Positions 1 to 64,000 of a DNA stretch of 64,000 nt are shown piece after piece. The DNA comes from an uncultured Kangiella sp. (lineage in GTDB: Bacteria > Pseudomonadota > Gammaproteobacteria > Enterobacterales > Kangiellaceae): the NCBI GenBank assembly GCA_950096615.1, contig CATNCP010000001.1, forward strand, positions 1 through 64,000, read 5' to 3'. A program made the position numbers and the translations under genes. The notes under the pieces were generated by a model. It was not told the origin of the DNA and did no database searches. It saw only the letters and a list, made by a program, of their open reading frames with translations. How positions within the stretch are numbered: the first letter of the stretch is position 1; each line of letters begins with the position of its first letter.

Positions 1-2
1 GT

Positions 3-143
3 TGCCTTAATCAGAATTGGTTTCGAAGTCTTGAGGAAGCTAAAAAACAGATAGAGCAGTGGCGTTATCACTACAACTATGAACGCCCACACAGTTAATT
101 AAATTACATGACGCCTGTAGCGTTTGCTAAACGGGCAGCTTAG
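3..143 (+). pseudogene. C-terminal remnant of an IS3-family (orfB/rve) transposase with an in-frame stop
   Basis: Frame 3 reads ...NWFRSLEEAKKQIEQWRYHYNYERPHS*LNYMTPVAFAKRAA*, the typical IS3 orfB C-terminus (ERPHSSLNYMTPxxFA) with TAA at 96-98 where a Ser codon is expected. Confidence 0.8.
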
Positions 144-166
144 AATGAAAATCTCATCAAAGCCAT

Positions 167-190
167 GGTACTAATGTAGGGGAAAGGTCA
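167..190. mobile_element. Probable right terminal inverted repeat of the IS3-family element
   Basis: GGTACTAATGTAGGGGAAAGGTCA just after the transposase stop; its reverse complement TGACCTTTCCCC resembles IS3-family ends and terminates in CA. The left end is outside the window. Confidence 0.5.
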
Positions 191-420
191 GTAGCGATAT
201 ATTTTCAGTGAGGCTATTAAGACGAACATCTAAATTCTGCACAAATTATATAGAGAAATTGTTGTATTACACATATTGTTAAGAGATTAACTTGTAAATA
301 ATACAACTAAAAACCATCATTTGAGTCATATTTATAGGAAGTTTCAATAGGTTAGCTAATCGAAAAACACATGCTTCTACACCTACTTTATTAGCTCTAT
401 TCCAAAACTAGTTATACAGC

Positions 421-1044
421 ATGCTAGATACCACATTATTACTGCTCTTTATTCCCACTTTCCTTGTGATCTCTGCCACGCCAGGCATGTGCATGACCCT
501 TTCTTTGACGCTGGGTATGAGTATTGGTGTTCGACGCACTATGTATATGATGTGGGGAGAGTTGATTGGCGTAGCACTTGTTTCAGTGTTAGCGGTTGTC
601 GGTGTTGCTAGCATCATGCTGAATTACCCGTCGGCCTTTATGATTTTAAAATACGGTGGCGGCGCTTATCTAATTTACCTTGGGATACAGATGTGGCGTT
701 CTCGCGGAAAGATGGCCATCGAGCTGGGCGATCACAGCCCCAAGAATGTGTCCGGACGTCAATTGGCGACGCAAGGTTTTGTTACTGCGATCGCGAACCC
801 TAAAGGCTGGGCTTTTACCGTGTCTTTATTACCTTCATTTATTAACCCTGAACTGCCGATGCCACCACAACTCGCGGCCTTGGTTGTGATCATATTGTTA
901 AGTGAATTTACGTTTTTGATGCTCTATGCCACAGGTGGAAAGACTTTAAGACGAGTTTTGCAGCGCAGCGATAATGTTCGACTCATTAACCGATTATCTG
1001 GCAGTTTAATGATGGTCGTTGGTATCTGGTTGGCGTTGGGTTAG
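421..1044 (+). CDS. LysE/RhtB family amino-acid exporter
   Basis: 207 aa multi-TM protein; N-terminal PGMCMTLSLTLGMSIGVRRTMYMMWGE and NPKGWAF motifs typical of LysE. Confidence 0.88.
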   Translation: MLDTTLLLLFIPTFLVISATPGMCMTLSLTLGMSIGVRRTMYMMWGELIGVALVSVLAVVGVASIMLNYPSAFMILKYGGGAYLIYLGIQMWRSRGKMAIELGDHSPKNVSGRQLATQGFVTAIANPKGWAFTVSLLPSFINPELPMPPQLAALVVIILLSEFTFLMLYATGGKTLRRVLQRSDNVRLINRLSGSLMMVVGIWLALG

Positions 1045-1117
1045 TGATAGCTAGGCGTAATAAAGCACATTGAAAGTAATTTTGAGTGCAAAATAATACT
1101 ATTTGTTTATAAATAAA

Positions 1118-1142
1118 AAAGGGCAAATTAATGCCCTTCTTC
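1118..1142. terminator. Bidirectional rho-independent terminator
   Basis: AAAAAA-GGGCA-AATTAA-TGCCC-TTCTTCTT between convergent genes. Confidence 0.7.
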
Positions 1143-1165
1143 TTGATTCATTCTAGCTAGTATAG

Positions 1166-1330
1166 CTACTTCCCTTTAATTAAATGCATAACTGCAGAAA
1201 TAACTAGCAGTACTAGAAAGATATAAAAAATAATTTTTGCAATTCCTGCTGCTGAACCAGCAATACCACCAAATCCTAATGCCGCAGCAACTAATGCGAT
1301 AACTAAAAATATCAAGGCATAACGTAACAT
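1166..1330 (-). CDS. DUF1328 small membrane protein (YtjA-like)
   Basis: 54 aa below the ORF-track cutoff: [54 protein letters not shown]. Confidence 0.88.
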
Positions 1331-1577
1331 AAGTATCTCCTATACATTTAAAATTGATGTGTGGTCATCCGCTTGCTGAATCCCACAATAACCAAACTCT
1401 AAGACCAATACAAATGATAAGTTGTTAAAAAATGTCAAATAGAAATGGTGTAACTGCTAAATTTGCAAGTCTATTTAGCAGCTTCAATGCACAGCCTGCT
1501 CTATCTATTACTATAATTTATTACTGCAACCTATATTAAGGTATGCCTGTATTTATAGGACAATTTTTGTTGTGGGT

Positions 1578-2012
1578 TTAGCTAATGACAATGCTCGTCA
1601 CGACAAAGTATCGTAAGAACTTGCCTGCTGTGACAAGAATGACAAACCACAGAAGATTCACACGTAAGATTCCTGCAATAACCGTTAACGGATCACCAAT
1701 TACGGGTACCCACGCGAAGAGTAATGCGGCTAGGCCATATTTATTAAACCGCCCCTCTGCTTTTTCAAATTCCGCTTCAGACATTCTTAACCACTTTTGC
1801 ACAACGGCTTTACTTGCCCAAAATCCTAATCCGTAATTGGTTAAAGCGCCGAGCACATTGCCGATAGTTGCAATGATAACTAGAAGCTCTGGTGATAAGT
1901 CATTAAGCAGTAAGCTTGTCAGAACTAGCTCAGAACTGAGGGGTAAAATAGTAGCTGCTAGAAAACTGATAACAAACAGCCCTAAGTAACCGTAATCGAT
2001 GAAAAGATCCAT
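1578..2012 (-). CDS. DedA/VTT-domain membrane protein (YqaA-like)
   Basis: 144 aa; GYLGLFVISFLAATILPLSSE...GNVLGALTNYGLG typical of the family. Confidence 0.85.
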   Translation of the reverse strand: MDLFIDYGYLGLFVISFLAATILPLSSELVLTSLLLNDLSPELLVIIATIGNVLGALTNYGLGFWASKAVVQKWLRMSEAEFEKAEGRFNKYGLAALLFAWVPVIGDPLTVIAGILRVNLLWFVILVTAGKFLRYFVVTSIVIS

Positions 2013-2080
2013 GCTAAATTAAGTTAGGTACCCTCGCACAGCCCTGGCTATATACGAGGGCGAACCTATAAACTTTAAGC

Positions 2081-3379
2081 TTAACCAGCTAATGCCAACA
2101 GCACACCAGCGGCTACGGCTGAGCCGATAACCCCTGCTACATTTGGTCCCATGGCATGCATCAACAAGAAGTTATGATGATTGGCTTGTAACCCTACTTT
2201 GTTGACCACCCGCGCAGCCATTGGTACTGCTGAAACACCGGCAGCACCTATCAGTGGATTGATAGGATTTTTACTGAATTTGCTCAACACCTTAGCCATT
2301 AAGACACCGCACGCAGTACCAATAGCAAAGGCTACTGCGCCCAAGCCTAAGATACCTAAGGTTTCAAGAGCCAGAAACTTTTCTGCAACCAGTTTTGAAC
2401 CTACGCTTAAGCCTAGGAATATAGTGACTATGTTAATCAATGAGTTTTGTGCAGTGTTACTGAGACGATCAACCACCCCACACTCACGCATTAAATTACC
2501 TAAGCAAAACATCCCGATCAGCGGTGAAGCCGACGGTAAAAACACGACACAGAGAACCAGTACCATCAGTGGAAAAATAATTTTTTCTTTTTTGCTGACG
2601 TGACGCAGCTGTTTCATTTCTATTTTACGCTCTTCTTTTGTGGTGAAGAGTTTCATGATCGGTGGCTGAATAATAGGGACTAAAGCCATGTATGAATATG
2701 CTGCAACAGCAATCGCTCCAAGAAGCTCTGGCGCTAATTTTGATGCTAAGAATATCGCTGTAGGTCCGTCTGCCCCGCCAATGATAGCAATGGCAGAGGC
2801 GTCTTGAAGCGTGAACTCAAAGCCAGGAACAGAGTTAAGCGCAATAGCGCCTAATAGCGTTGCAAAAATACCAAACTGGGCGGCAGCACCTAAGAATACT
2901 GTACGAGGGTTAGCGATAAGAGCGCCAAAGTCGGTCATGGCCCCTACCCCCATGAAAATAAGTAGTGGCGCGGCACCACTCGCAATAGCAATAGTATAAA
3001 AGTTATACAGCATGCCATTGGCGAAACCTGCGTCTCTGGCGAGCTGCATACTGGCTAGACTGCCAGCTTGATTTGCATCATGGTAAGCGTTTAACAATTG
3101 AGTCGTATCGACAAACTCAACCTTTAGTGCACCAGCTATGGCTTGCATCACTTCCGGCTGAGCTACGTAAATCGCGTTCTCAACGGCATCTAACGCTAGG
3201 CCAGCGTTTGGGATGTTCGCCAGTATGCCGCCGAAACCGATGGGGACTAATAATAAAGGCTCAAACTTTTTCGAGATAGCTAGATAGAGTAATAGAAACC
3301 CTATGCCAACCATAACCAATTGACCCCATGTGAAATTAGCAACGCCTGTGTCTTGCCAAAGTTTTAATAAGCCGTCCAT
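2081..3379 (-). CDS. oadB: Oxaloacetate decarboxylase beta subunit (Na+ pump)
   Basis: 432 aa; [10 protein letters not shown] and [15 protein letters not shown] motifs; in oadGAB order. Confidence 0.93.
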
Positions 3380-3415
3380 TAATCTTCTCGCTTAATTTAT
3401 TATTTCTGGGTGCGT

Positions 3416-5218
3416 TTACAAATTCACTAGAGGCGTACCAACGCTAACGGAGTCGCCTTCTGAGACCAATATTTCAGACACAACACCGGCGTTTACTGCC
3501 TTTACCTCGGTTTCCATTTTCATCGCTTCTAAAGTGATCAAGGTTTGACCGGCTTCAACCTGAGCGCCGACTTTAGTTTCAACTTTGAAAATATTACCAG
3601 CCATTGGAGCTTCGAGGGTTTCGCCATTTGATTCACTTGCTGAAGGCTTTGCAGTATCGTTTTCTTGTGACGCTTGCGATGACTTGATATCGGCTATCTG
3701 CCCATCTGGCGCAACCGTAACCGAGTAATTTTTACCGTTAACTGACACCTGATATGACTCAGGTCCTGACATCGAAGAGCTCGTCGCTGAAGACTGACTG
3801 ACACTATCTTCATTAGATTCAGAGTCGTTACTCGGTGCTGGCTCAAATGCTTCTGGATTGCCTTTGTTTTTAAGGAACTTAAGCCCAATCTGTGGAAATA
3901 AAGCGTAAGTAAGCACATTGTCAATTAACTCGCCTTCAAGGCTAATGTTCTCTTTTTCCGCAATCTCAACTAACTCGTCGCTTAACCGTTCAAGTTCTGG
4001 CTCCAACAAATTAGCCGGACGCTCAGTGATAACCTCTTCACCTTCTAGTACAAGCTGCTGTAGCTGTTCATTCACAGGTGCAGGTGACGCGCCATACTCA
4101 CCTCTTAATACCCCAGACGTTTCTTTACTGATGCTTTTGTAACGCTCGCCCGTTAAGACATTGAGTACAGCCTGTGTGCCAACGATTTGCGAGGTTGGAG
4201 TCACTAAAGGTATATAGCCCAAGTCTTTGCGTACTTTGGGGATTTCTGCCAAGACTTCATCAAACTTATCTTCTGCGCCCTGCTCTTTTAGCTGACTTTC
4301 CATATTGGTCAACATGCCGCCAGGAACTTGCGAACGTAAAATACGTGAATCGACGCCTTTTAAACTGCCCTCCCACTTGGCGTACTTTGTACGCACATCT
4401 CGAAAGTAAGCTGCAATCTCTTCGAGTAAAGCTAAGTCTAGCCCGGTGTCACGTGAGGTTTCATCAAAAATCGAAACAACGGACTCAGTTGGCGAGTGGC
4501 CATAGGTCATGCTCATGGATGAAATACTGCTATCCACCATATCAACACCTGCTTCGGCAGCTTTCACAATGGTTGCAGTGCTTAGGCCAGTAGTAGCATG
4601 ACAATGTAAAGCAATAGGCACATTGACCGTTTCTTTCAAACGACCGACCAACTCTTCAGCAACATAAGGCTTTAATAAGCCAGCCATGTCTTTGATACAA
4701 ATTGAGTCGGCGCCCATGTCCTCAATTTGCTTGGCCATATCAAGCCACTTATCGATGTTGTGTACCGGACTAACGGTATAAGATAAGGTACCTTGAGCGT
4801 GCTTGCCACAATCCACCGCGGCTTTAATCGCGGTTTTAAAATTACGTGGATCGTTCATTGCATCGAATATACGGAACACATCCATGCCGTTGGCGGCTGC
4901 TCGTTCCACAAACGCTGTGACCACATCATCAGCGTAATGTCGATACCCAAGTATATTTTGTGCGCGGAATAGCATTTGCATTGGCGTGTTCGGCATTGCT
5001 TTTTTCAACTGCCTTAAACGCTCCCAAGGATCCTCGCCAAGATAACGTATACAAGAATCAAAAGTAGCTCCGCCCCAAGTTTCTAATGACCAAAATCCAA
5101 CTTGATCAAGTTTCTCTGCGATAGGAAGCATATCTTCCAAGCGCATTCTGGTGGCAAATAACGATTGATGTGCATCTCTTAAAACAACATCGGTAACTTT
5201 TAATGGCTTATCGTTCAT
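3416..5218 (-). CDS. oadA: Oxaloacetate decarboxylase alpha subunit with biotinyl domain
   Basis: 600 aa; VLRDAHQSLFATRMR carboxyltransferase start and C-terminal EAMKMET biotinylation motif. Confidence 0.95.
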   Translation of the reverse strand: MNDKPLKVTDVVLRDAHQSLFATRMRLEDMLPIAEKLDQVGFWSLETWGGATFDSCIRYLGEDPWERLRQLKKAMPNTPMQMLFRAQNILGYRHYADDVVTAFVERAAANGMDVFRIFDAMNDPRNFKTAIKAAVDCGKHAQGTLSYTVSPVHNIDKWLDMAKQIEDMGADSICIKDMAGLLKPYVAEELVGRLKETVNVPIALHCHATTGLSTATIVKAAEAGVDMVDSSISSMSMTYGHSPTESVVSIFDETSRDTGLDLALLEEIAAYFRDVRTKYAKWEGSLKGVDSRILRSQVPGGMLTNMESQLKEQGAEDKFDEVLAEIPKVRKDLGYIPLVTPTSQIVGTQAVLNVLTGERYKSISKETSGVLRGEYGASPAPVNEQLQQLVLEGEEVITERPANLLEPELERLSDELVEIAEKENISLEGELIDNVLTYALFPQIGLKFLKNKGNPEAFEPAPSNDSESNEDSVSQSSATSSSMSGPESYQVSVNGKNYSVTVAPDGQIADIKSSQASQENDTAKPSASESNGETLEAPMAGNIFKVETKVGAQVEAGQTLITLEAMKMETEVKAVNAGVVSEILVSEGDSVSVGTPLVNL

Positions 5219-5256
5219 TATTTTATTGATCCTTTCAAATTAACTGAGCGCACAAA

Positions 5257-5514
5257 TTATTGGTGCTTATTGATGCTATTTTTATTACGACTGTGTTTAT
5301 TACGGTATTGATGAACAGCAGCGGTAATTGCCGCTACAACGTCATCGTTGGTGTCAGAAGTGTTGTTTGGTTCCGCTGAAGCTAACGCTTCTGGCCAAAA
5401 GCGATTAATGACCTTAGAGGAAATATGGATGCTAATAACCAGCAACGTTAAAAAACAGAACACCGTTGCCATACCGACCAGCATTAATGATAAACCGTTC
5501 ATTAGTTCATTCAT
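5257..5514 (-). CDS. oadG: Oxaloacetate decarboxylase gamma subunit
   Basis: 85 aa single-TM protein directly upstream of oadA. Confidence 0.85.
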   Translation of the reverse strand: MNELMNGLSLMLVGMATVFCFLTLLVISIHISSKVINRFWPEALASAEPNNTSDTNDDVVAAITAAVHQYRNKHSRNKNSINKHQ

Positions 5515-5819
5515 GGGAGCTCCTTCAATAACGCATTATTAGAATTTGTTCCAATGCGTATGCTAGCTGCCTTCGCAAGCTTTATTTTAACACTCTAAGG
5601 GATGCAGTTAATCAAGCGCAAAAACTTTTGTCAAATAAGCAGGTGTTATGGGCGGCAAATAGATGTCCATTACTGTTATAGAGTTTTCGAGATTAGCTCG
5701 TCATTTTGTATAAAAATAACAGCTCGAGGGGGATATAAACGAAATTTTAGTACTGCAAGACTAAAACAAGTTTGCCCCCTTCTCTCGCTAACATGTAGGC
5801 TTTCGCTGACATGCGTTGA

Positions 5820-6335
5820 TTACAATTCCAGCTGGTACTTATACTCAGCTTTATTGAGAACAAAACTTTTTGCGTCGTTTGGTTGAATCTCTACCGAGAA
5901 TAGCCAGTGAGATGGCTTCCAAGAGTTTTGCATTTCACTCAGATCAAGTTGTATCAATTGCAATTCATCATAGCTTTCAGGGTATGCTTCTTGGTAGATA
6001 TAAAAGAACTTACCATCTTCTTCAGCGCCAATGAAAGCCAGCTCTTTTGTAAGCGACTGCGTGAGGGAGCCAACTTTTAAATCAACGCTACTCAAGATGT
6101 ACTCCACAAAAGCTTCATTTTTATTGGCTTTGTCGGCATCTGGGTTTGAAGCAAAGTGCTGTTGAACTAAGTGATTGACATCATGCAAATAAAACTTATG
6201 TATGACTTCAATATGCTGAGTACGAGGATTCAACTTTATTGAGGTCTCTGTAGCATCAAGTCGATGTGCTTGTACTGATTGGCAGCTAAGGCCAATCAGT
6301 AGCACACTAAAAGTGTATTGCAGTAATTTCATCAT
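5820..6335 (-). CDS. Exported DUF6702-like protein
   Basis: 171 aa with signal peptide; HRLDATETSIKLNPRTQHIEVIHKFYLHDVNHLV; ATGA overlap with the upstream M1 gene. Confidence 0.6.
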   Translation of the reverse strand: MMKLLQYTFSVLLIGLSCQSVQAHRLDATETSIKLNPRTQHIEVIHKFYLHDVNHLVQQHFASNPDADKANKNEAFVEYILSSVDLKVGSLTQSLTKELAFIGAEEDGKFFYIYQEAYPESYDELQLIQLDLSEMQNSWKPSHWLFSVEIQPNDAKSFVLNKAEYKYQLEL

Positions 6336-8779
6336 TTTTTATAGGGCTTCGTTTCAGGCTCTTTAGGCTCTGTTTTAATATCGTGCATAATATCTCTCCG
6401 AACTTTTTCTTGGCTTTTCTCAGCTTTGAAAGCTTCTATTCTTGATGGAATTATGCGTCTAGGGTAATGGTTGTTTTCAGTATCAACATCAGCCGTCTCC
6501 CACTTAGGATCAACCACAACTTGCTCTAACTCTTTATCTGTAATGATCAGTTTATTAACCATTCGCGGTGAGCGGCGCCAGATTTCTGCTGGGATATGGA
6601 GCATTTCTTTATCTCCATTGGTGTAAGTTAGCTGCAATAAGATTGGCATCACCAAGCCACCAATATTGGAAAACTGGATGACATAATAGTTCTTGTCTTC
6701 TTTGATGGCACGTTTTAGTGCTTGTCTTTCCCAAGGCTTGAGGTCTGCAAGCATTTGCTCATACTCATTTCGCTCTTTGTTAGTCACAGTAAAGCGGTCA
6801 TGCTCATCATAGAAGTCAGAAACATCTTTGTTTCTTTTTACCCAAGTTTCATTTCCTGCAGCCCTTTCCCTTTCGACAAAAAGTGATACAGGTTTGTCGG
6901 CTTCTTCCTGTCGCAATAAGTCAAACTCCACATCTGGGTTCTTGGTGTCTAATCTAAGCTTATAAACTTTATCTACGGAGATATCGACATGGTCGGTACT
7001 GTAAAACCAACCTCTCCAGAACCAGTCCAGATCAACACCGGATGCTTCTTCCATCGTCCTGAAGAAATCAGAAGGCGTTGGTCTCTTGTACTTCCAGCGC
7101 GTAGCGTATTCCTTAAACGCAAAATCAAATAGCTCACGCCCTAGAATAACTTCACGAAGGATATTGAGAGCTACGGCAGGTTTGGTATAGGCATTAGGTC
7201 CTAGATTCAAAACACTATCAGACTGAGTCATGATCGGAACCTGAACGTCTGATTTCATGTAGCTCACGATATCTCTGGCCTCTACACCCCAGGGAATATT
7301 CGGATCCCACTCACGCCCTGCTACGCCATCTAAAAAGCTATTAAGCCCTTCGTCCATCCAAGTCCATTGGCGCTCGTCAGAGTTCACAATCATAGGAAAG
7401 TAGATATGCCCAACCTCATGGATCACGACACCAATCAAGAAACGTTTTTCTGCTTGAGTGTAAGTTCTCGTACCATCTTCATGCCATGTGGTTCTTGGTC
7501 CGTTGAACGTTATCATCGGGTATTCCATGCCACCAACAGGACCATTTACGCTAATAGATGTCGGGTAAGGGTAATCAAAGGTGAAGCGCTCATAGACTTC
7601 CATGGTGTGGATGACCGACTCAGTCGAGTATTTTTTCCACAAGTCGCCGCCTTCCTTTGGGTAGAAAGACATGGCCATAACAAGTGGCATCTCCTTGCTG
7701 TCTTGATGGTAGCCTTTGGCGTCCCACATAAACTTTCTTGATGATGCCCAGGCAAAATCTCGGACGTTTTCCGCTTTGAAGTTCCACGTTTTTTGCTTAC
7801 TAGTGCCTGAACGTTCATTTTCCAGCGCTTCTTCTGCAGTAACGACGAAAACAGGTCGTTTAGTTTTTTCGGCTTTCTTTAAACGTTCCTTCTGCTTCTG
7901 TGTAAGCACCTCGTCTTCATTCGCTAACACACCAGTAGATGCAACAATATGGTCGGCTGGGACTGTAATAGATACATCATAATCGCCAAATTCTAAGGTA
8001 AACTCACCTCGTCCCAGAAACTCTTTATTGTGCCAAGCTTCGTAATCTGAATAAGCAGCGAGGCGTGGGAACCATTGAGCGACTAGGAAAATATCGTTAC
8101 CGCCCTTTCTCTCATCATCAGGAAAGTGCTCGTAACCTGCTCGCGCTGAAACAGCGTTTTCTTCTAGCAGTTGGTACTTATAATCAAGCTTGAAAACCAC
8201 TGATTGTCCTGGTTCTAATGGCTCTGCGAGATCAATACGCATTTGAGCGCTGTTGATAACGTAATCTAGCGGCTCATCATTGACATCACGCACATTCGAT
8301 ATTTCATAGCCGATGTCATGATCATCTAGCCACTGCTGCGCTCTCAAAGCACCGAAACTGATTTGCGCTGGCGTTTCGGATGTCGGTCCAATGGTCGCAG
8401 GACCTCTACGCCCTATTCCGCCGAAGTCTGACGATAAAGAAGCAATGGAATCCTGCTTAAATTTATTTTGCTCAAGTTGGAGCCATAAATACTTGAGCCG
8501 ATAAGGGGAATTATTATGGTAAGTGACTTTCTGTTTAGCCGTTAGAATGCGCTTAGACTCATCTAGCTTAACATCAATCTTATAATCTACTTGCTGTTGC
8601 CAGTAATCTCGTCCGGGTTCCCCTGCCGCGTTTCTGTAGTCATTGGGCGTGGGTAAAACTTCATCTAACTGTCGAAATTTGTCTTCAAAATCGCCCTTAG
8701 TTTGTTTTATGGCAGAGTGCGCTATACCACTAAAAAATACACAAAAAAGAAAAGCTAATCTAAACATTAATTGCCCCAT
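6332..8779 (-). CDS. M1-family zinc metallopeptidase, exported
   Basis: 815 aa with signal peptide; GGMEYPM and HEVGHIYFPMIVNSDERQWTWMDEG (HExxH-X18-E). Confidence 0.9.
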   Translation of the reverse strand: MGQLMFRLAFLFCVFFSGIAHSAIKQTKGDFEDKFRQLDEVLPTPNDYRNAAGEPGRDYWQQQVDYKIDVKLDESKRILTAKQKVTYHNNSPYRLKYLWLQLEQNKFKQDSIASLSSDFGGIGRRGPATIGPTSETPAQISFGALRAQQWLDDHDIGYEISNVRDVNDEPLDYVINSAQMRIDLAEPLEPGQSVVFKLDYKYQLLEENAVSARAGYEHFPDDERKGGNDIFLVAQWFPRLAAYSDYEAWHNKEFLGRGEFTLEFGDYDVSITVPADHIVASTGVLANEDEVLTQKQKERLKKAEKTKRPVFVVTAEEALENERSGTSKQKTWNFKAENVRDFAWASSRKFMWDAKGYHQDSKEMPLVMAMSFYPKEGGDLWKKYSTESVIHTMEVYERFTFDYPYPTSISVNGPVGGMEYPMITFNGPRTTWHEDGTRTYTQAEKRFLIGVVIHEVGHIYFPMIVNSDERQWTWMDEGLNSFLDGVAGREWDPNIPWGVEARDIVSYMKSDVQVPIMTQSDSVLNLGPNAYTKPAVALNILREVILGRELFDFAFKEYATRWKYKRPTPSDFFRTMEEASGVDLDWFWRGWFYSTDHVDISVDKVYKLRLDTKNPDVEFDLLRQEEADKPVSLFVERERAAGNETWVKRNKDVSDFYDEHDRFTVTNKERNEYEQMLADLKPWERQALKRAIKEDKNYYVIQFSNIGGLVMPILLQLTYTNGDKEMLHIPAEIWRRSPRMVNKLIITDKELEQVVVDPKWETADVDTENNHYPRRIIPSRIEAFKAEKSQEKVRRDIMHDIKTEPKEPETKPYKK

Positions 8780-8787
8780 ATTAAATT

Positions 8788-9690
8788 TTAAGAATTTTTC
8801 TGATCGATCACGACTGCATTATGTGCATGTAAACTTTCTTGGTGTTCAACTTTTAACCAGTAGTCAACAATACAAGGCGTTTTATTCAAATATTGCTTTA
8901 TTCGTCTTGCAGCATCTTCACAAAACATTAAGTTTTCGCCGTTTAATCGTGCAAATTCCTGCTCATCGACTCTTTTAACAACGGCCTGAACAGGAGTGCC
9001 TATAATATTTTCTAACTCTATAATAAGTGACTCAAAACTCGGGAACTCATCTTGCCCAAGTTTGAGTTTCAAGTATACGTATGAGCGTTGACTATGCGGT
9101 GTTGCGAAAGCATTGTCTGCAGACTCAATCCATGCCAGAAGCTCTGCCTTATTGACACTTTCCGCTTCGGGGAATTGGCTATCTATGGCACGACTGTATA
9201 GTTGTCGTGCTAAGGATGCGGAGCAAGGACAAGTACTTGAGTAAGGGATGGTTAGCTCTAACTCGTACGCACTTTGGCCATCTTTTTCTTCCGCAGTAAC
9301 AGCTACTGTATAGTTTTGAAAACCAACGTTTTGACTCAGTAAGGATTCTTTCTCTAGGAGCAGTTCAAAGTCTAATCGAACCTTTGCTCCTTTGCTGATC
9401 CCTTCTTGGGAGTCTATCGACTGCGCTATTAAACCATCTAATGAAGGCTTATCACAGGGTAGTGAGACTAATTTATTCACTACCTTATGCAATCTAGACA
9501 TATGAATCCCTTTTGCAGCAGCATTGTCTAGACTGACAAAGATAGAAGCGCGAGCGTTTACAGCTTGGGAGCCAACATTTGTGTCTACTTGTAAGGGTAT
9601 GGCAATACCCTCCATCCCAACCCAGTTTAAGTTTAAGGAACTTTCTACCTTTTCGAACGTGGTGATATCCGGTAATTCTTCTTTGAGCAT
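8788..9690 (-). CDS. folE2: GTP cyclohydrolase I type IB (FolE2)
   Basis: 300 aa; KGIHMSRLHK and YSSTCPCSASLARQ motifs of FolE2. Confidence 0.93.
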   Translation of the reverse strand: MLKEELPDITTFEKVESSLNLNWVGMEGIAIPLQVDTNVGSQAVNARASIFVSLDNAAAKGIHMSRLHKVVNKLVSLPCDKPSLDGLIAQSIDSQEGISKGAKVRLDFELLLEKESLLSQNVGFQNYTVAVTAEEKDGQSAYELELTIPYSSTCPCSASLARQLYSRAIDSQFPEAESVNKAELLAWIESADNAFATPHSQRSYVYLKLKLGQDEFPSFESLIIELENIIGTPVQAVVKRVDEQEFARLNGENLMFCEDAARRIKQYLNKTPCIVDYWLKVEHQESLHAHNAVVIDQKNS

Positions 9691-9725
9691 AGTATTCGGC
9701 CTGTTACTTGAATGTAATCCACTTG

Positions 9726-10139
9726 CTACTTACTGTCTTCACAATGGCAATCATGATGTGCTTGGCATAAGCGAAAATTTAAATAATGGCTGTAGGCGAT
9801 AAAGCCTGCTCCTATGATAGTCATGATTTTCTCACCGACTTCGCCCACAATATCGTGCAAAAATAGCGCTGCAATCAGTAACAGTAATCCCACAATGCTG
9901 TATGCAAATAACCGGTAATGCTTATGAGCCCTACAACCAATGGTCAGTGAAATAATACTGGTCGGAATGACTAATACCGCCATGCCAACATGAAATAACT
10001 CATTATCCAGACCGAGGACACTGATGCTCGGGATGGTTACTAATAAAAAAGGGGTTAATAAACAGTGGATCGCGCAAGCCATTGAAAGACCAATAGCGCA
10101 CTTATCTGTTATGGGTTGTAAGCTTTGCATCCCTATCAT
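9726..10139 (-). CDS. MerC-domain membrane protein
   Basis: 137 aa; AIGLSMACAIHCLLTPFLL...; C-terminal CQAHHDCHC potential metal ligands. Confidence 0.8.
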   Translation of the reverse strand: MIGMQSLQPITDKCAIGLSMACAIHCLLTPFLLVTIPSISVLGLDNELFHVGMAVLVIPTSIISLTIGCRAHKHYRLFAYSIVGLLLLIAALFLHDIVGEVGEKIMTIIGAGFIAYSHYLNFRLCQAHHDCHCEDSK

Positions 10140-10241
10140 TCCTGCATAAAGTTACCTTCTTAGAAAAGCATACTGAGAGTATATGTATATTCTAGTAATA
10201 CTATTTGCTGAGCTAAGAAGACTTAAAAGAGTAATATCAAA

Positions 10242-10268
10242 CAATAACGTTATGATATAACATTATTG
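10242..10268. promoter_or_regulatory. Zur-like operator palindrome
   Basis: CAATAACGTTATGATATAACATTATTG; core GTTATGATATAAC close to the proteobacterial Zur consensus GTTATAnTATAAC; about 100 bp upstream of merC-folE2. Confidence 0.75.
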
Positions 10269-10412
10269 TTTTTTTAAAAAGACTATTTTAAGTAACTAAT
10301 TTGCAGTACAGAAATAATATAACTGGGGCGGAGGTTGGAACTAAGTTTATTCCTTTGACTTTAATCATAAAAATAGCAGGTTATTTAACCTCGCCCTTTT
10401 TTAATCAGAGGC

Positions 10413-11729
10413 TCAAGCAGAGCCTTTGCGACTTTTAGTAGCGAGAAAAGCATACTCAGTAATTGAAACCAATGCTATACCAGCAAATGTCACCCAAATG
10501 ATAAGCATGTCTGTCTGCCACTTAATCCAGCAAAAAGCTAACAAAACAATGAAGTCTAAAATAATGGCTGCTGTTGGTATGAAAACGTTAAGCTTGGCTT
10601 TTTCTCTCAAGTGCTTAATGGCACCGAAGTGTATTGCCATGTCCATAACTAAATAAAAAATCGCACCTATGGATGCAATCCTCGATAAATCGAAAAATAT
10701 GGTTAGTAAGATAGCTAGAACAACTATGTAGACTACTGAATGTTTCTGAATAGAGCCTGGCATCCCAAAGTGGCTATGCGGGACCAGCTCCATTTTTGTT
10801 AGCATCGTTAACATGCGTGAAACCGCGAAGATACTAGCTATAACGCCTGACACGGTCGCTATAATAGCGAATATAACGGTAATGGTCAGTCCGCTTTGTC
10901 CGAATGCCGGCCGAGATGCTTCTGCTAAAGCGTAGTCTTTGGCTTCAATAATTTGTGCAGTACTAAGATTTCCCATAACGGCAAACGTTGTCAATAAATA
11001 GACAACTAAGCAGATCGCTAGAGAAATAACAATTGAGCGACCAATATTAACTTTAGGTTTTGTAATCTCGTCACCACTGTTGGTAATAGTTGTAAAACCT
11101 TTGAAAGCTAAAATGCTTAACGCAACAGCGGCAATAAATTTAACGAGTTCCGTAGAACTGTTAGCGCTATCTCCCTCCGTGATATTTATCTCAGTGAAGT
11201 CAAAACCAAAAGCCCACAAGCCGCCAAGAGATAACAGTAATAACCCAAGGGTTTTGAAGAAGGCCATTATGATGGATAGACGCTCAATATACTTATTACC
11301 AATGACATTAATAATGAAGGCGAACACTAGTAACAGGGTACCAAGCACCGGTGCGCCCCACTCACCTAAACTCTTAAGCTCAAATAACTGCAATGTATAG
11401 GAGCCGAACGTTCTAGCTACAAGACTCTGGTTTATAACCATAGATAGCAGCATTAGTAATGCAAAAACAGCTGTAGGTAGTGTTTTGCCATAGGCTTCTT
11501 TTAAGAACATTGCAACACCGCCTGATGACGGATGGACCTGAGAAAGTTTTATATAAGTATAGGCACTAAAAGCTGAAACTATTGCGCCAAACACAAATGC
11601 AATAGGGAAATAAGAACCAGCAAGCTCAGCAATTTGACCGGTTAAGGCTAAAATTCCCGCTCCGATCATAACGCCGGTACCCATAGAAATAGACCCCAAA
11701 AGGCTTAATTTTGAATTAGAATTGCTCAT
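10413..11729 (-). CDS. APC-family amino-acid permease
   Basis: 438 aa, about 12 TM segments; GTGVMIGAGILALTGQIAELAGSYFPIAF. Confidence 0.88.
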   Translation of the reverse strand: MSNSNSKLSLLGSISMGTGVMIGAGILALTGQIAELAGSYFPIAFVFGAIVSAFSAYTYIKLSQVHPSSGGVAMFLKEAYGKTLPTAVFALLMLLSMVINQSLVARTFGSYTLQLFELKSLGEWGAPVLGTLLLVFAFIINVIGNKYIERLSIIMAFFKTLGLLLLSLGGLWAFGFDFTEINITEGDSANSSTELVKFIAAVALSILAFKGFTTITNSGDEITKPKVNIGRSIVISLAICLVVYLLTTFAVMGNLSTAQIIEAKDYALAEASRPAFGQSGLTITVIFAIIATVSGVIASIFAVSRMLTMLTKMELVPHSHFGMPGSIQKHSVVYIVVLAILLTIFFDLSRIASIGAIFYLVMDMAIHFGAIKHLREKAKLNVFIPTAAIILDFIVLLAFCWIKWQTDMLIIWVTFAGIALVSITEYAFLATKSRKGSA

Positions 11730-11765
11730 ACTCCCCTCCTTATGATTGATGAAATAGATTAATTT

Positions 11766-12233
11766 TTAAGACCAGTGAATTCTAATAATTTTCCAGCCAC
11801 CCTTGGCTTTCTTAAGAATTAAAGTTTCCACAGTAACTTTATTGAAATCTTTATTCTTATATTTCCCAGTCATTTTTGAACGTGAACTCGATACAGCGAT
11901 ATCACCATGAATCATGATATTTCGCTCAAGCAGCTCAGTGGCCATATTTTTAAGAAACTTCATGTCAGATTTCATGTGGTGGCTGGCGTACTCTTCAAGC
12001 GAACGCTCTGCCCCGCTTCCTTCGAAAATTAGCACATCATCCGCCAATATAGACCTTATTGTCGCTTCATCTGAGCTACGCAAAGCTGTATGAAGCTCGG
12101 CAACAATTTCACCTACTTCAGTTTCAGTGTTGACCATCATTTGATTAGATTTATCTTCTTTTTTGCCATGCGCAAAACTTGAAGTAGTGAGCCCCGTGAT
12201 TAATATGAATAATAATATTCTGCTTAGTTTCAT
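11766..12233 (-). CDS. Exported SnoaL/NTF2-like (DUF4440-type) protein
   Basis: 155 aa with signal peptide; LHTALRSSDEATIRSILADDVLIFEGSG...GGWKIIRIHWS. Confidence 0.7.
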   Translation of the reverse strand: MKLSRILLFILITGLTTSSFAHGKKEDKSNQMMVNTETEVGEIVAELHTALRSSDEATIRSILADDVLIFEGSGAERSLEEYASHHMKSDMKFLKNMATELLERNIMIHGDIAVSSSRSKMTGKYKNKDFNKVTVETLILKKAKGGWKIIRIHWS

Positions 12234-12241
12234 GTTTTCTC

Positions 12242-13117
12242 CTAGTGATTAATACCGACAACTGTGGTTAGAATTGCGGTTATAAGCAGTACGCCATAAC
12301 CAATAATGTTTTCTCTTTTAATCGATCGCGCTACTTTGTTTTTATTTATTTCACCTTTCTTTAGCTTTTCAGCTAAATGAAATTTATGGTAAGCCGCTAA
12401 GCCAAACATTGTGACCACCAAAATCACCTTTGATGCCAAAGCTATTAAGTATTCAGTAGAGTCTTGGTTGTTGTCGAGAATGATTAGTTTATAGGTCAGG
12501 GACAAACCAGCAATGAGTAATAGAGCAACAATTCCGATCCCGATCTTTGAGTATTGCTCCAGTGTTTGATTGACTTGTTTCGAAGCAACATCTTGGACTA
12601 GTTTATAAAGGGGTTGCAATGATCCAATCCAAGCCAAAGCGACAAATATGTGTAAGATTAAAGTTCCTTGCCAGTACCATGCTAAGTTCGAAATATGCCC
12701 AACAGTAGTAAAAGACCACAGAACGACCACAATCGCAGGCATAAGCAATAACGTTGTTACCGACCAGTGTGAGCCTAGTAATATTTTATTTAAAGCACTC
12801 CATACTACTGCAAAATAGACTAATCCAAGAGCTCTGAAAATTAGCAGATCTCCATTTCCGGTGGTATAAAGCAACTTCACTATATCTACATCAAACATAC
12901 CAAGCAGGCCAGATTGAGAAAATGCTCCGACTTGCAATAAAAAGTAACTAGCTGTACTGGCCGCACCGATTAGTGACATCAAACTGATAAATTTATGACG
13001 CTTAAGCGCAGGGCGATATAGGAACACAAACAACAGTGTTCCTAGCGCCACAGAGACTCCAATATAAGATCCAAGCTTGAATAGTGTGGATGTTAATGTC
13101 CACATATCTAATGTCAT
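12242..13117 (-). CDS. copD: CopD-family copper-resistance membrane protein
   Basis: 291 aa multi-TM protein directly following copC. Confidence 0.8.
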   Translation of the reverse strand: MTLDMWTLTSTLFKLGSYIGVSVALGTLLFVFLYRPALKRHKFISLMSLIGAASTASYFLLQVGAFSQSGLLGMFDVDIVKLLYTTGNGDLLIFRALGLVYFAVVWSALNKILLGSHWSVTTLLLMPAIVVVLWSFTTVGHISNLAWYWQGTLILHIFVALAWIGSLQPLYKLVQDVASKQVNQTLEQYSKIGIGIVALLLIAGLSLTYKLIILDNNQDSTEYLIALASKVILVVTMFGLAAYHKFHLAEKLKKGEINKNKVARSIKRENIIGYGVLLITAILTTVVGINH

Positions 13118-13483
13118 CTACAGCTCCTTTGAGCTCAACACTTCAAATGACAAGCTACTATTCATTTTATGAGAGTCTGCTCCCATGATGCCCCACTCAG
13201 CTTTGTACTTACCTGGTTTAAGCTCAGGAACTGGAATCACAAATTCGGCAGTTGGTGCATAAGTAAGTTTGTAATCTAAGCTAACTTCTCCACCATCGGT
13301 GTGGCTTAACTTAATGCTTACTAGACGAACGTTTTTGGAGTAGCTGATTGTCAATGAGCTAGGGCTTGATTCTAGAGTCTCACCAGAAGCCGGTGAGGTC
13401 TTAACAACTTTGACATGAGCGGAAGCTATATTGAAGATAGCAACAAACCCTAAAACGAATACAGTGTAAATAAAATTTTTCAT
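13118..13483 (-). CDS. copC: CopC-domain periplasmic copper-resistance protein
   Basis: 121 aa; signal peptide, AHVKVVKTSPASGETLESSPSSLTISYSKNV...WGIMGADSHKMNSSLSFEV. Confidence 0.88.
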   Translation of the reverse strand: MKNFIYTVFVLGFVAIFNIASAHVKVVKTSPASGETLESSPSSLTISYSKNVRLVSIKLSHTDGGEVSLDYKLTYAPTAEFVIPVPELKPGKYKAEWGIMGADSHKMNSSLSFEVLSSKEL

Positions 13484-13492
13484 AATAGACCT

Positions 13493-16400
13493 TTAAAGAT
13501 TAAGTGATTTCTTTTTCCACAAATAGAAAATTGCCGGAATGACTATCAGAGTTAGTATGACGGCACTTGCCATACCACCGACCATCGGTGCAGCAATTCG
13601 ACTCATAACTTCTGAGCCTGTACCTGTGCCGTATAAAATCGGTAATAAACCTAAGATGATTGATAATGCTGTCATCATCACTGGACGTACACGCTGCCCT
13701 GCTCCCTTGTTAACGACTTCTTTCAGCTGCAACAAATCAGGCGAGCGGTTGCTCTGTTGGCACCTATCAAGCATTTCTTGATAGGCTTGATTTAAATACA
13801 CCAACATAATGACACCTATTTCCACAGCAACCCCGGCCAAGGCGATAAATCCAACCCCGACTGCAACGGAGAAATTAAAACCTTGTAAATACATCAGCCA
13901 GATGCTGCCGACCATTGCTAACGGTAAGGTGCCCATGATGATGGCGACTTCTGCAAACCGTTTAAAGTTTAAGAAAAGTAATAACACGATAATGGCTAAC
14001 GTCAGTGGTATGACATAGCTCAACTTTTCTTTGGCTCGCAACATATACTCATACTGACCGGACCAATTAATCGCATACCCTGCTGGCAGGTCGAGTTGCT
14101 CTGAAACAACTTGCTGGGCATTTTCGACATAAGAGCCAAGATCGACATTGTCGATATCAACAAGCGTCCAACCATTTAATCGAGCATTCTCACTTTTAAT
14201 ACCAGGCGGTCCATCTTTTATCGCAATATCAGCGACATCACCGAGCGCTACACGCTGTTTATCAGCAGTAACGATGGGGAGCTCTGCCAATTTTTCAGGA
14301 GAGTTTCGATACTCCTGCGGGTAACGAACGTTAATTGGATATCGTTCAAGTCCCTCGACAGAATAGGAAACATTCATGCCGCCGATGGCCGCACCGATAA
14401 CACCTTGTATTTGCTGAATGCTTAAACCAAATCTAGCAGCTTTAACGCGATCAATATCAATATCGATATATCGCCCACCAGCCACGCGCTCCGAATAGAC
14501 AGAGCTTGTGCCAGGAACCTTTTTTAGAATCGTTTCTAGCTGCTTACCAATATCTTCGATCTTGGATAAGTCTGGGCCAGATACCTTGATACCGACAGGA
14601 GTTTTAATACCTGTCGCCAACATATCAATACGAGTCTTAATCGGCATAACCCAAGCATTCGTTAGTCCAGGAAACTTTACCAATGCATTCAGTTCGTCCT
14701 TGATCGATTCAGTGGTAACGCCCTCTCTCCACTCGGACTTCGGCTTAAACTGAATAAAGGTCTCGATCATGGTTAAAGGTGCTGGATCAGTTGCAGTTTC
14801 AGCGCGACCAATTTTACCGAATACTGTATCGACTTCCGGAAGCGTCTTAATCAATCGATCGGTTTTATGCAGAATTTCCCTAGCCTCACCCACAGATAAG
14901 CTTGGGTAAGTTGTTGGCATGTACATCAAGTCACCCTCATCCAGCGGAGGAATAAACTCGGTTCCGATTTTATTGGCTGGCCATAAACCGATCGCTAATA
15001 TAACCGTTGCACCTAAAAGAATACTCTTAGGATAAGCCAGTGCTGTGCGCAACACGGGTTTATAGATATACGTTAGAATTCGGTTTACTGGATTTTCGTG
15101 CTCTGCTTTAACTTTACCTCTAACGAAATATCCCATTAGGACCGGCACTAGCGTGATGGCTAATGCAGCAGACGCTGCCATGGCATAAGTTTTAGTGAAA
15201 GCCAGCGGTGAGAACATCCTCCCCTCTTGGGCTTCTAAAGTGAAAACGGGAACAAAGCTGACCGTAATAATCAATAAACTAAAGAATAGCGCTGGGCCGA
15301 CTTCTTTGGCCGAGTTATAGACCACTTCCCATCGATTTTTTTTCGTTAACGGTGTTCGCTCCATGTGTTTGTGCATGTTTTCAATCATCACAATAGCGCC
15401 ATCAATCATCGCACCGATAGCGATGGCGATCCCGCCAAGCGACATGATATTGGCGTTTAATCCTTGCATCTTCATGATGATAAATGCCGCTAGAATACCG
15501 ATCGGTAAACTGATGATCGCCACAAGGGAGGAGCGAATGTGAAACAGAAATAAAATACAAACCAATGCAACGACCGCGAACTCTTCCAGTAACTTAAACC
15601 AAAGATTGCTCACAGCATCTTGAATCAAGCCGGAACGGTCGTATACCGTTACGATTTCGACGCCTTCCGGCAGACCTTTTTTGAGATCTTTTAGCTTAGC
15701 CTTAACACCATCAATGGTCGCTTGAGCATTTTCGCCATAGCGCATAACGACGATGCCACCAACGACTTCACCCTGCCCGTTCAAATCTGCCACGCCACGT
15801 CGCATTTGTGGGCCAGTAGTAATCTCAGCAACTTCACCTAACAATAGCGGAGTACCTTTAACGTTAGTACCCAGTGGAATATTTTTAAGGTCGTTAGAGC
15901 TATCGATATAACCACTTGCCCTGACCATATATTCGGCCTCTGCTAATTCAACCACTGAAGCGCCAACTTCTTGGTTACCCTGCTGTATGGCCACCTTGAT
16001 CATCTCAAGCGGTATATTCAATGCTTTCAGTTTCTCGGGATCGACTTTGACTTGGTACTGTTTAACCATGCCGCCAACAGGCGCAACTTCTGACACACCG
16101 GACACTGTCTGCAGCTCATACTTTAAAAACCAATCCTGGATTGATCTCAGCTCACTTAAATCATGCTGGCCTGTTTTATCAACTAATGCATATAAATATA
16201 CCCAGCCTACACCAGTCGCATCAGGACCAAGCTGTGGTTTTGCAGTATCTGGTAAGCTGGGGGCAACTTGACTTAAATACTCCAAAACACGACTTCTTGC
16301 CCAGTATAAATCGGTATCATCATCAAAAATCACATACACATAAGAGTCACCAAAAAATGAAAATCCTCGAACGGTTTGCGCTCCCGGGACCGATAACATG

Positions 16401-16615
16401 GCGGTAGTTAAAGGATATGTCACCTGATCTTCAACGACTTGCGGTGCCTGCCCAGGATAGTTGGTTTTAATGATAACCTGGACATCCGATAAATCAGGCA
16501 AAGCATCTACAGGAGTCTTCTTAAAAGAATAAATGCCAAGTCCAGCGATAATAACTGTTGCCAACAACACCAAAAATCGATTGTTGATGGACCATTTAAT
16601 GGTTTGATTAATCAT
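13493..16615 (-). CDS. cusA: CusA/CzcA-family heavy-metal RND transporter, Cu/Ag type
   Basis: 1040 aa; PVDALPDLSDVQVIIKTNYPGQAPQVVEDQVTYP, AETATDPAPLTMIET and RIDMLATGIKTPVGIKV. Confidence 0.93.
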   Translation of the reverse strand: MINQTIKWSINNRFLVLLATVIIAGLGIYSFKKTPVDALPDLSDVQVIIKTNYPGQAPQVVEDQVTYPLTTAMLSVPGAQTVRGFSFFGDSYVYVIFDDDTDLYWARSRVLEYLSQVAPSLPDTAKPQLGPDATGVGWVYLYALVDKTGQHDLSELRSIQDWFLKYELQTVSGVSEVAPVGGMVKQYQVKVDPEKLKALNIPLEMIKVAIQQGNQEVGASVVELAEAEYMVRASGYIDSSNDLKNIPLGTNVKGTPLLLGEVAEITTGPQMRRGVADLNGQGEVVGGIVVMRYGENAQATIDGVKAKLKDLKKGLPEGVEIVTVYDRSGLIQDAVSNLWFKLLEEFAVVALVCILFLFHIRSSLVAIISLPIGILAAFIIMKMQGLNANIMSLGGIAIAIGAMIDGAIVMIENMHKHMERTPLTKKNRWEVVYNSAKEVGPALFFSLLIITVSFVPVFTLEAQEGRMFSPLAFTKTYAMAASAALAITLVPVLMGYFVRGKVKAEHENPVNRILTYIYKPVLRTALAYPKSILLGATVILAIGLWPANKIGTEFIPPLDEGDLMYMPTTYPSLSVGEAREILHKTDRLIKTLPEVDTVFGKIGRAETATDPAPLTMIETFIQFKPKSEWREGVTTESIKDELNALVKFPGLTNAWVMPIKTRIDMLATGIKTPVGIKVSGPDLSKIEDIGKQLETILKKVPGTSSVYSERVAGGRYIDIDIDRVKAARFGLSIQQIQGVIGAAIGGMNVSYSVEGLERYPINVRYPQEYRNSPEKLAELPIVTADKQRVALGDVADIAIKDGPPGIKSENARLNGWTLVDIDNVDLGSYVENAQQVVSEQLDLPAGYAINWSGQYEYMLRAKEKLSYVIPLTLAIIVLLLFLNFKRFAEVAIIMGTLPLAMVGSIWLMYLQGFNFSVAVGVGFIALAGVAVEIGVIMLVYLNQAYQEMLDRCQQSNRSPDLLQLKEVVNKGAGQRVRPVMMTALSIILGLLPILYGTGTGSEVMSRIAAPMVGGMASAVILTLIVIPAIFYLWKKKSLNL

Positions 16616-18110
16616 GTTGATGCCCCTTCATTTCATCATGGATTTCTGTAATGAAGAAGCCGCTGTCACGTATTTCAAATGTAAACTCTATATCTGCATC
16701 AACAGCAAACTTATCAATGGATACTGAATCGTCCAAGTTGAAATCCATGGTCGTCGGTTCACGGTTCCACTTTTCAATAGGGCCACGTGAAATATTGACC
16801 GTTTGGTTCTCGGCATCAACAGAATTGATGGTTCCTGTGACCTTAGCTGATGGAGGCGCGCTTTCCATTTCGTGACCATCATGACCAGCATCACTGTCAG
16901 TAAAGCGCTTAAAGTCAGACTCTATGCTCGACTCTGAATCAATTAAGAACTGCCCACTCAATACGACCTCATCACCTTCAATCAAACCGTTTAAAATCTC
17001 GATAGAGTCATTAGTGGTTCGCCCGACATCAACACTAACAGACTTGAACTTGCCATCACCCAGAGCAAGTACTACACGATCATTATTTTCGGTACGAATA
17101 ACAGCGTTGTGCGGAACCTGAAGGACTTTCTCATCGGATTGTGTGTTAATTGAAACGTCAGCGAACATATTCGGCTTTAACTTGTGCTCAGCGTTGTCAA
17201 ACTCTAATCTAACTTTTGCTGTTCTGTTACTTGAGTCAACCATCGGATAAATGTAGTCCACCGACCCTGTCCAAACTTTTGAGGGTAGGTAATCCAGCTT
17301 CATCTCAACCTCCTGCCCTACTTTCACATAAGGCAACTGACGCTCGAACAACTCAACGTCCACCCAAACAGTATCTAAGTTGCCGATCGTCATTAATCGG
17401 GTCCCAGGTTTTAAAAATAAACCTTCTCGCACATTAAGGTTATCGATTACACCATCGGACTCTGCATAAAATGTAACGTTTTGCAGGGGTTGTCGGGTTT
17501 GATTGATTTTCTTAAACTCATCATCACTGAAGCTTAGTGATTTTAAGCGCTGCTTAGCGGCACTTAAAAGACTGCGGTTATTACGCTTCTTAGCTAATAA
17601 ATATTCTTGCTGAGCATTGACCAACGCTGGTGAGTAAATCGTATAAAGTGGCTGGCCAGCTTCAATGTATTGTCCGTTGTGGCTAACATATAACTTCTCA
17701 ATCCAACCGTCAGTGCGTGAATGAATATGCGTTAAGGTGTTTTCATCATAAGTGACGTAGCCAACAGTATTTATCTGATCAACCAGTGTTGTTTTCTTCA
17801 CTTCACCTGTTTTAACGCTCAAGTTGTTAACAACATCAGGATGTATTTTAACGGTTCCAGGACTGTCTTCAGCACTACCACCGTCTTTGTATACCGGTAC
17901 TAAATCCATGCCCATTGGAGACTTACCAGGTTTATCGCGGCGATAACTAGCATCCATCGGTGCAACCCAGTACATAGGTTCGTTACTAGCTTTTTCAGCA
18001 GAGCCTGAGTCTTTCTCAGGACTTTTTGATACAAAGGCCCAAACAACGATAGCGCCGAGTACGAAGCCTGCTACACCATAAGTAATCATTCTTGTATTGA
18101 TATTATTCAT
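16608..18110 (-). CDS. cusB: CusB-family adaptor with C-terminal CusF-like domain
   Basis: 500 aa; MYWVAPMDASYRRDKPGKSPMGMDLVPVY, then adaptor core, then KVTGTINSVDAENQTVNISRGPIEKWNREPTTMDF; 8-nt overlaps with both neighbours. Confidence 0.9.
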   Translation of the reverse strand: MNNINTRMITYGVAGFVLGAIVVWAFVSKSPEKDSGSAEKASNEPMYWVAPMDASYRRDKPGKSPMGMDLVPVYKDGGSAEDSPGTVKIHPDVVNNLSVKTGEVKKTTLVDQINTVGYVTYDENTLTHIHSRTDGWIEKLYVSHNGQYIEAGQPLYTIYSPALVNAQQEYLLAKKRNNRSLLSAAKQRLKSLSFSDDEFKKINQTRQPLQNVTFYAESDGVIDNLNVREGLFLKPGTRLMTIGNLDTVWVDVELFERQLPYVKVGQEVEMKLDYLPSKVWTGSVDYIYPMVDSSNRTAKVRLEFDNAEHKLKPNMFADVSINTQSDEKVLQVPHNAVIRTENNDRVVLALGDGKFKSVSVDVGRTTNDSIEILNGLIEGDEVVLSGQFLIDSESSIESDFKRFTDSDAGHDGHEMESAPPSAKVTGTINSVDAENQTVNISRGPIEKWNREPTTMDFNLDDSVSIDKFAVDADIEFTFEIRDSGFFITEIHDEMKGHQHD

Positions 18111-19536
18111 GGCTTTCTCCTGAAGTAGTTGATAGCGAATTATTGTCGATTGTCATTGTTCTATGCTCTTTCGAGACGCTTGATTGGGTGCGGATTTGTG
18201 CCAAAAACTCAGAAGAATTATTGGATTGATAATAATTTGCTCGTAATTTTACTTTTTCAATTTCAACGGCTATATCCAGTACTGTCAGTTGCACATTGAC
18301 CTCATCAATGCGTGCGCGAACTAGCTCTGCAAAATCTGCTTCGTTATTACTATAGGCAGTCATAGAAGCTTGACCCTGCAATTTCACTTGAGGGTAGATA
18401 GAGCTGTTATAAAGCTCCTGACGTTGCTGTAAACGTTCTAGACGAGAAAGTTGGGTATTATAAGCAGCCATTAGCTGATTAAGTAACAGTGCCTTTTCTT
18501 CGCGCTTAGCCTCTTTGTCATAGATAGCAGCTTTAACGTCTTGGTCTTGCTTATTCTCTGTAAATAGCGGAATATCAAAGCTAACCCCCAAGCTAAAAAA
18601 GTCTGGTCGTTCCATACCGTTGGGTGCATCTTCACGGAAGGCATAACTACCGTTAACCATAAACTGAGGCTTATAACCCTGCTCTTGTAGCTCAACCATT
18701 TTCTGCGAAGACTCTATGTTTTGATCGATGGCCTTAACTAGGGGATGTTGCTGTAGGGCATTGGCTTTATTGAGTAAAGTGACGCTTGGCAGAGAGCGAC
18801 TAACAAAATTGACTGAATTAGCCTCGTTATTAATAAAGTAACTTTGTGGCAATTTGACATATTCACCCAGCTGTCGAATTGCAGCATGTAACTGATCTGA
18901 ATAAACGGTCACTTGGTCATCAAGTTTTGCTAACTCTAAGTCCGCACGAATAATTTCCTGTTGACTACTTTTTGATAATGCTGAGGTGTAATTGATCTCT
19001 GCAGCATCGCGTAATTCTTCGAATAAATATTTTTTGTCATTAATCAAAGAAATGCTGTGTTGCGCTTTATAAGCATCTAACCATAAAGCCCCAACCATCA
19101 TGATCAACTGGGTCTTTCGATTGGCCCGTAAATTTGGCTCTACACGCGCTTGTAGTTTCTTAATATCGAGCTTTAACTCTAGAGAGTCGCCTCTAGCAAA
19201 CGCTTGGCTAATCCCTAATTTAAACTGCGTCATCGGCTGACTATTATAACTAAAGTCATCAACAGGCAAGTTCGCAAGATTAATAGATGCTCTTGGATCA
19301 GGCAGACTAGACTGTGACTGAGACTGTGACAGTAATGACTTTTCTTTATATTGACTCTTCTTTAACCAAGGATCATTTTCTATGGCCATGATTAATGTCG
19401 ATTCAAGAGTGTATCCGTAGCCATTAGCTTCAGCTTCAGTTTCAGTTTCAGCTTTAGATTCTGTTTCCGCACTAGCACTCGGGCCAAACTGTAAAACAGC
19501 TATTGTTAATAATATTGTACGTTTAAGGGTACTCAT
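18103..19536 (-). CDS. cusC: TolC/CusC-like outer-membrane efflux protein
   Basis: 477 aa; signal peptide, LPDPRASINLANLPVDDFSYNSQPMTQFKLGISQAF; upstream of cusB. Confidence 0.85.
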   Translation of the reverse strand: MSTLKRTILLTIAVLQFGPSASAETESKAETETEAEANGYGYTLESTLIMAIENDPWLKKSQYKEKSLLSQSQSQSSLPDPRASINLANLPVDDFSYNSQPMTQFKLGISQAFARGDSLELKLDIKKLQARVEPNLRANRKTQLIMMVGALWLDAYKAQHSISLINDKKYLFEELRDAAEINYTSALSKSSQQEIIRADLELAKLDDQVTVYSDQLHAAIRQLGEYVKLPQSYFINNEANSVNFVSRSLPSVTLLNKANALQQHPLVKAIDQNIESSQKMVELQEQGYKPQFMVNGSYAFREDAPNGMERPDFFSLGVSFDIPLFTENKQDQDVKAAIYDKEAKREEKALLLNQLMAAYNTQLSRLERLQQRQELYNSSIYPQVKLQGQASMTAYSNNEADFAELVRARIDEVNVQLTVLDIAVEIEKVKLRANYYQSNNSSEFLAQIRTQSSVSKEHRTMTIDNNSLSTTSGESHE

Positions 19537-19691
19537 AACCTTTCTCTAATAAATGAACATTATTCTGACGTACATGGACGTCGATCGAGATTTAGGTTGA
19601 GCTATTTATAACTACTTAAAACCGTTTTAAAACAGATAAAACAAAGAGATATAAACACTCACCAACTTCAGATGGATAGATCTATCCTGTG

Positions 19692-20069
19692 TTAACTGAA
19701 AATTGGTGGCTTATAGAGGGAGTCTAACTCGAAAGAGTGGAAGCTTAGCTTGTAAACATTTACAAGACCGGACTGGTTAAATAATTCAGAACGACTAACG
19801 AAAGAGTTCAGCATTAAAGCAACACATGAAGCCATATCGCAGCCCGCAGACATATCACAGCAAGGCATGGTTTGCATTGCTGAACCTTCTGTCATCATCG
19901 ATTGATGCTCGCTAACGTCAGAAAGGTCATGCTGCATATTGTGTTGCATGTTGTTAGTGATTTTATTTGAAACTTCAGACATATCACAATGTTGATTAAA
20001 GGCCGCAAGCTGACCCGCTACAGAGAGTAGCGTAAACAGAACTATTATGCGGACGAGTTTGAAGCTCAT
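19692..20069 (-). CDS. Met/His/Cys-rich secreted protein of unknown function
   Basis: 125 aa; signal peptide, HCDMSEV...MQHNMQHDLSDVSEHQSMMTEGSAMQTMPCCDMSAGCDMASC; first gene of the cus-like cluster. Confidence 0.65.
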   Translation of the reverse strand: MSFKLVRIIVLFTLLSVAGQLAAFNQHCDMSEVSNKITNNMQHNMQHDLSDVSEHQSMMTEGSAMQTMPCCDMSAGCDMASCVALMLNSFVSRSELFNQSGLVNVYKLSFHSFELDSLYKPPIFS

Positions 20070-20448
20070 AATTTAACCAAATGTAATAATTAAATTGATT
20101 GTATTTCAATCGGGTGTTTTAGGCAAATCAAAAGTCAACCATTTACGTAGATTTACAGTGCATTTTTGTTTCCACAAAATCCGTTAATAAGCTTGTGGAT
20201 AAAGCAATTCTCACCTTAAAGCATAGGCTTTCAGCCGATTTGTTGATTTTTTGACTAGCTTACTTTCTATACTTATATTTTAAGAGGATATCGAGTTTAC
20301 AATGTTTTCCCAGCAAAAATTTGGATCTATACCTGTAATAACTATCAGCCTATAAAGACATATTATATCCGGTATTTAGTACGGCTATTTGTATACGCAT
20401 GGAATTACTGCTAACTTTTCCTATACGTTCATGAATCAAGTAAATGCT

Positions 20449-21360
20449 ATGAGTAACTTGCTGCAACAGAAGCCAGATGCTGACTGTCAGGACAACCCAT
20501 GTCCTACTATCGAACAGCTGATAAATCCTAAAGAAAAAGATCTTGGTGGTTTTACTGTTCGACGCTTGTTTCCAGCCGTAGGTAGAAAGTCAGTCGGACC
20601 GTGGGTATTTTTCGATCACATGGGACCTGCACAGTTCGAAGCTGGCAAAGGCATTAACGTCAGGCCACACCCGCATATTGGTATTGCTACGGTGACTTAT
20701 GTTTTTGAAGGAGAAATGCTGCACCGGGACTCCTTAGGCAGCTATCAAACAATTACGCCAGGTGATATCAACTTAATGGTTGCTGGTAAAGGCATTGTCC
20801 ACTCTGAGAGAGAACGCCCTGAAATCAGCAGCAAAGCTCATAGCCTTCATGCACTACAATTGTGGCTGGCATTACCCGCTGATAAAGAAGAAATGCAACC
20901 TGAGTTTCATCACTACCCTGCAGAAAATATTCCATGTGTTACTGACGAGAATATAAAGCTTCGAATTATGATGGGCACTGCTTATGGCGAAACCTCACCG
21001 GTTAAAACTTTTGCTGAAACCCTGTATGTAGAAGCAGACTTCGCCTCAGAGCAGTCGTTAGCATTACCCAAAGCCGAAGAGCTCGCGATTTACGTGGCGA
21101 AAGGTAGTGTGACAATAGACGATACAATCGTAAAAGAACACTCGATGGCTGTGATTAATACTGACAAGGATGTAAGCGCTCTTGCACAGAAAAATACCCG
21201 GTTAGCCATTATCGGTGGCGAAAACCTTGGCAAACGCTATATCGACTGGAACTTTGTTTCGAGCTCTAAAGAACGAATTGAAAAGGCTAAAGAAGACTGG
21301 AAAGCTGGACGTTTTCCAAAAGTAACTGGGGATGAGGAAGAATTTATTCCCCTTCCCTAG
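20449..21360 (+). CDS. Pirin family protein
   Basis: RPHPHIGIATVTYVFEGEMLHRDSLGSYQTITPGDINLMVAGKGIVHSER; start MSNLLQQ preferred over the track start at 20389. Confidence 0.92.
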   Translation: MSNLLQQKPDADCQDNPCPTIEQLINPKEKDLGGFTVRRLFPAVGRKSVGPWVFFDHMGPAQFEAGKGINVRPHPHIGIATVTYVFEGEMLHRDSLGSYQTITPGDINLMVAGKGIVHSERERPEISSKAHSLHALQLWLALPADKEEMQPEFHHYPAENIPCVTDENIKLRIMMGTAYGETSPVKTFAETLYVEADFASEQSLALPKAEELAIYVAKGSVTIDDTIVKEHSMAVINTDKDVSALAQKNTRLAIIGGENLGKRYIDWNFVSSSKERIEKAKEDWKAGRFPKVTGDEEEFIPLP

Positions 21361-21381
21361 CTACTTACTGTTGTCAGTTCT

Positions 21382-22563
21382 TTAAAGTGTAATCTTAACG
21401 GAAGTGGAAACACCGAGAGCTTTGGTTCGGGCTTTTTCAATCGAATCAGCTTTGGCCAAAGCCACCCCCATGCGTCTTTTGCCACTGACTTCCGGCTTTC
21501 CAAATAGACGTAGATGGGTATCTTGCTCTAAAAGTGATTCCTCAAGGTTTCCAAATGAAACTTGGGTAGACTCCCCTTCAACTAAAATCACCGCTGAAGC
21601 TGATGGACCGTTTTGACGGATCACTGGAATAGGCAGCCCTAGAATGGCTCGCGCATGTAACGCGAACTCTGACAAGTCTTGAGAGACTAATGTGACTAAC
21701 CCAGTATCATGCGGACGCGGCGAGACTTCGCTAAAGATGGCTTCGTCACCTTTAATAAATATTTCCACACCAAAGATACCAAAGCCACCTAAATCATTAG
21801 TCACTGTTTTGGCCATGTATTGTGCCTGCTGTAGAGCTTGTGGTGACATCGCTTGTGGCTGCCAAGATTCACGATAATCACCGTCTTCTTGTGTATGACC
21901 AATCGGTTCGCAGAACTGAGTTCCATTAACAGCTCGAACTGTTAATAAGGTAATTTCGTAGTCAAAATCAACAAAGCCCTCTACAATAATTCTGCCCTCG
22001 CCCGAACGCCCACCTTCTTGTGAATACTGCCAAGCTTTATCAATGTCTGCTTCAGATTTAACGGTAGACTGGCCTTTCCCAGAGCTGCTCATAACAGGTT
22101 TCACCACACAAGGAATCCCAACTTCCTTTACTGCGGCTTGGTACTCTTCATAGCTATCAGCGAACTGGTATGGCGATGTTTTAAGCCCAAGCTCTTCAGC
22201 AGCTAAACGGCGAATACCCTCTCGATCCATAGTTAGATTGGTAGCCCTAGCCGTCGGAATAACGGTAAAGCCTTCAGTTTCTAGCTCTAACAAGGTTGAT
22301 GTCGCAATAGCTTCAATTTCAGGCACTATTAAATCAGGACGCTCCTGCTCAACTAACTGTCGTAAAGCAGCACCATCCAACATATTGATAGTAAAGCTTT
22401 TATGAGCAACCTGCATTGCTGGAGCCTGCTCGTAACGATCGACGGCGATGACCTCAACGCCAAAGCGCTGTAGCTCAATAGCGACTTCTTTACCTAGCTC
22501 GCCTGAACCAAGCAGCATCACTTTCTTTGAGGATGGTGAGTTTGGAGTTCCAATAGTAGACAT
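21382..22563 (-). CDS. purT: Formate-dependent phosphoribosylglycinamide formyltransferase
   Basis: 393 aa; [30 protein letters not shown] and [12 protein letters not shown]. Confidence 0.95.
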
Positions 22564-22668
22564 AATATTTTGTGCTAAATTTTTGGTTAAGGTTATCAGC
22601 GGATAATCGTGGGTGCAACTTGTTTAGGAGTGTGCTTAAATATTCCCATTCGTTAACAAAGGTCTAAT

Positions 22669-23415
22669 ATGACAATGTATAAAGCCTTACTACTCATTAG
22701 CTTTGTTGCCCTAATAAGCTTTAGCCAACAAACTAAAGCCAGTTGTAATCTAACAATAAAAAATATTGATGAGCTCCTAGCAGACGAGCACTCTACGATT
22801 AATGAGAGTTGCTTTAAAGACGATGAGCTTGCTGCATCAATCATCACTCGACTGACTTTTGAGCATGATAACGCTGTAGCAGCGGCTACTTTTTTCAACA
22901 TATCGCAAGTTTCTAAAGAAAAGCGCTCTATCCTGCCGAGTAAACTGATCAGCACTTTTCACAAAGATGTTTTAGTCAGGCGTAGTAAAGGCTTATTCAA
23001 ACAAACACGTTCCTGCGAGCAAGTTCAACAAAGGCTAGAGCTGTATCAACTCGTATCAGAAAAACTTAACCTATCGCGAACAACCGTATGGGAAGATTTT
23101 CATCTGATACAAGCTTACTACCATCAGTTGCTTGGTGAAGAAGCTGAAGCAGAAAATAAAGTGGATACAATATTTGAGGGAGTTTCCGTTTCAGAACTCC
23201 CTGACTTTAGTTTATTGTCTGATATTGGTTATGAATTAACCGACTATCAATTATCGTTTTACCTTAAGCTTTTTGATAAGGCGAGAAATCTGGAGCGCTT
23301 GTCAAAAGATGAAAGCCAGAAAGGCTTATATGAGGCAGTAATGAAAGAGCGAGCAATGTATAAACAGCAGTTAAAAGCCTCAGCTAAACCCAAGCAAGAT
23401 ATTCGTTGCCAATAA
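22669..23415 (+). CDS. Exported protein of unknown function
   Basis: 248 aa, signal peptide, no recognised domain. Confidence 0.6.
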   Translation: MTMYKALLLISFVALISFSQQTKASCNLTIKNIDELLADEHSTINESCFKDDELAASIITRLTFEHDNAVAAATFFNISQVSKEKRSILPSKLISTFHKDVLVRRSKGLFKQTRSCEQVQQRLELYQLVSEKLNLSRTTVWEDFHLIQAYYHQLLGEEAEAENKVDTIFEGVSVSELPDFSLLSDIGYELTDYQLSFYLKLFDKARNLERLSKDESQKGLYEAVMKERAMYKQQLKASAKPKQDIRCQ

Positions 23416-23419
23416 AGCC

Positions 23420-24163
23420 ATGCTAAGCAAGTCAGAGCTATTACAATACAGTCGTCATATCATCTTACCTGAGATTGATATTGAGGGTCAGGAAGCTATA
23501 AAAGGTAGTCATGTTTTGATTATTGGTATGGGTGGCCTCGGTTCCCCTGCTGCCTTATATTTAGCGGCGGCAGGTGTTGGTCAGTTGACCATAATTGATG
23601 ATGACCAAGTTGAACGTTCAAACCTGCAGCGTCAGATTATTCATCATGCAAGCTCAGTGAACCAGACAAAAGTTGAGTCAGCTAAAGCGTCACTCTTAGC
23701 CTTATCGCCAAACCTAAAGGTTAATGCTATACAGTCAAAAGCGGATAAAGAGTTACTGAATGATTTAAGTGAGAATGGATTTTCAGCAGTATTGGATTGT
23801 ACGGATAATTTCGATACCCGTTTCTTAATCAACGCATGGTCAATACACCATCAAGTACCATTGGTTTCTGCAACGGCTGTAGGCTTTTCTGGCCAGCTGG
23901 GCATCTTCAATCAAACCATATCGAGCCCTTGTTATCAGTGTTTATATAGTAATGTTGATTTACCAGAAGGTAATTGTGAAGACCAAGGAATCTTATCGCC
24001 AGTGGTCGGCACTATGGGAACATTACAGGCGACTGAAACACTCAAGTTGATAATCGGCTTAAGTGTGCCAGCGACTACCTATTTACTGAAGTATGATGCT
24101 TTAAAAACCGAGTTCAAGCGCTTTGGTGTGAGTAAAGACCCAAGCTGTTCTGCTTGTAGCTAA
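23420..24163 (+). CDS. ThiF/MoeB-family adenylyltransferase
   Basis: 247 aa; LIIGMGGLGSPAALYLAAAGVGQLTIIDDDQVERSNLQRQ. Confidence 0.9.
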   Translation: MLSKSELLQYSRHIILPEIDIEGQEAIKGSHVLIIGMGGLGSPAALYLAAAGVGQLTIIDDDQVERSNLQRQIIHHASSVNQTKVESAKASLLALSPNLKVNAIQSKADKELLNDLSENGFSAVLDCTDNFDTRFLINAWSIHHQVPLVSATAVGFSGQLGIFNQTISSPCYQCLYSNVDLPEGNCEDQGILSPVVGTMGTLQATETLKLIIGLSVPATTYLLKYDALKTEFKRFGVSKDPSCSACS

Positions 24164-25095
24164 TACCATTTCTTAAACTTGAACCACACCATCAAACCGA
24201 CAGCGATTACTAGGCAAAGTCCCGACACAAACCAAAAAGAGTTCGAGTCCTCGGTGCCAGGTAGTCCAGCAACATTCATTCCAAGTAGCCCAGAAAGAAA
24301 CGTAAGCGGTAAAAATATTGCTGAAATAATAGCCAGCACATATAACCGATTGTTTTGCTCATGGCCAATTTTAGCGAGTAGCTGTTCTTGCAGTGCCATT
24401 GAACGCTCTCTAGATAACTCTAAGTCTTCTAGTAACCGTGCAATTTTGTCACGGTCATCCCGCATTTCTTCCAGCAGCGCATCTGTGAGTAACGGACTAG
24501 CAGCACGACTTAGCTTATCAAGCGCATCTTTTTGAGGGGTCAAGTAACGTCTAACAGTAGCAGCTTGACGACGTAAATTACCGAGTTCAGTCCCAAGCCC
24601 CCTACTATCCGCGGTTTCTATGCTGTCTTCCTGAACATCTAGCTGCTCCTCGAATTGCTCGAAAAAGTCCTCAATCCGAATAGCTAGCCTTTCAATCAAA
24701 ACTGCCAGAAACTCACCCGGTGTTTTGGGACCAATATCATTTTCTAAGTTTTTAAAAATATCCTGAAGTGACAAGCTGGAGCGGTTACAGCTAGTGATCA
24801 CTGTATTGTTATTTGCCCACAGCCGTATAGAAATCATATCCTCAGGATCGGCGTCCGGATTTAAGTTTACACCTCTCAAGCAGATTAATATGGATTCATC
24901 ATCTTGATAAAAAACGGGGCGAGTTTCTGCTTTTAGAAGTTGTTCTTTAAATAAATTATTGAGTAAAGGGTTTTCATCTAACCACTGACAGTCTTCATCC
25001 GATGAATAGTTCATCCTATACCAACGAAAAGAGCGTGGACCGTCATCAGTTTCAGTGATTAATCCGCCTTTATTGGAAATATCATAGTGTTCCAT
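24160..25095 (-). CDS. CorA/ZntB-family divalent cation transporter
   Basis: 311 aa; C-terminal TM segments with GMNVAGLPG motif; convergent 4-nt overlap with the previous gene. Confidence 0.88.
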   Translation of the reverse strand: MEHYDISNKGGLITETDDGPRSFRWYRMNYSSDEDCQWLDENPLLNNLFKEQLLKAETRPVFYQDDESILICLRGVNLNPDADPEDMISIRLWANNNTVITSCNRSSLSLQDIFKNLENDIGPKTPGEFLAVLIERLAIRIEDFFEQFEEQLDVQEDSIETADSRGLGTELGNLRRQAATVRRYLTPQKDALDKLSRAASPLLTDALLEEMRDDRDKIARLLEDLELSRERSMALQEQLLAKIGHEQNNRLYVLAIISAIFLPLTFLSGLLGMNVAGLPGTEDSNSFWFVSGLCLVIAVGLMVWFKFKKWY

Positions 25096-26006
25096 TAACT
25101 ATCACCTTTTTCTTCTTCTTTAGACTCATCAGCCTTACTACTACGGTTAATAGACACAGGAAAGCTAGACTGATTATCAAACTTAAAATGTAGGTCTCGT
25201 TGAGGGAATGCGATAACAATACCAGCTTCATTGAAGTGCTTGGTAATACTGAAACGAATATCGCTTCTAATTACACGCAACTCTCTTACAGCCCCAACAC
25301 TCGCCCAAAACCAAAGATCAAAGGTCAAAGCGCTGTCTCCAAAGTCTTCGAAAATAACGGATGGCGCAGGATCATCGATTACTGACTCATGCTCTTTTAG
25401 GACCTTCTCAAGTATTTCTTTTACTTTTTCTACATCACTGCCATAAGCGACTCCTACTCTAACCGATGTTCTGATATTAGGGTCGACCAAGGTCCAGTTA
25501 ATTAGATTTGCCTGGAGTAAACTACTGTTTGGTACCACCATATGAGCACCGTCAATACGTCGAATCATGGTAGATCGGTTACCAACCTCAATGACACGGC
25601 CTAAATGCCCCTCATACTCGACAATGTCATTGATTCTGACCGGCCGCTCAGACATCAATATCCAGCCACTGATAAAGTTATCCATAACGGTTTTTGCGCC
25701 AAAGCCTACACCTATGGCTAGGGCACCTGACATAAACGCAAAAGCAGTTAAAGGCACATTAAAGAACGATAAAACCGTCACGGTGATTATCGCGAGCAAA
25801 ATAAAGAATATAAGGCGCTTTAGAATAACCAAGTTATCTTCTGCTAACTTAAACTTGGTCAAAATCTTCTTGGTAATAAATTTAGAAAAGTAATGACTAA
25901 ACAAGGCGGCTAGAATAATAAACAATATCGCTAAGAGCAGCTGCGACATTGTCACATCAAACTTATCACCAATAGAAAATAAAGGTTTAGAAAGCAATTC
26001 TTGCAT
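25095..26006 (-). CDS. MscS-family small-conductance mechanosensitive channel
   Basis: 303 aa; GALAIGVGFGAKTVMDNFISGWILMSERPVRINDIVEY. Confidence 0.92.
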   Translation of the reverse strand: MQELLSKPLFSIGDKFDVTMSQLLLAILFIILAALFSHYFSKFITKKILTKFKLAEDNLVILKRLIFFILLAIITVTVLSFFNVPLTAFAFMSGALAIGVGFGAKTVMDNFISGWILMSERPVRINDIVEYEGHLGRVIEVGNRSTMIRRIDGAHMVVPNSSLLQANLINWTLVDPNIRTSVRVGVAYGSDVEKVKEILEKVLKEHESVIDDPAPSVIFEDFGDSALTFDLWFWASVGAVRELRVIRSDIRFSITKHFNEAGIVIAFPQRDLHFKFDNQSSFPVSINRSSKADESKEEEKGDS

Positions 26007-26066
26007 CGTTTGGAACCATTACTAAGTTAGTAACAATCATAGAATATTAATAAATTGATGTACAAT

Positions 26067-26104
26067 AAAAAAAGCCTTAACTATTAGCTAGTTAAGGCTT
26101 TTAT
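26067..26104. terminator. Rho-independent terminator downstream of prc
   Basis: AAAAAAAGCCTTAACTA-TTAGC-TAGTTAAGGCTTTTAT, A/T tracts on both sides. Confidence 0.75.
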
Positions 26105-26139
26105 GTAAGTCGATGTTTTGATTAAGAACTCTTGTTGAC

Positions 26140-28329
26140 TTAGATATCCTTGCTCGCTCGCTCAAACGCTGCGATAAGCTCTGGTTTGGCCTTGATAGCG
26201 ATTAAGTCAGCCAAAATATTAGCGGCCTCTTTCAACAAGACATCAGGCTCATCTGCCTTGTCTTCCTCAGAACTAGCATCCTGCTCGCCCTCTTCTTCAT
26301 CTTCAAGTTCAGCCAAAGGATCTAATCCTTGCATCTTTCTTTTGATGTTTTCGCGCTGCAAACGAAGTGTGTCGTTCTTCTTTTGCTTCGCAAGACGTTT
26401 ATCATAGTTTAAAGAAACTACCTTATTGTCTCGCTCAACTTTAGCCCGCTCGATATCATCAACAAAAAATGCAAACTCTTCGTTAGACTCCTTGCGCTTT
26501 TCATGTCGATACTGAAGGTAGGGCATGAAGTCACCAAGCTCACCAACTCGCTCAAAACTAGCCGAATCGATAGTATCCCATTCTAGAGCATTGTCATACG
26601 AACTCTCACCATACTTTTCAGGATCGAAAATCGTTGGGAACTTAATATCGGGTTGCACCCCTTTATTTTGAGTGCTTTCACCGGTCACACGATAATACTT
26701 TTCAATGGTAAGTTTTAAGGCACCGACATTAAGCTCTGGGTTGCGCAAAAAACGATTCAAATCATCAATACTTTGCACAGTGCCCTTACCAAAAGTATTA
26801 TCGCCAATAACTAAGCCTCGACCATAGTCCTGAATTGCTCCAGCGAAAATTTCAGAAGCCGATGCACTCGAACCGTTCACCATTACTGCTAATGGACCGT
26901 CGTAAAGCGTTACACCGTCTTCGTCTTCTAAAACTCGTAACTGTCCGCCACTGCTTTGACCTTGTACCACAGGACCTTCATCTATAAACAGCCCAACAAG
27001 GTTAACCACTTCGGTTAGCGAGCCTCCGCCATTATTACGTAAGTCAATAATAAGGCCATCAATAGCGCTTTCTTTCTTGAGCTTTTTGATTAAACGGGCA
27101 ACGTCTTGCGTCGTGCTGGTAGCCTCTTTACCTTCCTCTCCCTCACGAGCCGCTGCTTCTGAGTAGAAAGAAGGCAGTTCAATAATGCCTAAATTAACTT
27201 TCTCACCGTTTTGCTCAACTTCAATAGTATTTGATTTCGCCGCTTGGTCTTCGAGTTTGATCTCTTCACGAACAATTCTTACGACTTTAGGCATTCCATC
27301 ACCAGCTTCTGTGTATGGAATAATTTGCAGTCTAACCACAGTTCCGGCTTCACCACGGATTAGATCAACAACATCATCATTTCTCCAGCCAATGACATCA
27401 ACTATTTCGCCTTTATCACCTTGACCGACGCCAATGACTTTATCGTTCTTGTGGATTTGGCCAGACTTCTGAGCAGGCCCTTTATTGACCACAGAAACGA
27501 TTTTGGTGAACTGGTCTTCTTGAGTTAAAACGGCACCAATGCCCTGCAACTTAAGGCTCATATTGATGGCGAAATTCTCAAAACGTCGCGGTGTGTAATA
27601 AGTCGTATGCGGATCAACTGCAGAGCTGACGGCATTCATGAAATAGCCGAAAACGTCTTCGCTATTAGACTGAGATAAGCGTCTAATCGCAGAGCGATAA
27701 CGACTGTTGAGCTTTTCTTTTATTTCTTCATCAGTTTGCTCTGCTAACTTTAAATTTAGGGCATCATTTTTGACTCGTTTACGCCAAATATCATTAAGCT
27801 CATCTTCACTAACAGCCCACTCAGCTTCTGTTCTGTCGTAAATATAATCTTCGTCTTTATCGAAATCCAAAGGCTTCTCAAGCAGTTTTAAAGCGTACTG
27901 ATAGCGCTCACGATAGCGCTGCTCAAAAATCTCAAAGAATGAATAAGCAACTTCAATCTTCCCAGTTCTAAGCGCATCATCGAACTTCTCTTCATAAACT
28001 TTCAGTTGCTCGATATCGCTTTTATAGAAATAGCTACGATTAGGATCAAACGTTTTTATGAGTTGTTTAAACGCTTCTTTAGATAATTCATCATTGAACT
28101 TAGGATGTGAGTAATGCCTTTGGTTCAATATAAAAGCTATCAAACGTCCTGTTTCACGAAACTTAGTTTCCAGCTCCATGTCCAGACTAGCTGGCGCAGG
28201 TAGCGAGTAAACTTCTTCATGTAATGCCTTATCAAATTTCTTAGGAGATTTGTCGGCTCTAGTGTCCGCCACTACGCCAAAAGAAATACTTAGGGTGAAT
28301 ACGGCTAACAGCCACTTCTTATCTATCAT
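26140..28329 (-). CDS. prc: Tail-specific C-terminal processing protease (S41)
   Basis: 729 aa; PDZ plus GLIIDLRNNGGGSLTEVVNLVGLFI and VMVNGSSASASEIFAGAIQDYGR. Confidence 0.94.
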   Translation of the reverse strand: MIDKKWLLAVFTLSISFGVVADTRADKSPKKFDKALHEEVYSLPAPASLDMELETKFRETGRLIAFILNQRHYSHPKFNDELSKEAFKQLIKTFDPNRSYFYKSDIEQLKVYEEKFDDALRTGKIEVAYSFFEIFEQRYRERYQYALKLLEKPLDFDKDEDYIYDRTEAEWAVSEDELNDIWRKRVKNDALNLKLAEQTDEEIKEKLNSRYRSAIRRLSQSNSEDVFGYFMNAVSSAVDPHTTYYTPRRFENFAINMSLKLQGIGAVLTQEDQFTKIVSVVNKGPAQKSGQIHKNDKVIGVGQGDKGEIVDVIGWRNDDVVDLIRGEAGTVVRLQIIPYTEAGDGMPKVVRIVREEIKLEDQAAKSNTIEVEQNGEKVNLGIIELPSFYSEAAAREGEEGKEATSTTQDVARLIKKLKKESAIDGLIIDLRNNGGGSLTEVVNLVGLFIDEGPVVQGQSSGGQLRVLEDEDGVTLYDGPLAVMVNGSSASASEIFAGAIQDYGRGLVIGDNTFGKGTVQSIDDLNRFLRNPELNVGALKLTIEKYYRVTGESTQNKGVQPDIKFPTIFDPEKYGESSYDNALEWDTIDSASFERVGELGDFMPYLQYRHEKRKESNEEFAFFVDDIERAKVERDNKVVSLNYDKRLAKQKKNDTLRLQRENIKRKMQGLDPLAELEDEEEGEQDASSEEDKADEPDVLLKEAANILADLIAIKAKPELIAAFERASKDI

Positions 28330-28455
28330 TCAATAACCTTTATTTATTACCACCGTCTTACAAATAGACTGTCTTACCCTCCTAAGGTTGCGTAAATTTA
28401 CGTAAAAAACAAGTCTTAGAGTGTTAAAAAGTGTGATTCCACTAGTTCTAATACG

Positions 28456-28481
28456 AAAAAAGGACTCAACGAGCCCTTTTT
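28456..28481 (-). terminator. Probable rho-independent terminator of gcdH
   Basis: AAAAAAGGaCTC-AAC-GAGcCCTTTTT imperfect hairpin. Confidence 0.5.
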
Positions 28482-28507
28482 GTATAAAATTCAAACATTT
28501 TGTGGGA

Positions 28508-29686
28508 TTACATAAATGCCTGTAGCCCGGTCTGTGAGCGTCCAAGAATGAGCGCATGAATATCATGAGTTCCCTCATAAGTGTTCACAGCCTCTAAATT
28601 CATAGCATGACGAATCACATGGAACTCATCACAAATACCATTACCACCGTGCATATCACGGGCCATACGAGCAATGTCCAACGCCTTGCCACAAGAGTTA
28701 CGTTTTACTAATGAAATCATTTCAGGAGCAAATCGTTTCTCATCAATTAAGCGGCCAACACGTAGGGCTGCCTGTAAGCCAATGGTGATTTCCGTTTGCA
28801 TGTCTGCTAGCTTCTTCTGATAAAGCTGGTTTCCAGCTAACGGTTTGTTAAACTGCTTACGATCCAAGCCGTATTGACGTGCGGCGTGCCAACAGAACTC
28901 TGCAGCACCCATAGCTCCCCAAGCGATACCATAGCGTGCACGATTGAGACAACCGAAAGGTCCTCTTAAGCCTTTAACCTCAGGGAACATATTCTCTTCA
29001 GGTACAAACACACCATCCATCACAATTTCGCCGGTTGTCGACGCTCGTAGAGAGAATTTACCGTCGATTTTAGGTGCCGATAGACCTTCCATACCTTTTT
29101 CAAGTACGAAGCCACGGATATCACCTTCATCATCTTTTCCCCACACCACAAAAACGTCTGCGATTGGTGAGTTAGTAATCCACATTTTAGTGCCGCTTAA
29201 TGAGTAACCACCCTCGACCTTTTTAGCGCGAGTTTTCATGCTAGCAGGGTCTGAGCCAGAATCAGGCTCTGTTAAACCAAAACAACCGACCCACTCTCCA
29301 GTAGCCAGTTTAGGAAGGTATTTTTCTTTCTGCGCTTCTGTACCGTATTCGTTGATCGGATGCATGACTAAGCTAGACTGAACCGATAAAGCAGAACGAT
29401 AACCTGAATCTACACGCTCAACTTCACGAGCTACTAAGCCGTAGGCAACGTAAGATGCCCCTGCACAGCCGTAACCATCAATAGTCGAACCCAGTAACCC
29501 AAGCTCACCTAGTTCCGTCATGATTTCACGATGGAAATGCTCATGGCGGTTGGCCTCCAGTACACGAGGCATCAACTTATTTTGGCAATAATCTCGAGCT
29601 GTATCACGAATTAATCGCTCTTCTTCAGTTAACTGCTCATCAAGTAGTAGGATGTCATCCCAATGTTCTAGTAAGGCTTTAGACAT
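28508..29686 (-). CDS. gcdH: Glutaryl-CoA dehydrogenase (acyl-CoA dehydrogenase family)
   Basis: [23 protein letters not shown]...[22 protein letters not shown]; start [11 protein letters not shown] preferred over the track start at 29797. Confidence 0.85.
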
Positions 29687-29797
29687 ATTCGTTTTAGTTC
29701 TAATAAATGTTGAATGGAATATACGCAATCTTAGCAAATTTAACCAGTTCATAGCCACTGGTCTGATGAGGAGTTCGATGTAAGCGACTCTTCCCAT

Positions 29798-29822
29798 AAA
29801 AAAGCCAGCTCGAAAGCTGGCT
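29798..29822 (-). terminator. Rho-independent terminator downstream of S8 protease 1
   Basis: GCCAGCT-CGAA-AGCTGGC, followed by a T tract on the minus strand. Confidence 0.7.
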
Positions 29823-29878
29823 CGTAAGAATAAAAAGACCGTCCCTGGCTAAAAGCCTCCCACTGGAGATTTAAATTC

Positions 29879-32371
29879 TTAATTAGTTTGCGACAAGTAG
29901 TAACGGCTCATTGCTACTGCAAAGTCTGCGCGGCTCATTAACTCTTGTGGAGAGAAGTGAGCAACAATAGTCGGTTCTAGGTCAAACGGTCCTTGCTCAA
30001 CGCTAAAACTAACTCCAAGAACGCCGCGGTCAATCGCATGCTGTACATAGTGCTTTAGACCTTCTGGGATGCTATCTTGGTCCGCGATTACGACTCGCTC
30101 GTCACCAAATGTTGCTGTTACATTCGTGCCATCATAGCTTGAGTCAACGCCTTCTAAACCTAGTGACTGCATTAATGAATAAGCCACATCAAGCTTGCTC
30201 ACCTTGCCTTTCGGGTCAAATGTTGAACCACTAGCAGACATTACTGGAGCTTGTTGTTGTGCACGGTCTTTTAATGCGCCACCCGTCTGCGTCACAGCGT
30301 TGACACTTGCTGAGTTAGCAGTTTTGACGTCAACAAACGTTTTATCCGCAGCGTCGTTCGATTGACGGATACCAGCACCTAATGTCAGGAAGTCAGCCAT
30401 TTCAGCACGAGTTAATAAACGATCTGGCTTGAAGCCGTTGGCAGTACCATCAACCAACTGCTCGCTTACTGCATGCTCAATGAAACCTTGCGCTGGATGC
30501 CCTACAACATCGTCTAGACCGACAAAACCATCTGTGCGAATCATTTTGATATTCGCTTGGATGGTACTAGGAGCACCGTAACCGTTAGTAACGCCAGCTG
30601 GGTCTAGAGCTACGCCTGATACAGAACCCACACCGCCTGCTTTGATGACCCACTCACCTGGCTCACCTGGAGCTACTACCGCGATGTTCTCGCCTAATAC
30701 TGGTAACGCAATGCTAGAACCATAACGCTTACCTGAAGGGCTGGTTAGGGTCAGGGCAACCGTATTATCTGAAACCTGAGCACTCGCCATAACCAATGAA
30801 ATATCACTGTCTACGTTGAATGGAGTTCCTGGGTTATCACCCACAGGAGCAAAAGGAACGCTGGTTGGAAAGTCACGCGCTAAAGACGTTAGTGAAGCTG
30901 CGTTAAAATCGCGATTAACCTTCGTGGTTTGACCGAAATCTTGGCTTTCTTCAAGCACCGCTTTTACCGCGGCATAAGCGTTTACATAACCCGCACCAGC
31001 TTCCCATGGCTCTAGGCCAGGCATGTTAGTAGCAGTATTTTGAAGAATGCGTTTGACGTCACTCCAGTTTAGCGAAGGGTCTGCTTCTAACATCAAAGCA
31101 ACCACGCCTGAGATATGTGGTGCTGACATTGAAGTACCACTTGAATGCGTATAGTAAGGAACTTGCGCAGGTGGTAATAAATCAACATCATCAGTGATGC
31201 TTAACCAAGATGTACTACCTAGCGACGCACGTGCTGAAGCAATATCAACACCTGGTGCAGTAATCGTTGGGCGATCAACCCACTCATAAGTTTCACCGTC
31301 TACCTCAACAGTGCCGCCCTTGCCTTTCACACCACGTGAACTAAAGTCAGCTAAGTTACCGTCTTTATCGCCTGCTGCAACAGTGACAACCCATGGTGCT
31401 TTTTTGAAGTTACCTGTAATAGTACTTTCGCCGTTTCCTGAGTTACCTGCTGAGAACACAACGATGACACCGTTATCGCTTAATCGCTTAGTAATAACGT
31501 TTGTCGGATCGTCTGGATTAAAGTCTGTACCCACATCGCCCGTATTACCGAAAGAGTTTGAAATCACACGAATGTTGTATTCGAATTGATGACTTAGTGC
31601 ATAGTCGAAGCCACCTAACGTATCAAGAATGAATAGACCAGCGCCTGAGCCATAACCAATGATTTTAGCACCAGGAGCAACGCCTTCTTGCTCACCACTC
31701 GACATGCTACCGTTACCGCCAATCGTGCCTGCTACGTGAGTACCATGGCCACCGGCAATATCGGTATTCGCAATATTTTCTTGATAAGTAATTGGAGCGA
31801 GATCGCTAAATGAGCGTAAGTTTGTTTGTGCTAACACGTTTTGCACAACGTGATTAGGGTATTTTAGGTCTGGGTGAGTACCGTCTACACCAGAGTCATT
31901 AACGACAACACCAATACCACGGCCTGAGAATGGCATGCCTTGGTTGCGTAAACTGCTGTCTGCACGCAAGCGATCCACACCTGTGATTTGTGTAGCGCCT
32001 TGATTGTCATAAGTGAGTTCAGAGTTGTGCCATACAGAGCGTACGTCATCACGTGAATAAATCGCATCGATTTGTGATTTAGTAGCAAGAAGACCAACAA
32101 TTGGAACATTCTGCAAGCTGACTCCAGACGTAACGCCTAGTTGCTCTAGTGCGTTTAACTGAAGAGGCGTCGCAGGACCTTCACCTTCAAAAGTTACAAT
32201 GACCTCAAACACTTCAGCTTCAGATGCTGTTGGAAGCATTTCGCTTAATTGAGGACCTAATGATTTTGCTGACAAGCCTAAAGAAGTTACGCCAAGTCCC
32301 GCTGCAAGCATCGCTGCTTGTAACGGCTTTGATTTAAATAATGATGTTGTTTTCATGTTTTGTCTACCCAT
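29879..32371 (-). CDS. Secreted S8 subtilisin-like protease 1 with C-terminal SLH-like repeats
   Basis: Triad motifs VVVNDSGVDGTHPDL, GGHGTHVAGT, SGTSMSAPHISG; C-terminus DDVVGHPAQGFIEHAVSEQLVDGTANGFKPDRLLTRAEMADFL and two related segments. Start ambiguous (32371 or 32356). Confidence 0.9.
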   Translation of the reverse strand: MGRQNMKTTSLFKSKPLQAAMLAAGLGVTSLGLSAKSLGPQLSEMLPTASEAEVFEVIVTFEGEGPATPLQLNALEQLGVTSGVSLQNVPIVGLLATKSQIDAIYSRDDVRSVWHNSELTYDNQGATQITGVDRLRADSSLRNQGMPFSGRGIGVVVNDSGVDGTHPDLKYPNHVVQNVLAQTNLRSFSDLAPITYQENIANTDIAGGHGTHVAGTIGGNGSMSSGEQEGVAPGAKIIGYGSGAGLFILDTLGGFDYALSHQFEYNIRVISNSFGNTGDVGTDFNPDDPTNVITKRLSDNGVIVVFSAGNSGNGESTITGNFKKAPWVVTVAAGDKDGNLADFSSRGVKGKGGTVEVDGETYEWVDRPTITAPGVDIASARASLGSTSWLSITDDVDLLPPAQVPYYTHSSGTSMSAPHISGVVALMLEADPSLNWSDVKRILQNTATNMPGLEPWEAGAGYVNAYAAVKAVLEESQDFGQTTKVNRDFNAASLTSLARDFPTSVPFAPVGDNPGTPFNVDSDISLVMASAQVSDNTVALTLTSPSGKRYGSSIALPVLGENIAVVAPGEPGEWVIKAGGVGSVSGVALDPAGVTNGYGAPSTIQANIKMIRTDGFVGLDDVVGHPAQGFIEHAVSEQLVDGTANGFKPDRLLTRAEMADFLTLGAGIRQSNDAADKTFVDVKTANSASVNAVTQTGGALKDRAQQQAPVMSASGSTFDPKGKVSKLDVAYSLMQSLGLEGVDSSYDGTNVTATFGDERVVIADQDSIPEGLKHYVQHAIDRGVLGVSFSVEQGPFDLEPTIVAHFSPQELMSRADFAVAMSRYYLSQTN

Positions 32372-32415
32372 TTAGTAATTCCTAAATGAGCATGCCATGA
32401 AACCAGATGACGTGG

Positions 32416-32434
32416 GTATCGGGGAAAACCCCTA
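32416..32434 (-). promoter_or_regulatory. GGGG-N4-CCCC element upstream of S8 protease 1
   Basis: Minus strand TAGGGG-TTTT-CCCC-GATAC; matches the elements upstream of S8 proteases 2 and 3. Confidence 0.65.
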
Positions 32435-32494
32435 GAAATATTGCCGTTACTACCTAGCTAAAGAGGTAAGACCAATAAGATTGAAAAATTTTCT

Positions 32495-33130
32495 TTAAAT
32501 CAATAGCTTATGTTGCGCAGCATACTTCACTAACTCAGCAGAATTAGCCACGTTAAGCTTGTCTAATACCTTACCTCGATGGTTTTCAGCAGTTTTAACA
32601 CTAATATCGAGAGCTTTAGCGACTTCTTTAGTAGTTTTACCATCGACCACAAGGTGAAAAACTTCACGTTCGCGCTTGGTTAAGTTCTTGTAGGGGTCGC
32701 TCCATTTGTCTGGCTGTGTGTATTGATTAGCCAAAACTTGAGCAGCATATTGGCTGTAGTAACTTTTCCCACTAGCCAATGTCTTGACAGCTTGGATTAA
32801 CTCCTCGCTGGCACTATCTTTTAATAAATAACCGGAAGCTCCAGCACGAACCATGTGAATCACATACTCTTCCTCTTCGTGCATGGTTAGTACTAAAATC
32901 CGGCAATCAGGTAGCTTTTGATGAATACGCTTCACTACTTCCATGCCATTTAACTCAGGCATACTAATATCGACAACCGCAATCTGTGGTTCAAGCTCAA
33001 ATGCTTTCTCAACGGCCTCAATACCATTGGAAGCTTCCCCAACAACCATGCAATCATCATCTTTAGCCAGGATACTGACTAAGCCTTGCCTTAAGATAGT
33101 ATGGTCATCGGCTAATAGCACTCGGATCAT
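32495..33130 (-). CDS. NarL/FixJ (LuxR-HTH) response regulator
   Basis: 211 aa; receiver residues LLADDHT, VVDISMPELNG, YLLKDSA; HTH LTKREREVFHLVVDGKTTKEVAKALDISVKTAENHRGKVLDKL. Confidence 0.94.
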   Translation of the reverse strand: MIRVLLADDHTILRQGLVSILAKDDDCMVVGEASNGIEAVEKAFELEPQIAVVDISMPELNGMEVVKRIHQKLPDCRILVLTMHEEEEYVIHMVRAGASGYLLKDSASEELIQAVKTLASGKSYYSQYAAQVLANQYTQPDKWSDPYKNLTKREREVFHLVVDGKTTKEVAKALDISVKTAENHRGKVLDKLNVANSAELVKYAAQHKLLI

Positions 33131-33132
33131 AG

Positions 33133-33861
33133 TTAGTTACTCCCCACTAGTAACATCTTAATTTCGCTGCCCTCTCCAAGCTTTGATTGAATCATTAGCT
33201 GCCCCCCAAAGGCAGCAACACGATCTTGCATCGCAGACAAACCAAAACCATCTGGTCCTAAAGCTTTTTCAGTATCCATGCCAACACCATCATCTATAAC
33301 TTTGACCATTAATAAACTCGGCTGTGAAACGACTTGCACACTGATGTGTTCGGCTTCTGCATGTTTAATCGCATTGGTAATGGACTCCTGCACAACCCGA
33401 AAAACCAATGTTTGGGTTTCCCCATCAAGCTCATGAGCTAACTGGGCTTCTAATGTAATATCGGCTTTTTCTTCTTCGCGCATAACGCGCGTTAACCATT
33501 TCAGCGCCGGCTCTAATCCCAAATCATCCAAAATTCTAGGACGCATCAGGCGCGAAATTTTTCGTGTATCGCTTAGGGCTTGTCGCGCTAACTCTAAACT
33601 ATCCTGCAGGCTCTTCAGAGTCTCATCAGACACATCCTCTTTTGCCGTCAACTCAATTTGATTGATTAATGCAGTTAGTAGTTGCCCAACCCCATCATGC
33701 AGTTCACGAGCAATATGTTTGCGCTCATCTTCTTGTACACGCCAAACACGCTTAGCTAAGCTGCGCATTTGAGTATTCCCACTGGCCAGATTTTCTGCAA
33801 TCTGACTTTGCTTAAGACTTAATGCATCAAGCATCTTGCTTATCTCATCACTCTTTGTCAT
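33133..33861 (-). CDS. Soluble HisKA_3-type histidine kinase
   Basis: ERKHIARELHDGVGQLLTAL, QESITNAIKHA, IDDGVGMD; no TM segment; probable start MTKSDE overlaps the upstream kinase gene by 14 nt. Confidence 0.9.
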   Translation of the reverse strand: MTKSDEISKMLDALSLKQSQIAENLASGNTQMRSLAKRVWRVQEDERKHIARELHDGVGQLLTALINQIELTAKEDVSDETLKSLQDSLELARQALSDTRKISRLMRPRILDDLGLEPALKWLTRVMREEEKADITLEAQLAHELDGETQTLVFRVVQESITNAIKHAEAEHISVQVVSQPSLLMVKVIDDGVGMDTEKALGPDGFGLSAMQDRVAAFGGQLMIQSKLGEGSEIKMLLVGSN

Positions 33862-36800
33862 TAATTTGCTCCATGAAAAGGTCAACTTGCGGTTGACCGT
33901 CTGAAAAATAACGTCCTTGCAATGAAATAAGGTGCTGCTGTTGTTGCTCAGATAATTGTTGTTTTAATTCGGTAAAGCTCTTTAAGGCTTTTAATGCGCT
34001 ATCATTGGCTTTTTCTGAGTTTTTTATCATGCCGTAATAAATACTTTCTAACCGCTCTATTTGATAATTTCTCCAATAAGTACCAACGCCTCGCTTCAGC
34101 ATAACAAGTTGGTCTAGTACAGTTTTTAGGGACTCATCATCACCCTTTTGAGCATGAAAGAATCCTAAAAGAATGAGCTTCCTAAGTAAGTAGTAACGAT
34201 GCAAGTCTAGATCGTATTGGTCAAACTTCTGACTGACCTCGACAAACTCATCCCCAGTATTCTCTTTATTCGCTGCATTATTGAATAACAATATTTCTAA
34301 CTGATGGACTAAACTTTCCAACGCGGCTTTCGACGTGACCTGCTCGAACTTCTGCTCAGCGGTAGTCTCAGTCTCCTCGCCTCGATATAAACTCAGTCTT
34401 GAATCCAAGGTGTTATATATAAGCTGTTGTGAACGATTTTTTTCCTGCTCCATCAATGGTGTAAGCTCGGTTAACATCGACTCAGCTTGTTGGTATGCAC
34501 CAGTTGAAATATACCAATCAGTTAACCACAAACTGAACTCCACTTGCCCTCGGACATCTTGGCGCTGTTTAAGCTCGGCTTTAATATCTGACAACTGTAG
34601 TGGCGGTTGCTCAAAGTTGCCTTGTATAAAAGCAATTTTGGCTAAGTAAGCCTTTGAAACTATGGTTTCTTCGGTTAGGTTCAACTCTTCAGACTTCTCT
34701 AAAGCAGACTGATACATGCGATACGCTGACTGCCAGTTACCTTTTTGTAGCTCAAGCTGCGCCATATTCTCATTAACACGAACCACACCTACCGGGTCAT
34801 CAACCTTTTCGTAATAAGCTTTAGCCTGTTCCCAATAAATAGTCGCTTGCTCTTCATCAGAGAGTAAAAAGAAAATATAGGCGACGTTATTAAGACTTTC
34901 AGCCTTTAGCCAATCGTCATCAAGCTTCATTCGGATACTTAATGATGCTTGAAAGTGCTCTAATGCTTTCGAGTATAGTCCTTGCTCCTCCGCGATAACC
35001 CCAAGCTCGTTAAATAGATCAGCTTGTTTGATAGCATCATTTCTCGTTTCGTTTGTTTCCAATGCTTTAAGCAAGCTTTCTTCTGCTTTATGGTACTCGC
35101 CCTTTACCGCGTAAACAGACGCTAAGTTAGAGAGGCTGGTAACGACCCCACGCTTATCATCCATTTTTTCACGAGCAGTTAATCCCTGCTGGTAATAATC
35201 AAGCGCTAAGTCCAACTGGCCTAGCCGGTGATGTGCGACACCAAACGCGTTAAGTACATCGCCTTGCAACTGAGTGTTTTTGAGCTTTTTCGCGGTTACC
35301 AGGGCTTTTACTAAATAGTTATCAACGGCTTCCTGAGTCTCGCCCTGCCAGATGGCGACTTTAGACAGTTCATACCATGCAATAGGATGATTCTCATCGT
35401 TTTCGACAACAGTGATTAGCTCTTGCTTGGCGGTTTCCAGAGACTGCTGCTCGATAAGGAGTTGTGCTAGCCCCAAACGTGTATCACTATTATTCGGAAG
35501 CTGTTGTAAAATACTACGATAAGTCTCGATTGCCGCGTCAATATCGCCAGCAAGCAACTGCAACTCTGCTTGAGTCTGTTTACGAACCAGTGAATTCTCT
35601 GGTGACGTTTCCATGGCCTTTTGCAACGCAGATTCAGCCTCTAAAACATTCCCTTTCGACGCTTCGAGTTGACCGAGTAATAGCCAGCCTTTACTGTATT
35701 CAGGCTCCGTTTCTAACAATATCTCTAGTTGTTCTTTTGCTCTGCCACCCTCGCCCTTTTGTAGCAAAGCTTCTACGTCGGAAATAGCTTCAAGACTGAT
35801 ACCTTGAGGAAGGTATGACTCTGTATCAAGAGACTCTAATCCAAACTGGTTATTCACAGCAGTGACCAATGAAGAAAACTCTTGAGCTAACCCTTCTTTA
35901 CTCGATTGAAACTGAATAATGTCCGACGTCTCAACAGTGTTTCCAGCTACACGAATTAACTCCGCATTAACTTGATACTGACTAGGGCCAACCGGAACTA
36001 GCTTGGTGTTAAGTAAATAAGAGCTTTGCGTAAGGTCACTAATAACTTTTAGCTTTTGTTGATCTAACGGTGTTTGATAACCGAGTAAATCCATGGTTTC
36101 TCGCGAGCGCTCATAACCAACGATTCGTAGCTCAGAGATTTGTGAAAGCTCATCGGAAAGCAAGTGTGGTAAACCATCAGTCAGCCAAGCTTCCGTGGAC
36201 TTAGTGTCGAAAGGCAACACAGCCAACGACTGTAGGCCCTCTTGTTGTGCCACAATCGACTGCTCTGAAACTATCGACTTATCTCCACGAAAAAGGTAAA
36301 TCCCTGCAGCCACCAAAACTAAGACTACAGTAGCCACGCCAATGGCAGTTACTGTAGAGTTTCGTTTAGGGCTTTTATCTGAACTGGATTTAATCAACTG
36401 TCTTACTTCTAAAACAGTTTTTGGCCTGGAGTCAGCTAAAGGCGCGATACAATGCTGTACAACCTTTTCATATTGAGAAAAAGCTTTCTCAAGCTTAATG
36501 TTTTGTGATTGGAGCTTCTCTTTTATCAGTTCTGCTTGTGTTTGGGCCTGATATGGTAACTCTTTTGTAATCAGCTCATAAAGAATCAACCCAAAAGCGT
36601 AAATATCAATCGAGGCTGCTGCTTTACCAGACTCAAGGTATTCTGGTGGCGAGTATAAGGGTGTTCCTGTAATGACAGCGGAGGCTTGGTCGCCTACGGC
36701 GCTAGCGATACCAAAATCAGCAATATAAAGGTGATCATCACTATCTATAAGAATATTGTCGGGCTTAAGGTCTTTGTGACTAATCCCTTTAGACTCTGTA

Positions 36801-37243
36801 ACTTCTAGCGCAGACAGTATCTGTTCTATAAAGCCATTAAGTGTCTCTTCCTTGACCTTATGCTGTTCTATACAGTCTTTAAGCGTATCCCCTTGGATCC
36901 AGTCCATAGTAATAAAGTGCGTATTATCATCTTCATAATACTCATGGACGCGAACAATATTGGGGTGGGACAATTGTCGCAGAGTCAGGATTTCGTTCTT
37001 AAATACTCGTAAAGAGTCATCCGATACCAGGTGTGCGTGAAGAACTTTAATGGCGACATCAGAATCAAGCTGTAGATCAGTAGCTTTGTAGACGCAACCA
37101 AAGCGGCCGCAACCTTGCAGGGATTGAATTTTAAAGCGCCCCACCAAAACAGAGTCAGTCTCGAGGGTCGCTGGCTTGGATAATACTTGTGTTTCTTTTA
37201 ACGAATCGGACTTAGTATTTTTATCTAAGTCATCATGCCCCAT
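33848..37243 (-). CDS. Ser/Thr protein kinase - TM - TPR protein
   Basis: 1131 aa; kinase VAIKVL, SHKDLKPDNILI, IADFGIAS; TM TVTAIGVATVVLVLVAAGIYLF; FlgO/TolB-like segment SLAVLPFDTKSTEAWLTDGLPHLLSDEL; many TPRs. Confidence 0.92.
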   Translation of the reverse strand: MGHDDLDKNTKSDSLKETQVLSKPATLETDSVLVGRFKIQSLQGCGRFGCVYKATDLQLDSDVAIKVLHAHLVSDDSLRVFKNEILTLRQLSHPNIVRVHEYYEDDNTHFITMDWIQGDTLKDCIEQHKVKEETLNGFIEQILSALEVTESKGISHKDLKPDNILIDSDDHLYIADFGIASAVGDQASAVITGTPLYSPPEYLESGKAAASIDIYAFGLILYELITKELPYQAQTQAELIKEKLQSQNIKLEKAFSQYEKVVQHCIAPLADSRPKTVLEVRQLIKSSSDKSPKRNSTVTAIGVATVVLVLVAAGIYLFRGDKSIVSEQSIVAQQEGLQSLAVLPFDTKSTEAWLTDGLPHLLSDELSQISELRIVGYERSRETMDLLGYQTPLDQQKLKVISDLTQSSYLLNTKLVPVGPSQYQVNAELIRVAGNTVETSDIIQFQSSKEGLAQEFSSLVTAVNNQFGLESLDTESYLPQGISLEAISDVEALLQKGEGGRAKEQLEILLETEPEYSKGWLLLGQLEASKGNVLEAESALQKAMETSPENSLVRKQTQAELQLLAGDIDAAIETYRSILQQLPNNSDTRLGLAQLLIEQQSLETAKQELITVVENDENHPIAWYELSKVAIWQGETQEAVDNYLVKALVTAKKLKNTQLQGDVLNAFGVAHHRLGQLDLALDYYQQGLTAREKMDDKRGVVTSLSNLASVYAVKGEYHKAEESLLKALETNETRNDAIKQADLFNELGVIAEEQGLYSKALEHFQASLSIRMKLDDDWLKAESLNNVAYIFFLLSDEEQATIYWEQAKAYYEKVDDPVGVVRVNENMAQLELQKGNWQSAYRMYQSALEKSEELNLTEETIVSKAYLAKIAFIQGNFEQPPLQLSDIKAELKQRQDVRGQVEFSLWLTDWYISTGAYQQAESMLTELTPLMEQEKNRSQQLIYNTLDSRLSLYRGEETETTAEQKFEQVTSKAALESLVHQLEILLFNNAANKENTGDEFVEVSQKFDQYDLDLHRYYLLRKLILLGFFHAQKGDDESLKTVLDQLVMLKRGVGTYWRNYQIERLESIYYGMIKNSEKANDSALKALKSFTELKQQLSEQQQQHLISLQGRYFSDGQPQVDLFMEQINDKE

Positions 37244-37303
37244 TAATCTGCGCTCCTGTGGCTAATAGCCCAATATAGTAGTTTTCAGGAAGTACGACTA
37301 ATA

Positions 37304-38203
37304 CTAGTGTACTGCTAATATTTGCTCTTTAATTGGTTGTTGTTCGGCAAATATATGTTCCGGAATATTACTCAATATAGCAGATATTTCGTTTTGTAAA
37401 ACAATAGCTTCCGAATTTATTTTAATTTGTTCAGAAACTAAGTTGAGGATTTCTAGATCAAGCTCAGTTAAAACCTTATTCGCTTCTTTACTGTCGGTAT
37501 AAACCACTCCAACTAAATTGTTATCAGCCAGCAAAGGAATGCAAGCCAACGCCGCTATCTGCTTACGTTGAATGCTTTCTCGCGACGCCAATAAGTGGTC
37601 TAGCTTTACATCCATAGCAAGCACAGGGCTGCGTTGCTGCAGTGCTCTTTGCATCGCACCGACACTCCCTTCAAAAGATTTACTATGAAAGTCTTGGTGT
37701 GACATACCTTTGGCCGCACAAACAGTTAGAGCCTCAGGTGAATTACCCAGCATAACTAAGCCACGCTGAGTTCCAGTTAGGTTTAGCAGCGAATACAGTT
37801 GCTCATCTAACGCATCAAGTAAGGATTGGCTAGCAAGCTCGTTATATGACTTTCTAGATTGCTGTATACGCCATTCATTATGAGCATCTATTGAATCTAG
37901 TTGCTGTTTGGTTTTCAGCTCAAACAAACAATCAATTTCACCCAATGAAATAATATCGTTTGAAGACAGTTGACCATCATCGATCACTTGTCCGTTTATT
38001 CGTACACCATTTGAACTTAAACCATCTTTCAAATACCAGTGTTCTCCACGAGCATTCACTAAGGCATGCTTTCTGGACACACTAGGGTGATTAAGCCTGA
38101 CCTCACAATCATGGTCTCTCCCGACCTGATACTGTGAGTTTTCAAAAAGAACGCTTTCCTTAGCCGGCAAATCAGGATAACAAGCTGTTATTCTGGCTGG
38201 CAT
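37304..38203 (-). CDS. FHA-GAF domain protein
   Basis: 299 aa; FHA YQVGRDHDCEVRLNHPSVSRKHALV...LKDGLSSNGVRINGQ; GAF-like ALACIPLLADNNLVGVVYTDS. Confidence 0.85.
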   Translation of the reverse strand: MPARITACYPDLPAKESVLFENSQYQVGRDHDCEVRLNHPSVSRKHALVNARGEHWYLKDGLSSNGVRINGQVIDDGQLSSNDIISLGEIDCLFELKTKQQLDSIDAHNEWRIQQSRKSYNELASQSLLDALDEQLYSLLNLTGTQRGLVMLGNSPEALTVCAAKGMSHQDFHSKSFEGSVGAMQRALQQRSPVLAMDVKLDHLLASRESIQRKQIAALACIPLLADNNLVGVVYTDSKEANKVLTELDLEILNLVSEQIKINSEAIVLQNEISAILSNIPEHIFAEQQPIKEQILAVH

Positions 38204-38218
38204 AATCTCAACACCTCA

Positions 38219-39049
38219 TTAATTAATCAAACGTAAACTAAAGCGAAGAGTATTTGCTAACGCCATCAACTCACCTGCTACGTTGTCAATATCGCGGCTC
38301 GAACGCCATACGTCTGGAATATCTATGCCTCTAGCAGCCTCAACCAGTTGTTTGAACTCATTCAACTTGCTGCTGGCTTGCACATAATTTTGCAGAGTAA
38401 TTGACTGTTGAACTTCTGTTAACTTTGAATTAAGAGAAGTGTATGTCGCTGAAGACATTTCCGAAGAAAAGCCGCTTAAGGTTGAGCTTAAGTTATTCAT
38501 CTTAGTGTTCACAACTGTAGTCGGTAACCTAAGATCTGCCAAAATCAAGAACTGCGAGAATTTTCCGGTGGTACCACGAGCACGATAGCTGCCCGAGCCC
38601 ATAGTCATAGTAATATCTTTAAACTGACCACCCAATGGTGCTTTGAACAACCTTAGTGGTGTACCAGCGGTATACTCTAGGTTATGAGTATGAATATCAA
38701 CCGTAACTAATCCTTCAAACGATAAGCCTTGGCCTGAAGGCGGCTCAACGGTAATTAGCATTGGAAATGCCGACAGAAGATTGGTATCAAGACTTGATGG
38801 TAAGCGATTTAGGATATTGAGATTAGTAATATCAATAACTTCAGCAGTTAACCCTATACTGTTTTCATTTAAACCAATGGCATTCTCAAAACTGATGGTA
38901 AAATCGGCTTCGATGCCCCCAGCCAGTTCAATAACTGCTTCAACTTTCTTCCCTCCATTGACGGTTAATTCAACCGGTGAACTATGCGCACTCATAAAAA
39001 TACCGCACGAAACAATGGTAACCGCTAAGCGGCTAAGGAAATTTGACAT
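38219..39049 (-). CDS. Secreted protein of unknown function
   Basis: 276 aa; signal peptide, beta-rich N-terminal half (GGIEADFTISFENAIGL), helical C-terminal half. Confidence 0.6.
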   Translation of the reverse strand: MSNFLSRLAVTIVSCGIFMSAHSSPVELTVNGGKKVEAVIELAGGIEADFTISFENAIGLNENSIGLTAEVIDITNLNILNRLPSSLDTNLLSAFPMLITVEPPSGQGLSFEGLVTVDIHTHNLEYTAGTPLRLFKAPLGGQFKDITMTMGSGSYRARGTTGKFSQFLILADLRLPTTVVNTKMNNLSSTLSGFSSEMSSATYTSLNSKLTEVQQSITLQNYVQASSKLNEFKQLVEAARGIDIPDVWRSSRDIDNVAGELMALANTLRFSLRLIN

Positions 39050-39180
39050 TATGGACCTCCAGTGAGCTAAAAGCGCTCTTTACTACTCAACAAAACATTA
39101 CTTTTAGTAATAAAGAACATGTCATCAAAATACTTTTTTTTAACTCTTATTGCAACAAGTTCTTACTCTTTAAAACGAAC

Positions 39181-39210
39181 AGTAAAGCAGGGGCTATCCC
39201 CTGCTTTACT
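39181..39210 (-). terminator. Strong hairpin downstream of S8 protease 2
   Basis: AGTAAAGCAGGGG-CTAT-CCCCTGCTTTACT, 13-bp perfect stem 16 nt after the stop. Confidence 0.65.
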
Positions 39211-39225
39211 TTGTATAACAATAGC

Positions 39226-41691
39226 TTATTGGTAATAGCTATCGTAAGTTCTAGCTATGATTACTGCATACTCACCACGAGTAATTGTGTTTGATGGGTT
39301 AAAACGAGCAACCAAGGTTGGTTGTAAGTCAAATGGACCTTGTTCTACGTCAAACTCAACATTCAATAGTGATAGGTTTAAGGCAGCTTGTACGTGTCCA
39401 CGTAACTCAGCTGGTATAGAGTCTTGGTCGACAACAGTGATAGCCTGGCCATTATACTGAACGGTAATATCACCCGTATACTGCTCTGCTTCTGCTTGTA
39501 AGCCTAGAGTTTGTACTAATGAGTAAGCTAAATCCGCACGATTAACCGTAGCACTAACATCAAACTCTGAACCAGCAGTTCTGACCACAGCGTCTTGCGT
39601 TCTCTGAGCATCTTTAAGAGCTCCCGCTGGCGCGCTCACAGCTTCTGCGAAAGCCGCATCACTACCCGTTACATCAGTAAAGTTGATGCTTGGCTGGTTT
39701 AATAAGTCACGGTATTGTCTCACCGCAGCGCCCATCACTAAGTACTTCGACAAGTCACCCTTATTCAGGTCAGCGTCCGGCAAGTAGTTACCGCTAGCAT
39801 TTCCATCAACCAGGCGCTCACTGACTGCAAACTCAATAGCGCCCTTAGCTGGGTGACCGTTGATATCGTTTAGGCCTTCATAGCCACCAGACTCAATCAA
39901 TGTTATCTCACCAGAAATGATTTCAGGAACACCTGGGCCGTTAGTAATGCCGAGCGGATCAGGCTCTACACCTGAAAGCGAAGTCATACCATAACCTTCG
40001 ATACTCCAGATTCCTTGTTGGCCAGGAGCTGAAACACGCATAGCAGTGTCTAATACTGGTAGTGTTAAGTTACCGAAATACTCGGTACCGTCTGGTGCCG
40101 TTAGTTTTAGCTTGGTTGTATTTGCTAAATTTTCAGCTGATGCAGAAACAAAGGCCACATCGTTACCCACATAAAACTCATACTCATCAGGATTACCCAC
40201 AGGGATGTAGTTAACCGTGAATGGAATCGGCTCATCTGAAGGGATTAAAATTGCGTTAGCATTAAATTCATTAAGGTTGTTAACCGTAACGTCATAATCA
40301 GTGTCAAAGCTCAAAGCCGCAGCCACTGCTGCTTCCGCGTTAACGTAACCGCCACCAACTTCCCAAGTTTCATAACCTGGCATGTTTGTGGCTGTTTCCA
40401 TCATTAATTGTTTAATTTCTATTGGCGTCAAGTTTGGATTCGCTTCCAACATAACGGCAGCGATACCCGCAACGTGTGGCGTCGCCATTGAGGTACCAGA
40501 AATCATGGTGTAGTAAGGAAGATACTCAGCTTCGATAGCGTCCACATCATCTGCGCCGCCGTTTGAAACTACGTTAGTTTTAGCGCGTGTTGAAATAATA
40601 TCGACACCTGGAGCGACGATAGAAACTTCATTTTTATAAGTCCACTCTTCGCCATCAGGCATAGTGAAAGTACCCTCTTCACCTTTTTTACCACGTGAAG
40701 AGAAGTCAATCAGAGTGCCGCTCTTTGTACCAGCACCAACCGACATGCCCCAAGGGATTTGAGAATATGGGTTGTTAGTATCTTCACCTGGACCAGAGTT
40801 ACCAGCAGCGAACACCGACAACATGCCTTGCTTGTAAGCAATGTAAGATGACACTGAAATTGGGCCATCCGGCTCATACTTACCGCTTGAACCCCACGAG
40901 TTACTCATGATGCGGATTGGGCTGTTGAAATCATATAGGTGAGTCAAAGCGTAATCATAGCCGCCTAGTGCGTCTAAGATCGATAGGCCTGCGCCTGAAC
41001 CATAACCAACCAGATCCGCGTCTGGCGCTGCTCCTTTATGTTTACCATCAGAGTGCGCCCCTGTACCTGCAACCGTACCTGCACAGTGAGTACCGTGACC
41101 AACATTAAGGTCAGTATTCAGCTGATCTTCAATCCAAGTACCGCGTACTGGTGTTAAAGTTAACGCTTGCGCGTGAGTGATGGCTTGAACGTTTTGCACG
41201 ACTTTAGTCCCAAACTCTAAGTCATCGAGAGTCGCATCGATACCAGAGTCGTTGACCATAATCGTTACGCCTTTACCAGTGTACGTTGTTCCGTTCAATG
41301 CTCTGAACTCATCATTTTGCACACGGTCAACACCTGTAATGACTCGTGACTCAGCGTTAAAATACTCTAAGCTACGATTAGCAAACACAGAACGAACGCC
41401 ATCTAGTTGAGCAATTGCCTGGATTTGTGCAGGCGTCGCTTGAACACCGACGATAGGTAGTGATTGGAATTGCACGCCTTCGCTAAGGCCAAGGTTTAAT
41501 AATTGTTGCATTTGGCTACTGTTAACTTTGTCCATTTGATCGAAAGTTACAACGGCCATAACTGAATCGGTAGGATTTAAATTCGAAAGGTTTTGTTGAA
41601 GATGACTACCAATAACGGCGTCAGCTGCAGCATTAAGACTAAAACCTGCTAACGCAGCAGATAAAGCCAATTTTGATAAAGATTTATTCAT
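39226..41691 (-). CDS. Secreted S8 subtilisin-like protease 2 with C-terminal SLH-like repeats
   Basis: Triad motifs TIMVNDSGIDATLDDL, VGHGTHCAGT, SGTSMATPHVAG; C-terminus parallels protease 1. Start MNKSLSK preferred (GGAG 9 nt upstream); the track start at 41706 is GTG. Confidence 0.9.
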   Translation of the reverse strand: MNKSLSKLALSAALAGFSLNAAADAVIGSHLQQNLSNLNPTDSVMAVVTFDQMDKVNSSQMQQLLNLGLSEGVQFQSLPIVGVQATPAQIQAIAQLDGVRSVFANRSLEYFNAESRVITGVDRVQNDEFRALNGTTYTGKGVTIMVNDSGIDATLDDLEFGTKVVQNVQAITHAQALTLTPVRGTWIEDQLNTDLNVGHGTHCAGTVAGTGAHSDGKHKGAAPDADLVGYGSGAGLSILDALGGYDYALTHLYDFNSPIRIMSNSWGSSGKYEPDGPISVSSYIAYKQGMLSVFAAGNSGPGEDTNNPYSQIPWGMSVGAGTKSGTLIDFSSRGKKGEEGTFTMPDGEEWTYKNEVSIVAPGVDIISTRAKTNVVSNGGADDVDAIEAEYLPYYTMISGTSMATPHVAGIAAVMLEANPNLTPIEIKQLMMETATNMPGYETWEVGGGYVNAEAAVAAALSFDTDYDVTVNNLNEFNANAILIPSDEPIPFTVNYIPVGNPDEYEFYVGNDVAFVSASAENLANTTKLKLTAPDGTEYFGNLTLPVLDTAMRVSAPGQQGIWSIEGYGMTSLSGVEPDPLGITNGPGVPEIISGEITLIESGGYEGLNDINGHPAKGAIEFAVSERLVDGNASGNYLPDADLNKGDLSKYLVMGAAVRQYRDLLNQPSINFTDVTGSDAAFAEAVSAPAGALKDAQRTQDAVVRTAGSEFDVSATVNRADLAYSLVQTLGLQAEAEQYTGDITVQYNGQAITVVDQDSIPAELRGHVQAALNLSLLNVEFDVEQGPFDLQPTLVARFNPSNTITRGEYAVIIARTYDSYYQ

Positions 41692-41772
41692 AGTATCTAG
41701 CTCCACTTGGATTATCGATAGTTATCGTTGTTATTAATATTTATTATTTGACCTGAGAATAGATACATTTGG

Positions 41773-41791
41773 AATGAGGGTTATCCCCTAC
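41773..41791 (-). promoter_or_regulatory. GGGG-N4-CCCY element upstream of S8 protease 2
   Basis: Minus strand TAGGGG-ATAA-CCCT-CATTC. Confidence 0.55.
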
Positions 41792-41843
41792 ACCAACGGC
41801 TCCATTTGCCCCAAAACCGTATAAAACGTGATCAACATCACAT

Positions 41844-41867
41844 AAAAAAGGGCCCGAAGGCCCTTTT
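41844..41867. terminator. Bidirectional rho-independent terminator downstream of S8 protease 3
   Basis: AAAAAAGGGCC-CGAA-GGCCCTTTT. Confidence 0.75.
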
Positions 41868-41882
41868 GATTACCGCTAAATG

Positions 41883-43946
41883 TTAGTTTTGTACCAACTT
41901 AGATAGGGTCGTATTGATACGGTAATTGGTTAAAACACTAGCGTATCCGTTAACACGAAGCGTGTAATAACCAGCTTCATTAGGAGAATAACCAATAACT
42001 TCAGGGTTACCCAAAGTCGCGCTCGAAGCAACCGACTCACCATTTGGATCAATCAGCTCATAATCCAAATCAGCAACACCTTCCCAGCTTAGGTCAGACT
42101 CTATAAAAGCGACTGAGTCATCAGCAAAGAAACGGAAGTCTTGAGTCTGAACGTTTTCAGCTGATGGGCCAATCGTCCCTTCAACATAAAACTCTTCTGT
42201 CACCACAGACATGCCGTTATCGATTAACTGACCGTCAACTTTCAACGCATCAAGGTTAATTTTGCCTTCAACATGACGTAACTCTACAGAGTGAATGTCT
42301 TGCGCTGATAAATCACGAACGGCAAAGCTGCGTGTTTCTGGTGTTTGGCTGTAGAAATCAACGATTCCATAGCTGCGACCATCAACCAATAACTCACCAC
42401 GCCCGCCTTTATTGTTCGCTTGGTAAACGATTTGCATGCTCTCGCCCATGAAGTCGAACATCGCTTTAGAGCCACGCTTTTTAGTTTGCAGGAACGAACC
42501 GCCAAAGCTCTCGTTTGAGTTAACCAGTTTCCAGCGTGACGTATAGTCAATATTAGAATCTGACTGATCAATGTTGTTCCAAATACCTTGGCTTGACCAT
42601 GCCGTAGAACCGTTCATGAAATCTGCACGAACGCCTTGCGTATTACGTGCTAGCTCAACAGCAGCTTTAACGTTAACGTAACCATCACCTACTTGGTGGA
42701 AGCTGTAGCCAGGCATATCATCAGCAGATTCGCGGATAATGTCTTCAATCTGATCAGGAGACAAGTCTGGATTAACTTCTAATAACAATGCCGCAACGCC
42801 AGCAATAAATGGCGTAGCCATTGAAGTACCGCTCATACCTGCGTAATGAACGTGATACTCAGGATAGTCAGGCTCAAGTACTGGACCAAGCACTGGCAAC
42901 GGAGTATTGATTGCGCGGGTAGAGATAATATTAGAGCCTGGAGCAACTACGTCAATATGCTTGAACGTATCGTCTTCTACGCCACGGCTCGAGAAATCAG
43001 TGAGTTCTTTTTCAGGATTACCCGCACCAACATTAATCACCCATGGAGCAATCGCATAAGGGTTAATTGTGTCGTCGCCCGGGCCATCATTACCAGCTGC
43101 GAACGCAACAACCATACCTTTTTTGTAAGCTTCATAAGACGCTTGGTTAATCGGGTTATTTGGATCAAAAGCACCGCCGCCGCTTGCACCCCAGCTGTTT
43201 GTGATAATATCAATATCTAAACGCTCACGATTTGCGATTGCGTAGTCGAAACCACCGATTGAGAATAAAATTGAGATGGCTTCACCAGCACCTAAACCCA
43301 CGATATTAGCGTTTGGTGCGATACCATCATGATAGTTTGCACGACGTGTATCCATCGCTGAAGCAGCACCAGAGCCAGCAACCGTACCTGCTACGTGAGT
43401 ACCATGACCTGAGCTCGTATCCGTATTTGGAATACCTTCTAAGAAATAGTTACTACCGCCTAATAAGTCTAAATCGCCAAGGATTTTCACATTCTCAACA
43501 ACTTTAGAGCCCATTGGTAGATCTTGGTGAGTCGCATCAACACCTGAATCAAGAACCGCAACTGTTACGCCTTGACCAGTCACACCTTCAACGTCATGAA
43601 CATAATGACCGCCAGTAATTTCGCCAGAAGTATAGTTGTAATACTTAAGTGGCTTGTCGTAATAAATACTTTTTACGCGCTCATCGTTAGACAAATTCAT
43701 GATTTGCAGCTTATTAAGCGAGGCTCCAGCCATCGGCAAAGCCTGCATGCTCAAGTAAGGAGCATTCACTTGTAACATCACAGAATCTAAATCACTTCTG
43801 TCATGTGTCGTAATAATTACTTTTTTATTATCAAGCAGGTTTGGCAGCATTTGTTCTAGATCTGGGCCAATGATTGCGTCCGCTTGAGCACCCCCAGCTA
43901 ACGCCGTTAATACACAGGCAGAAAGCATTTTAAATTTAGTATTCAT
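41883..43946 (-). CDS. Secreted S8 subtilisin-like protease 3 with PPC-like C-terminal domain
   Basis: 687 aa; VAVLDSGVDATHQDL, SGHGTHVAGT, SGTSMATPFIAG; C-terminal DLDYELIDPNGESVASS...GYYTLRVNGY. Confidence 0.9.
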   Translation of the reverse strand: MNTKFKMLSACVLTALAGGAQADAIIGPDLEQMLPNLLDNKKVIITTHDRSDLDSVMLQVNAPYLSMQALPMAGASLNKLQIMNLSNDERVKSIYYDKPLKYYNYTSGEITGGHYVHDVEGVTGQGVTVAVLDSGVDATHQDLPMGSKVVENVKILGDLDLLGGSNYFLEGIPNTDTSSGHGTHVAGTVAGSGAASAMDTRRANYHDGIAPNANIVGLGAGEAISILFSIGGFDYAIANRERLDIDIITNSWGASGGGAFDPNNPINQASYEAYKKGMVVAFAAGNDGPGDDTINPYAIAPWVINVGAGNPEKELTDFSSRGVEDDTFKHIDVVAPGSNIISTRAINTPLPVLGPVLEPDYPEYHVHYAGMSGTSMATPFIAGVAALLLEVNPDLSPDQIEDIIRESADDMPGYSFHQVGDGYVNVKAAVELARNTQGVRADFMNGSTAWSSQGIWNNIDQSDSNIDYTSRWKLVNSNESFGGSFLQTKKRGSKAMFDFMGESMQIVYQANNKGGRGELLVDGRSYGIVDFYSQTPETRSFAVRDLSAQDIHSVELRHVEGKINLDALKVDGQLIDNGMSVVTEEFYVEGTIGPSAENVQTQDFRFFADDSVAFIESDLSWEGVADLDYELIDPNGESVASSATLGNPEVIGYSPNEAGYYTLRVNGYASVLTNYRINTTLSKLVQN

Positions 43947-44007
43947 AGTTTGGTCCTATCGTTATTTATTTAACGACAACCACTATGAACAAAGCATATA
44001 AAGAATT

Positions 44008-44026
44008 GTATTGGGGGAAACCCCTA
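44008..44026 (-). promoter_or_regulatory. GGGG-N4-CCCC element upstream of S8 protease 3
   Basis: Minus strand TAGGGG-TTTC-CCCC-AATAC. Confidence 0.65.
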
Positions 44027-44035
44027 GATAAGAAC

Positions 44036-44062
44036 GAGCATAGCACCTAGTTGTCTATGCTC
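44036..44062 (-). terminator. Hairpin just downstream of tatD, possible terminator
   Basis: GAGCATAG-N11-CTATGCTC, weak following T tract. Confidence 0.35.
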
Positions 44063-44072
44063 TAATATGAAG

Positions 44073-44903
44073 CTAAACGTCAGATTTTGAAAACAAACGT
44101 TGGTAGTTTTGAGCCGTAATCTCGCAAAGCTCTTGATAAGTCATGCCGTGCAGATCGGCCACAAACTGCCCTACTTCTTTAACAAAGGCTGGCTGATTCG
44201 ACTTTCCACGATGTGGCACTGGGGCTAAATAAGGAGAGTCTGTTTCAATCAAGATACGATCCAGCGGCACTCGTCGACAAACTTCGCGTAATTCTTCAGC
44301 ATTTCTGAAGGTCACGATACCTGAGAACGAAATATAAAACCCAAGCTCCATGGCCGCTTCCGCCATTTCTAAGCTTTCGGTAAAGCAATGCAATACGCCG
44401 CCACACTTTTGCGCATTCTCTTCTTTTAATATTTGAATGGTATCTTCGCGAGCATCTCGTGTGTGAACAATGATTGGCAAATTAACTTGGTTGGCTGCCT
44501 GAATATGCTTACGGAAGCTTTCTTGCTGTAACTGATGATTTTCTGGTTCTTTGTTGTAAAAGTAATCTAGGCCAGTCTCACCAATCGCTACAACCTTGTC
44601 ATGTTTTGAATTTTCTACCAAGGCATCTACGTTTGTATCTTTCACACCATCATACAAAGGATGCACCCCGACCGAACAGGAAATATCATCATTCTGTTCA
44701 GCGATAGTAAGAACGTCTTTAAATCTGTCCAAAGTAATGCAAACACATAACATATGCTTGACACCCTGCTCACGAGCATGGGTCAGAGCACCGTCAAGCT
44801 TCCCATCAAACGGTTCTAAATCAAGGCGGTCTAAGTGGCAATGCGAATCGATCAGCATAGATAAGAATATTAAGGCAAATGAATCAGCGGCGTAGAGTAA
44901 CAT
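44073..44903 (-). CDS. TatD family deoxyribonuclease/hydrolase
   Basis: MLIDSHCHLDRLDLEPFDG...GETGLDYFYNKEP...ILIETDSPYLAPVPHRGK; true start probably the internal MLIDSHCH. Confidence 0.93.
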   Translation of the reverse strand: MLLYAADSFALIFLSMLIDSHCHLDRLDLEPFDGKLDGALTHAREQGVKHMLCVCITLDRFKDVLTIAEQNDDISCSVGVHPLYDGVKDTNVDALVENSKHDKVVAIGETGLDYFYNKEPENHQLQQESFRKHIQAANQVNLPIIVHTRDAREDTIQILKEENAQKCGGVLHCFTESLEMAEAAMELGFYISFSGIVTFRNAEELREVCRRVPLDRILIETDSPYLAPVPHRGKSNQPAFVKEVGQFVADLHGMTYQELCEITAQNYQRLFSKSDV

Positions 44904-44948
44904 GAGAGCCCATAAATTGACATGGGCTCAATGATTTGAATATTGCGG

Positions 44949-45299
44949 CTACATAGTATGAGTAGGTTTATCAGACTCTAGTTTGCCCGCAAGAATGGTT
45001 TCAATGGTGTTCTTAGCTTTCCCTTTATCTTGATCGCTAAATTGAATACCAATACCGGCACGACGATTGCCCTGCGCACCGATAGGAGTCACCCACACCA
45101 CTTTGCCGGCAATGGGTAGCTTTTCAGGCTCATCCACTAAAGCTAGCAACATAAAGACTTCATCGCCTAAATCATATTGCTTGTTGGTTTGAATAAAAAG
45201 ACCGCCATTAACCACAAACGGCATATATGCTGCGTAGAGATCTTCTTTATCTTCTACGTGAATGGTTAAAATCCCCGGACCGGTTCTTTCAATTCTCAT
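44949..45299 (-). CDS. pilZ: PilZ domain protein
   Basis: 116 aa; FIQTNKQYDLGDEVFMLLALVDEPEKLPIAGKVVWVTPIGAQGNRRAGIGIQF. Confidence 0.9.
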   Translation of the reverse strand: MRIERTGPGILTIHVEDKEDLYAAYMPFVVNGGLFIQTNKQYDLGDEVFMLLALVDEPEKLPIAGKVVWVTPIGAQGNRRAGIGIQFSDQDKGKAKNTIETILAGKLESDKPTHTM

Positions 45300-45333
45300 C
45301 TAAGAATTCCTTAAAAAGTAATGTAGCTTTAAG

Positions 45334-46356
45334 TTAGCTCGCTATGTTTTTGTATTTTATGGCAATTTGCGAGCTGTAAATTAAAAAACTTTGCCAAGAT
45401 GCCATTAGATTAGCTGGACTCTTGAGCTTAATCAACCGCTGTAATTCAATTATTTTAGTTAACAGTAGCATCACACCCTTAGGCGAAATAGCTTCAGCGA
45501 TAGGAGCTGTGGCGCCGAACTGAGCTTTAAGCTGGACATTTTCTTCGCCAGCTCCTTGCTGTATGTACAGCACATCATGAAACATTAACTGGCACCAAAA
45601 CACGCAATTCTCAAGTTCGCTCTGCCAACGCTCCGCAATATCCATCGGTGTTTGTTTAGCTTGAACAATATCAGAATAGTCGTAGATAAACTCACCGCTT
45701 TTAAAAGCTTCGCCTTCTTCAACAAAGCTTTCAACCTTATAAGGCGCGGTCGGAAATAGCTGAATCCCCGTTTCCATTTCTCGGCTAATAAAATCATGGC
45801 GCTGCTCAAGCCACTGGCGGGTCATGGCGCTATCATTCACGCCAACCTTTCGTAACTGGGCTCGACTTTTAATCGTCGCAGGAACGCCTTGTAACTGTTC
45901 TGCCTGAAGAATCAGCAGCGTGTTCGGCTGCGGCTCTTCGAGAGTTTTTAGTAGCGCATTGAAAGAGCTGGCATTCAGCGCATGCACATTGGTGATATTA
46001 GCAACTTTCCAGCCCGCCTGATGCGACGACTCCTGCATATGCTCAATTAACTCTCGAACCTGAGCCACTGAAATTTGAGTTTTACCTTCTTCTACTTCTA
46101 AATGATGATAATCAGGGTGACTCCCCGCTTTAAACAGCTGACAGCTCTTGCATTGACCACAAGCACCGGCGTGTTTATCTCCAGCACCACACAACATCCA
46201 TTGCGCCACAAAGGTTGAAAAAGCTTCTCTGCCAACCCCTTCTTCGCCGAGCATCAAGATAGAGTGCGGCAATTGTTCTTGTGCAAACTGCTTTGAAATT
46301 TGCTCGAATGGCTCCTTTTGCCAAGGCGTTAGGGCTTCGTCGGCGAATAAGCTCAT
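45334..46356 (-). CDS. holB: DNA polymerase III delta' subunit
   Basis: 340 aa; zinc-module Cys residues, ALLKTLEEPQPNTLLIL, position next to tmk. Confidence 0.92.
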   Translation of the reverse strand: MSLFADEALTPWQKEPFEQISKQFAQEQLPHSILMLGEEGVGREAFSTFVAQWMLCGAGDKHAGACGQCKSCQLFKAGSHPDYHHLEVEEGKTQISVAQVRELIEHMQESSHQAGWKVANITNVHALNASSFNALLKTLEEPQPNTLLILQAEQLQGVPATIKSRAQLRKVGVNDSAMTRQWLEQRHDFISREMETGIQLFPTAPYKVESFVEEGEAFKSGEFIYDYSDIVQAKQTPMDIAERWQSELENCVFWCQLMFHDVLYIQQGAGEENVQLKAQFGATAPIAEAISPKGVMLLLTKIIELQRLIKLKSPANLMASWQSFLIYSSQIAIKYKNIAS

Positions 46357-47009
46357 GCTGACACTACCTGTTGATAAAATGCTTCTAGCGTTTGTTCGAT
46401 TTGCTGCTGTACGTCGGCAACAGAACCTTCCGCATCAATGACTTTCATACGGTCTGGTTCAGCCTTAGCAATATCTAAATACCCCTGACGGACTTTATTG
46501 AAGAATTCAATTTTCTCCTCTTCAAACCTATCCGTTGGTCCGCGCTTTCGAGCGCGCTCAAGGCCAACCTCAATAGGTAAGTCCAGCATCAGCGTTAAGT
46601 CAGGCTTAAAACCTTGCAACGACCACTGCTCAAGCTCACGCAGTTTATCAAAGCCTAGCCCACGGCCAGCGCCTTGATATGCATAACTGGCATCCGTAAA
46701 GCGATCACATAACACCCAGGTTCCTTGCGCTAATGCAGGTTGTATTTTCTGATAAACATGTTGGCAACGAGCAGCGAACATGAGCAACAACTCCGTTTGC
46801 CCGTTAACTTTCTCGTCTCGGTTACTCAACAATAACTCACGAATTTCTTCAGCAAAAGGCGTTCCGCCCGGCTCGCGGGTATGAATCACATCATGCCCTT
46901 TGTCTTCTAGCCATTGCTTAACAAACGCCATGTTGGTTGATTTTCCAACGCCCTCGGTACCTTCTACGGTAATAAAGCGACCTTGTTTAACTATCATTTT
47001 GACTTTCAA
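46353..47009 (-). CDS. tmk: Thymidylate kinase
   Basis: GRFITVEGTEGVGKSTN, HTREPGGTPFAEEIRELLL, DRFTDASYAYQGAGRGL. Confidence 0.95.
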   Translation of the reverse strand: MKVKMIVKQGRFITVEGTEGVGKSTNMAFVKQWLEDKGHDVIHTREPGGTPFAEEIRELLLSNRDEKVNGQTELLLMFAARCQHVYQKIQPALAQGTWVLCDRFTDASYAYQGAGRGLGFDKLRELEQWSLQGFKPDLTLMLDLPIEVGLERARKRGPTDRFEEEKIEFFNKVRQGYLDIAKAEPDRMKVIDAEGSVADVQQQIEQTLEAFYQQVVSA

Positions 47010-47454
47010 ATGCCTCTAACGCAAACTTTCTAAATTCTAGCGGCGCTACAATGATTGGAATAGGAGCTCTTCTTCCACCAGATCCGTTAACCCAAACGGT
47101 GCCAAAGTTTAGTATTCTGCCAACGATACCTTGTTCAACCGTTATACTTTCAACTGCAGAATAATTAAGCTCTATACTATCCCTTTTTATAAAGCCAAAC
47201 TTGGCAACAACTCTTTTGTTAGTTACAGCCAACTCGGTTCCAATATAATAAAAATAAGCTTTAATTAATGAGATAGCCCCAACTAACAAAATGATCGTAC
47301 CTACAAGAAGGTTCATTTTAGAGTCGCTGCTCCCTATAAGTAAAAGCCCTCCGAAAAGCGTTACAAATGCACCACTAAAGAAAACAAACCAATGAACCTT
47401 TCCGGCCTTAAGCAATGACTCACCTTGAATTAAATTATTATTGATATATTTCAT
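46987..47454 (-). CDS. Bacterial PH-domain membrane protein
   Basis: 155 aa; two N-terminal TMs then TELAVTNKRVVAKFGFIKRDSIELNYSAVESITVEQGIVGRILNFGTVWV. Confidence 0.8.
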   Translation of the reverse strand: MKYINNNLIQGESLLKAGKVHWFVFFSGAFVTLFGGLLLIGSSDSKMNLLVGTIILLVGAISLIKAYFYYIGTELAVTNKRVVAKFGFIKRDSIELNYSAVESITVEQGIVGRILNFGTVWVNGSGGRRAPIPIIVAPLEFRKFALEAFESQNDS

Positions 47455-47488
47455 CCTTATCCCTTTTTGTCGTTTTAGCTTATAAAAG

Positions 47489-48490
47489 TTAACGCTTTAA
47501 TTGGTATTTGCGTACAGCACGATTATGCTCGGCTAACGTTTTACTGAAGTGATGGCTACCATCACCTTTCGCTACGAAGTACAGCGTATCGCCTTCTGCT
47601 GGATTTACAGCGGCATTGATGGCGTCTCGTCCGACGATAGCAATCGGTGTAGGTGGCAATCCTTTATGGACATAGGTATTCCACTCGTGAGGATCTCTAA
47701 TATCTTTACGACGGATATTGCCATCAAAGGTCGGTAATAATCCGTAAATGATCGTAGGATCGGTCTGTAATAGCATGCCACGCTCTAAACGACGGACAAA
47801 AACACCTGATATCTGCGCACGCTCACTTGGTACTGCAGTCTCTTTCTCAATAATAGAGGCCATAATCAAAGCTTCATATGGCTGCTCGTAAGGCAGACCT
47901 TGTGCTCGGTTGGCCCATTCTTCTTCGAGCACGTCCTTCAGACGCTTATGCGCTCGCTTGAGAATATCAATATCCGTATCACCTTTAGTGAACTGGTATG
48001 TATCGGCGAAGAATAGACCTTCTGGATAATCTTTACCGGTAAACTTTAATTGGCTCCATGTTTTAGCAAATTCTTGATTATCATCAATTGTCCGCACTAA
48101 ATCATCGTTACTGGCTAGAGCGGTTAACACCTCATAGATGTTCGCTCCTTCGACTAAAGTGACTCGATAAGTGATCACATCACCAGCCACTAGCTTTTCC
48201 AGTACATCAACCGCTGTCATATCAGGCGTGACAGCGTAGTTTCCTGCACGAATATCTCTTAACTCAGGCTTTAATCGCATTAGGATTTGATAGTAATAGT
48301 AGTTTTCGATCCGCCCTTGGTCATACCATTCCTGCCCAAGACCGAAAGCACTTTCGCCCTTTTGGACTTCAAGCTCTTGCTCTAAACCTAGAGGCCTTTC
48401 GACAAACGTCTGAAAACCCTGCCACAAATAGGCCGTAACCCCAGCAAATGCAATTAATACAATAAGTACAAAGATAAAGAATTTTTTCAT
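47489..48490 (-). CDS. mltG: Endolytic transglycosylase MltG
   Basis: 333 aa; ASIIEKETAVPSERAQISGVFVRRLERGMLLQTDPTIIYG. Confidence 0.95.
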   Translation of the reverse strand: MKKFFIFVLIVLIAFAGVTAYLWQGFQTFVERPLGLEQELEVQKGESAFGLGQEWYDQGRIENYYYYQILMRLKPELRDIRAGNYAVTPDMTAVDVLEKLVAGDVITYRVTLVEGANIYEVLTALASNDDLVRTIDDNQEFAKTWSQLKFTGKDYPEGLFFADTYQFTKGDTDIDILKRAHKRLKDVLEEEWANRAQGLPYEQPYEALIMASIIEKETAVPSERAQISGVFVRRLERGMLLQTDPTIIYGLLPTFDGNIRRKDIRDPHEWNTYVHKGLPPTPIAIVGRDAINAAVNPAEGDTLYFVAKGDGSHHFSKTLAEHNRAVRKYQLKR

Positions 48491-48536
48491 TAAGAATTTT
48501 TCGTAATAGTTAAGTTTTTAGTAGTAATTATAAACG

Positions 48537-49352
48537 TTATTCGATCAGTGCGCTGTCTCGGTATTGCTGTTGTAATGTAGCAATATCTGGAGAAATATCA
48601 TACCGGTGCTGCATAATTTTAGTAACAGGAATCATACCGTAAAGCGCATTAGATACCATACAGTATTGCGCATCGTGTAAAACTTCCAGCCCAAATTTAG
48701 TGGCTTTCACATTTCTCTGTGTAGATAACAACCAGCGTCTTACGGTTCCATCGACCCCAGCACTATCCATTTCCGGCGTCAGCCATAAGCCATCTTGATA
48801 AAAGTAGATGTTGGTTTTACTCCCACCAATGATGTGTTGACCCACCAGCATAATACCATCAAAACATTCATCTGGGATCTCATTCGACGCTAAAACTTGA
48901 GGCAGTCGGTTTAAATGCTTCACACCAGCCAGCGCGGGATTATAGCTATCATGAGTATCACACAAAGCTAACGCCACACCTGTTTCTACAGCACTTAACT
49001 TGTCACTAGAAATATTACTCCAACTAACGATACGGCTAATATCGGGGTTTGCTGGTGGCTTATATCCTCTAACACCACTACCTCGAGTGATAGTTAGGCG
49101 TATCGCGCCATCATTTTTCTGTTTCGCAATAAGCTGCTCAATGTCTGCTTTGATTTGATCAATATCCAGTTCAGGGAAATGCAACTTTTCTGCACTCAAC
49201 CTAATTCGCTCAGCGTGTAGAAGCCAATGCTCCGCTTTACCATCGCGAACCCTAATCGTTGTAAAAAAACCATCTCCATAGAGTAAACCGCGGTCTGAAA
49301 TATCAAGATTTGTTAAATCTTGGCCGTTTACAAGCGTTTGAGCCATCAGCAC
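48537..49352 (-). CDS. pabC: Aminodeoxychorismate lyase
   Basis: 271 aa class IV aminotransferase-like; DRGLLYGDGFFTTIRVRDG; next to mltG. Confidence 0.92.
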   Translation of the reverse strand: MLMAQTLVNGQDLTNLDISDRGLLYGDGFFTTIRVRDGKAEHWLLHAERIRLSAEKLHFPELDIDQIKADIEQLIAKQKNDGAIRLTITRGSGVRGYKPPANPDISRIVSWSNISSDKLSAVETGVALALCDTHDSYNPALAGVKHLNRLPQVLASNEIPDECFDGIMLVGQHIIGGSKTNIYFYQDGLWLTPEMDSAGVDGTVRRWLLSTQRNVKATKFGLEVLHDAQYCMVSNALYGMIPVTKIMQHRYDISPDIATLQQQYRDSALIE

Positions 49353-49490
49353 ATATACCTTCTAAAAATTTTTGGCTATTATTCAAAGAAATAACAAAAA
49401 GCGTCACCTCTCCCCCACGTAGCTTACACTTGGAAAATAAAGAAGGCCACTCTCAGGGCTTTATGGATAAATATTAATTGGATATTAAAT

Positions 49491-50351
49491 ATGAAGATAT
49501 TAACTATCGTTATAGGCGGATTGTTTTTGGGGATAGCTGCACCCAGTAAAGGTCAAGAGGTATTTTTTACTGACTTTGAAGAAGCTCCGGATAACTCAGG
49601 CTTTACAGCTGGGCCGCTTGATGGTTGGAGCACCACAGATGAAGCTATCGAATACTGGTATCACACCACTGGGCACTCATCGCAGCCAGCCTTCGGAAAC
49701 TTTATTGAGTTAAATGCATCTTCCACCTTCCAGAGTGCCACTGATATTACCCGCACAATCAACACCGTCTCGGGAGTAGAGTATCGATTATCATTTATTT
49801 ACTCTGGCCGAGCTGGATGGAGCCAAGCATATAACAGCATGGACGTGCGTCTAGATGGTACAACCCTAGCCTCATATACCGATAATGCTGGAAGTCGTTC
49901 TGATCACTTATGGCAAAATGCTGCCGTTACTTTTATCGGCACCGGCGGCGCTCAAACCTTAAGCTTTGTCAGCACAGGTTTTTTCTTTGCTCAAGGACGA
50001 GGTATGCGCTTAGATGGCATTCGTCTTGAATTTACCTCTCACGACATCTCAGTAACAAAGTCGGATAGTAAAGGAGAGTTCCAGCCTGGCGAAACCTCTT
50101 CTTACACCATTACAGTAACCAATAATGGGCCAGATAATGCGCAGAATATTGATATTAGTGATAACCTACCAAGCGGAATGACACTCAGCGGCGCTTGGTC
50201 ATGTAGCGCACCAACAGGCTCTTCATGTAGCGCAGGTTCAGGTGGCGCGGCAGGTGATACTTCCGTAAGCCTAACGGCAAATATAGAAAATGGTGACGCT
50301 GTAACAGTTACCGTTCCAGTGACTTACTCCTCAGATCCTAACGATTACTAA
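49491..50351 (+). CDS. Secreted protein with N-terminal beta-sandwich (DUF642-like) and DUF11 repeat
   Basis: 286 aa; signal peptide, DISVTKSDSKGEFQPGETSSYTITVTNNGPDNAQNIDISDNLPSGM. Confidence 0.75.
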   Translation: MKILTIVIGGLFLGIAAPSKGQEVFFTDFEEAPDNSGFTAGPLDGWSTTDEAIEYWYHTTGHSSQPAFGNFIELNASSTFQSATDITRTINTVSGVEYRLSFIYSGRAGWSQAYNSMDVRLDGTTLASYTDNAGSRSDHLWQNAAVTFIGTGGAQTLSFVSTGFFFAQGRGMRLDGIRLEFTSHDISVTKSDSKGEFQPGETSSYTITVTNNGPDNAQNIDISDNLPSGMTLSGAWSCSAPTGSSCSAGSGGAAGDTSVSLTANIENGDAVTVTVPVTYSSDPNDY

Positions 50352-50368
50352 TTATTTGAGGATTATGC

Positions 50369-50396
50369 AAAAGGCGGCTCTGAGGCCGCCTTTTTT
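50369..50396. terminator. Rho-independent terminator between convergent genes
   Basis: AAAAGGCGGC-TCTGAG-GCCGCCTTTTTT. Confidence 0.8.
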
Positions 50397-50421
50397 ATTA
50401 CAAATACTGAAATTCAGCGAG

Positions 50422-51660
50422 TTAGACTTTGCTGAAAAGTAATGAGCCGTTAGTACCGCCAAAACCAAAAGAGTTACACAACACATGTTTTAACTCTGCT
50501 TCTCTGGCTGTATGTGGCACATAGTCCAAGTCACAACCTTCGCCTGGGTTATCAAGATTGACCGTTGGCGGAGCTACCTGATCAACCAAAGCCATCACGC
50601 TGAAGATAGACTCCACAGCGCCAGCTGCACCAAGCAAGTGGCCTGTCATGGATTTAGTCGAACTAACCATAACTTTCTTAGCATGTTCGCCAAACACGGA
50701 CTTGACCGCATCAGTTTCCGCGATATCGCCAGCTGGAGTTGAGGTACCGTGAGCGTTGATGTATTGGACATCAGAAGGATTTAGTTGAGCATCATTAAGA
50801 GCATTTTCCATGGCTGATGCAGCACCTTCGCCGCCAGGCGCAGGAGATGTCATGTGATAAGCATCAGCACTCATACCAAAGCCAGTTAGCTCGGCATAAA
50901 TTTTAGCGCCACGCGCTTTAGCGTGCTCATACTCTTCTAACATCATCACACCAGCACCATCGCCCATCACAAAGCCATCACGATCTTTGTCCCAAGGACG
51001 GCTCGCTGCGTGAGGGTTGTCATTGCGAGTCGATAATGCTTTTGCAGAACCGAAACCGCCTAGTGCTGTTGGCGTACTGGCTTTCTCAGCGCCGCCCGCT
51101 AACATCGCATCAGCATCGCCGTAGGCAATCATACGAGCTGCATGGCCAATCGTATGAACACCTGTCGTACAAGCCGTCACAATCGCAATGTTAGGCCCTT
51201 TCAAGCCATAATTAATCGACAAGTGACCAGAAATCATATTGATAATAGAGCCTGGTACGAAAAAAGGTGAAATTTTGCGAGGGCCTGATTTATCCCAAAG
51301 CAGCGTATTCTTCTCGATAGTTTCTAAGCCACCGATACCTGCGCCAACACAAGCACCAATTCGACGCTCATTGTCAGGAGTCACTTCTAAGCCTGAATCT
51401 TCCCAAGCCTGAGCACCTGCGACAATGCCATATTGGATAAACTTATCCATACGACGAGCATCACGCTTAGATACCGCTGGCTCAGAGTCAAAATTTTTGA
51501 CGGAACAGGCAAACTTGGTATTGAAGTCGCTAACATCGAAATCTTCAATAGGCCCCGCACCGCTGCGAGCCGCTAGAATACCTTCCCATGAATCTTTAAT
51601 GTTATTACCTAATGGGCTTAACATTCCAAGACCAGTAACAACAACTCTACGCTTACTCAA
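50422..51660 (-). CDS. fabF: Beta-ketoacyl-ACP synthase II
   Basis: 412 aa; [45 protein letters not shown]. Confidence 0.96.
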
Positions 51661-51874
51661 GGAAACACCTCTCGATCAATTACTTGGGTTATCAGAATCT
51701 AGTTATGGGTAAGTGGCGGATGCTACGTATTGAGCTCGACCGAACCCATGTGTAATGACTAATAACCTACTTAAAAAAATGGGCAAAATACCTTCGTATT
51801 TCACCCATTATATTCGCTAACTATGACAATAAGATGTACTGATAGTTTGGCGAACAGATTGCAGACGAGTTGGC

Positions 51875-52114
51875 TTACGCGTCAACATTAGCCTTAATGT
51901 AATCAATAGCTGCTTGAACAGTGTTGATCTTTTCAGCTTCTTCGTCTGGGATTTCAGTATCGAACTCTTCTTCAAGAGCCATAACCAACTCAACTGTATC
52001 CAATGAATCAGCACCTAGATCGTCAACAAAAGAAGCTTCAGCTGTAACTTCGTCTTCTTTAACACCTAGTTGTTCAACAACGATACCTTTTACACGTTCT
52101 TCGATAGTACTCAT
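51875..52114 (-). CDS. acpP: Acyl carrier protein
   Basis: [51 protein letters not shown]; start corrected from 52180. Confidence 0.97.
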
Positions 52115-52365
52115 CTGTTTAAATTCCTCATTTATTTCCACAGTATCACACTGCGTGGGTAGTTTAGTTAACTGAACCAAAGTTGCAAGTGCAAATTACC
52201 TTTTTAGCTAAAGGTCAGACCACGCATAAATTACAACTTCTGGCTAAAAATTAAAAGCAAATAATAACAAAAATCATCTGCCTTTCACAAAATTTCTACT
52301 TAAAAAACCTAGTGTTATGATTAAAACTTAATTTATCAAATAACGTTACTAGTCTTTATTATGTA

Positions 52366-52493
52366 TTTAGAGACCTTATTTTTGTTGTCTGACGAGGCGT
52401 AAGAAAAACTTTAGAGTCTGAGTGTGTTTTTAACACATGATGCTTTAAAGTTTTTCTTAGAACAAAGTCAGACATCAAAAAGGTGTCTCTAAA
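52366..52493. repeat. 128-bp long inverted-repeat (MITE-like) element between acpP and fabG
   Basis: Nested arms: TTTAGAGAC/GTCTCTAAA, GTCTGAC/GTCAGAC, TAAGAAAAACTTTA/TAAAGTTTTTCTTA, apex TGTGTT-TTT-AACACA. Confidence 0.7.
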
Positions 52494-53235
52494 TCATGTG
52501 CATCCCGCCATTAACGTTGATCGTTTCCCCAGTAATGTAACCCGCTTGGTCTGAGGTCAAAAAGCCCACAGCATTAGCGATTTCTTCCGGCTGGCCCAAA
52601 CGCGCCATTGGGATTTGATCGAACATCGCCTGACGTTGATCATCGTTTAGTGCTTTAGTCATATCAGTATCAATAAAGCCTGGAGCGACAACGTTGACCG
52701 TAATGCCACGAGAACCAACTTCGCGAGCCAATGATTTCGAGAAGCCTATTAGACCTGCTTTCGCCGCTGAATAATTGGCTTGCCCGGCATTACCCATAGT
52801 GCCCACAACAGAGCCAATGGTCACAATACGGCCCCACTTGTTCTTCATCATGCCACGCAAGCACGCCTTTGAGAGACGGAAGATTGACGTTAAGTTAGTC
52901 TCTAAAATACTATCCCACTCGTCATCCTTCATGCGCATCAGAAGGTTATCACGCGTAATACCAGCATTGTTTACCAGAATTTCTGGTGTTTTGCCCTGCT
53001 CGTCTTTTATGGCATCAAGAACACTCTTGATACTATCAGCGTCCGTGACATTAAGGCATAAACCTTGTCCATTAAGGCCAGCTGCTTTGAAGTTTTCAGA
53101 GATTTTTTCAGCACCAGACTCAGACGTCGCTGTGCCGTACACAACGGCTCCAGACTGGGATAAATTATGGGCAATGGCTTGGCCAATACCACGACTTGCG
53201 CCAGTAACTAGCGCGATCTTTCCTTCAATACTCAT
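52489..53235 (-). CDS. fabG: 3-oxoacyl-ACP reductase
   Basis: 248 aa SDR; ALVTGASRGIGQAIA, NNAGITRDNLLMRM, YSAAKAG. Confidence 0.96.
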   Translation of the reverse strand: MSIEGKIALVTGASRGIGQAIAHNLSQSGAVVYGTATSESGAEKISENFKAAGLNGQGLCLNVTDADSIKSVLDAIKDEQGKTPEILVNNAGITRDNLLMRMKDDEWDSILETNLTSIFRLSKACLRGMMKNKWGRIVTIGSVVGTMGNAGQANYSAAKAGLIGFSKSLAREVGSRGITVNVVAPGFIDTDMTKALNDDQRQAMFDQIPMARLGQPEEIANAVGFLTSDQAGYITGETINVNGGMHMI

Positions 53236-53262
53236 AGAATTATCTACCTACCTAACCGATTA

Positions 53263-54189
53263 TTAGTCTGCTAATGCAGCTTCAAACTTATCTAATGTTC
53301 CTAATGGCTTGCCTGCTAAAGCACGATCAATTCGTTTGGCTAGACCACACAATACATTCCCTGGGCCACATTCATAAAGCGTTTCCACGCCCTCGTCTTT
53401 TAAACGTTGAACTGTTTCCGTCCAACGTACGGGGTTATACAGTTGACGAATCAGAGCATCTTTAATCGCGTCGGCTGTTGCTTCAGCTGAAACGTCTACA
53501 TTATTAATCACTGGTATGTCAGGATTATTAAAGTTGATGGCTTCTAGTGCCTCCGACAGCTTTTCTGCGGCTGGCTTCATTAAAGCGCAGTGCGAAGGAA
53601 CGCTGACCGGCAACGGTAAGGCACGCTTTGCACCCGCTTCTTTACAGGCTTCCATAGCGCGCTCAACAGCCGCTGCACTACCAGCGATAACCACTTGGCC
53701 TGGCGAGTTGTAATTTACCGCCTCAACCACTTCGTCTTGTTCGCTATCAGCGCAAGCCTGGCGTACTTTATCGTCATCTAAGCCAATGATAGCCGCCATC
53801 TTACCAGTGCCAGCAGGCACCGCCGCTTGCATAAACTCTCCACGAGCCTGAACTAAAACCGCCGCATCCTTTAATGACAAAACGCCTGAAGCCACTAATG
53901 CGCTGTATTCGCCTAAGCTATGGCCAGCTAGAAAAGCTGGTTTTTCGCCACCTTTTTCTAACCATAAACGCCATAAAGCGATACTTGCTGTTAACAAAGC
54001 AGGTTGAGTGTATTGGGTTTGATTGAGCTTTTCTTCATCATTTTGAACCAAATCCCACAAGTTATAACCCAAACCCTCACTCGCCTCGGCGAAGGTTAAC
54101 TCAATTAAAGGAGTCGTCGCCGCAACATCCGCCAACATACCTAACGTCTGCGAACCCTGCCCCGGAAATACAAATGCTTTTTTACTCAT
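53263..54189 (-). CDS. fabD: Malonyl-CoA ACP transacylase
   Basis: 308 aa; FVFPGQGSQTLGML, AGHSLGEYSALV. Confidence 0.96.
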   Translation of the reverse strand: MSKKAFVFPGQGSQTLGMLADVAATTPLIELTFAEASEGLGYNLWDLVQNDEEKLNQTQYTQPALLTASIALWRLWLEKGGEKPAFLAGHSLGEYSALVASGVLSLKDAAVLVQARGEFMQAAVPAGTGKMAAIIGLDDDKVRQACADSEQDEVVEAVNYNSPGQVVIAGSAAAVERAMEACKEAGAKRALPLPVSVPSHCALMKPAAEKLSEALEAINFNNPDIPVINNVDVSAEATADAIKDALIRQLYNPVRWTETVQRLKDEGVETLYECGPGNVLCGLAKRIDRALAGKPLGTLDKFEAALAD

Positions 54190-54314
54190 AATAAATACTT
54201 TTCTTTTATTTCAATTAGTTAAAATAACTTATTAAAGTAATTGTTTACTTTATTAATGAATATCTAAAACCAAAAAAGAGCTAGGCAATGCTGAGGCTCT
54301 TTTGATCTTTAAGA

Positions 54315-54346
54315 CACTGGATCCGCGGTTAAACCGCGGGATGACG
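54315..54346. repeat. Short palindromic intergenic repeat
   Basis: CACTGGATCCGCGGTTAAACCGCGGGATGACG, arms CCGCGGT/ACCGCGG; resembles the widespread TGGATtCCCGC-N-GCGGGaATGAC elements. Confidence 0.6.
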
Positions 54347-54374
54347 CTTAACTTTTGTTGGGAGTTCAGACCTT

Positions 54375-54493
54375 AAAATTAGCGAGCTAGCTGAGACAAG
54401 GCTTTCACATTTTCAAAACGCGCAGTTTAGTGGACTAAATGAGCATTTTTGAAAATGTGTATAACGCAGTTCTCAGCGACGCACAGCAATTTT
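54375..54493. repeat. About 119-bp nested inverted-repeat element between fabD and fabH
   Basis: AAAATT/AATTTT ends, GCTGAG/CTCAGC, CACATTTTCAAAA/TTTTGAAAATGTG (13 bp perfect), apex TTTAGT-GG-ACTAAA. Confidence 0.7.
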
Positions 54494-55454
54494 AATACTT
54501 AATTAAGGCCGAACCCCATGTAAATCCGCCGCCAAAGCTTTCAAGCAAACAAATATCGCCACGCTTAATACGTCCGTCCTCAATCGCTTCGCACATGGCT
54601 AGCGGAATCGAGGCGCTTGATGTATTACCGTGTTTATCAACGGTAACCACCACTTTATCCATACCAGCACCTAACTTCTTCGCAGTGGCTTGAATAATGC
54701 GGATATTCGCTTGGTGTGGTATCAACCAGTCAATATCGTCTCTGGTCATGTTGTTCGCTTCAAGCGTTTCATCGACGATGCTGCTTAGTGTTTTTACTGC
54801 AACCTTGAACACTTCATTACCACGCATGACGATTTGAGGCTCAGGAAAGTCCCCAAGTTGATCACGTAAACCATTGTTGCAATACAACAAATCTCCGTAA
54901 CCGCCGTCTGCATGAATGTGCGTTGATAAAATACCTGGTTCATCGCTTGCCGTAACGACAGCGGCGCCAGCGCCATCACCAAAAATCACACAGGTTGTTC
55001 TGTCTTCCCAGTTCACTAAACGAGAAAGCACTTCAGTACCAACCACTAGTACATTTTTACGGTGACCTGTTTTAATAAACTGATCAGCAATACTTAAGCC
55101 ATAAACAAAACCTGGGCACGCTGTCGTAATATCAAAAGCAGGAACGCCACCAATACCAAGCTCATGGCCAATGTAACAGGCTGAGCTAGGGAACATTTTA
55201 TCTGGAGTCGCTGTACCCACCACGATCATATCGATATCTTTTGCATCGATTCCAGCGTCCGCAATGGCTTTCTTAGCTGCTTCAACGCCTAAATGTGACG
55301 CTGATTGGTCATCGGCAGCAATGTGGCGAGTTTTAATACCGGTTCGCTCAGTAATCCACTGATCTGAAGTCTCTACTATTTTTTCCAAATCGGCGTTAGT
55401 TAACACCTTCTCTGGTAAATAACTGCCCATGCCTAAAATTCGAGAATGTTTCAC
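54492..55454 (-). CDS. fabH: Beta-ketoacyl-ACP synthase III
   Basis: 320 aa; [42 protein letters not shown]. Confidence 0.96.
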
Positions 55455-55503
55455 ACTATCTACCTTTATTTTTAATCGTCTCGTTAATCGTCAAATCAGA
55501 GTC

Positions 55504-56532
55504 TTACTCTTCATTATCAGTATTTAATAATAACTGAGCAACCTTGTCTTGAATAGCTTGAGGAACCTGTCTTTCGATTTCTGTGATGGCTTTGTTAATT
55601 GCAAATAACGTCGCTTTACTATCCGCAGAACCGTGACTCTTAATAACGATTTCGCGTAATCCTAACAGACTTGCACCGTTATACTGGTCGGGGTTGATAC
55701 GACGCTGAAAACGTTTTAACAAAGGCCACACCAAAGCCGACACAGCTTTGCTCCACCAATTGCTCGTAAATTCAGTTCTTAATTGATCATACAGGAAGCG
55801 CGTAATCCCTTCGCAGGCTTTAAGCACATTATTGCCCGTAAAGCCGTCGCAGACGACGACATCAACATCACCATCAAAGATTTCATTAGCTTCGATATAG
55901 CCCACATAATCAATCTCTGATTGGTTAGACAGCATATCGCCAGCAAGTTTAATGCTATCTCGGCCTTTTATTGCCTCTTCACCAATATTTAATAATGCAA
56001 CGCGTGGGTTCTCGATACCATCAGCACGCTCGCTAAGCACATGCCCCATGATAGCAAAACTGGTCAGCTGCTCAGCGCTCGCATCAATATTTGCACCAAG
56101 ATCCAACATATTGGTCACAGAGCCTTTGCGATTAGGAAGTTCTGCAGTTATTGCAGGACGCTCTATTCCAGGCAAGGTTCCTAATAGTACCGTGGCTAAA
56201 GCCATCAAAGCGCCGGTATTGCCAGAGCTCACACAAGCGTCAGCCTGACCATCACGAACCAATTCAAGACTTTTACGCATCGAAGAATCAGGCTTACGTC
56301 GAAGAGCCGCTGAAGGTTTTTCTGACATGCCAATAACTTCGGACGCGTCCTGAATTTTCAGACGAGAACCAAACTTAGGGAACTGTTTTAAGTGACTTTG
56401 GATGTCTTGTTGTGGGCCAACAAGGAATATTTCGAGATCAGAGTGTTGTTGCAGCGCAGAAATTGCTGCCGGAATAATAACAGAGGGGCCATAATCGCCC
56501 CCCATGCAATCAATCGCTAGCGTTTTTGTCAC
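55504..56532 (-). CDS. plsX: Phosphate acyltransferase PlsX
   Basis: 342 aa; AIDCMGGDYGPSVIIPAA, SSGNTGALMALA, CDGFTGNNVLK. Confidence 0.96.
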   Translation of the reverse strand: MTKTLAIDCMGGDYGPSVIIPAAISALQQHSDLEIFLVGPQQDIQSHLKQFPKFGSRLKIQDASEVIGMSEKPSAALRRKPDSSMRKSLELVRDGQADACVSSGNTGALMALATVLLGTLPGIERPAITAELPNRKGSVTNMLDLGANIDASAEQLTSFAIMGHVLSERADGIENPRVALLNIGEEAIKGRDSIKLAGDMLSNQSEIDYVGYIEANEIFDGDVDVVVCDGFTGNNVLKACEGITRFLYDQLRTEFTSNWWSKAVSALVWPLLKRFQRRINPDQYNGASLLGLREIVIKSHGSADSKATLFAINKAITEIERQVPQAIQDKVAQLLLNTDNEE

Positions 56533-56578
56533 GGAAAATCCGGCTGATCAAAAACCAAGTGAATTTAATAGAGGACTA

Positions 56579-56743
56579 TTAAACTACTTTGCGACCTTTG
56601 TAGAAACCATCTTTAGTCACGTGGTGACGACGATGAACTTCACCTGTTTCGTTCTCTACTGACAACGTAGGTGCAGTTAAAGAGTCGTGCGAGCGACGCA
56701 TACCACGCGTAGAGCGAGTTTTGCGATTCTTTTGTACAGCCAT
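56579..56743 (-). CDS. rpmF: 50S ribosomal protein L32
   Basis: 54 aa below the ORF-track cutoff: [54 protein letters not shown]. Confidence 0.95.
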
Positions 56744-56757
56744 TCTAAATCTCCTGC

Positions 56758-57282
56758 TTAATCAAACTTTAAATCTTTCAATGCGTTAAAAGGATTATCC
56801 TTCTCCGCTTTTTCAATACTTTCTTGTGGAAGCTCACCGCTTTCGTAAGCATCCATGTCTATGCACTCGCCATATAATGCTACGGGCGGCAAAGACAAAA
56901 TCAATTCATCTTCTACGACTGTTTTTAAATGCAAACCGTCGTCATCGACTAAAACTGGGTCGCCGTAATCAGGCACATGCTCCATCCGCTCTTCCGAGTA
57001 ACACGGATAGATAATCACTTGGTGGTCAACTTGATATGGAAAAGGCTCTAAACAGCCCTGACAAATCAATTCAACTTCACCCTTGAGACTTAGCTCAAGT
57101 AAAGTGACATGAGTATCTTCTACTCTATCCCCTTTAATACTGCAGACAATTTCACCTTTATCGGAGGCTAACTCCTGACGAAATCGGTCTAAGTATTCCA
57201 GATCGAGTGTGGCGTTTATTTCTTTCTCTTGATCCGCAAACTTGTAGGGATCAACAGACGCCGGTAACCTGCGACTTGACAT
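56758..57282 (-). CDS. yceD: YceD/DUF177 family protein
   Basis: 174 aa; [17 protein letters not shown], adjacent to rpmF. Confidence 0.92.
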
Positions 57283-57463
57283 AGGCGCGCAATAATACAG
57301 ATATCTTGGGTTTTAGTCAAAGCAAACCCACTATTTTTGGTGTTTTTTTGCTTTGAAATCGAAGATTTGGTTGATTTCTTGGCTAAATCACACAAAATGT
57401 AGGCTAACTACTTGTTTCTAAGTTAAATTTTAACGGTATTTACAACATACAACAAGCACTCTT

Positions 57464-58060
57464 ATGACAAATTCAGCAAAAGCCAAAAACATCGTTCTCG
57501 CTTCTTCTTCCCCATATAGGAAAGAGCTGCTTAGCCGCATTCTGAACGACTTTATCTGTGAGTCACCAGACATCGACGAAACGCCCTTCCCCGATGAGGA
57601 GCCGATTGAGCATGTCGCGCGTTTAGCTGAACAAAAAGCAATGACCGTATCGCTGAATCACCTAGACAGTATTATTATCGGCTCAGACCAAATTTGTGTC
57701 TTACAAGGTCAAATCCTTGGGAAGCCTCATACTGAAACAAAAGCCATCGAACAGCTTCAGGCATGTAGCGGCAAAACCGTTAACTTCTATACGTCCTTGT
57801 GCGTACTAGAAAGTGGCCAAGAAGCTAAAAGCATTGACGTGGTGGTCACAGAAGTAACGTTTAGAGAACTACAAAAAGACGAAATTGAACGTTATATTCA
57901 ACGAGAACAGCCTCTCGACTGTGCAGGCTCTTTTAAAGCCGAGAGCCTCGGTATTGCCCTGTTTGAATCTTTATCCTCAAAAGACCCCACAGCCTTGATT
58001 GGATTACCGTTAATTACCTTGGCGGGAAGCCTTAGAAAGCTAGACGTTAAAGTTATTTAG
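57464..58060 (+). CDS. Maf-family nucleotide pyrophosphatase (YceF type)
   Basis: 198 aa; IVLASSSPYRKELLSRI...IIGSDQICVLQGQILGKP. Confidence 0.93.
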   Translation: MTNSAKAKNIVLASSSPYRKELLSRILNDFICESPDIDETPFPDEEPIEHVARLAEQKAMTVSLNHLDSIIIGSDQICVLQGQILGKPHTETKAIEQLQACSGKTVNFYTSLCVLESGQEAKSIDVVVTEVTFRELQKDEIERYIQREQPLDCAGSFKAESLGIALFESLSSKDPTALIGLPLITLAGSLRKLDVKVI

Positions 58061-58185
58061 AGCGACTAAGCCTTTGGCCTCCAAATCAGATGTGTCGTAA
58101 GCAAAAAGCTCAGTGCAATTAAGATAGTGACAACATTTAGTCTCTCAAATTAACCAAAGTAGGATATGAATTAAGTTCTATCACT

Positions 58186-58935
58186 TCAAAAACTGTTTAC
58201 AACTGCCATCCCACGCTGACAAGCGGATAAATACCCTTCACCAAACAAATTATAATGGTTTAAGTAATGGTATAAATTATAAATCACTTTCTTTGTATCA
58301 TATTCCTCACTTCGAGGTAATACATCGTCGTAAGAATCATAAAAGTTATGATTAAAGCCACCAAACATTTCAATCATGGCTAAATCAACTTCCCTATCGC
58401 CGAAATAAACCGCAGGATCAATTAGCCAAACACTTTGCTCATCGAACATAACGTTTCCTGACCATAAGTCGCCATGGACTAAACTCATGTGCTGACTGTG
58501 TTGGTTTAGCCAGTTGATTAAACAATCTTTTTTGTCACTCAGAATGTCTATAAAGTTATTGCGAACTCTTAGAGCGGCAATCATTTCTGCCTGAGCCATT
58601 AGTCGCTTGTCGTAGAAGAAGCTTCCCCAGTCTTGGTACAAATCATTTTGCTGTGGGTTTAAGCCAATATAGTTATCTTCTTCGAGGCCAGCTCGTTTAA
58701 GTGGAATACTGTGAAGCTTGGCTAATTCTTTGCCGAAAGTAGCCATCATTTCTGAGTTGGGGCTAATCGCGTTGACTCTTTCTAGTTCTAACTGGTGCTC
58801 AGACACATTGATAACACGAGGAACTCGTAGCTTGATGTCGTTAGATTCTATGACACCCCTTAATAGCTCTAACCCAGCCACTTCTTTTAACAGCTGATCT
58901 TTAAAACGCGAGGCATTGTGTTTTATAAAGCTCAT
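58186..58935 (-). CDS. Fructosamine kinase/phosphotransferase family protein
   Basis: 249 aa; LVHGDLWSGNVMFDEQSVWLIDPAVYFGDREVDLAM. Confidence 0.9.
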   Translation of the reverse strand: MSFIKHNASRFKDQLLKEVAGLELLRGVIESNDIKLRVPRVINVSEHQLELERVNAISPNSEMMATFGKELAKLHSIPLKRAGLEEDNYIGLNPQQNDLYQDWGSFFYDKRLMAQAEMIAALRVRNNFIDILSDKKDCLINWLNQHSQHMSLVHGDLWSGNVMFDEQSVWLIDPAVYFGDREVDLAMIEMFGGFNHNFYDSYDDVLPRSEEYDTKKVIYNLYHYLNHYNLFGEGYLSACQRGMAVVNSF

Positions 58936-58972
58936 AAATTAAAGCTTATCCAATAGTTACGGAGAAATCTCA

Positions 58973-59515
58973 CTAACGACTAAAATACTCCTTTGCTGTG
59001 ATCGAATAGACGTCAGCTTCTTTATCATAAATAGTAATACGTTCCACAAGAGTCTCGCCAATTCGTTTCGCCACAGCAACCGAACCATCGTTACCAGGCT
59101 GAATGAGACTGATGATTTTTTCAAGCCGCATAGTCTTAAAAGCATACCCAAGCGCTGCTTCGGCGGCTTCTGTGGCGTAACCTTTGCCCCAAGCTTTAGG
59201 ATGCAGTACCCAACCAATTTCTTTAGCTGGCCAGCCTTCCGGCTCGATAATGCCACAACGTCCGACAAACTCACCGCTTTCTTTTTCTTCAAGCGCCCAC
59301 TGACCATGACCACGCAGTACCCAATGCCCCGCCATACCAGCGATACTCCGCCATGCTTCGCGAGGTGACATTGGATGACCCGGTACCAAATAACGCGTAA
59401 TGTCCGGATCCGCCATCATTTCATAATAAGCGTTTAAGTCGCTTTCTTGGTAGGAGCGTAAGATGAGTCGTTCGGTTTGTAACACTGGAATTTTTATTAC
59501 ATCAAATAAATCCAT
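58973..59515 (-). CDS. GNAT family N-acetyltransferase (RimJ/RimL-like)
   Basis: LQTERLILRSYQESDLNAYYEMM...EIGWVLHPKAWGKGYATEAAEAAL; start MDLFDV preferred. Confidence 0.9.
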   Translation of the reverse strand: MDLFDVIKIPVLQTERLILRSYQESDLNAYYEMMADPDITRYLVPGHPMSPREAWRSIAGMAGHWVLRGHGQWALEEKESGEFVGRCGIIEPEGWPAKEIGWVLHPKAWGKGYATEAAEAALGYAFKTMRLEKIISLIQPGNDGSVAVAKRIGETLVERITIYDKEADVYSITAKEYFSR

Positions 59516-59613
59516 TTCAAAGTCCTTACTTTGATGGCTTGATTCACGCAAAATTGATGATATCTTGCTATCCTATATTTATTGACAGTCCTATCTTAAA
59601 TAAAGGAAAACTT

Positions 59614-60141
59614 ATGTCACGTATTTTATTAATGGTTTTTGGTTTGCTTCTTTCAGCAAATGTCGCTGCGAACTCTAACTGGGTCGGAGCTTTAGCGCCA
59701 GACTTTGAATTAAAAGATCAAAACGGTGATACCAAAAGCTTAAAAGACTTTAAAGACCAATGGGTAGTTTTGTATTTTTACCCCAAAGACGATACGCCCG
59801 GTTGTACCACTGAAGCCAAAAACTTTCGTGATAAATACCTTGAGTACAAGGCGTTAGACGCTGAAATCGTGGGCATTTCTCTTGATGACGTCAGTTCGCA
59901 TAAAGACTTTTCCAACGCTTACCAGCTACCCTTTACCATCCTAGCTGATGTCGACCAGGAAGCGAGCAAAGCTTATAAAGTGTTAGGTGGTTTTGGACCG
60001 ATGGAATACGCGGAGCGTGAAACCTTTATCATCGATCCTAAAGGCAATATCGTTTATCACTACTCAGAGGTAGACCCAGACGTTCATGCTGAAGAAGTGT
60101 ATGAGCAATTGAAAAAGTTACAAAAAGAGCTGGCAGGCTAG
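59614..60141 (+). CDS. Peroxiredoxin (Bcp/AhpC-TSA) with N-terminal signal peptide
   Basis: MSRILLMVFGLLLSANVAANS signal; APDFELKDQNGDTKSLKDFK, FYPKDDTPGCTTEAKNFRD. Confidence 0.92.
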   Translation: MSRILLMVFGLLLSANVAANSNWVGALAPDFELKDQNGDTKSLKDFKDQWVVLYFYPKDDTPGCTTEAKNFRDKYLEYKALDAEIVGISLDDVSSHKDFSNAYQLPFTILADVDQEASKAYKVLGGFGPMEYAERETFIIDPKGNIVYHYSEVDPDVHAEEVYEQLKKLQKELAG

Positions 60142-60156
60142 CTCTTAGTTAAAGGC

Positions 60157-60801
60157 TTATTGCTGCTCTATTAATTGGCGAATATCGTCGATAATAGCGA
60201 TCGGAGCGTGCTGTTTGAGTAACTCCACTCTGTGCGCTCCATAAGTCACACCAACACTGTGCGTTCCTGCATTTTGCGCCATTTTCAGGTCATGGGTTGT
60301 GTCGCCCACCATTACGGTTTGCTGCGGCTTAACATCAAAATGTTTCATTAACGTGTGCAACATGGCCGGATCAGGCTTACTGTTCGACTCATCGCTGGCA
60401 ATAGTGGTATCGAAAAAGTGCTTAAGTTTAGACTCATCCAACACTCGATCTAAACCATGGCGCGCTTTACCGGTCGCAACCGTTAAGTAATAGCCTTCAT
60501 CTTTCAGCTTAGTCAGCACATCTTCCACGCCTTCGAACATTGGGCTTGGCGTCTTATCACCATCGACATACTGGTAACGGTATTCTTCAGTGATCCAGTC
60601 ATGGTCATCCACTTCAGGAAACAGCTGACGATAACAATTTCCCAAACTCAGTCCGATAATAGCTCTAACTTCATCATCAGTTGGGACAGGAAGCTTTAGG
60701 TTTCGAGCCGTAGCTTGCATCGCTGAAACGATTCTTCCCGTTGAATCCATTAAGGTTCCATCCCAATCAAAAACAATTAACGGTGTTTCGCGTGTTAGCA
60801 T
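60157..60801 (-). CDS. HAD-superfamily phosphatase (Gph-like)
   Basis: 214 aa; IVFDWDGTLMDSTGRIV...MVGDTTHDLKMAQNAG. Confidence 0.92.
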   Translation of the reverse strand: MLTRETPLIVFDWDGTLMDSTGRIVSAMQATARNLKLPVPTDDEVRAIIGLSLGNCYRQLFPEVDDHDWITEEYRYQYVDGDKTPSPMFEGVEDVLTKLKDEGYYLTVATGKARHGLDRVLDESKLKHFFDTTIASDESNSKPDPAMLHTLMKHFDVKPQQTVMVGDTTHDLKMAQNAGTHSVGVTYGAHRVELLKQHAPIAIIDDIRQLIEQQ

Positions 60802-60809
60802 AGTATTGG

Positions 60810-61778
60810 TTATGACTGTTTTCTTACTTGGTTGACGGTATGCTGCAAATCTTCCGGCAAAGGAGCCTCGACCTTGATTGGCTTCTTATCCTCTGGACGA
60901 ACTTTAAAATCTAACGAGTAAGCATGGAGGAAAAGCCGCTCACAAAGACCATCGCGCTTGAATTGTTGATTTAATGCATCATCACCATACTTATCATCAC
61001 CCACTAAGCTGCATCCTACAGACTGCGCATGTACTCGGATTTGATGCGTACGCCCGGTAATCGGTTCGGCCGACACTAAGGTTAATTCCTTAAATCGCTC
61101 TACAACCCTAAAACTGGTCAAGCAAGGTTTACCATCATCGCTGACTCGAACCAAGCGCTCACCAGACTTTACTTGAAACTTTCTTAATGGTGCATCAACA
61201 AATTTCTGCTTGGCTGGCCAATGACCATTGACCAATGCCCAGTAGCGCTTGTTAATCTTTTTCTCTTGAAGCTGCTTATGGATAAAGCGCAAGGTGCTAC
61301 GGCGTTTAGCAATCATCAGACAACCAGAGGTATCACGGTCTAAACGGTGAACCAGCTCTAAGAACGGTGCCGTAGGCCTTAAAGCACGTAATGCTTCTAT
61401 GACGCCAAAACTCATGCCACTACCGCCATGAACGGCCATGCCCGAAGGTTTATTGAGCACAATAACGCGATCATCTTCATAAATGATGGCATCTTCTAAC
61501 GATTGCACAACATTCAGCTTAACCGGAACTTCTTGGTCACGCTGAGCAGTCTGAACAGGCGGAATGCGAATAGAGTCGCCAGCCTCGATTTTATACTCGG
61601 CTTTAATACGACCTTTATTAACGCGGACTTCACCTTTGCGCAACATTTTATAGATGCGTGACTTTGGAACGCCTTTGAGCGTCTTCACTAGGTAATTATC
61701 AATGCGCTGCCCTTCTTCTTCGGCACTGACTTCGACAAATCGAACTTTTGGGCGGGAATCGTTACTCATCGGGCGCAA
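60810..61778 (-). CDS. rluC: 23S rRNA pseudouridine synthase RluC
   Basis: 322 aa; S4 domain plus LVHRLDRDTSGCLMIAK and RTHQIRVHAQSVG; divergent from rne. Confidence 0.94.
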   Translation of the reverse strand: MRPMSNDSRPKVRFVEVSAEEEGQRIDNYLVKTLKGVPKSRIYKMLRKGEVRVNKGRIKAEYKIEAGDSIRIPPVQTAQRDQEVPVKLNVVQSLEDAIIYEDDRVIVLNKPSGMAVHGGSGMSFGVIEALRALRPTAPFLELVHRLDRDTSGCLMIAKRRSTLRFIHKQLQEKKINKRYWALVNGHWPAKQKFVDAPLRKFQVKSGERLVRVSDDGKPCLTSFRVVERFKELTLVSAEPITGRTHQIRVHAQSVGCSLVGDDKYGDDALNQQFKRDGLCERLFLHAYSLDFKVRPEDKKPIKVEAPLPEDLQHTVNQVRKQS

Positions 61779-61847
61779 CTATACCCTAAAATACCTAGAA
61801 ACAACACCTTAATGCACCTCAAATCAAGAACTTAAACAGAATAACGA

Positions 61848-61876
61848 TTGCTGGAATCTCTATATCTGTTTATAAT
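61848..61876 (+). promoter_or_regulatory. Predicted sigma70 promoter of rne
   Basis: TTGCTG - 17 nt - TATAAT. Confidence 0.65.
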
Positions 61877-61911
61877 GCCTACACGGAGTCTATAGTGCTC
61901 CGATGAGAAGT

Positions 61912-61956
61912 GAGGCAAATTGGTATAAGAACAATACCAATCAAGAATAGTGCCTC
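61912..61956 (+). promoter_or_regulatory. Structured hairpin in the long rne 5' UTR
   Basis: GAGGCA-aa-TTGGTAT-aagaaca-ATACCAA-N10-TGCCTC nested stems. Confidence 0.5.
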
Positions 61957-62353
61957 AACACATTGGTGTTAGATGTAAACCCATATCGCGTAACGCCTTA
62001 GCGACATACGCATGGTCATACTGACACCCCCAAAGAATTTATGTAATAACACCGAACATGGTGAAGTAACAGAATAGTAGAGCCTTAAAGTATTCTAATT
62101 GGCTCGGTTGGTTTGGCTTCTTTTATGCACAAAAGCGGTAAGACATAGAATAGCCAAACAGGAAAAAACTGATTAATTTTAAGCGTGGAAAGACAACTGC
62201 ATGAAGGACTCTTTAGTCATAAAAATGTTTGTCACAATTAAGCAAGAAAGTACTGTCTAAACAACAAGTTAGATAGTATACCTCAGCCTATTCCTAAAAT
62301 TTCTGTTCTAACTCTCACTGTGTTCGCGGTTTAAAAAAGAGAGTTTTTATACA

Positions 62354-64000
62354 ATGAGACGTATGTTAATTAACGCAACTCACCACAATGAAGAGTTGCG
62401 TGTTGCGATGGTCGATGGCCAACGCTTATATGATTTAGATATTGAGTTAGCAGGAAGAGAACAGAAAAAAGGAAACATTTATAAGGGTAAAGTTACCCGA
62501 ATCGAACCTAGCTTGGAAGCTGCCTTTGTAGACTATGGCGCAGAACGTCATGGTTTCCTTCCGTTAAAAGAAGTTGCCCGTGAGTATATGCACAACCCTC
62601 CTCACAAAGGCCGTCCTACCATCAAAGATGCCTTGAAAGAAGGCCAAGAAATCATAGTTCAGATTGATAAAGAGGAACGCGGCAATAAAGGTGCTGCGCT
62701 TACTACTTCTGTCAGTTTGGCGGGTAGTTACCTAGTATTAATGCCTAACAACCCTCGTGCTGGCGGTATTTCACGTCGAATCGAAGGTGAAGAGCGCTCT
62801 GACCTTAAGCAAATCATGGGCCAGCTCGCGGTACCAAAAGGTATGGGTTGCATCGTCAGAACGGCTGGAGTCGGTAAAAGCCTTGAAGAAATCAATTACG
62901 ATTTCGGCTACTTGCTGGAATTCTGGAAGAACATCAAAGAAGTTTCAAACACTCGCCCTGCTCCTTTCTTAATCACTCAAGAGTCAGACGTGATTACTCG
63001 TGCGATTCGTGACTATTTACGTCCAGATATCGGTGAAATCATCGTCGATCGTAAAGAAGTTCATGATCGCATTAAAACTGAGTTGGGTTATCAGCGACCA
63101 GACTTCGTGAATCGAGTGAAGTTCTACAAAGACGAAATCCCTCTATTCAACCGTTACCAAGTCGAAAGCCAAATCGAAAGCGCTTTCCAGCGTGAAGTAC
63201 GCTTACCATCAGGTGGTTCGGTTGTTTTTGACCAAACCGAAGCATTGCTTTCTATTGATATCAACTCAGCCAAAGCGACAAAAGGCGGTGATATTGAAGA
63301 AACAGCATTACACACCAATAAAGAAGCTGCAGAAGAAATCGCGCGTCAATTACGTCTGCGTGATATTGGTGGCCTTATTGTTATCGACTTCATCGATATG
63401 GGACCTCCGCGCAATCAGCGCGAAGTGGAAAAAGTTTTAAAAGAGTCGGTTGCTCGAGATCGTGCACGTATTCAAATTGGTCGAATTTCGCGATTCGGGC
63501 TGCTTGAAATGTCACGTCAACGTTTACGCCCTTCTCTTGAAGAATCAAGCCAGCACGTATGTCCGCGCTGTAGTGGTTCTGGTGTTATTCGTGGTACTGA
63601 CTCATTGGCACTATCTATTCTTCGTTTGATGGAAGATGAAGCCATGAAAGAATCAACAGCTGAAGTACAAGCAGTACTGCCTGTTGAGGTAGCGACTTTC
63701 TTATTAAACGAAAAGCGTCGTAAGATTGAGCAAATCGAGAAGCGTCAAAAAGTTCGTTTAGTCGTTGTTCCAAACCCTCATATGGAAACACCTCACTACG
63801 AAGTGCTTCGCGTCAAAGGTGGTGAAACTCTTGAAGACAATAGCTACTCACTAATCGGTAAAGCTCCTGAAGTTGAGCTGGTAAAAAGCACAACTCAACC
63901 TGTGCAGCCGCTAGATGAGCCTGCTTTGAAAGGATTAAAGCACAGCACCCCTCCTCCTGCACCAAGCACCAAGCCGAAGAAAAAGAACAAGCCTAAGCAA
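62354..64000 (+). CDS. rne: Ribonuclease E, 5' part (runs off the window end)
   Basis: [73 protein letters not shown]...; open to 64000 so absent from the ORF track. Confidence 0.97.

Follow-up and report, generated by a model that had tools for sequence, protein, structure and literature searches.

A conserved Ser/Thr kinase and two-component gene core next to secreted subtilases in Kangiella, with a predicted operator before the protease genes

The locus between positions 29879 and 43946 of the window (the whole 64,000-nucleotide stretch of DNA from an uncultured Kangiella sp. that was analysed) probably encodes a Ser/Thr-kinase-gated two-component system that times the secretion of costly proteases, through a predicted operator and a proposed FHA docking step. 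A broader reading, which we hold with only a little more confidence than doubt, is that this is an undescribed co-inherited system. Here, a secreted ZU5-like protein and a TM-TPR Ser/Thr kinase, with an FHA-GAF adaptor in between, would do the sensing for a sensor-less histidine kinase/NarL-type regulator pair, and a predicted dedicated operator would mark a dispersed regulon of secreted subtilases. Eukaryotic-like and two-component signalling would thereby be hard-wired together, in place of an occasional cross-talk. Most examples of such cross-talk come from Gram-positives and mycobacteria, where the interactions are scattered and unlinked, whereas the Ser/Thr kinase and two-component genes described here form one unit kept across a wide range of gammaproteobacteria. 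How a Ser/Thr kinase instructs a two-component system becomes a directly testable question, since the genes form one encoded unit with an operator predicted and a regulon that is small and defined. If true, it would explain how protein-degrading marine bacteria decide when to release their extracellular proteases, which is part of protein turnover in the sea. A first-pass annotation of this DNA knew of no named system of such composition; none was found here either, and a literature search gave no paper combining FHA, GAF, Ser/Thr kinase, TPR, response regulator and operon.

The locus carries eight open reading frames, all on the minus strand and free of frame defects, in the transcriptional order S8-1, S8-2, DUF6689, FHA-GAF, Ser/Thr kinase (STK), histidine kinase (HK), response regulator (RR) and S8-3. 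Pfam assigned Peptidase_S8 to three of them and DUF6689, FHA + GAF, Pkinase + TPR, HisKA_3 + HATPase_c and Response_reg + GerE to the others, in agreement with the eight minus-strand genes of the first-pass annotation. Its description of the catalytic motifs as intact was also borne out for the subtilases (D/H/S residues in the three S8 proteins), the STK (VAIK, HKDLKPDN and DFG, in a non-RD kinase), the HK (H-box ELHDGVGQ and N box, with H63 and the N box invariant in the alignment) and the receiver (phospho-acceptor Asp). The SLH domain of S8-2 and S8-3 is an addition to that description. The features, in the direction of transcription, are:

44012..44028, minus strand: operator-like site TCTAGGGGTTTCCCCCA, 5' of S8-1, kept in orthologous promoters
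41883..43946, minus strand: S8-1, secreted subtilase, 687 aa, intact catalytic triad (Pfam Peptidase_S8)
41775..41792, minus strand: operator-like site TGTAGGGGATAACCCTCA, 5' of S8-2
39226..41706, minus strand: S8-2, secreted subtilase with SLH domain, 826 aa (Pfam)
39181..39210, minus strand: 13-bp hairpin, terminator- or attenuator-like, 3' of S8-2, between S8-2 and the core
38219..39049, minus strand: DUF6689, 276 aa, with signal peptide, ZU5-like beta domain and C-terminal helices; first core gene (PF20396)
37304..38203, minus strand: FHA-GAF, cytoplasmic, 299 aa, phosphothreonine-binding residues conserved (Pfam, alignment)
33848..37243, minus strand: Ser/Thr kinase (cytoplasmic)-TM-TPR (predicted periplasmic), 1131 aa (Pfam, alignment)
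33133..33861, minus strand: soluble HK, HisKA_3 + HATPase_c, about 242 aa from the ATG (Pfam, alignment)
32495..33130, minus strand: RR, NarL/DevR/VraR-type, 211 aa (Pfam; nearest solved structures DevR, VraR and NarL)
32421..32436, minus strand: operator-like site TCTAGGGGTTTTCCCC, 5' of S8-3, the sole exact match to TAGGGGNTTTCCC in the window
29879..32371, minus strand: S8-3, secreted subtilase with SLH domain, 830 aa (Pfam)
29802..29823, minus strand: terminator-like hairpin 3' of S8-3

The probable start of the HK is the internal ATG at 33861, which its orthologues also use; the reading frame reaches 33885 with a TTG. Regarding transcription, there are probably four units (S8-1, S8-2, the core and S8-3); a single operon was discarded because every one of the three subtilase genes has an operator-like site to itself and hairpins separate the units.

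The core consists of DUF6689, FHA-GAF, STK, HK and RR, in invariant order on the same strand, with DUF6689 always the first gene. Complete cores were counted in 40 loci, which belong to Kangiella, Colwellia, Pseudoalteromonas, Pseudidiomarina, Alteromonas, Marinicella, Pleionea, Woeseiaceae and Lysobacteraceae. Conservation of the neighbourhood had been set beforehand as the check on the original proposal, and the conservation observed in these 40 loci goes far beyond chance. STK identity falls to about 22-25%, and the catalytic residues of STK, HK and RR and those of the FHA phosphothreonine pocket are kept throughout. The STK and HK genes overlap (median spacing −26 nt), and in no core locus compared was the HK-RR pair separated from the STK and FHA genes. 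Lysobacteraceae and Woeseiaceae retain the core and lack subtilases of the S8-1/2/3 type, and no such protease was found anywhere in the genomes of these S8-less cores. By comparison of sequences, the five-gene core is shown to be one conserved unit, accompanied by S8-1/2/3 subtilases in marine gammaproteobacteria, and the subtilases appear as its lineage-specific marine output; their inclusion as a defining component was dropped.

Among Kangiellaceae, the S8-1/2/3 family occurs in 13/13 genomes with the core versus 0/27 without it. S8-1 orthologues are confined to core-bearing genomes (Kangiellaceae), and in almost every marine locus with the core S8-2 is the gene immediately 5' of DUF6689. 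Moreover, 14 of 394 genomes of the order were S8-2/3-positive and all 14 carried DUF6689. Counts over carriers are not independent, since these are related to one another.

The promoters of the S8-1/2/3 family share a 16-bp quasi-palindrome, cTAGGGGWTTTCCCC, found in 52 of 68 of them (mean 0.08 and maximum 2 in dinucleotide shuffles) and absent or degenerate before the minority. It preceded other reading frames in 6/306 cases, all six in the intergenic region shared with S8-2. Across 20 Kangiella genomes, the 12 carriers held 38 matches, 32 of these in promoters of this family, versus two matches in total in the eight non-carriers. The motif also precedes unlinked subtilases in Pseudidiomarina (S8-3 and S8-1-like), Pseudoalteromonas lipolytica (S8-1 family) and Colwellia sp. 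C1TZA3 (S8). This common DNA tag suggests that the regulator of the core switches those proteases on or off, and the quasi-palindrome is its predicted operator. Not every protease would be controlled, since the further subtilase genes of the window's own genome have no motif in front, and a regulon of all subtilases was rejected. A motif before DUF6689 was also rejected as a general rule: it lies about 166 nt upstream in genome G682 (core present, no S8-2/3-family protease), the only clear case, with Dokdonella and Rudaea suggestive and the others at or below the shuffles. Autoregulation is not general, as most lineages with S8 genes showed no motif in front of DUF6689.

The HK and the adjacent RR form a two-component system of the NarL/FixJ type by their domains and motifs. 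MctS-MctR was the best NCBIfam match, below the curated cut-off for both (RR 199.6 of 300 bits, HK 145.8 of 700). The first-pass annotation had proposed a phosphorelay, which was not borne out: the locus sequence contains neither an Hpt domain nor a hybrid receiver, and the system is a one-step HK-RR pair to which a Ser/Thr kinase and an FHA protein are joined. As the HK has no sensor domain and no membrane segment, it would have to receive its input from partner proteins. The FHA domain has the residues of a phosphothreonine reader (GR, SxxH and the S/N loop), with G28, R29, S43, H46 and S63 unchanged across 21 aligned sequences. The STK N-tail carries a conserved Thr at about residue 18-20 in a TQ..L/I motif, present in the compared kinases except that of Pleionea, and this Thr is a candidate FHA docking site. 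Pfam found no PASTA domain in the STK, with TPRs in its place, and the PknB/Stk1 PASTA model reached 203 of 450 bits.

In the proposed circuit, the periplasmic TPR part of the STK, probably together with the secreted ZU5-like DUF6689, would read an envelope or extracellular cue. The STK would autophosphorylate its N-tail Thr and perhaps also phosphorylate the HK or RR; FHA-GAF would dock on this phosphothreonine and set the activity of the HK, and its GAF domain would add a second input from the cytoplasm. The soluble HK would then phosphorylate the RR, which would bind the NarL-like inverted repeat TAGGGGN4CCCCTA (7-2-7-like) and control the protease genes, most likely as an activator. We infer the signal, the direction of control and the order of phosphotransfer; nothing in the sequence shows the envelope stimulus first suggested. 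The earlier idea of control over protease output gains support from the operator-like sequence shared by the proteases, unlinked ones included, but the proteases do not define the unit, as the core persists without them.

Other explanations could account for this arrangement. It is unlikely, although worth considering, that control of the proteases via the operator is the work of the RR and HK while STK, FHA-GAF and DUF6689 are a separate pathway, for instance in cell-envelope or peptidoglycan homeostasis, merely co-transcribed. STK-PASTA kinases serve the cell wall in other bacteria, and the S8-less Lysobacteraceae and Woeseiaceae would fit, as part of the core must act otherwise where these subtilases are absent. 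However, the HK without its own sensor, the STK/HK gene overlap and the linkage of HK-RR to STK and FHA in every locus compared argue against this. Somewhat less probable still, the palindrome could be the site of another regulator, with the core only sensing protease-related damage or nutrients and the RR targets lying elsewhere. The motif is assigned to the RR from sequence, and most loci with S8 genes showed none in front of the core; on the other hand, it is nearly absent from core-less Kangiella genomes, it accompanies proteases to unlinked sites in core-bearing ones, and its inverted-repeat geometry is what a NarL-type dimer would be expected to bind.

It is very improbable that the cluster is an accident of a genomic island or serves in anti-phage defence. 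PADLOC models for a kinase and a subtilase match, and the locus is distributed patchily: core-less Kangiella have a clean empty site at the corresponding position. These matches, however, cover generic kinase and subtilase domains only, for which reason defence was rejected; for the anti-phage kinase systems PD-T4-6 and MADS there is likewise a generic kinase-domain match and the partner genes are absent. Furthermore, the proteases are secreted, the gene order is kept despite very divergent sequences, and the edges in Kangiella are PilZ-TatD and acyl-CoA dehydrogenase genes, without mobile genes.

Concerning known systems, DevR/DosR of the mycobacterial DevR/DosR-DosS system (with PknH) is among the closest to the RR by sequence, and is a NarL-type regulator with both His-kinase and Ser/Thr-kinase input, as proposed here. 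Its operator is a GGG...CCC palindrome. In Mycobacterium, the STK lies outside a shared operon, the HKs have GAF sensors of their own and dormancy, not proteases, is what the regulon concerns; a partner of the FHA-GAF or DUF6689 kind is not known there. Phosphorylation of DosR by an STK is documented, and it is inhibitory (PMC12919924). VraR, from the VraSR/LiaSR systems with Stk1 in Firmicutes, is among the nearest solved structures to the RR. These systems pair a NarL-type RR with a HisKA_3 kinase, respond to the envelope and have reported STK cross-talk. VraS and LiaS are membrane kinases with the PASTA STK encoded elsewhere, whereas the present HK is soluble and the STK has TPRs. In Myxococcus, an FHA domain reportedly connects Ser/Thr kinases (PktA5/PktB8) to the histidine kinase EspA; unlike in the present locus, the FHA is fused to the HK, the RR is different and no subtilase regulon is known, and the similarity to the present FHA is 24 bits only. 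In the actinobacterial PknG/PknB-GarA and OdhI systems, the FHA protein docks on a phosphothreonine near the kinase N-terminus, as may occur here at the STK N-tail Thr, but GarA and OdhI are regulators of 2-oxoglutarate metabolism without a GAF domain.

For the S8 proteins, the best NCBIfam match was the T7SS mycosin, below the equivalog cut-off (65-113 of 278 bits). Secreted subtilases are abundant in Kangiella, where a tandem S8A protease cluster has been reported (PMC6000758), a likeness to the present locus in genus and protease type. The text of that paper describes no two-component system, and by its description the cluster appears to be another locus (cf. contig C21 here).

Finally, the "unknown secreted protein" of the first-pass annotation matches PF20396 (DUF6689, E 3e-100). 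A sequence search against the PDB gave no match. Its AlphaFold2 model (pLDDT 90, pTM 0.85) resembles ankyrin ZU5A-ZU5B in Foldseek (probability 0.97-0.99, E 2e-3, TM-score about 0.3, ~13-16% identity), which suggests a secreted ZU5-like protein with a helical part. In comparison with ZU5 domains (ankyrin, UNC5, PIDD), the beta domain ends with an invariant F-S, which resembles the HFS motif, although DUF6689 is bacterial and secreted. The position equivalent to the His of HFS holds K/D/Q/N/R in the alignment, and PIDD-like autoproteolysis was rejected for this reason. A role as dedicated inhibitor of these proteases is not favoured, since cores occur without them. The literature search returned no paper on DUF6689, and the regulatory role proposed here would be the first for this family.

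The locus at 29879-43946 lies in the 2.57 Mb genome of a Kangiella-like bacterium, and the eight open reading frames proposed for it in the first-pass annotation are real, intact and all on the minus strand. Each was assigned to a Pfam family, and the order of transcription is S8-1, S8-2, DUF6689, FHA-GAF, Ser/Thr kinase-TM-TPR (STK), His kinase, NarL-type regulator and S8-3, where S8-1 to S8-3 are secreted subtilases. The product previously described as an unknown secreted protein is identified as DUF6689 (PF20396, E 3e-100 in Pfam). The catalytic signatures, said to be intact, are canonical throughout, except that the Ser/Thr kinase is of the non-RD type (HKD). Two of the proteases carry an S-layer homology (SLH) domain according to Pfam:
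Window 39229-41706, minus strand: S8-2, SLH domain
Window 29882-32371, minus strand: S8-3, SLH domain
This domain may tether both proteases to the cell surface; its presence in gammaproteobacterial secreted proteases was unexpected to us.

Concerning conservation, full-length orthologues of STK are present in 12 of the 20 genomes of the genus and in one genome of another genus of the same family (G400). The neighbourhood is retained in all of them, apart from the loss of S8-2 in one Kangiella genome (G388) and a lone S8-3 beside the core in G400. Scanning 85,462 species genomes with a DUF6689 profile yielded 36 loci, the named ones including K. taiwanensis, K. spongicola and K. aquimarina, of the same genus as the window. 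Two distant genomes, reached through DUF6689 alone, present an identical gene order with an STK about 25% identical to that of the window. Profile searches of all ORFs together with gap statistics gave 40 complete same-strand cores (DUF6689, FHA-GAF, STK, His kinase, regulator), with median gaps of 15, 32, -26 and -4 nt from 5' to 3'; this core order is conserved among relatives. S8-2 is immediately 5' of DUF6689 in almost every marine lineage, and the placement of S8-3 varies: it may be downstream, upstream, convergent on the opposite strand as in Alteromonas and Planctobacterium, or unlinked as in Pseudidiomarina. Cores without such a protease, either nearby or anywhere else in the genome, occur in Lysobacteraceae, in Woeseiaceae and at two additional MAG loci. 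Hence the unit consists of the five core genes, and the subtilases are a putative output particular to some lineages. One Kangiella subclade (L040, L041, L043, L044) has an extra membrane-like protein of 132-133 aa between the regulator and S8-3, and an M16-like peptidase of about 950 aa 5' of S8-1.

Strong matches (>380 bits) to A3, the S8-2/S8-3 profile, were found in exactly the 13 STK-carrying Kangiellaceae genomes; the 27 that lack STK scored 118 bits at most. Across the order, the S8-2/3 family occurs in 14 of 394 genomes, all 14 with DUF6689, and two more have DUF6689 without the family; the genomes are related, hence these counts are not independent trials. In one genome with DUF6689 and no S8-2/3 family (G533), congeneric with one that has both proteases (G302), the core order is unchanged. 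In core-less Kangiella, the TatD and acyl-CoA dehydrogenase genes that flank the block adjoin or nearly adjoin, which marks the block as a discrete gain or loss.

Promoter alignment revealed a consensus common to the subtilases, cTAGGGG(A/T)TTTCCCC.ATA, mostly centred 30-120 nt 5' of the annotated starts. Of the 68 promoters of the S8-1/2/3 family, 52 contain its strict form (dinucleotide shuffles: mean 0.08, maximum 2), and several of the others have degenerate versions. At these loci 306 regions upstream of ORFs outside the family were compared; six match, each belonging to a gene that is transcribed divergently from S8-2 and so has the S8-2 intergenic region as its own. An additional half-site (TAGGT) is seen about 21 nt 5' of the site in some promoters of S8-1 and S8-3. 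Among 20 whole Kangiella genomes, TAGGGGNWWWCCCY has 38 matches in the 12 core-bearing ones, of which 32 are by position in S8-1/2/3 promoters, one is elsewhere in the G388 locus and five are at other places, a number close to the background given by a reversed control pattern; the eight core-less genomes have two matches. In the G388 locus (L036), TAGGGGGAAACCCC persists between the S8-1 and DUF6689 genes although S8-2 is gone.

The simplest reading is that the site would be bound by some factor of the core. Since the NarL-type regulator is the only DNA-binding protein there, it is the probable binder of this putative operator. The 7-2-7 inverted-repeat geometry of the site suits NarL-type dimers, and the solved structures nearest to the regulator are DevR, VraR and NarL.

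On the input side, the His kinase lacks both a sensor and a membrane segment and has invariant H and N boxes; the phosphothreonine-holding residues of FHA-GAF do not vary either. The otherwise unconserved N-tail of STK keeps a conserved Thr in the compared kinases except Pleionea. In marine lineages this residue belongs to a TQ-type motif, which Leu or Ile often follows, and in Lysobacteraceae to a TxTG motif. The Thr recalls the actinobacterial cases in which an FHA domain docks on the tail of a kinase. DUF6689 is confidently predicted (pLDDT 90, pTM 0.85) as a beta domain with C-terminal helices; the former could resemble the ankyrin ZU5 fold (Foldseek, high probability, weak TM-score), and no sequence relative was found in the PDB. 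A cue might thus pass through DUF6689 or the TPR domain to STK, FHA-GAF, the His kinase, the regulator, the operator and finally the subtilases. Comparative evidence bears on the steps from the regulator onwards, and the earlier ones are inferred. The effect of STK could be activating or inhibitory; DosR, for instance, is restrained when phosphorylated by an STK (PMC12919924), and other STK-regulator pairs are documented in PMC4478028 and PMC6010298.

The component families are all known, and no curated system corresponds to the whole. None of the locus proteins reached the NCBIfam equivalog cut-offs, PADLOC returned generic kinase and subtilase matches only, and a literature search found no description of such a system, in agreement with the earlier statement that no named system has this composition. 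A 2018 Kangiella genomics paper covers tandem S8A proteases and no two-component system. The locus is therefore rated as a two-component system into which a Ser/Thr kinase, a secreted partner and FHA-GAF, as the putative adaptor, are probably wired, and whose predicted regulon consists of proteases.

The site also precedes proteases that are not linked to the core. In Pseudidiomarina, S8-3 and a protease resembling S8-1 are encoded at a distance from it, and both have a site whose centre is 65-72 nt 5' of the start. A search for the site pattern in 31 core-bearing genomes led to unlinked proteases with the site in the promoter in Pseudoalteromonas lipolytica (S8-1 family, 680 bits) and Colwellia sp. 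C1TZA3 (S8, 430 aa). The site was absent before the remaining subtilases of the window's own genome, which include the following:
L048:6984-13644, contig C21: further tandem subtilases
L049:6347-10973, contig C19: further tandem subtilases
On contig C19 the surroundings are T6SS-like, with a further Ser/Thr kinase and an FHA protein close to the subtilases.

Other genes preceded by such sites are the following:
L169:1594-2115 (G398) and L185:900-1418 (G388), two Kangiella species: lipoprotein of 172-173 aa, no Pfam family, TAGGGGAAAACCCT 94-97 nt upstream
L186:1-1488 (G682): TonB-dependent receptor (Plug domain), TAGGGGTTTTCCCT 27 nt before the ORF
The lipoprotein is a possible fourth target. 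The same 14-mer as TAGGGGAAAACCCT is found once in G386, off the locus. G682 has the core, no S8-2/3-family protease and a site about 166 nt 5' of DUF6689; its receptor is a possible alternative target. In Dokdonella (L083, L085), the region 5' of DUF6689 contains two G-run/C-run palindromes at a spacing of 21-22 nt, above shuffles (p about 0.005-0.015), which suggests a diverged operator acting on the core itself.

Follow-up and report, generated by a model that had tools for sequence, protein, structure and literature searches.

The three subtilase genes in the window (the whole 64,000-nucleotide stretch of Kangiella DNA analysed here) are each preceded by a conserved dyad, which is read here as an operator from its sequence and distribution. 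We consider it highly likely that the NarL/FixJ-type response regulator encoded in the same locus (32495..33130) binds this box and activates all three genes. Distant bacteria with this regulator gene have the box at the corresponding protease genes too, and it is thus very probably the switch by which one sensor pathway turns on the proteases.

All genes of the locus lie on the minus strand, with domains assigned using Pfam. In the direction of transcription they encode subtilase S8-3 (41883..43946, Peptidase_S8 with a PPC-like C-terminus), subtilase S8-2 (39226..41691, Peptidase_S8 and SLH), a DUF6689 protein that is the first gene of the signalling operon (38219..39049), an FHA-GAF protein (37304..38203), a Ser/Thr kinase with C-terminal TPR repeats (33848..37243), a HisKA_3 histidine kinase (33133..33885), the regulator, and subtilase S8-1 (29879..32371, Peptidase_S8 and SLH). 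The regulator is the predicted box binder and the subtilases are its predicted targets. A tandem cluster of S8A peptidases has been described in Kangiella, where secreted S8 peptidases were tied to an obligate proteolytic life (PMC6000758); this is probably the same locus. The terms "two-component" and "transcriptional regulat" are absent from the main text of that paper, and we found no account of an operator or regulator there. A literature search returned no match for the box as GGGG-N4-CCCC, for DUF6689, or for Kangiella combined with subtilisin and response regulator.

The 19-mer TAGGGG-N4-CCCY-N-ATWC occurs without mismatch on the minus strand upstream of S8-1 (32416..32434, core TAGGGGTTTTCCCC at 32421-32434), S8-2 (41772..41790, core TAGGGGATAACCCT at 41777-41790) and S8-3 (44008..44026, core TAGGGGTTTCCCCC at 44013-44026), ending 44, 80 and 61 nt before the respective start codons. 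The initial annotation had all three sequences right, and the positions and gaps at S8-1 and S8-3, but placed the S8-2 site one nucleotide away (41773-41791, with a gap of 81 nt). The pattern TAGGGGNNNNCCCYNATWC has exactly three exact matches in the 2.57-Mb Kangiella genome, one per subtilase upstream region, and a reversed control of the 19-mer pattern has none in the whole genome. A scan of the window allowing up to three mismatches gives 8 matches against 6.5 expected, which is chance level, so that the significance of the box rests on the exact matches and on conservation.

Within the genus, the box is present at 35/35 subtilase promoters from 12 Kangiella species. Outside N4 and the last base, the 14-bp core TAGGGG-N4-CCCY is fixed or nearly so across these 12 genomes, the exceptions being TGGGGG at S8-3 of one genome (G004) and the K. 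aquimarina-type clade, in which S8-3 has TAGGGGCTTTACCC and TGGGGGCTTTACCT. The flanking columns of the alignment mostly carry little information. The regulator and these subtilases occur together in 12 of the 20 genomes of the genus, and the remainder have neither at the orthologue level. The pattern TAGGGGNNNNCCCYNA has no match in seven near-complete regulator-less genomes, compared to 37 in the 12 that carry the regulator; an eighth regulator-less genome, 55% complete, has a single match, which is intragenic. In G004 the S8-2 gene has been lost, while a box, TAGGGGGAAACCCCCATTC, is kept between S8-3 and DUF6689 (L093; G004:C1:183003-183021), where it may have brought the signalling operon under box control.

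Orthologues of the regulator, with 54-74% identity and a similar gene order, are found in Cognaticolwellia, Colwellia, Pseudoalteromonas, Marinicella, Rheinheimera, Arsukibacterium and Xanthomonadales, and also in a second genus of the window's own family (G036). Orthologous subtilases are preceded by the box in Colwellia, Pseudoalteromonas, Marinicella, Rheinheimera/Arsukibacterium and that second genus; in the first three it lies upstream of both S8-1 and S8-2. Five genomes from other genera (G408-G412) have 17 genome-wide matches to TAGGGGNNNNCCCY, of which 9 fall inside ten 250-bp subtilase upstream regions, against 0.002 expected. Several of the other genome matches to the box are intragenic. 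P. lipolytica, Cognaticolwellia and G036 encode S8-3 homologues outside the locus; each has a box-like site, lying 63-79 nt upstream of the start codon and imperfect in two of the three.

The signalling genes themselves present a more varied picture. In Kangiella, an upstream alignment shows no box before DUF6689 and its operon, as the initial annotation had stated. The absence does not extend to other genera: in Rheinheimera and Arsukibacterium the DUF6689-to-regulator operon is preceded by a perfect TAGGGGAAATCCCCTA, and most Xanthomonadales regulator-operon promoters match a matrix built solely from Kangiella subtilase promoters. In total, 28 of 34 scanned operon loci reached p<=0.05 against dinucleotide shuffles, although the promoters are related by descent and the p-values are thus not independent. 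The other six have no clear match, one of them being Marinicella, which has boxes at its subtilases instead. In a ranking of all windows from one locus, the operon promoter takes the first place or one close to it (median rank fraction 0.024), and 1 of 200 scrambled palindromic matrices equalled the real one in this ranking. Four loci (L304, L308, L323 and L324) also have GGG/CCC dyads, mostly in tandem, between regulator and subtilase. The boxes do mark the subtilases as targets, as originally proposed, but the accompanying exclusion of the signalling genes is valid for Kangiella only. A conserved sigma70 element of the TTGCAA-17-TATTTT type is present at the signalling-operon promoter in several Kangiella (39049-39150 in the window, minus strand), and this element suggests that basal expression of the operon would be independent of the box.

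Because the regulator gene adjoins the subtilases, co-occurrence alone cannot identify the binder. The comparative evidence nevertheless favours the locus's own regulator, as had been suggested: near-complete regulator-less Kangiella genomes are boxless, S8-3 genes away from the locus have box-like sites, dyads stand at operon promoters of other genera, and the KTAENHR stretch of the recognition helix hardly varies across 58 regulator orthologues. From these observations we infer the identity of the binder. An alternative is that the box is a real operator bound by some other, global or nutrient, transcription factor, with the linked regulator acting elsewhere. This could account for a candidate site before an unrelated lipoprotein gene, and a CRP-like site at S8-2 indicates that other factors do act at these promoters. 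It is hard to reconcile with the lack of the box in regulator-less Kangiella genomes, and with the Xanthomonadales, where the dyad moves with the regulator operon even in loci with no subtilase behind the regulator. We regard it as unlikely.

The two sites just mentioned merit a description. The CRP-like site, TGTGATGTTGATCACG, lies upstream of S8-2 (41827..41842, minus strand), and its TGTGA-N6-TCACG pattern is kept in four sister species; S8-2 may respond to carbon supply as well. The lipoprotein belongs to the CC0125/CC1285 family and is preceded by the box-like TAAGGGGAAACCCTTA (G000:C27, about 13171-13186; L140). In three sister genomes (G002, G004 and G019) this position is occupied by TAGGGGAAAACCCTTA, with a good sigma70-like promoter about 20 nt further on; the site is altered in G000 and G008 and missing from distant homologues. 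The gene is thus a candidate fourth target.

The regulator contains Response_reg (5.4e-28) and GerE (1.9e-18) domains, which places it in the NarL/FixJ (LuxR-type) family, and its closest solved chains are DevR, VraR and NarL (1a04). Its scores for the NCBIfam equivalogs shown, including MctR, NarL, UvrY and UhpA, all stay under the respective cut-offs (the best, MctR, at 199.6 bits against a cut-off of 300), and it therefore represents an uncharacterised subfamily. The dyad had been likened to the inverted heptamers used by NarL/FixJ regulators. E. coli NarL shares the family architecture (REC and GerE), and its heptamer consensus is TACYYMT. This is not found in the three sites, and a NarL heptamer-pair operator was rejected; the geometry is that of two hexamers with a 4-nt spacer, TAGGGG-N4-CCCY, extending in Rheinheimera to the full palindrome TAGGGG-N4-CCCCTA.

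A closer parallel is the ComA box of Bacillus subtilis, recognised by another member of the NarL/FixJ family, in which TTGCGG hexamers form an inverted repeat with a 4-nt spacer and a better conserved first half-site, and an additional degenerate element, a direct repeat, follows shortly downstream (PMC4797271). The Kangiella box is similar in having two hexamers, the 4-nt spacer, a stronger first half-site and an extra degenerate element. It differs in the hexamer itself, TAGGGG in place of TTGCGG, and in the extra element, which is a half-site 22-23 bp upstream and not a downstream direct repeat. In staphylococci, phosphorylated NreC, a NarL-family regulator, binds a GC-rich palindrome (PMC8139620). 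The Kangiella box shares with it both the GC-rich palindrome and the regulator family, whereas NreC governs a nitrate/oxygen regulon of Firmicutes. The NreC consensus is close to TAGGG-N4-CCCTA. The box is best read as a putative operator with the ComA-like 6-4-6 layout, serving an uncharacterised activator of the NarL/FixJ type.

Two features of the promoters are new in this analysis, namely a spacing of about 25 nt from the box to a -10-like element with no -35 consensus, and a degenerate half-site 22-23 bp upstream. With the box-adjoining bases set aside, the -10-like position 25 nt past the core ranks best for all three groups of promoters, although the scores are low at S8-1 and S8-2. On the minus strand at S8-3 the hexamer is CATAGT (43982..43987), 25 nt past the core, invariant in Kangiella and at the best -10 offset of its group. 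S8-1 has CATGCT (32389..32394), 26 nt past the core; the spacing is conserved, being 25 in most relatives, and similar hexamers lie 25-26 nt past the core in Kangiella, Colwellia and Pseudoalteromonas. The possible hexamer of S8-2 in the window, TCAAAT (41746..41751), 25 nt past the core, is weak; several other genera share a GATAGY 23 nt past the core of S8-2. No -35 consensus was found beside the box at the subtilase promoters. A -10-like hexamer about 25 nt past the core puts the predicted centre of the box near -44. A site centred near -44 in a promoter that lacks a -35 consensus is usual for activator-dependent promoters, and the subtilase promoters may be of this class II-like type.

It is this arrangement from which we infer activation. 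The regulator might instead repress through the box, or repress and activate according to its phosphorylation state, and a position near -35 would also fit steric repression. The absence of a -35 consensus and the weak -10 hexamers would, however, leave promoters hardly functional unaided, and a constant spacing between box and -10 is typical of activators; we therefore find repression improbable, more so than binding by another factor.

The upstream half-site was located by scanning for YAGGK at offsets from -60 to +60 in 49 promoters. There is one clear secondary peak at -23, with a mean of 3.43 of 5 positions compared to 1.67 +/- 0.39 at other offsets, and -22 is also raised. On the minus strand of the window these degenerate distal half-sites are TAGGTAGTAACGGCAA at S8-1 (32441..32456, 22 bp upstream of the box), TGGGGCAAATGGAGCC at S8-2 (41798..41813, 23 bp) and TAGGTGCTATGCTCGT at S8-3 (44034..44049, 23 bp). 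The S8-2 half-site is also present in sister species (TAGGGC.., TAGGGA..) and absent from the K. aquimarina-type clade; at S8-3 of that clade, the distal element is a complete second box. Together with the YAGGK peak, this second box points to a paired-site operator, and the functional element probably exceeds the 19-mer, comprising two sites that are separated by two helical turns. The S8-2 promoters of five genomes (G001, G003, G005, G011 and G013; L090, L092, L094, L097 and L098) also have, past their -10-like element, a clade-conserved inverted repeat, AAGTCA-AAAA-TGACTT, which could be a further regulator site or a 5'-UTR stem.

A last reading, which takes the dyad for a hairpin or terminator formed in RNA or for a functionless relic of subtilase gene duplication, is barely credible, and the RNA-hairpin version was rejected. 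GGGGTTTTCCCC is foldable, the three subtilase genes are paralogous and a true GC hairpin does exist between S8-2 and DUF6689, but the arms of the box are fixed in sequence and do not co-vary, the conserved left TA is unpaired in Kangiella, and the box lies upstream of a conserved -10 and is kept in other genera where the neighbouring promoter DNA has strongly diverged. The GC hairpin itself follows S8-2 (39181..39210, minus strand) and has a 13-bp stem, with a predicted fold of -26.1 kcal/mol (z -4.2). Its loop end contains GGGGATAGCCCC, which was considered as a box before DUF6689 and rejected, as the stem sequence differs between species.

On the preferred reading, activation by the linked regulator, a phosphorylated regulator dimer would bind TAGGGG-N4-CCCY, assisted by the weaker second site two helical turns (22-23 bp) upstream. 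The bound box, centred near -44 and covering the missing -35 element, would recruit RNA polymerase to the weak -10, and the three subtilases would be turned on jointly. No sensor domain was found by Pfam in the histidine kinase, and the signal would therefore probably enter through the co-encoded Ser/Thr kinase and FHA-GAF proteins; such input to the histidine kinase is plausible. More tentatively, and with slightly less than even confidence, we propose a hybrid pathway that is conserved in Kangiella, Colwellia/Pseudoalteromonas-type genera and, at its far end, Xanthomonadales. Its Ser/Thr kinase and FHA-GAF protein would act on a histidine kinase that has no sensor and on a NarL-type regulator, and so on tandem TAGGGG-N4-CCCCTA sites phased by 22-23 bp that control dedicated secreted subtilases and, in some lineages, the regulator itself.

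These proposals assign an operator and a small, checkable set of targets to an uncharacterised regulator subfamily of several gammaproteobacterial groups, and point to the probable switch by which Kangiella, a genus living on protein, controls its extracellular digestion of this food. Since the Ser/Thr kinase and FHA genes are conserved along with the regulator, they open cross-talk between eukaryotic-like kinases and two-component systems to direct test with a single reporter.

It is worth adding that TAGGGGACGGCCCC, which precedes a gene for a SugE-like protein in both Kangiella (G003) and Colwellia, is not a box. It lies inside a guanidine-II (mini-ykkC) riboswitch (L126:1470-1514 and L225:1501-1545), whose GGGGACGGCCCC stem mimics the box.
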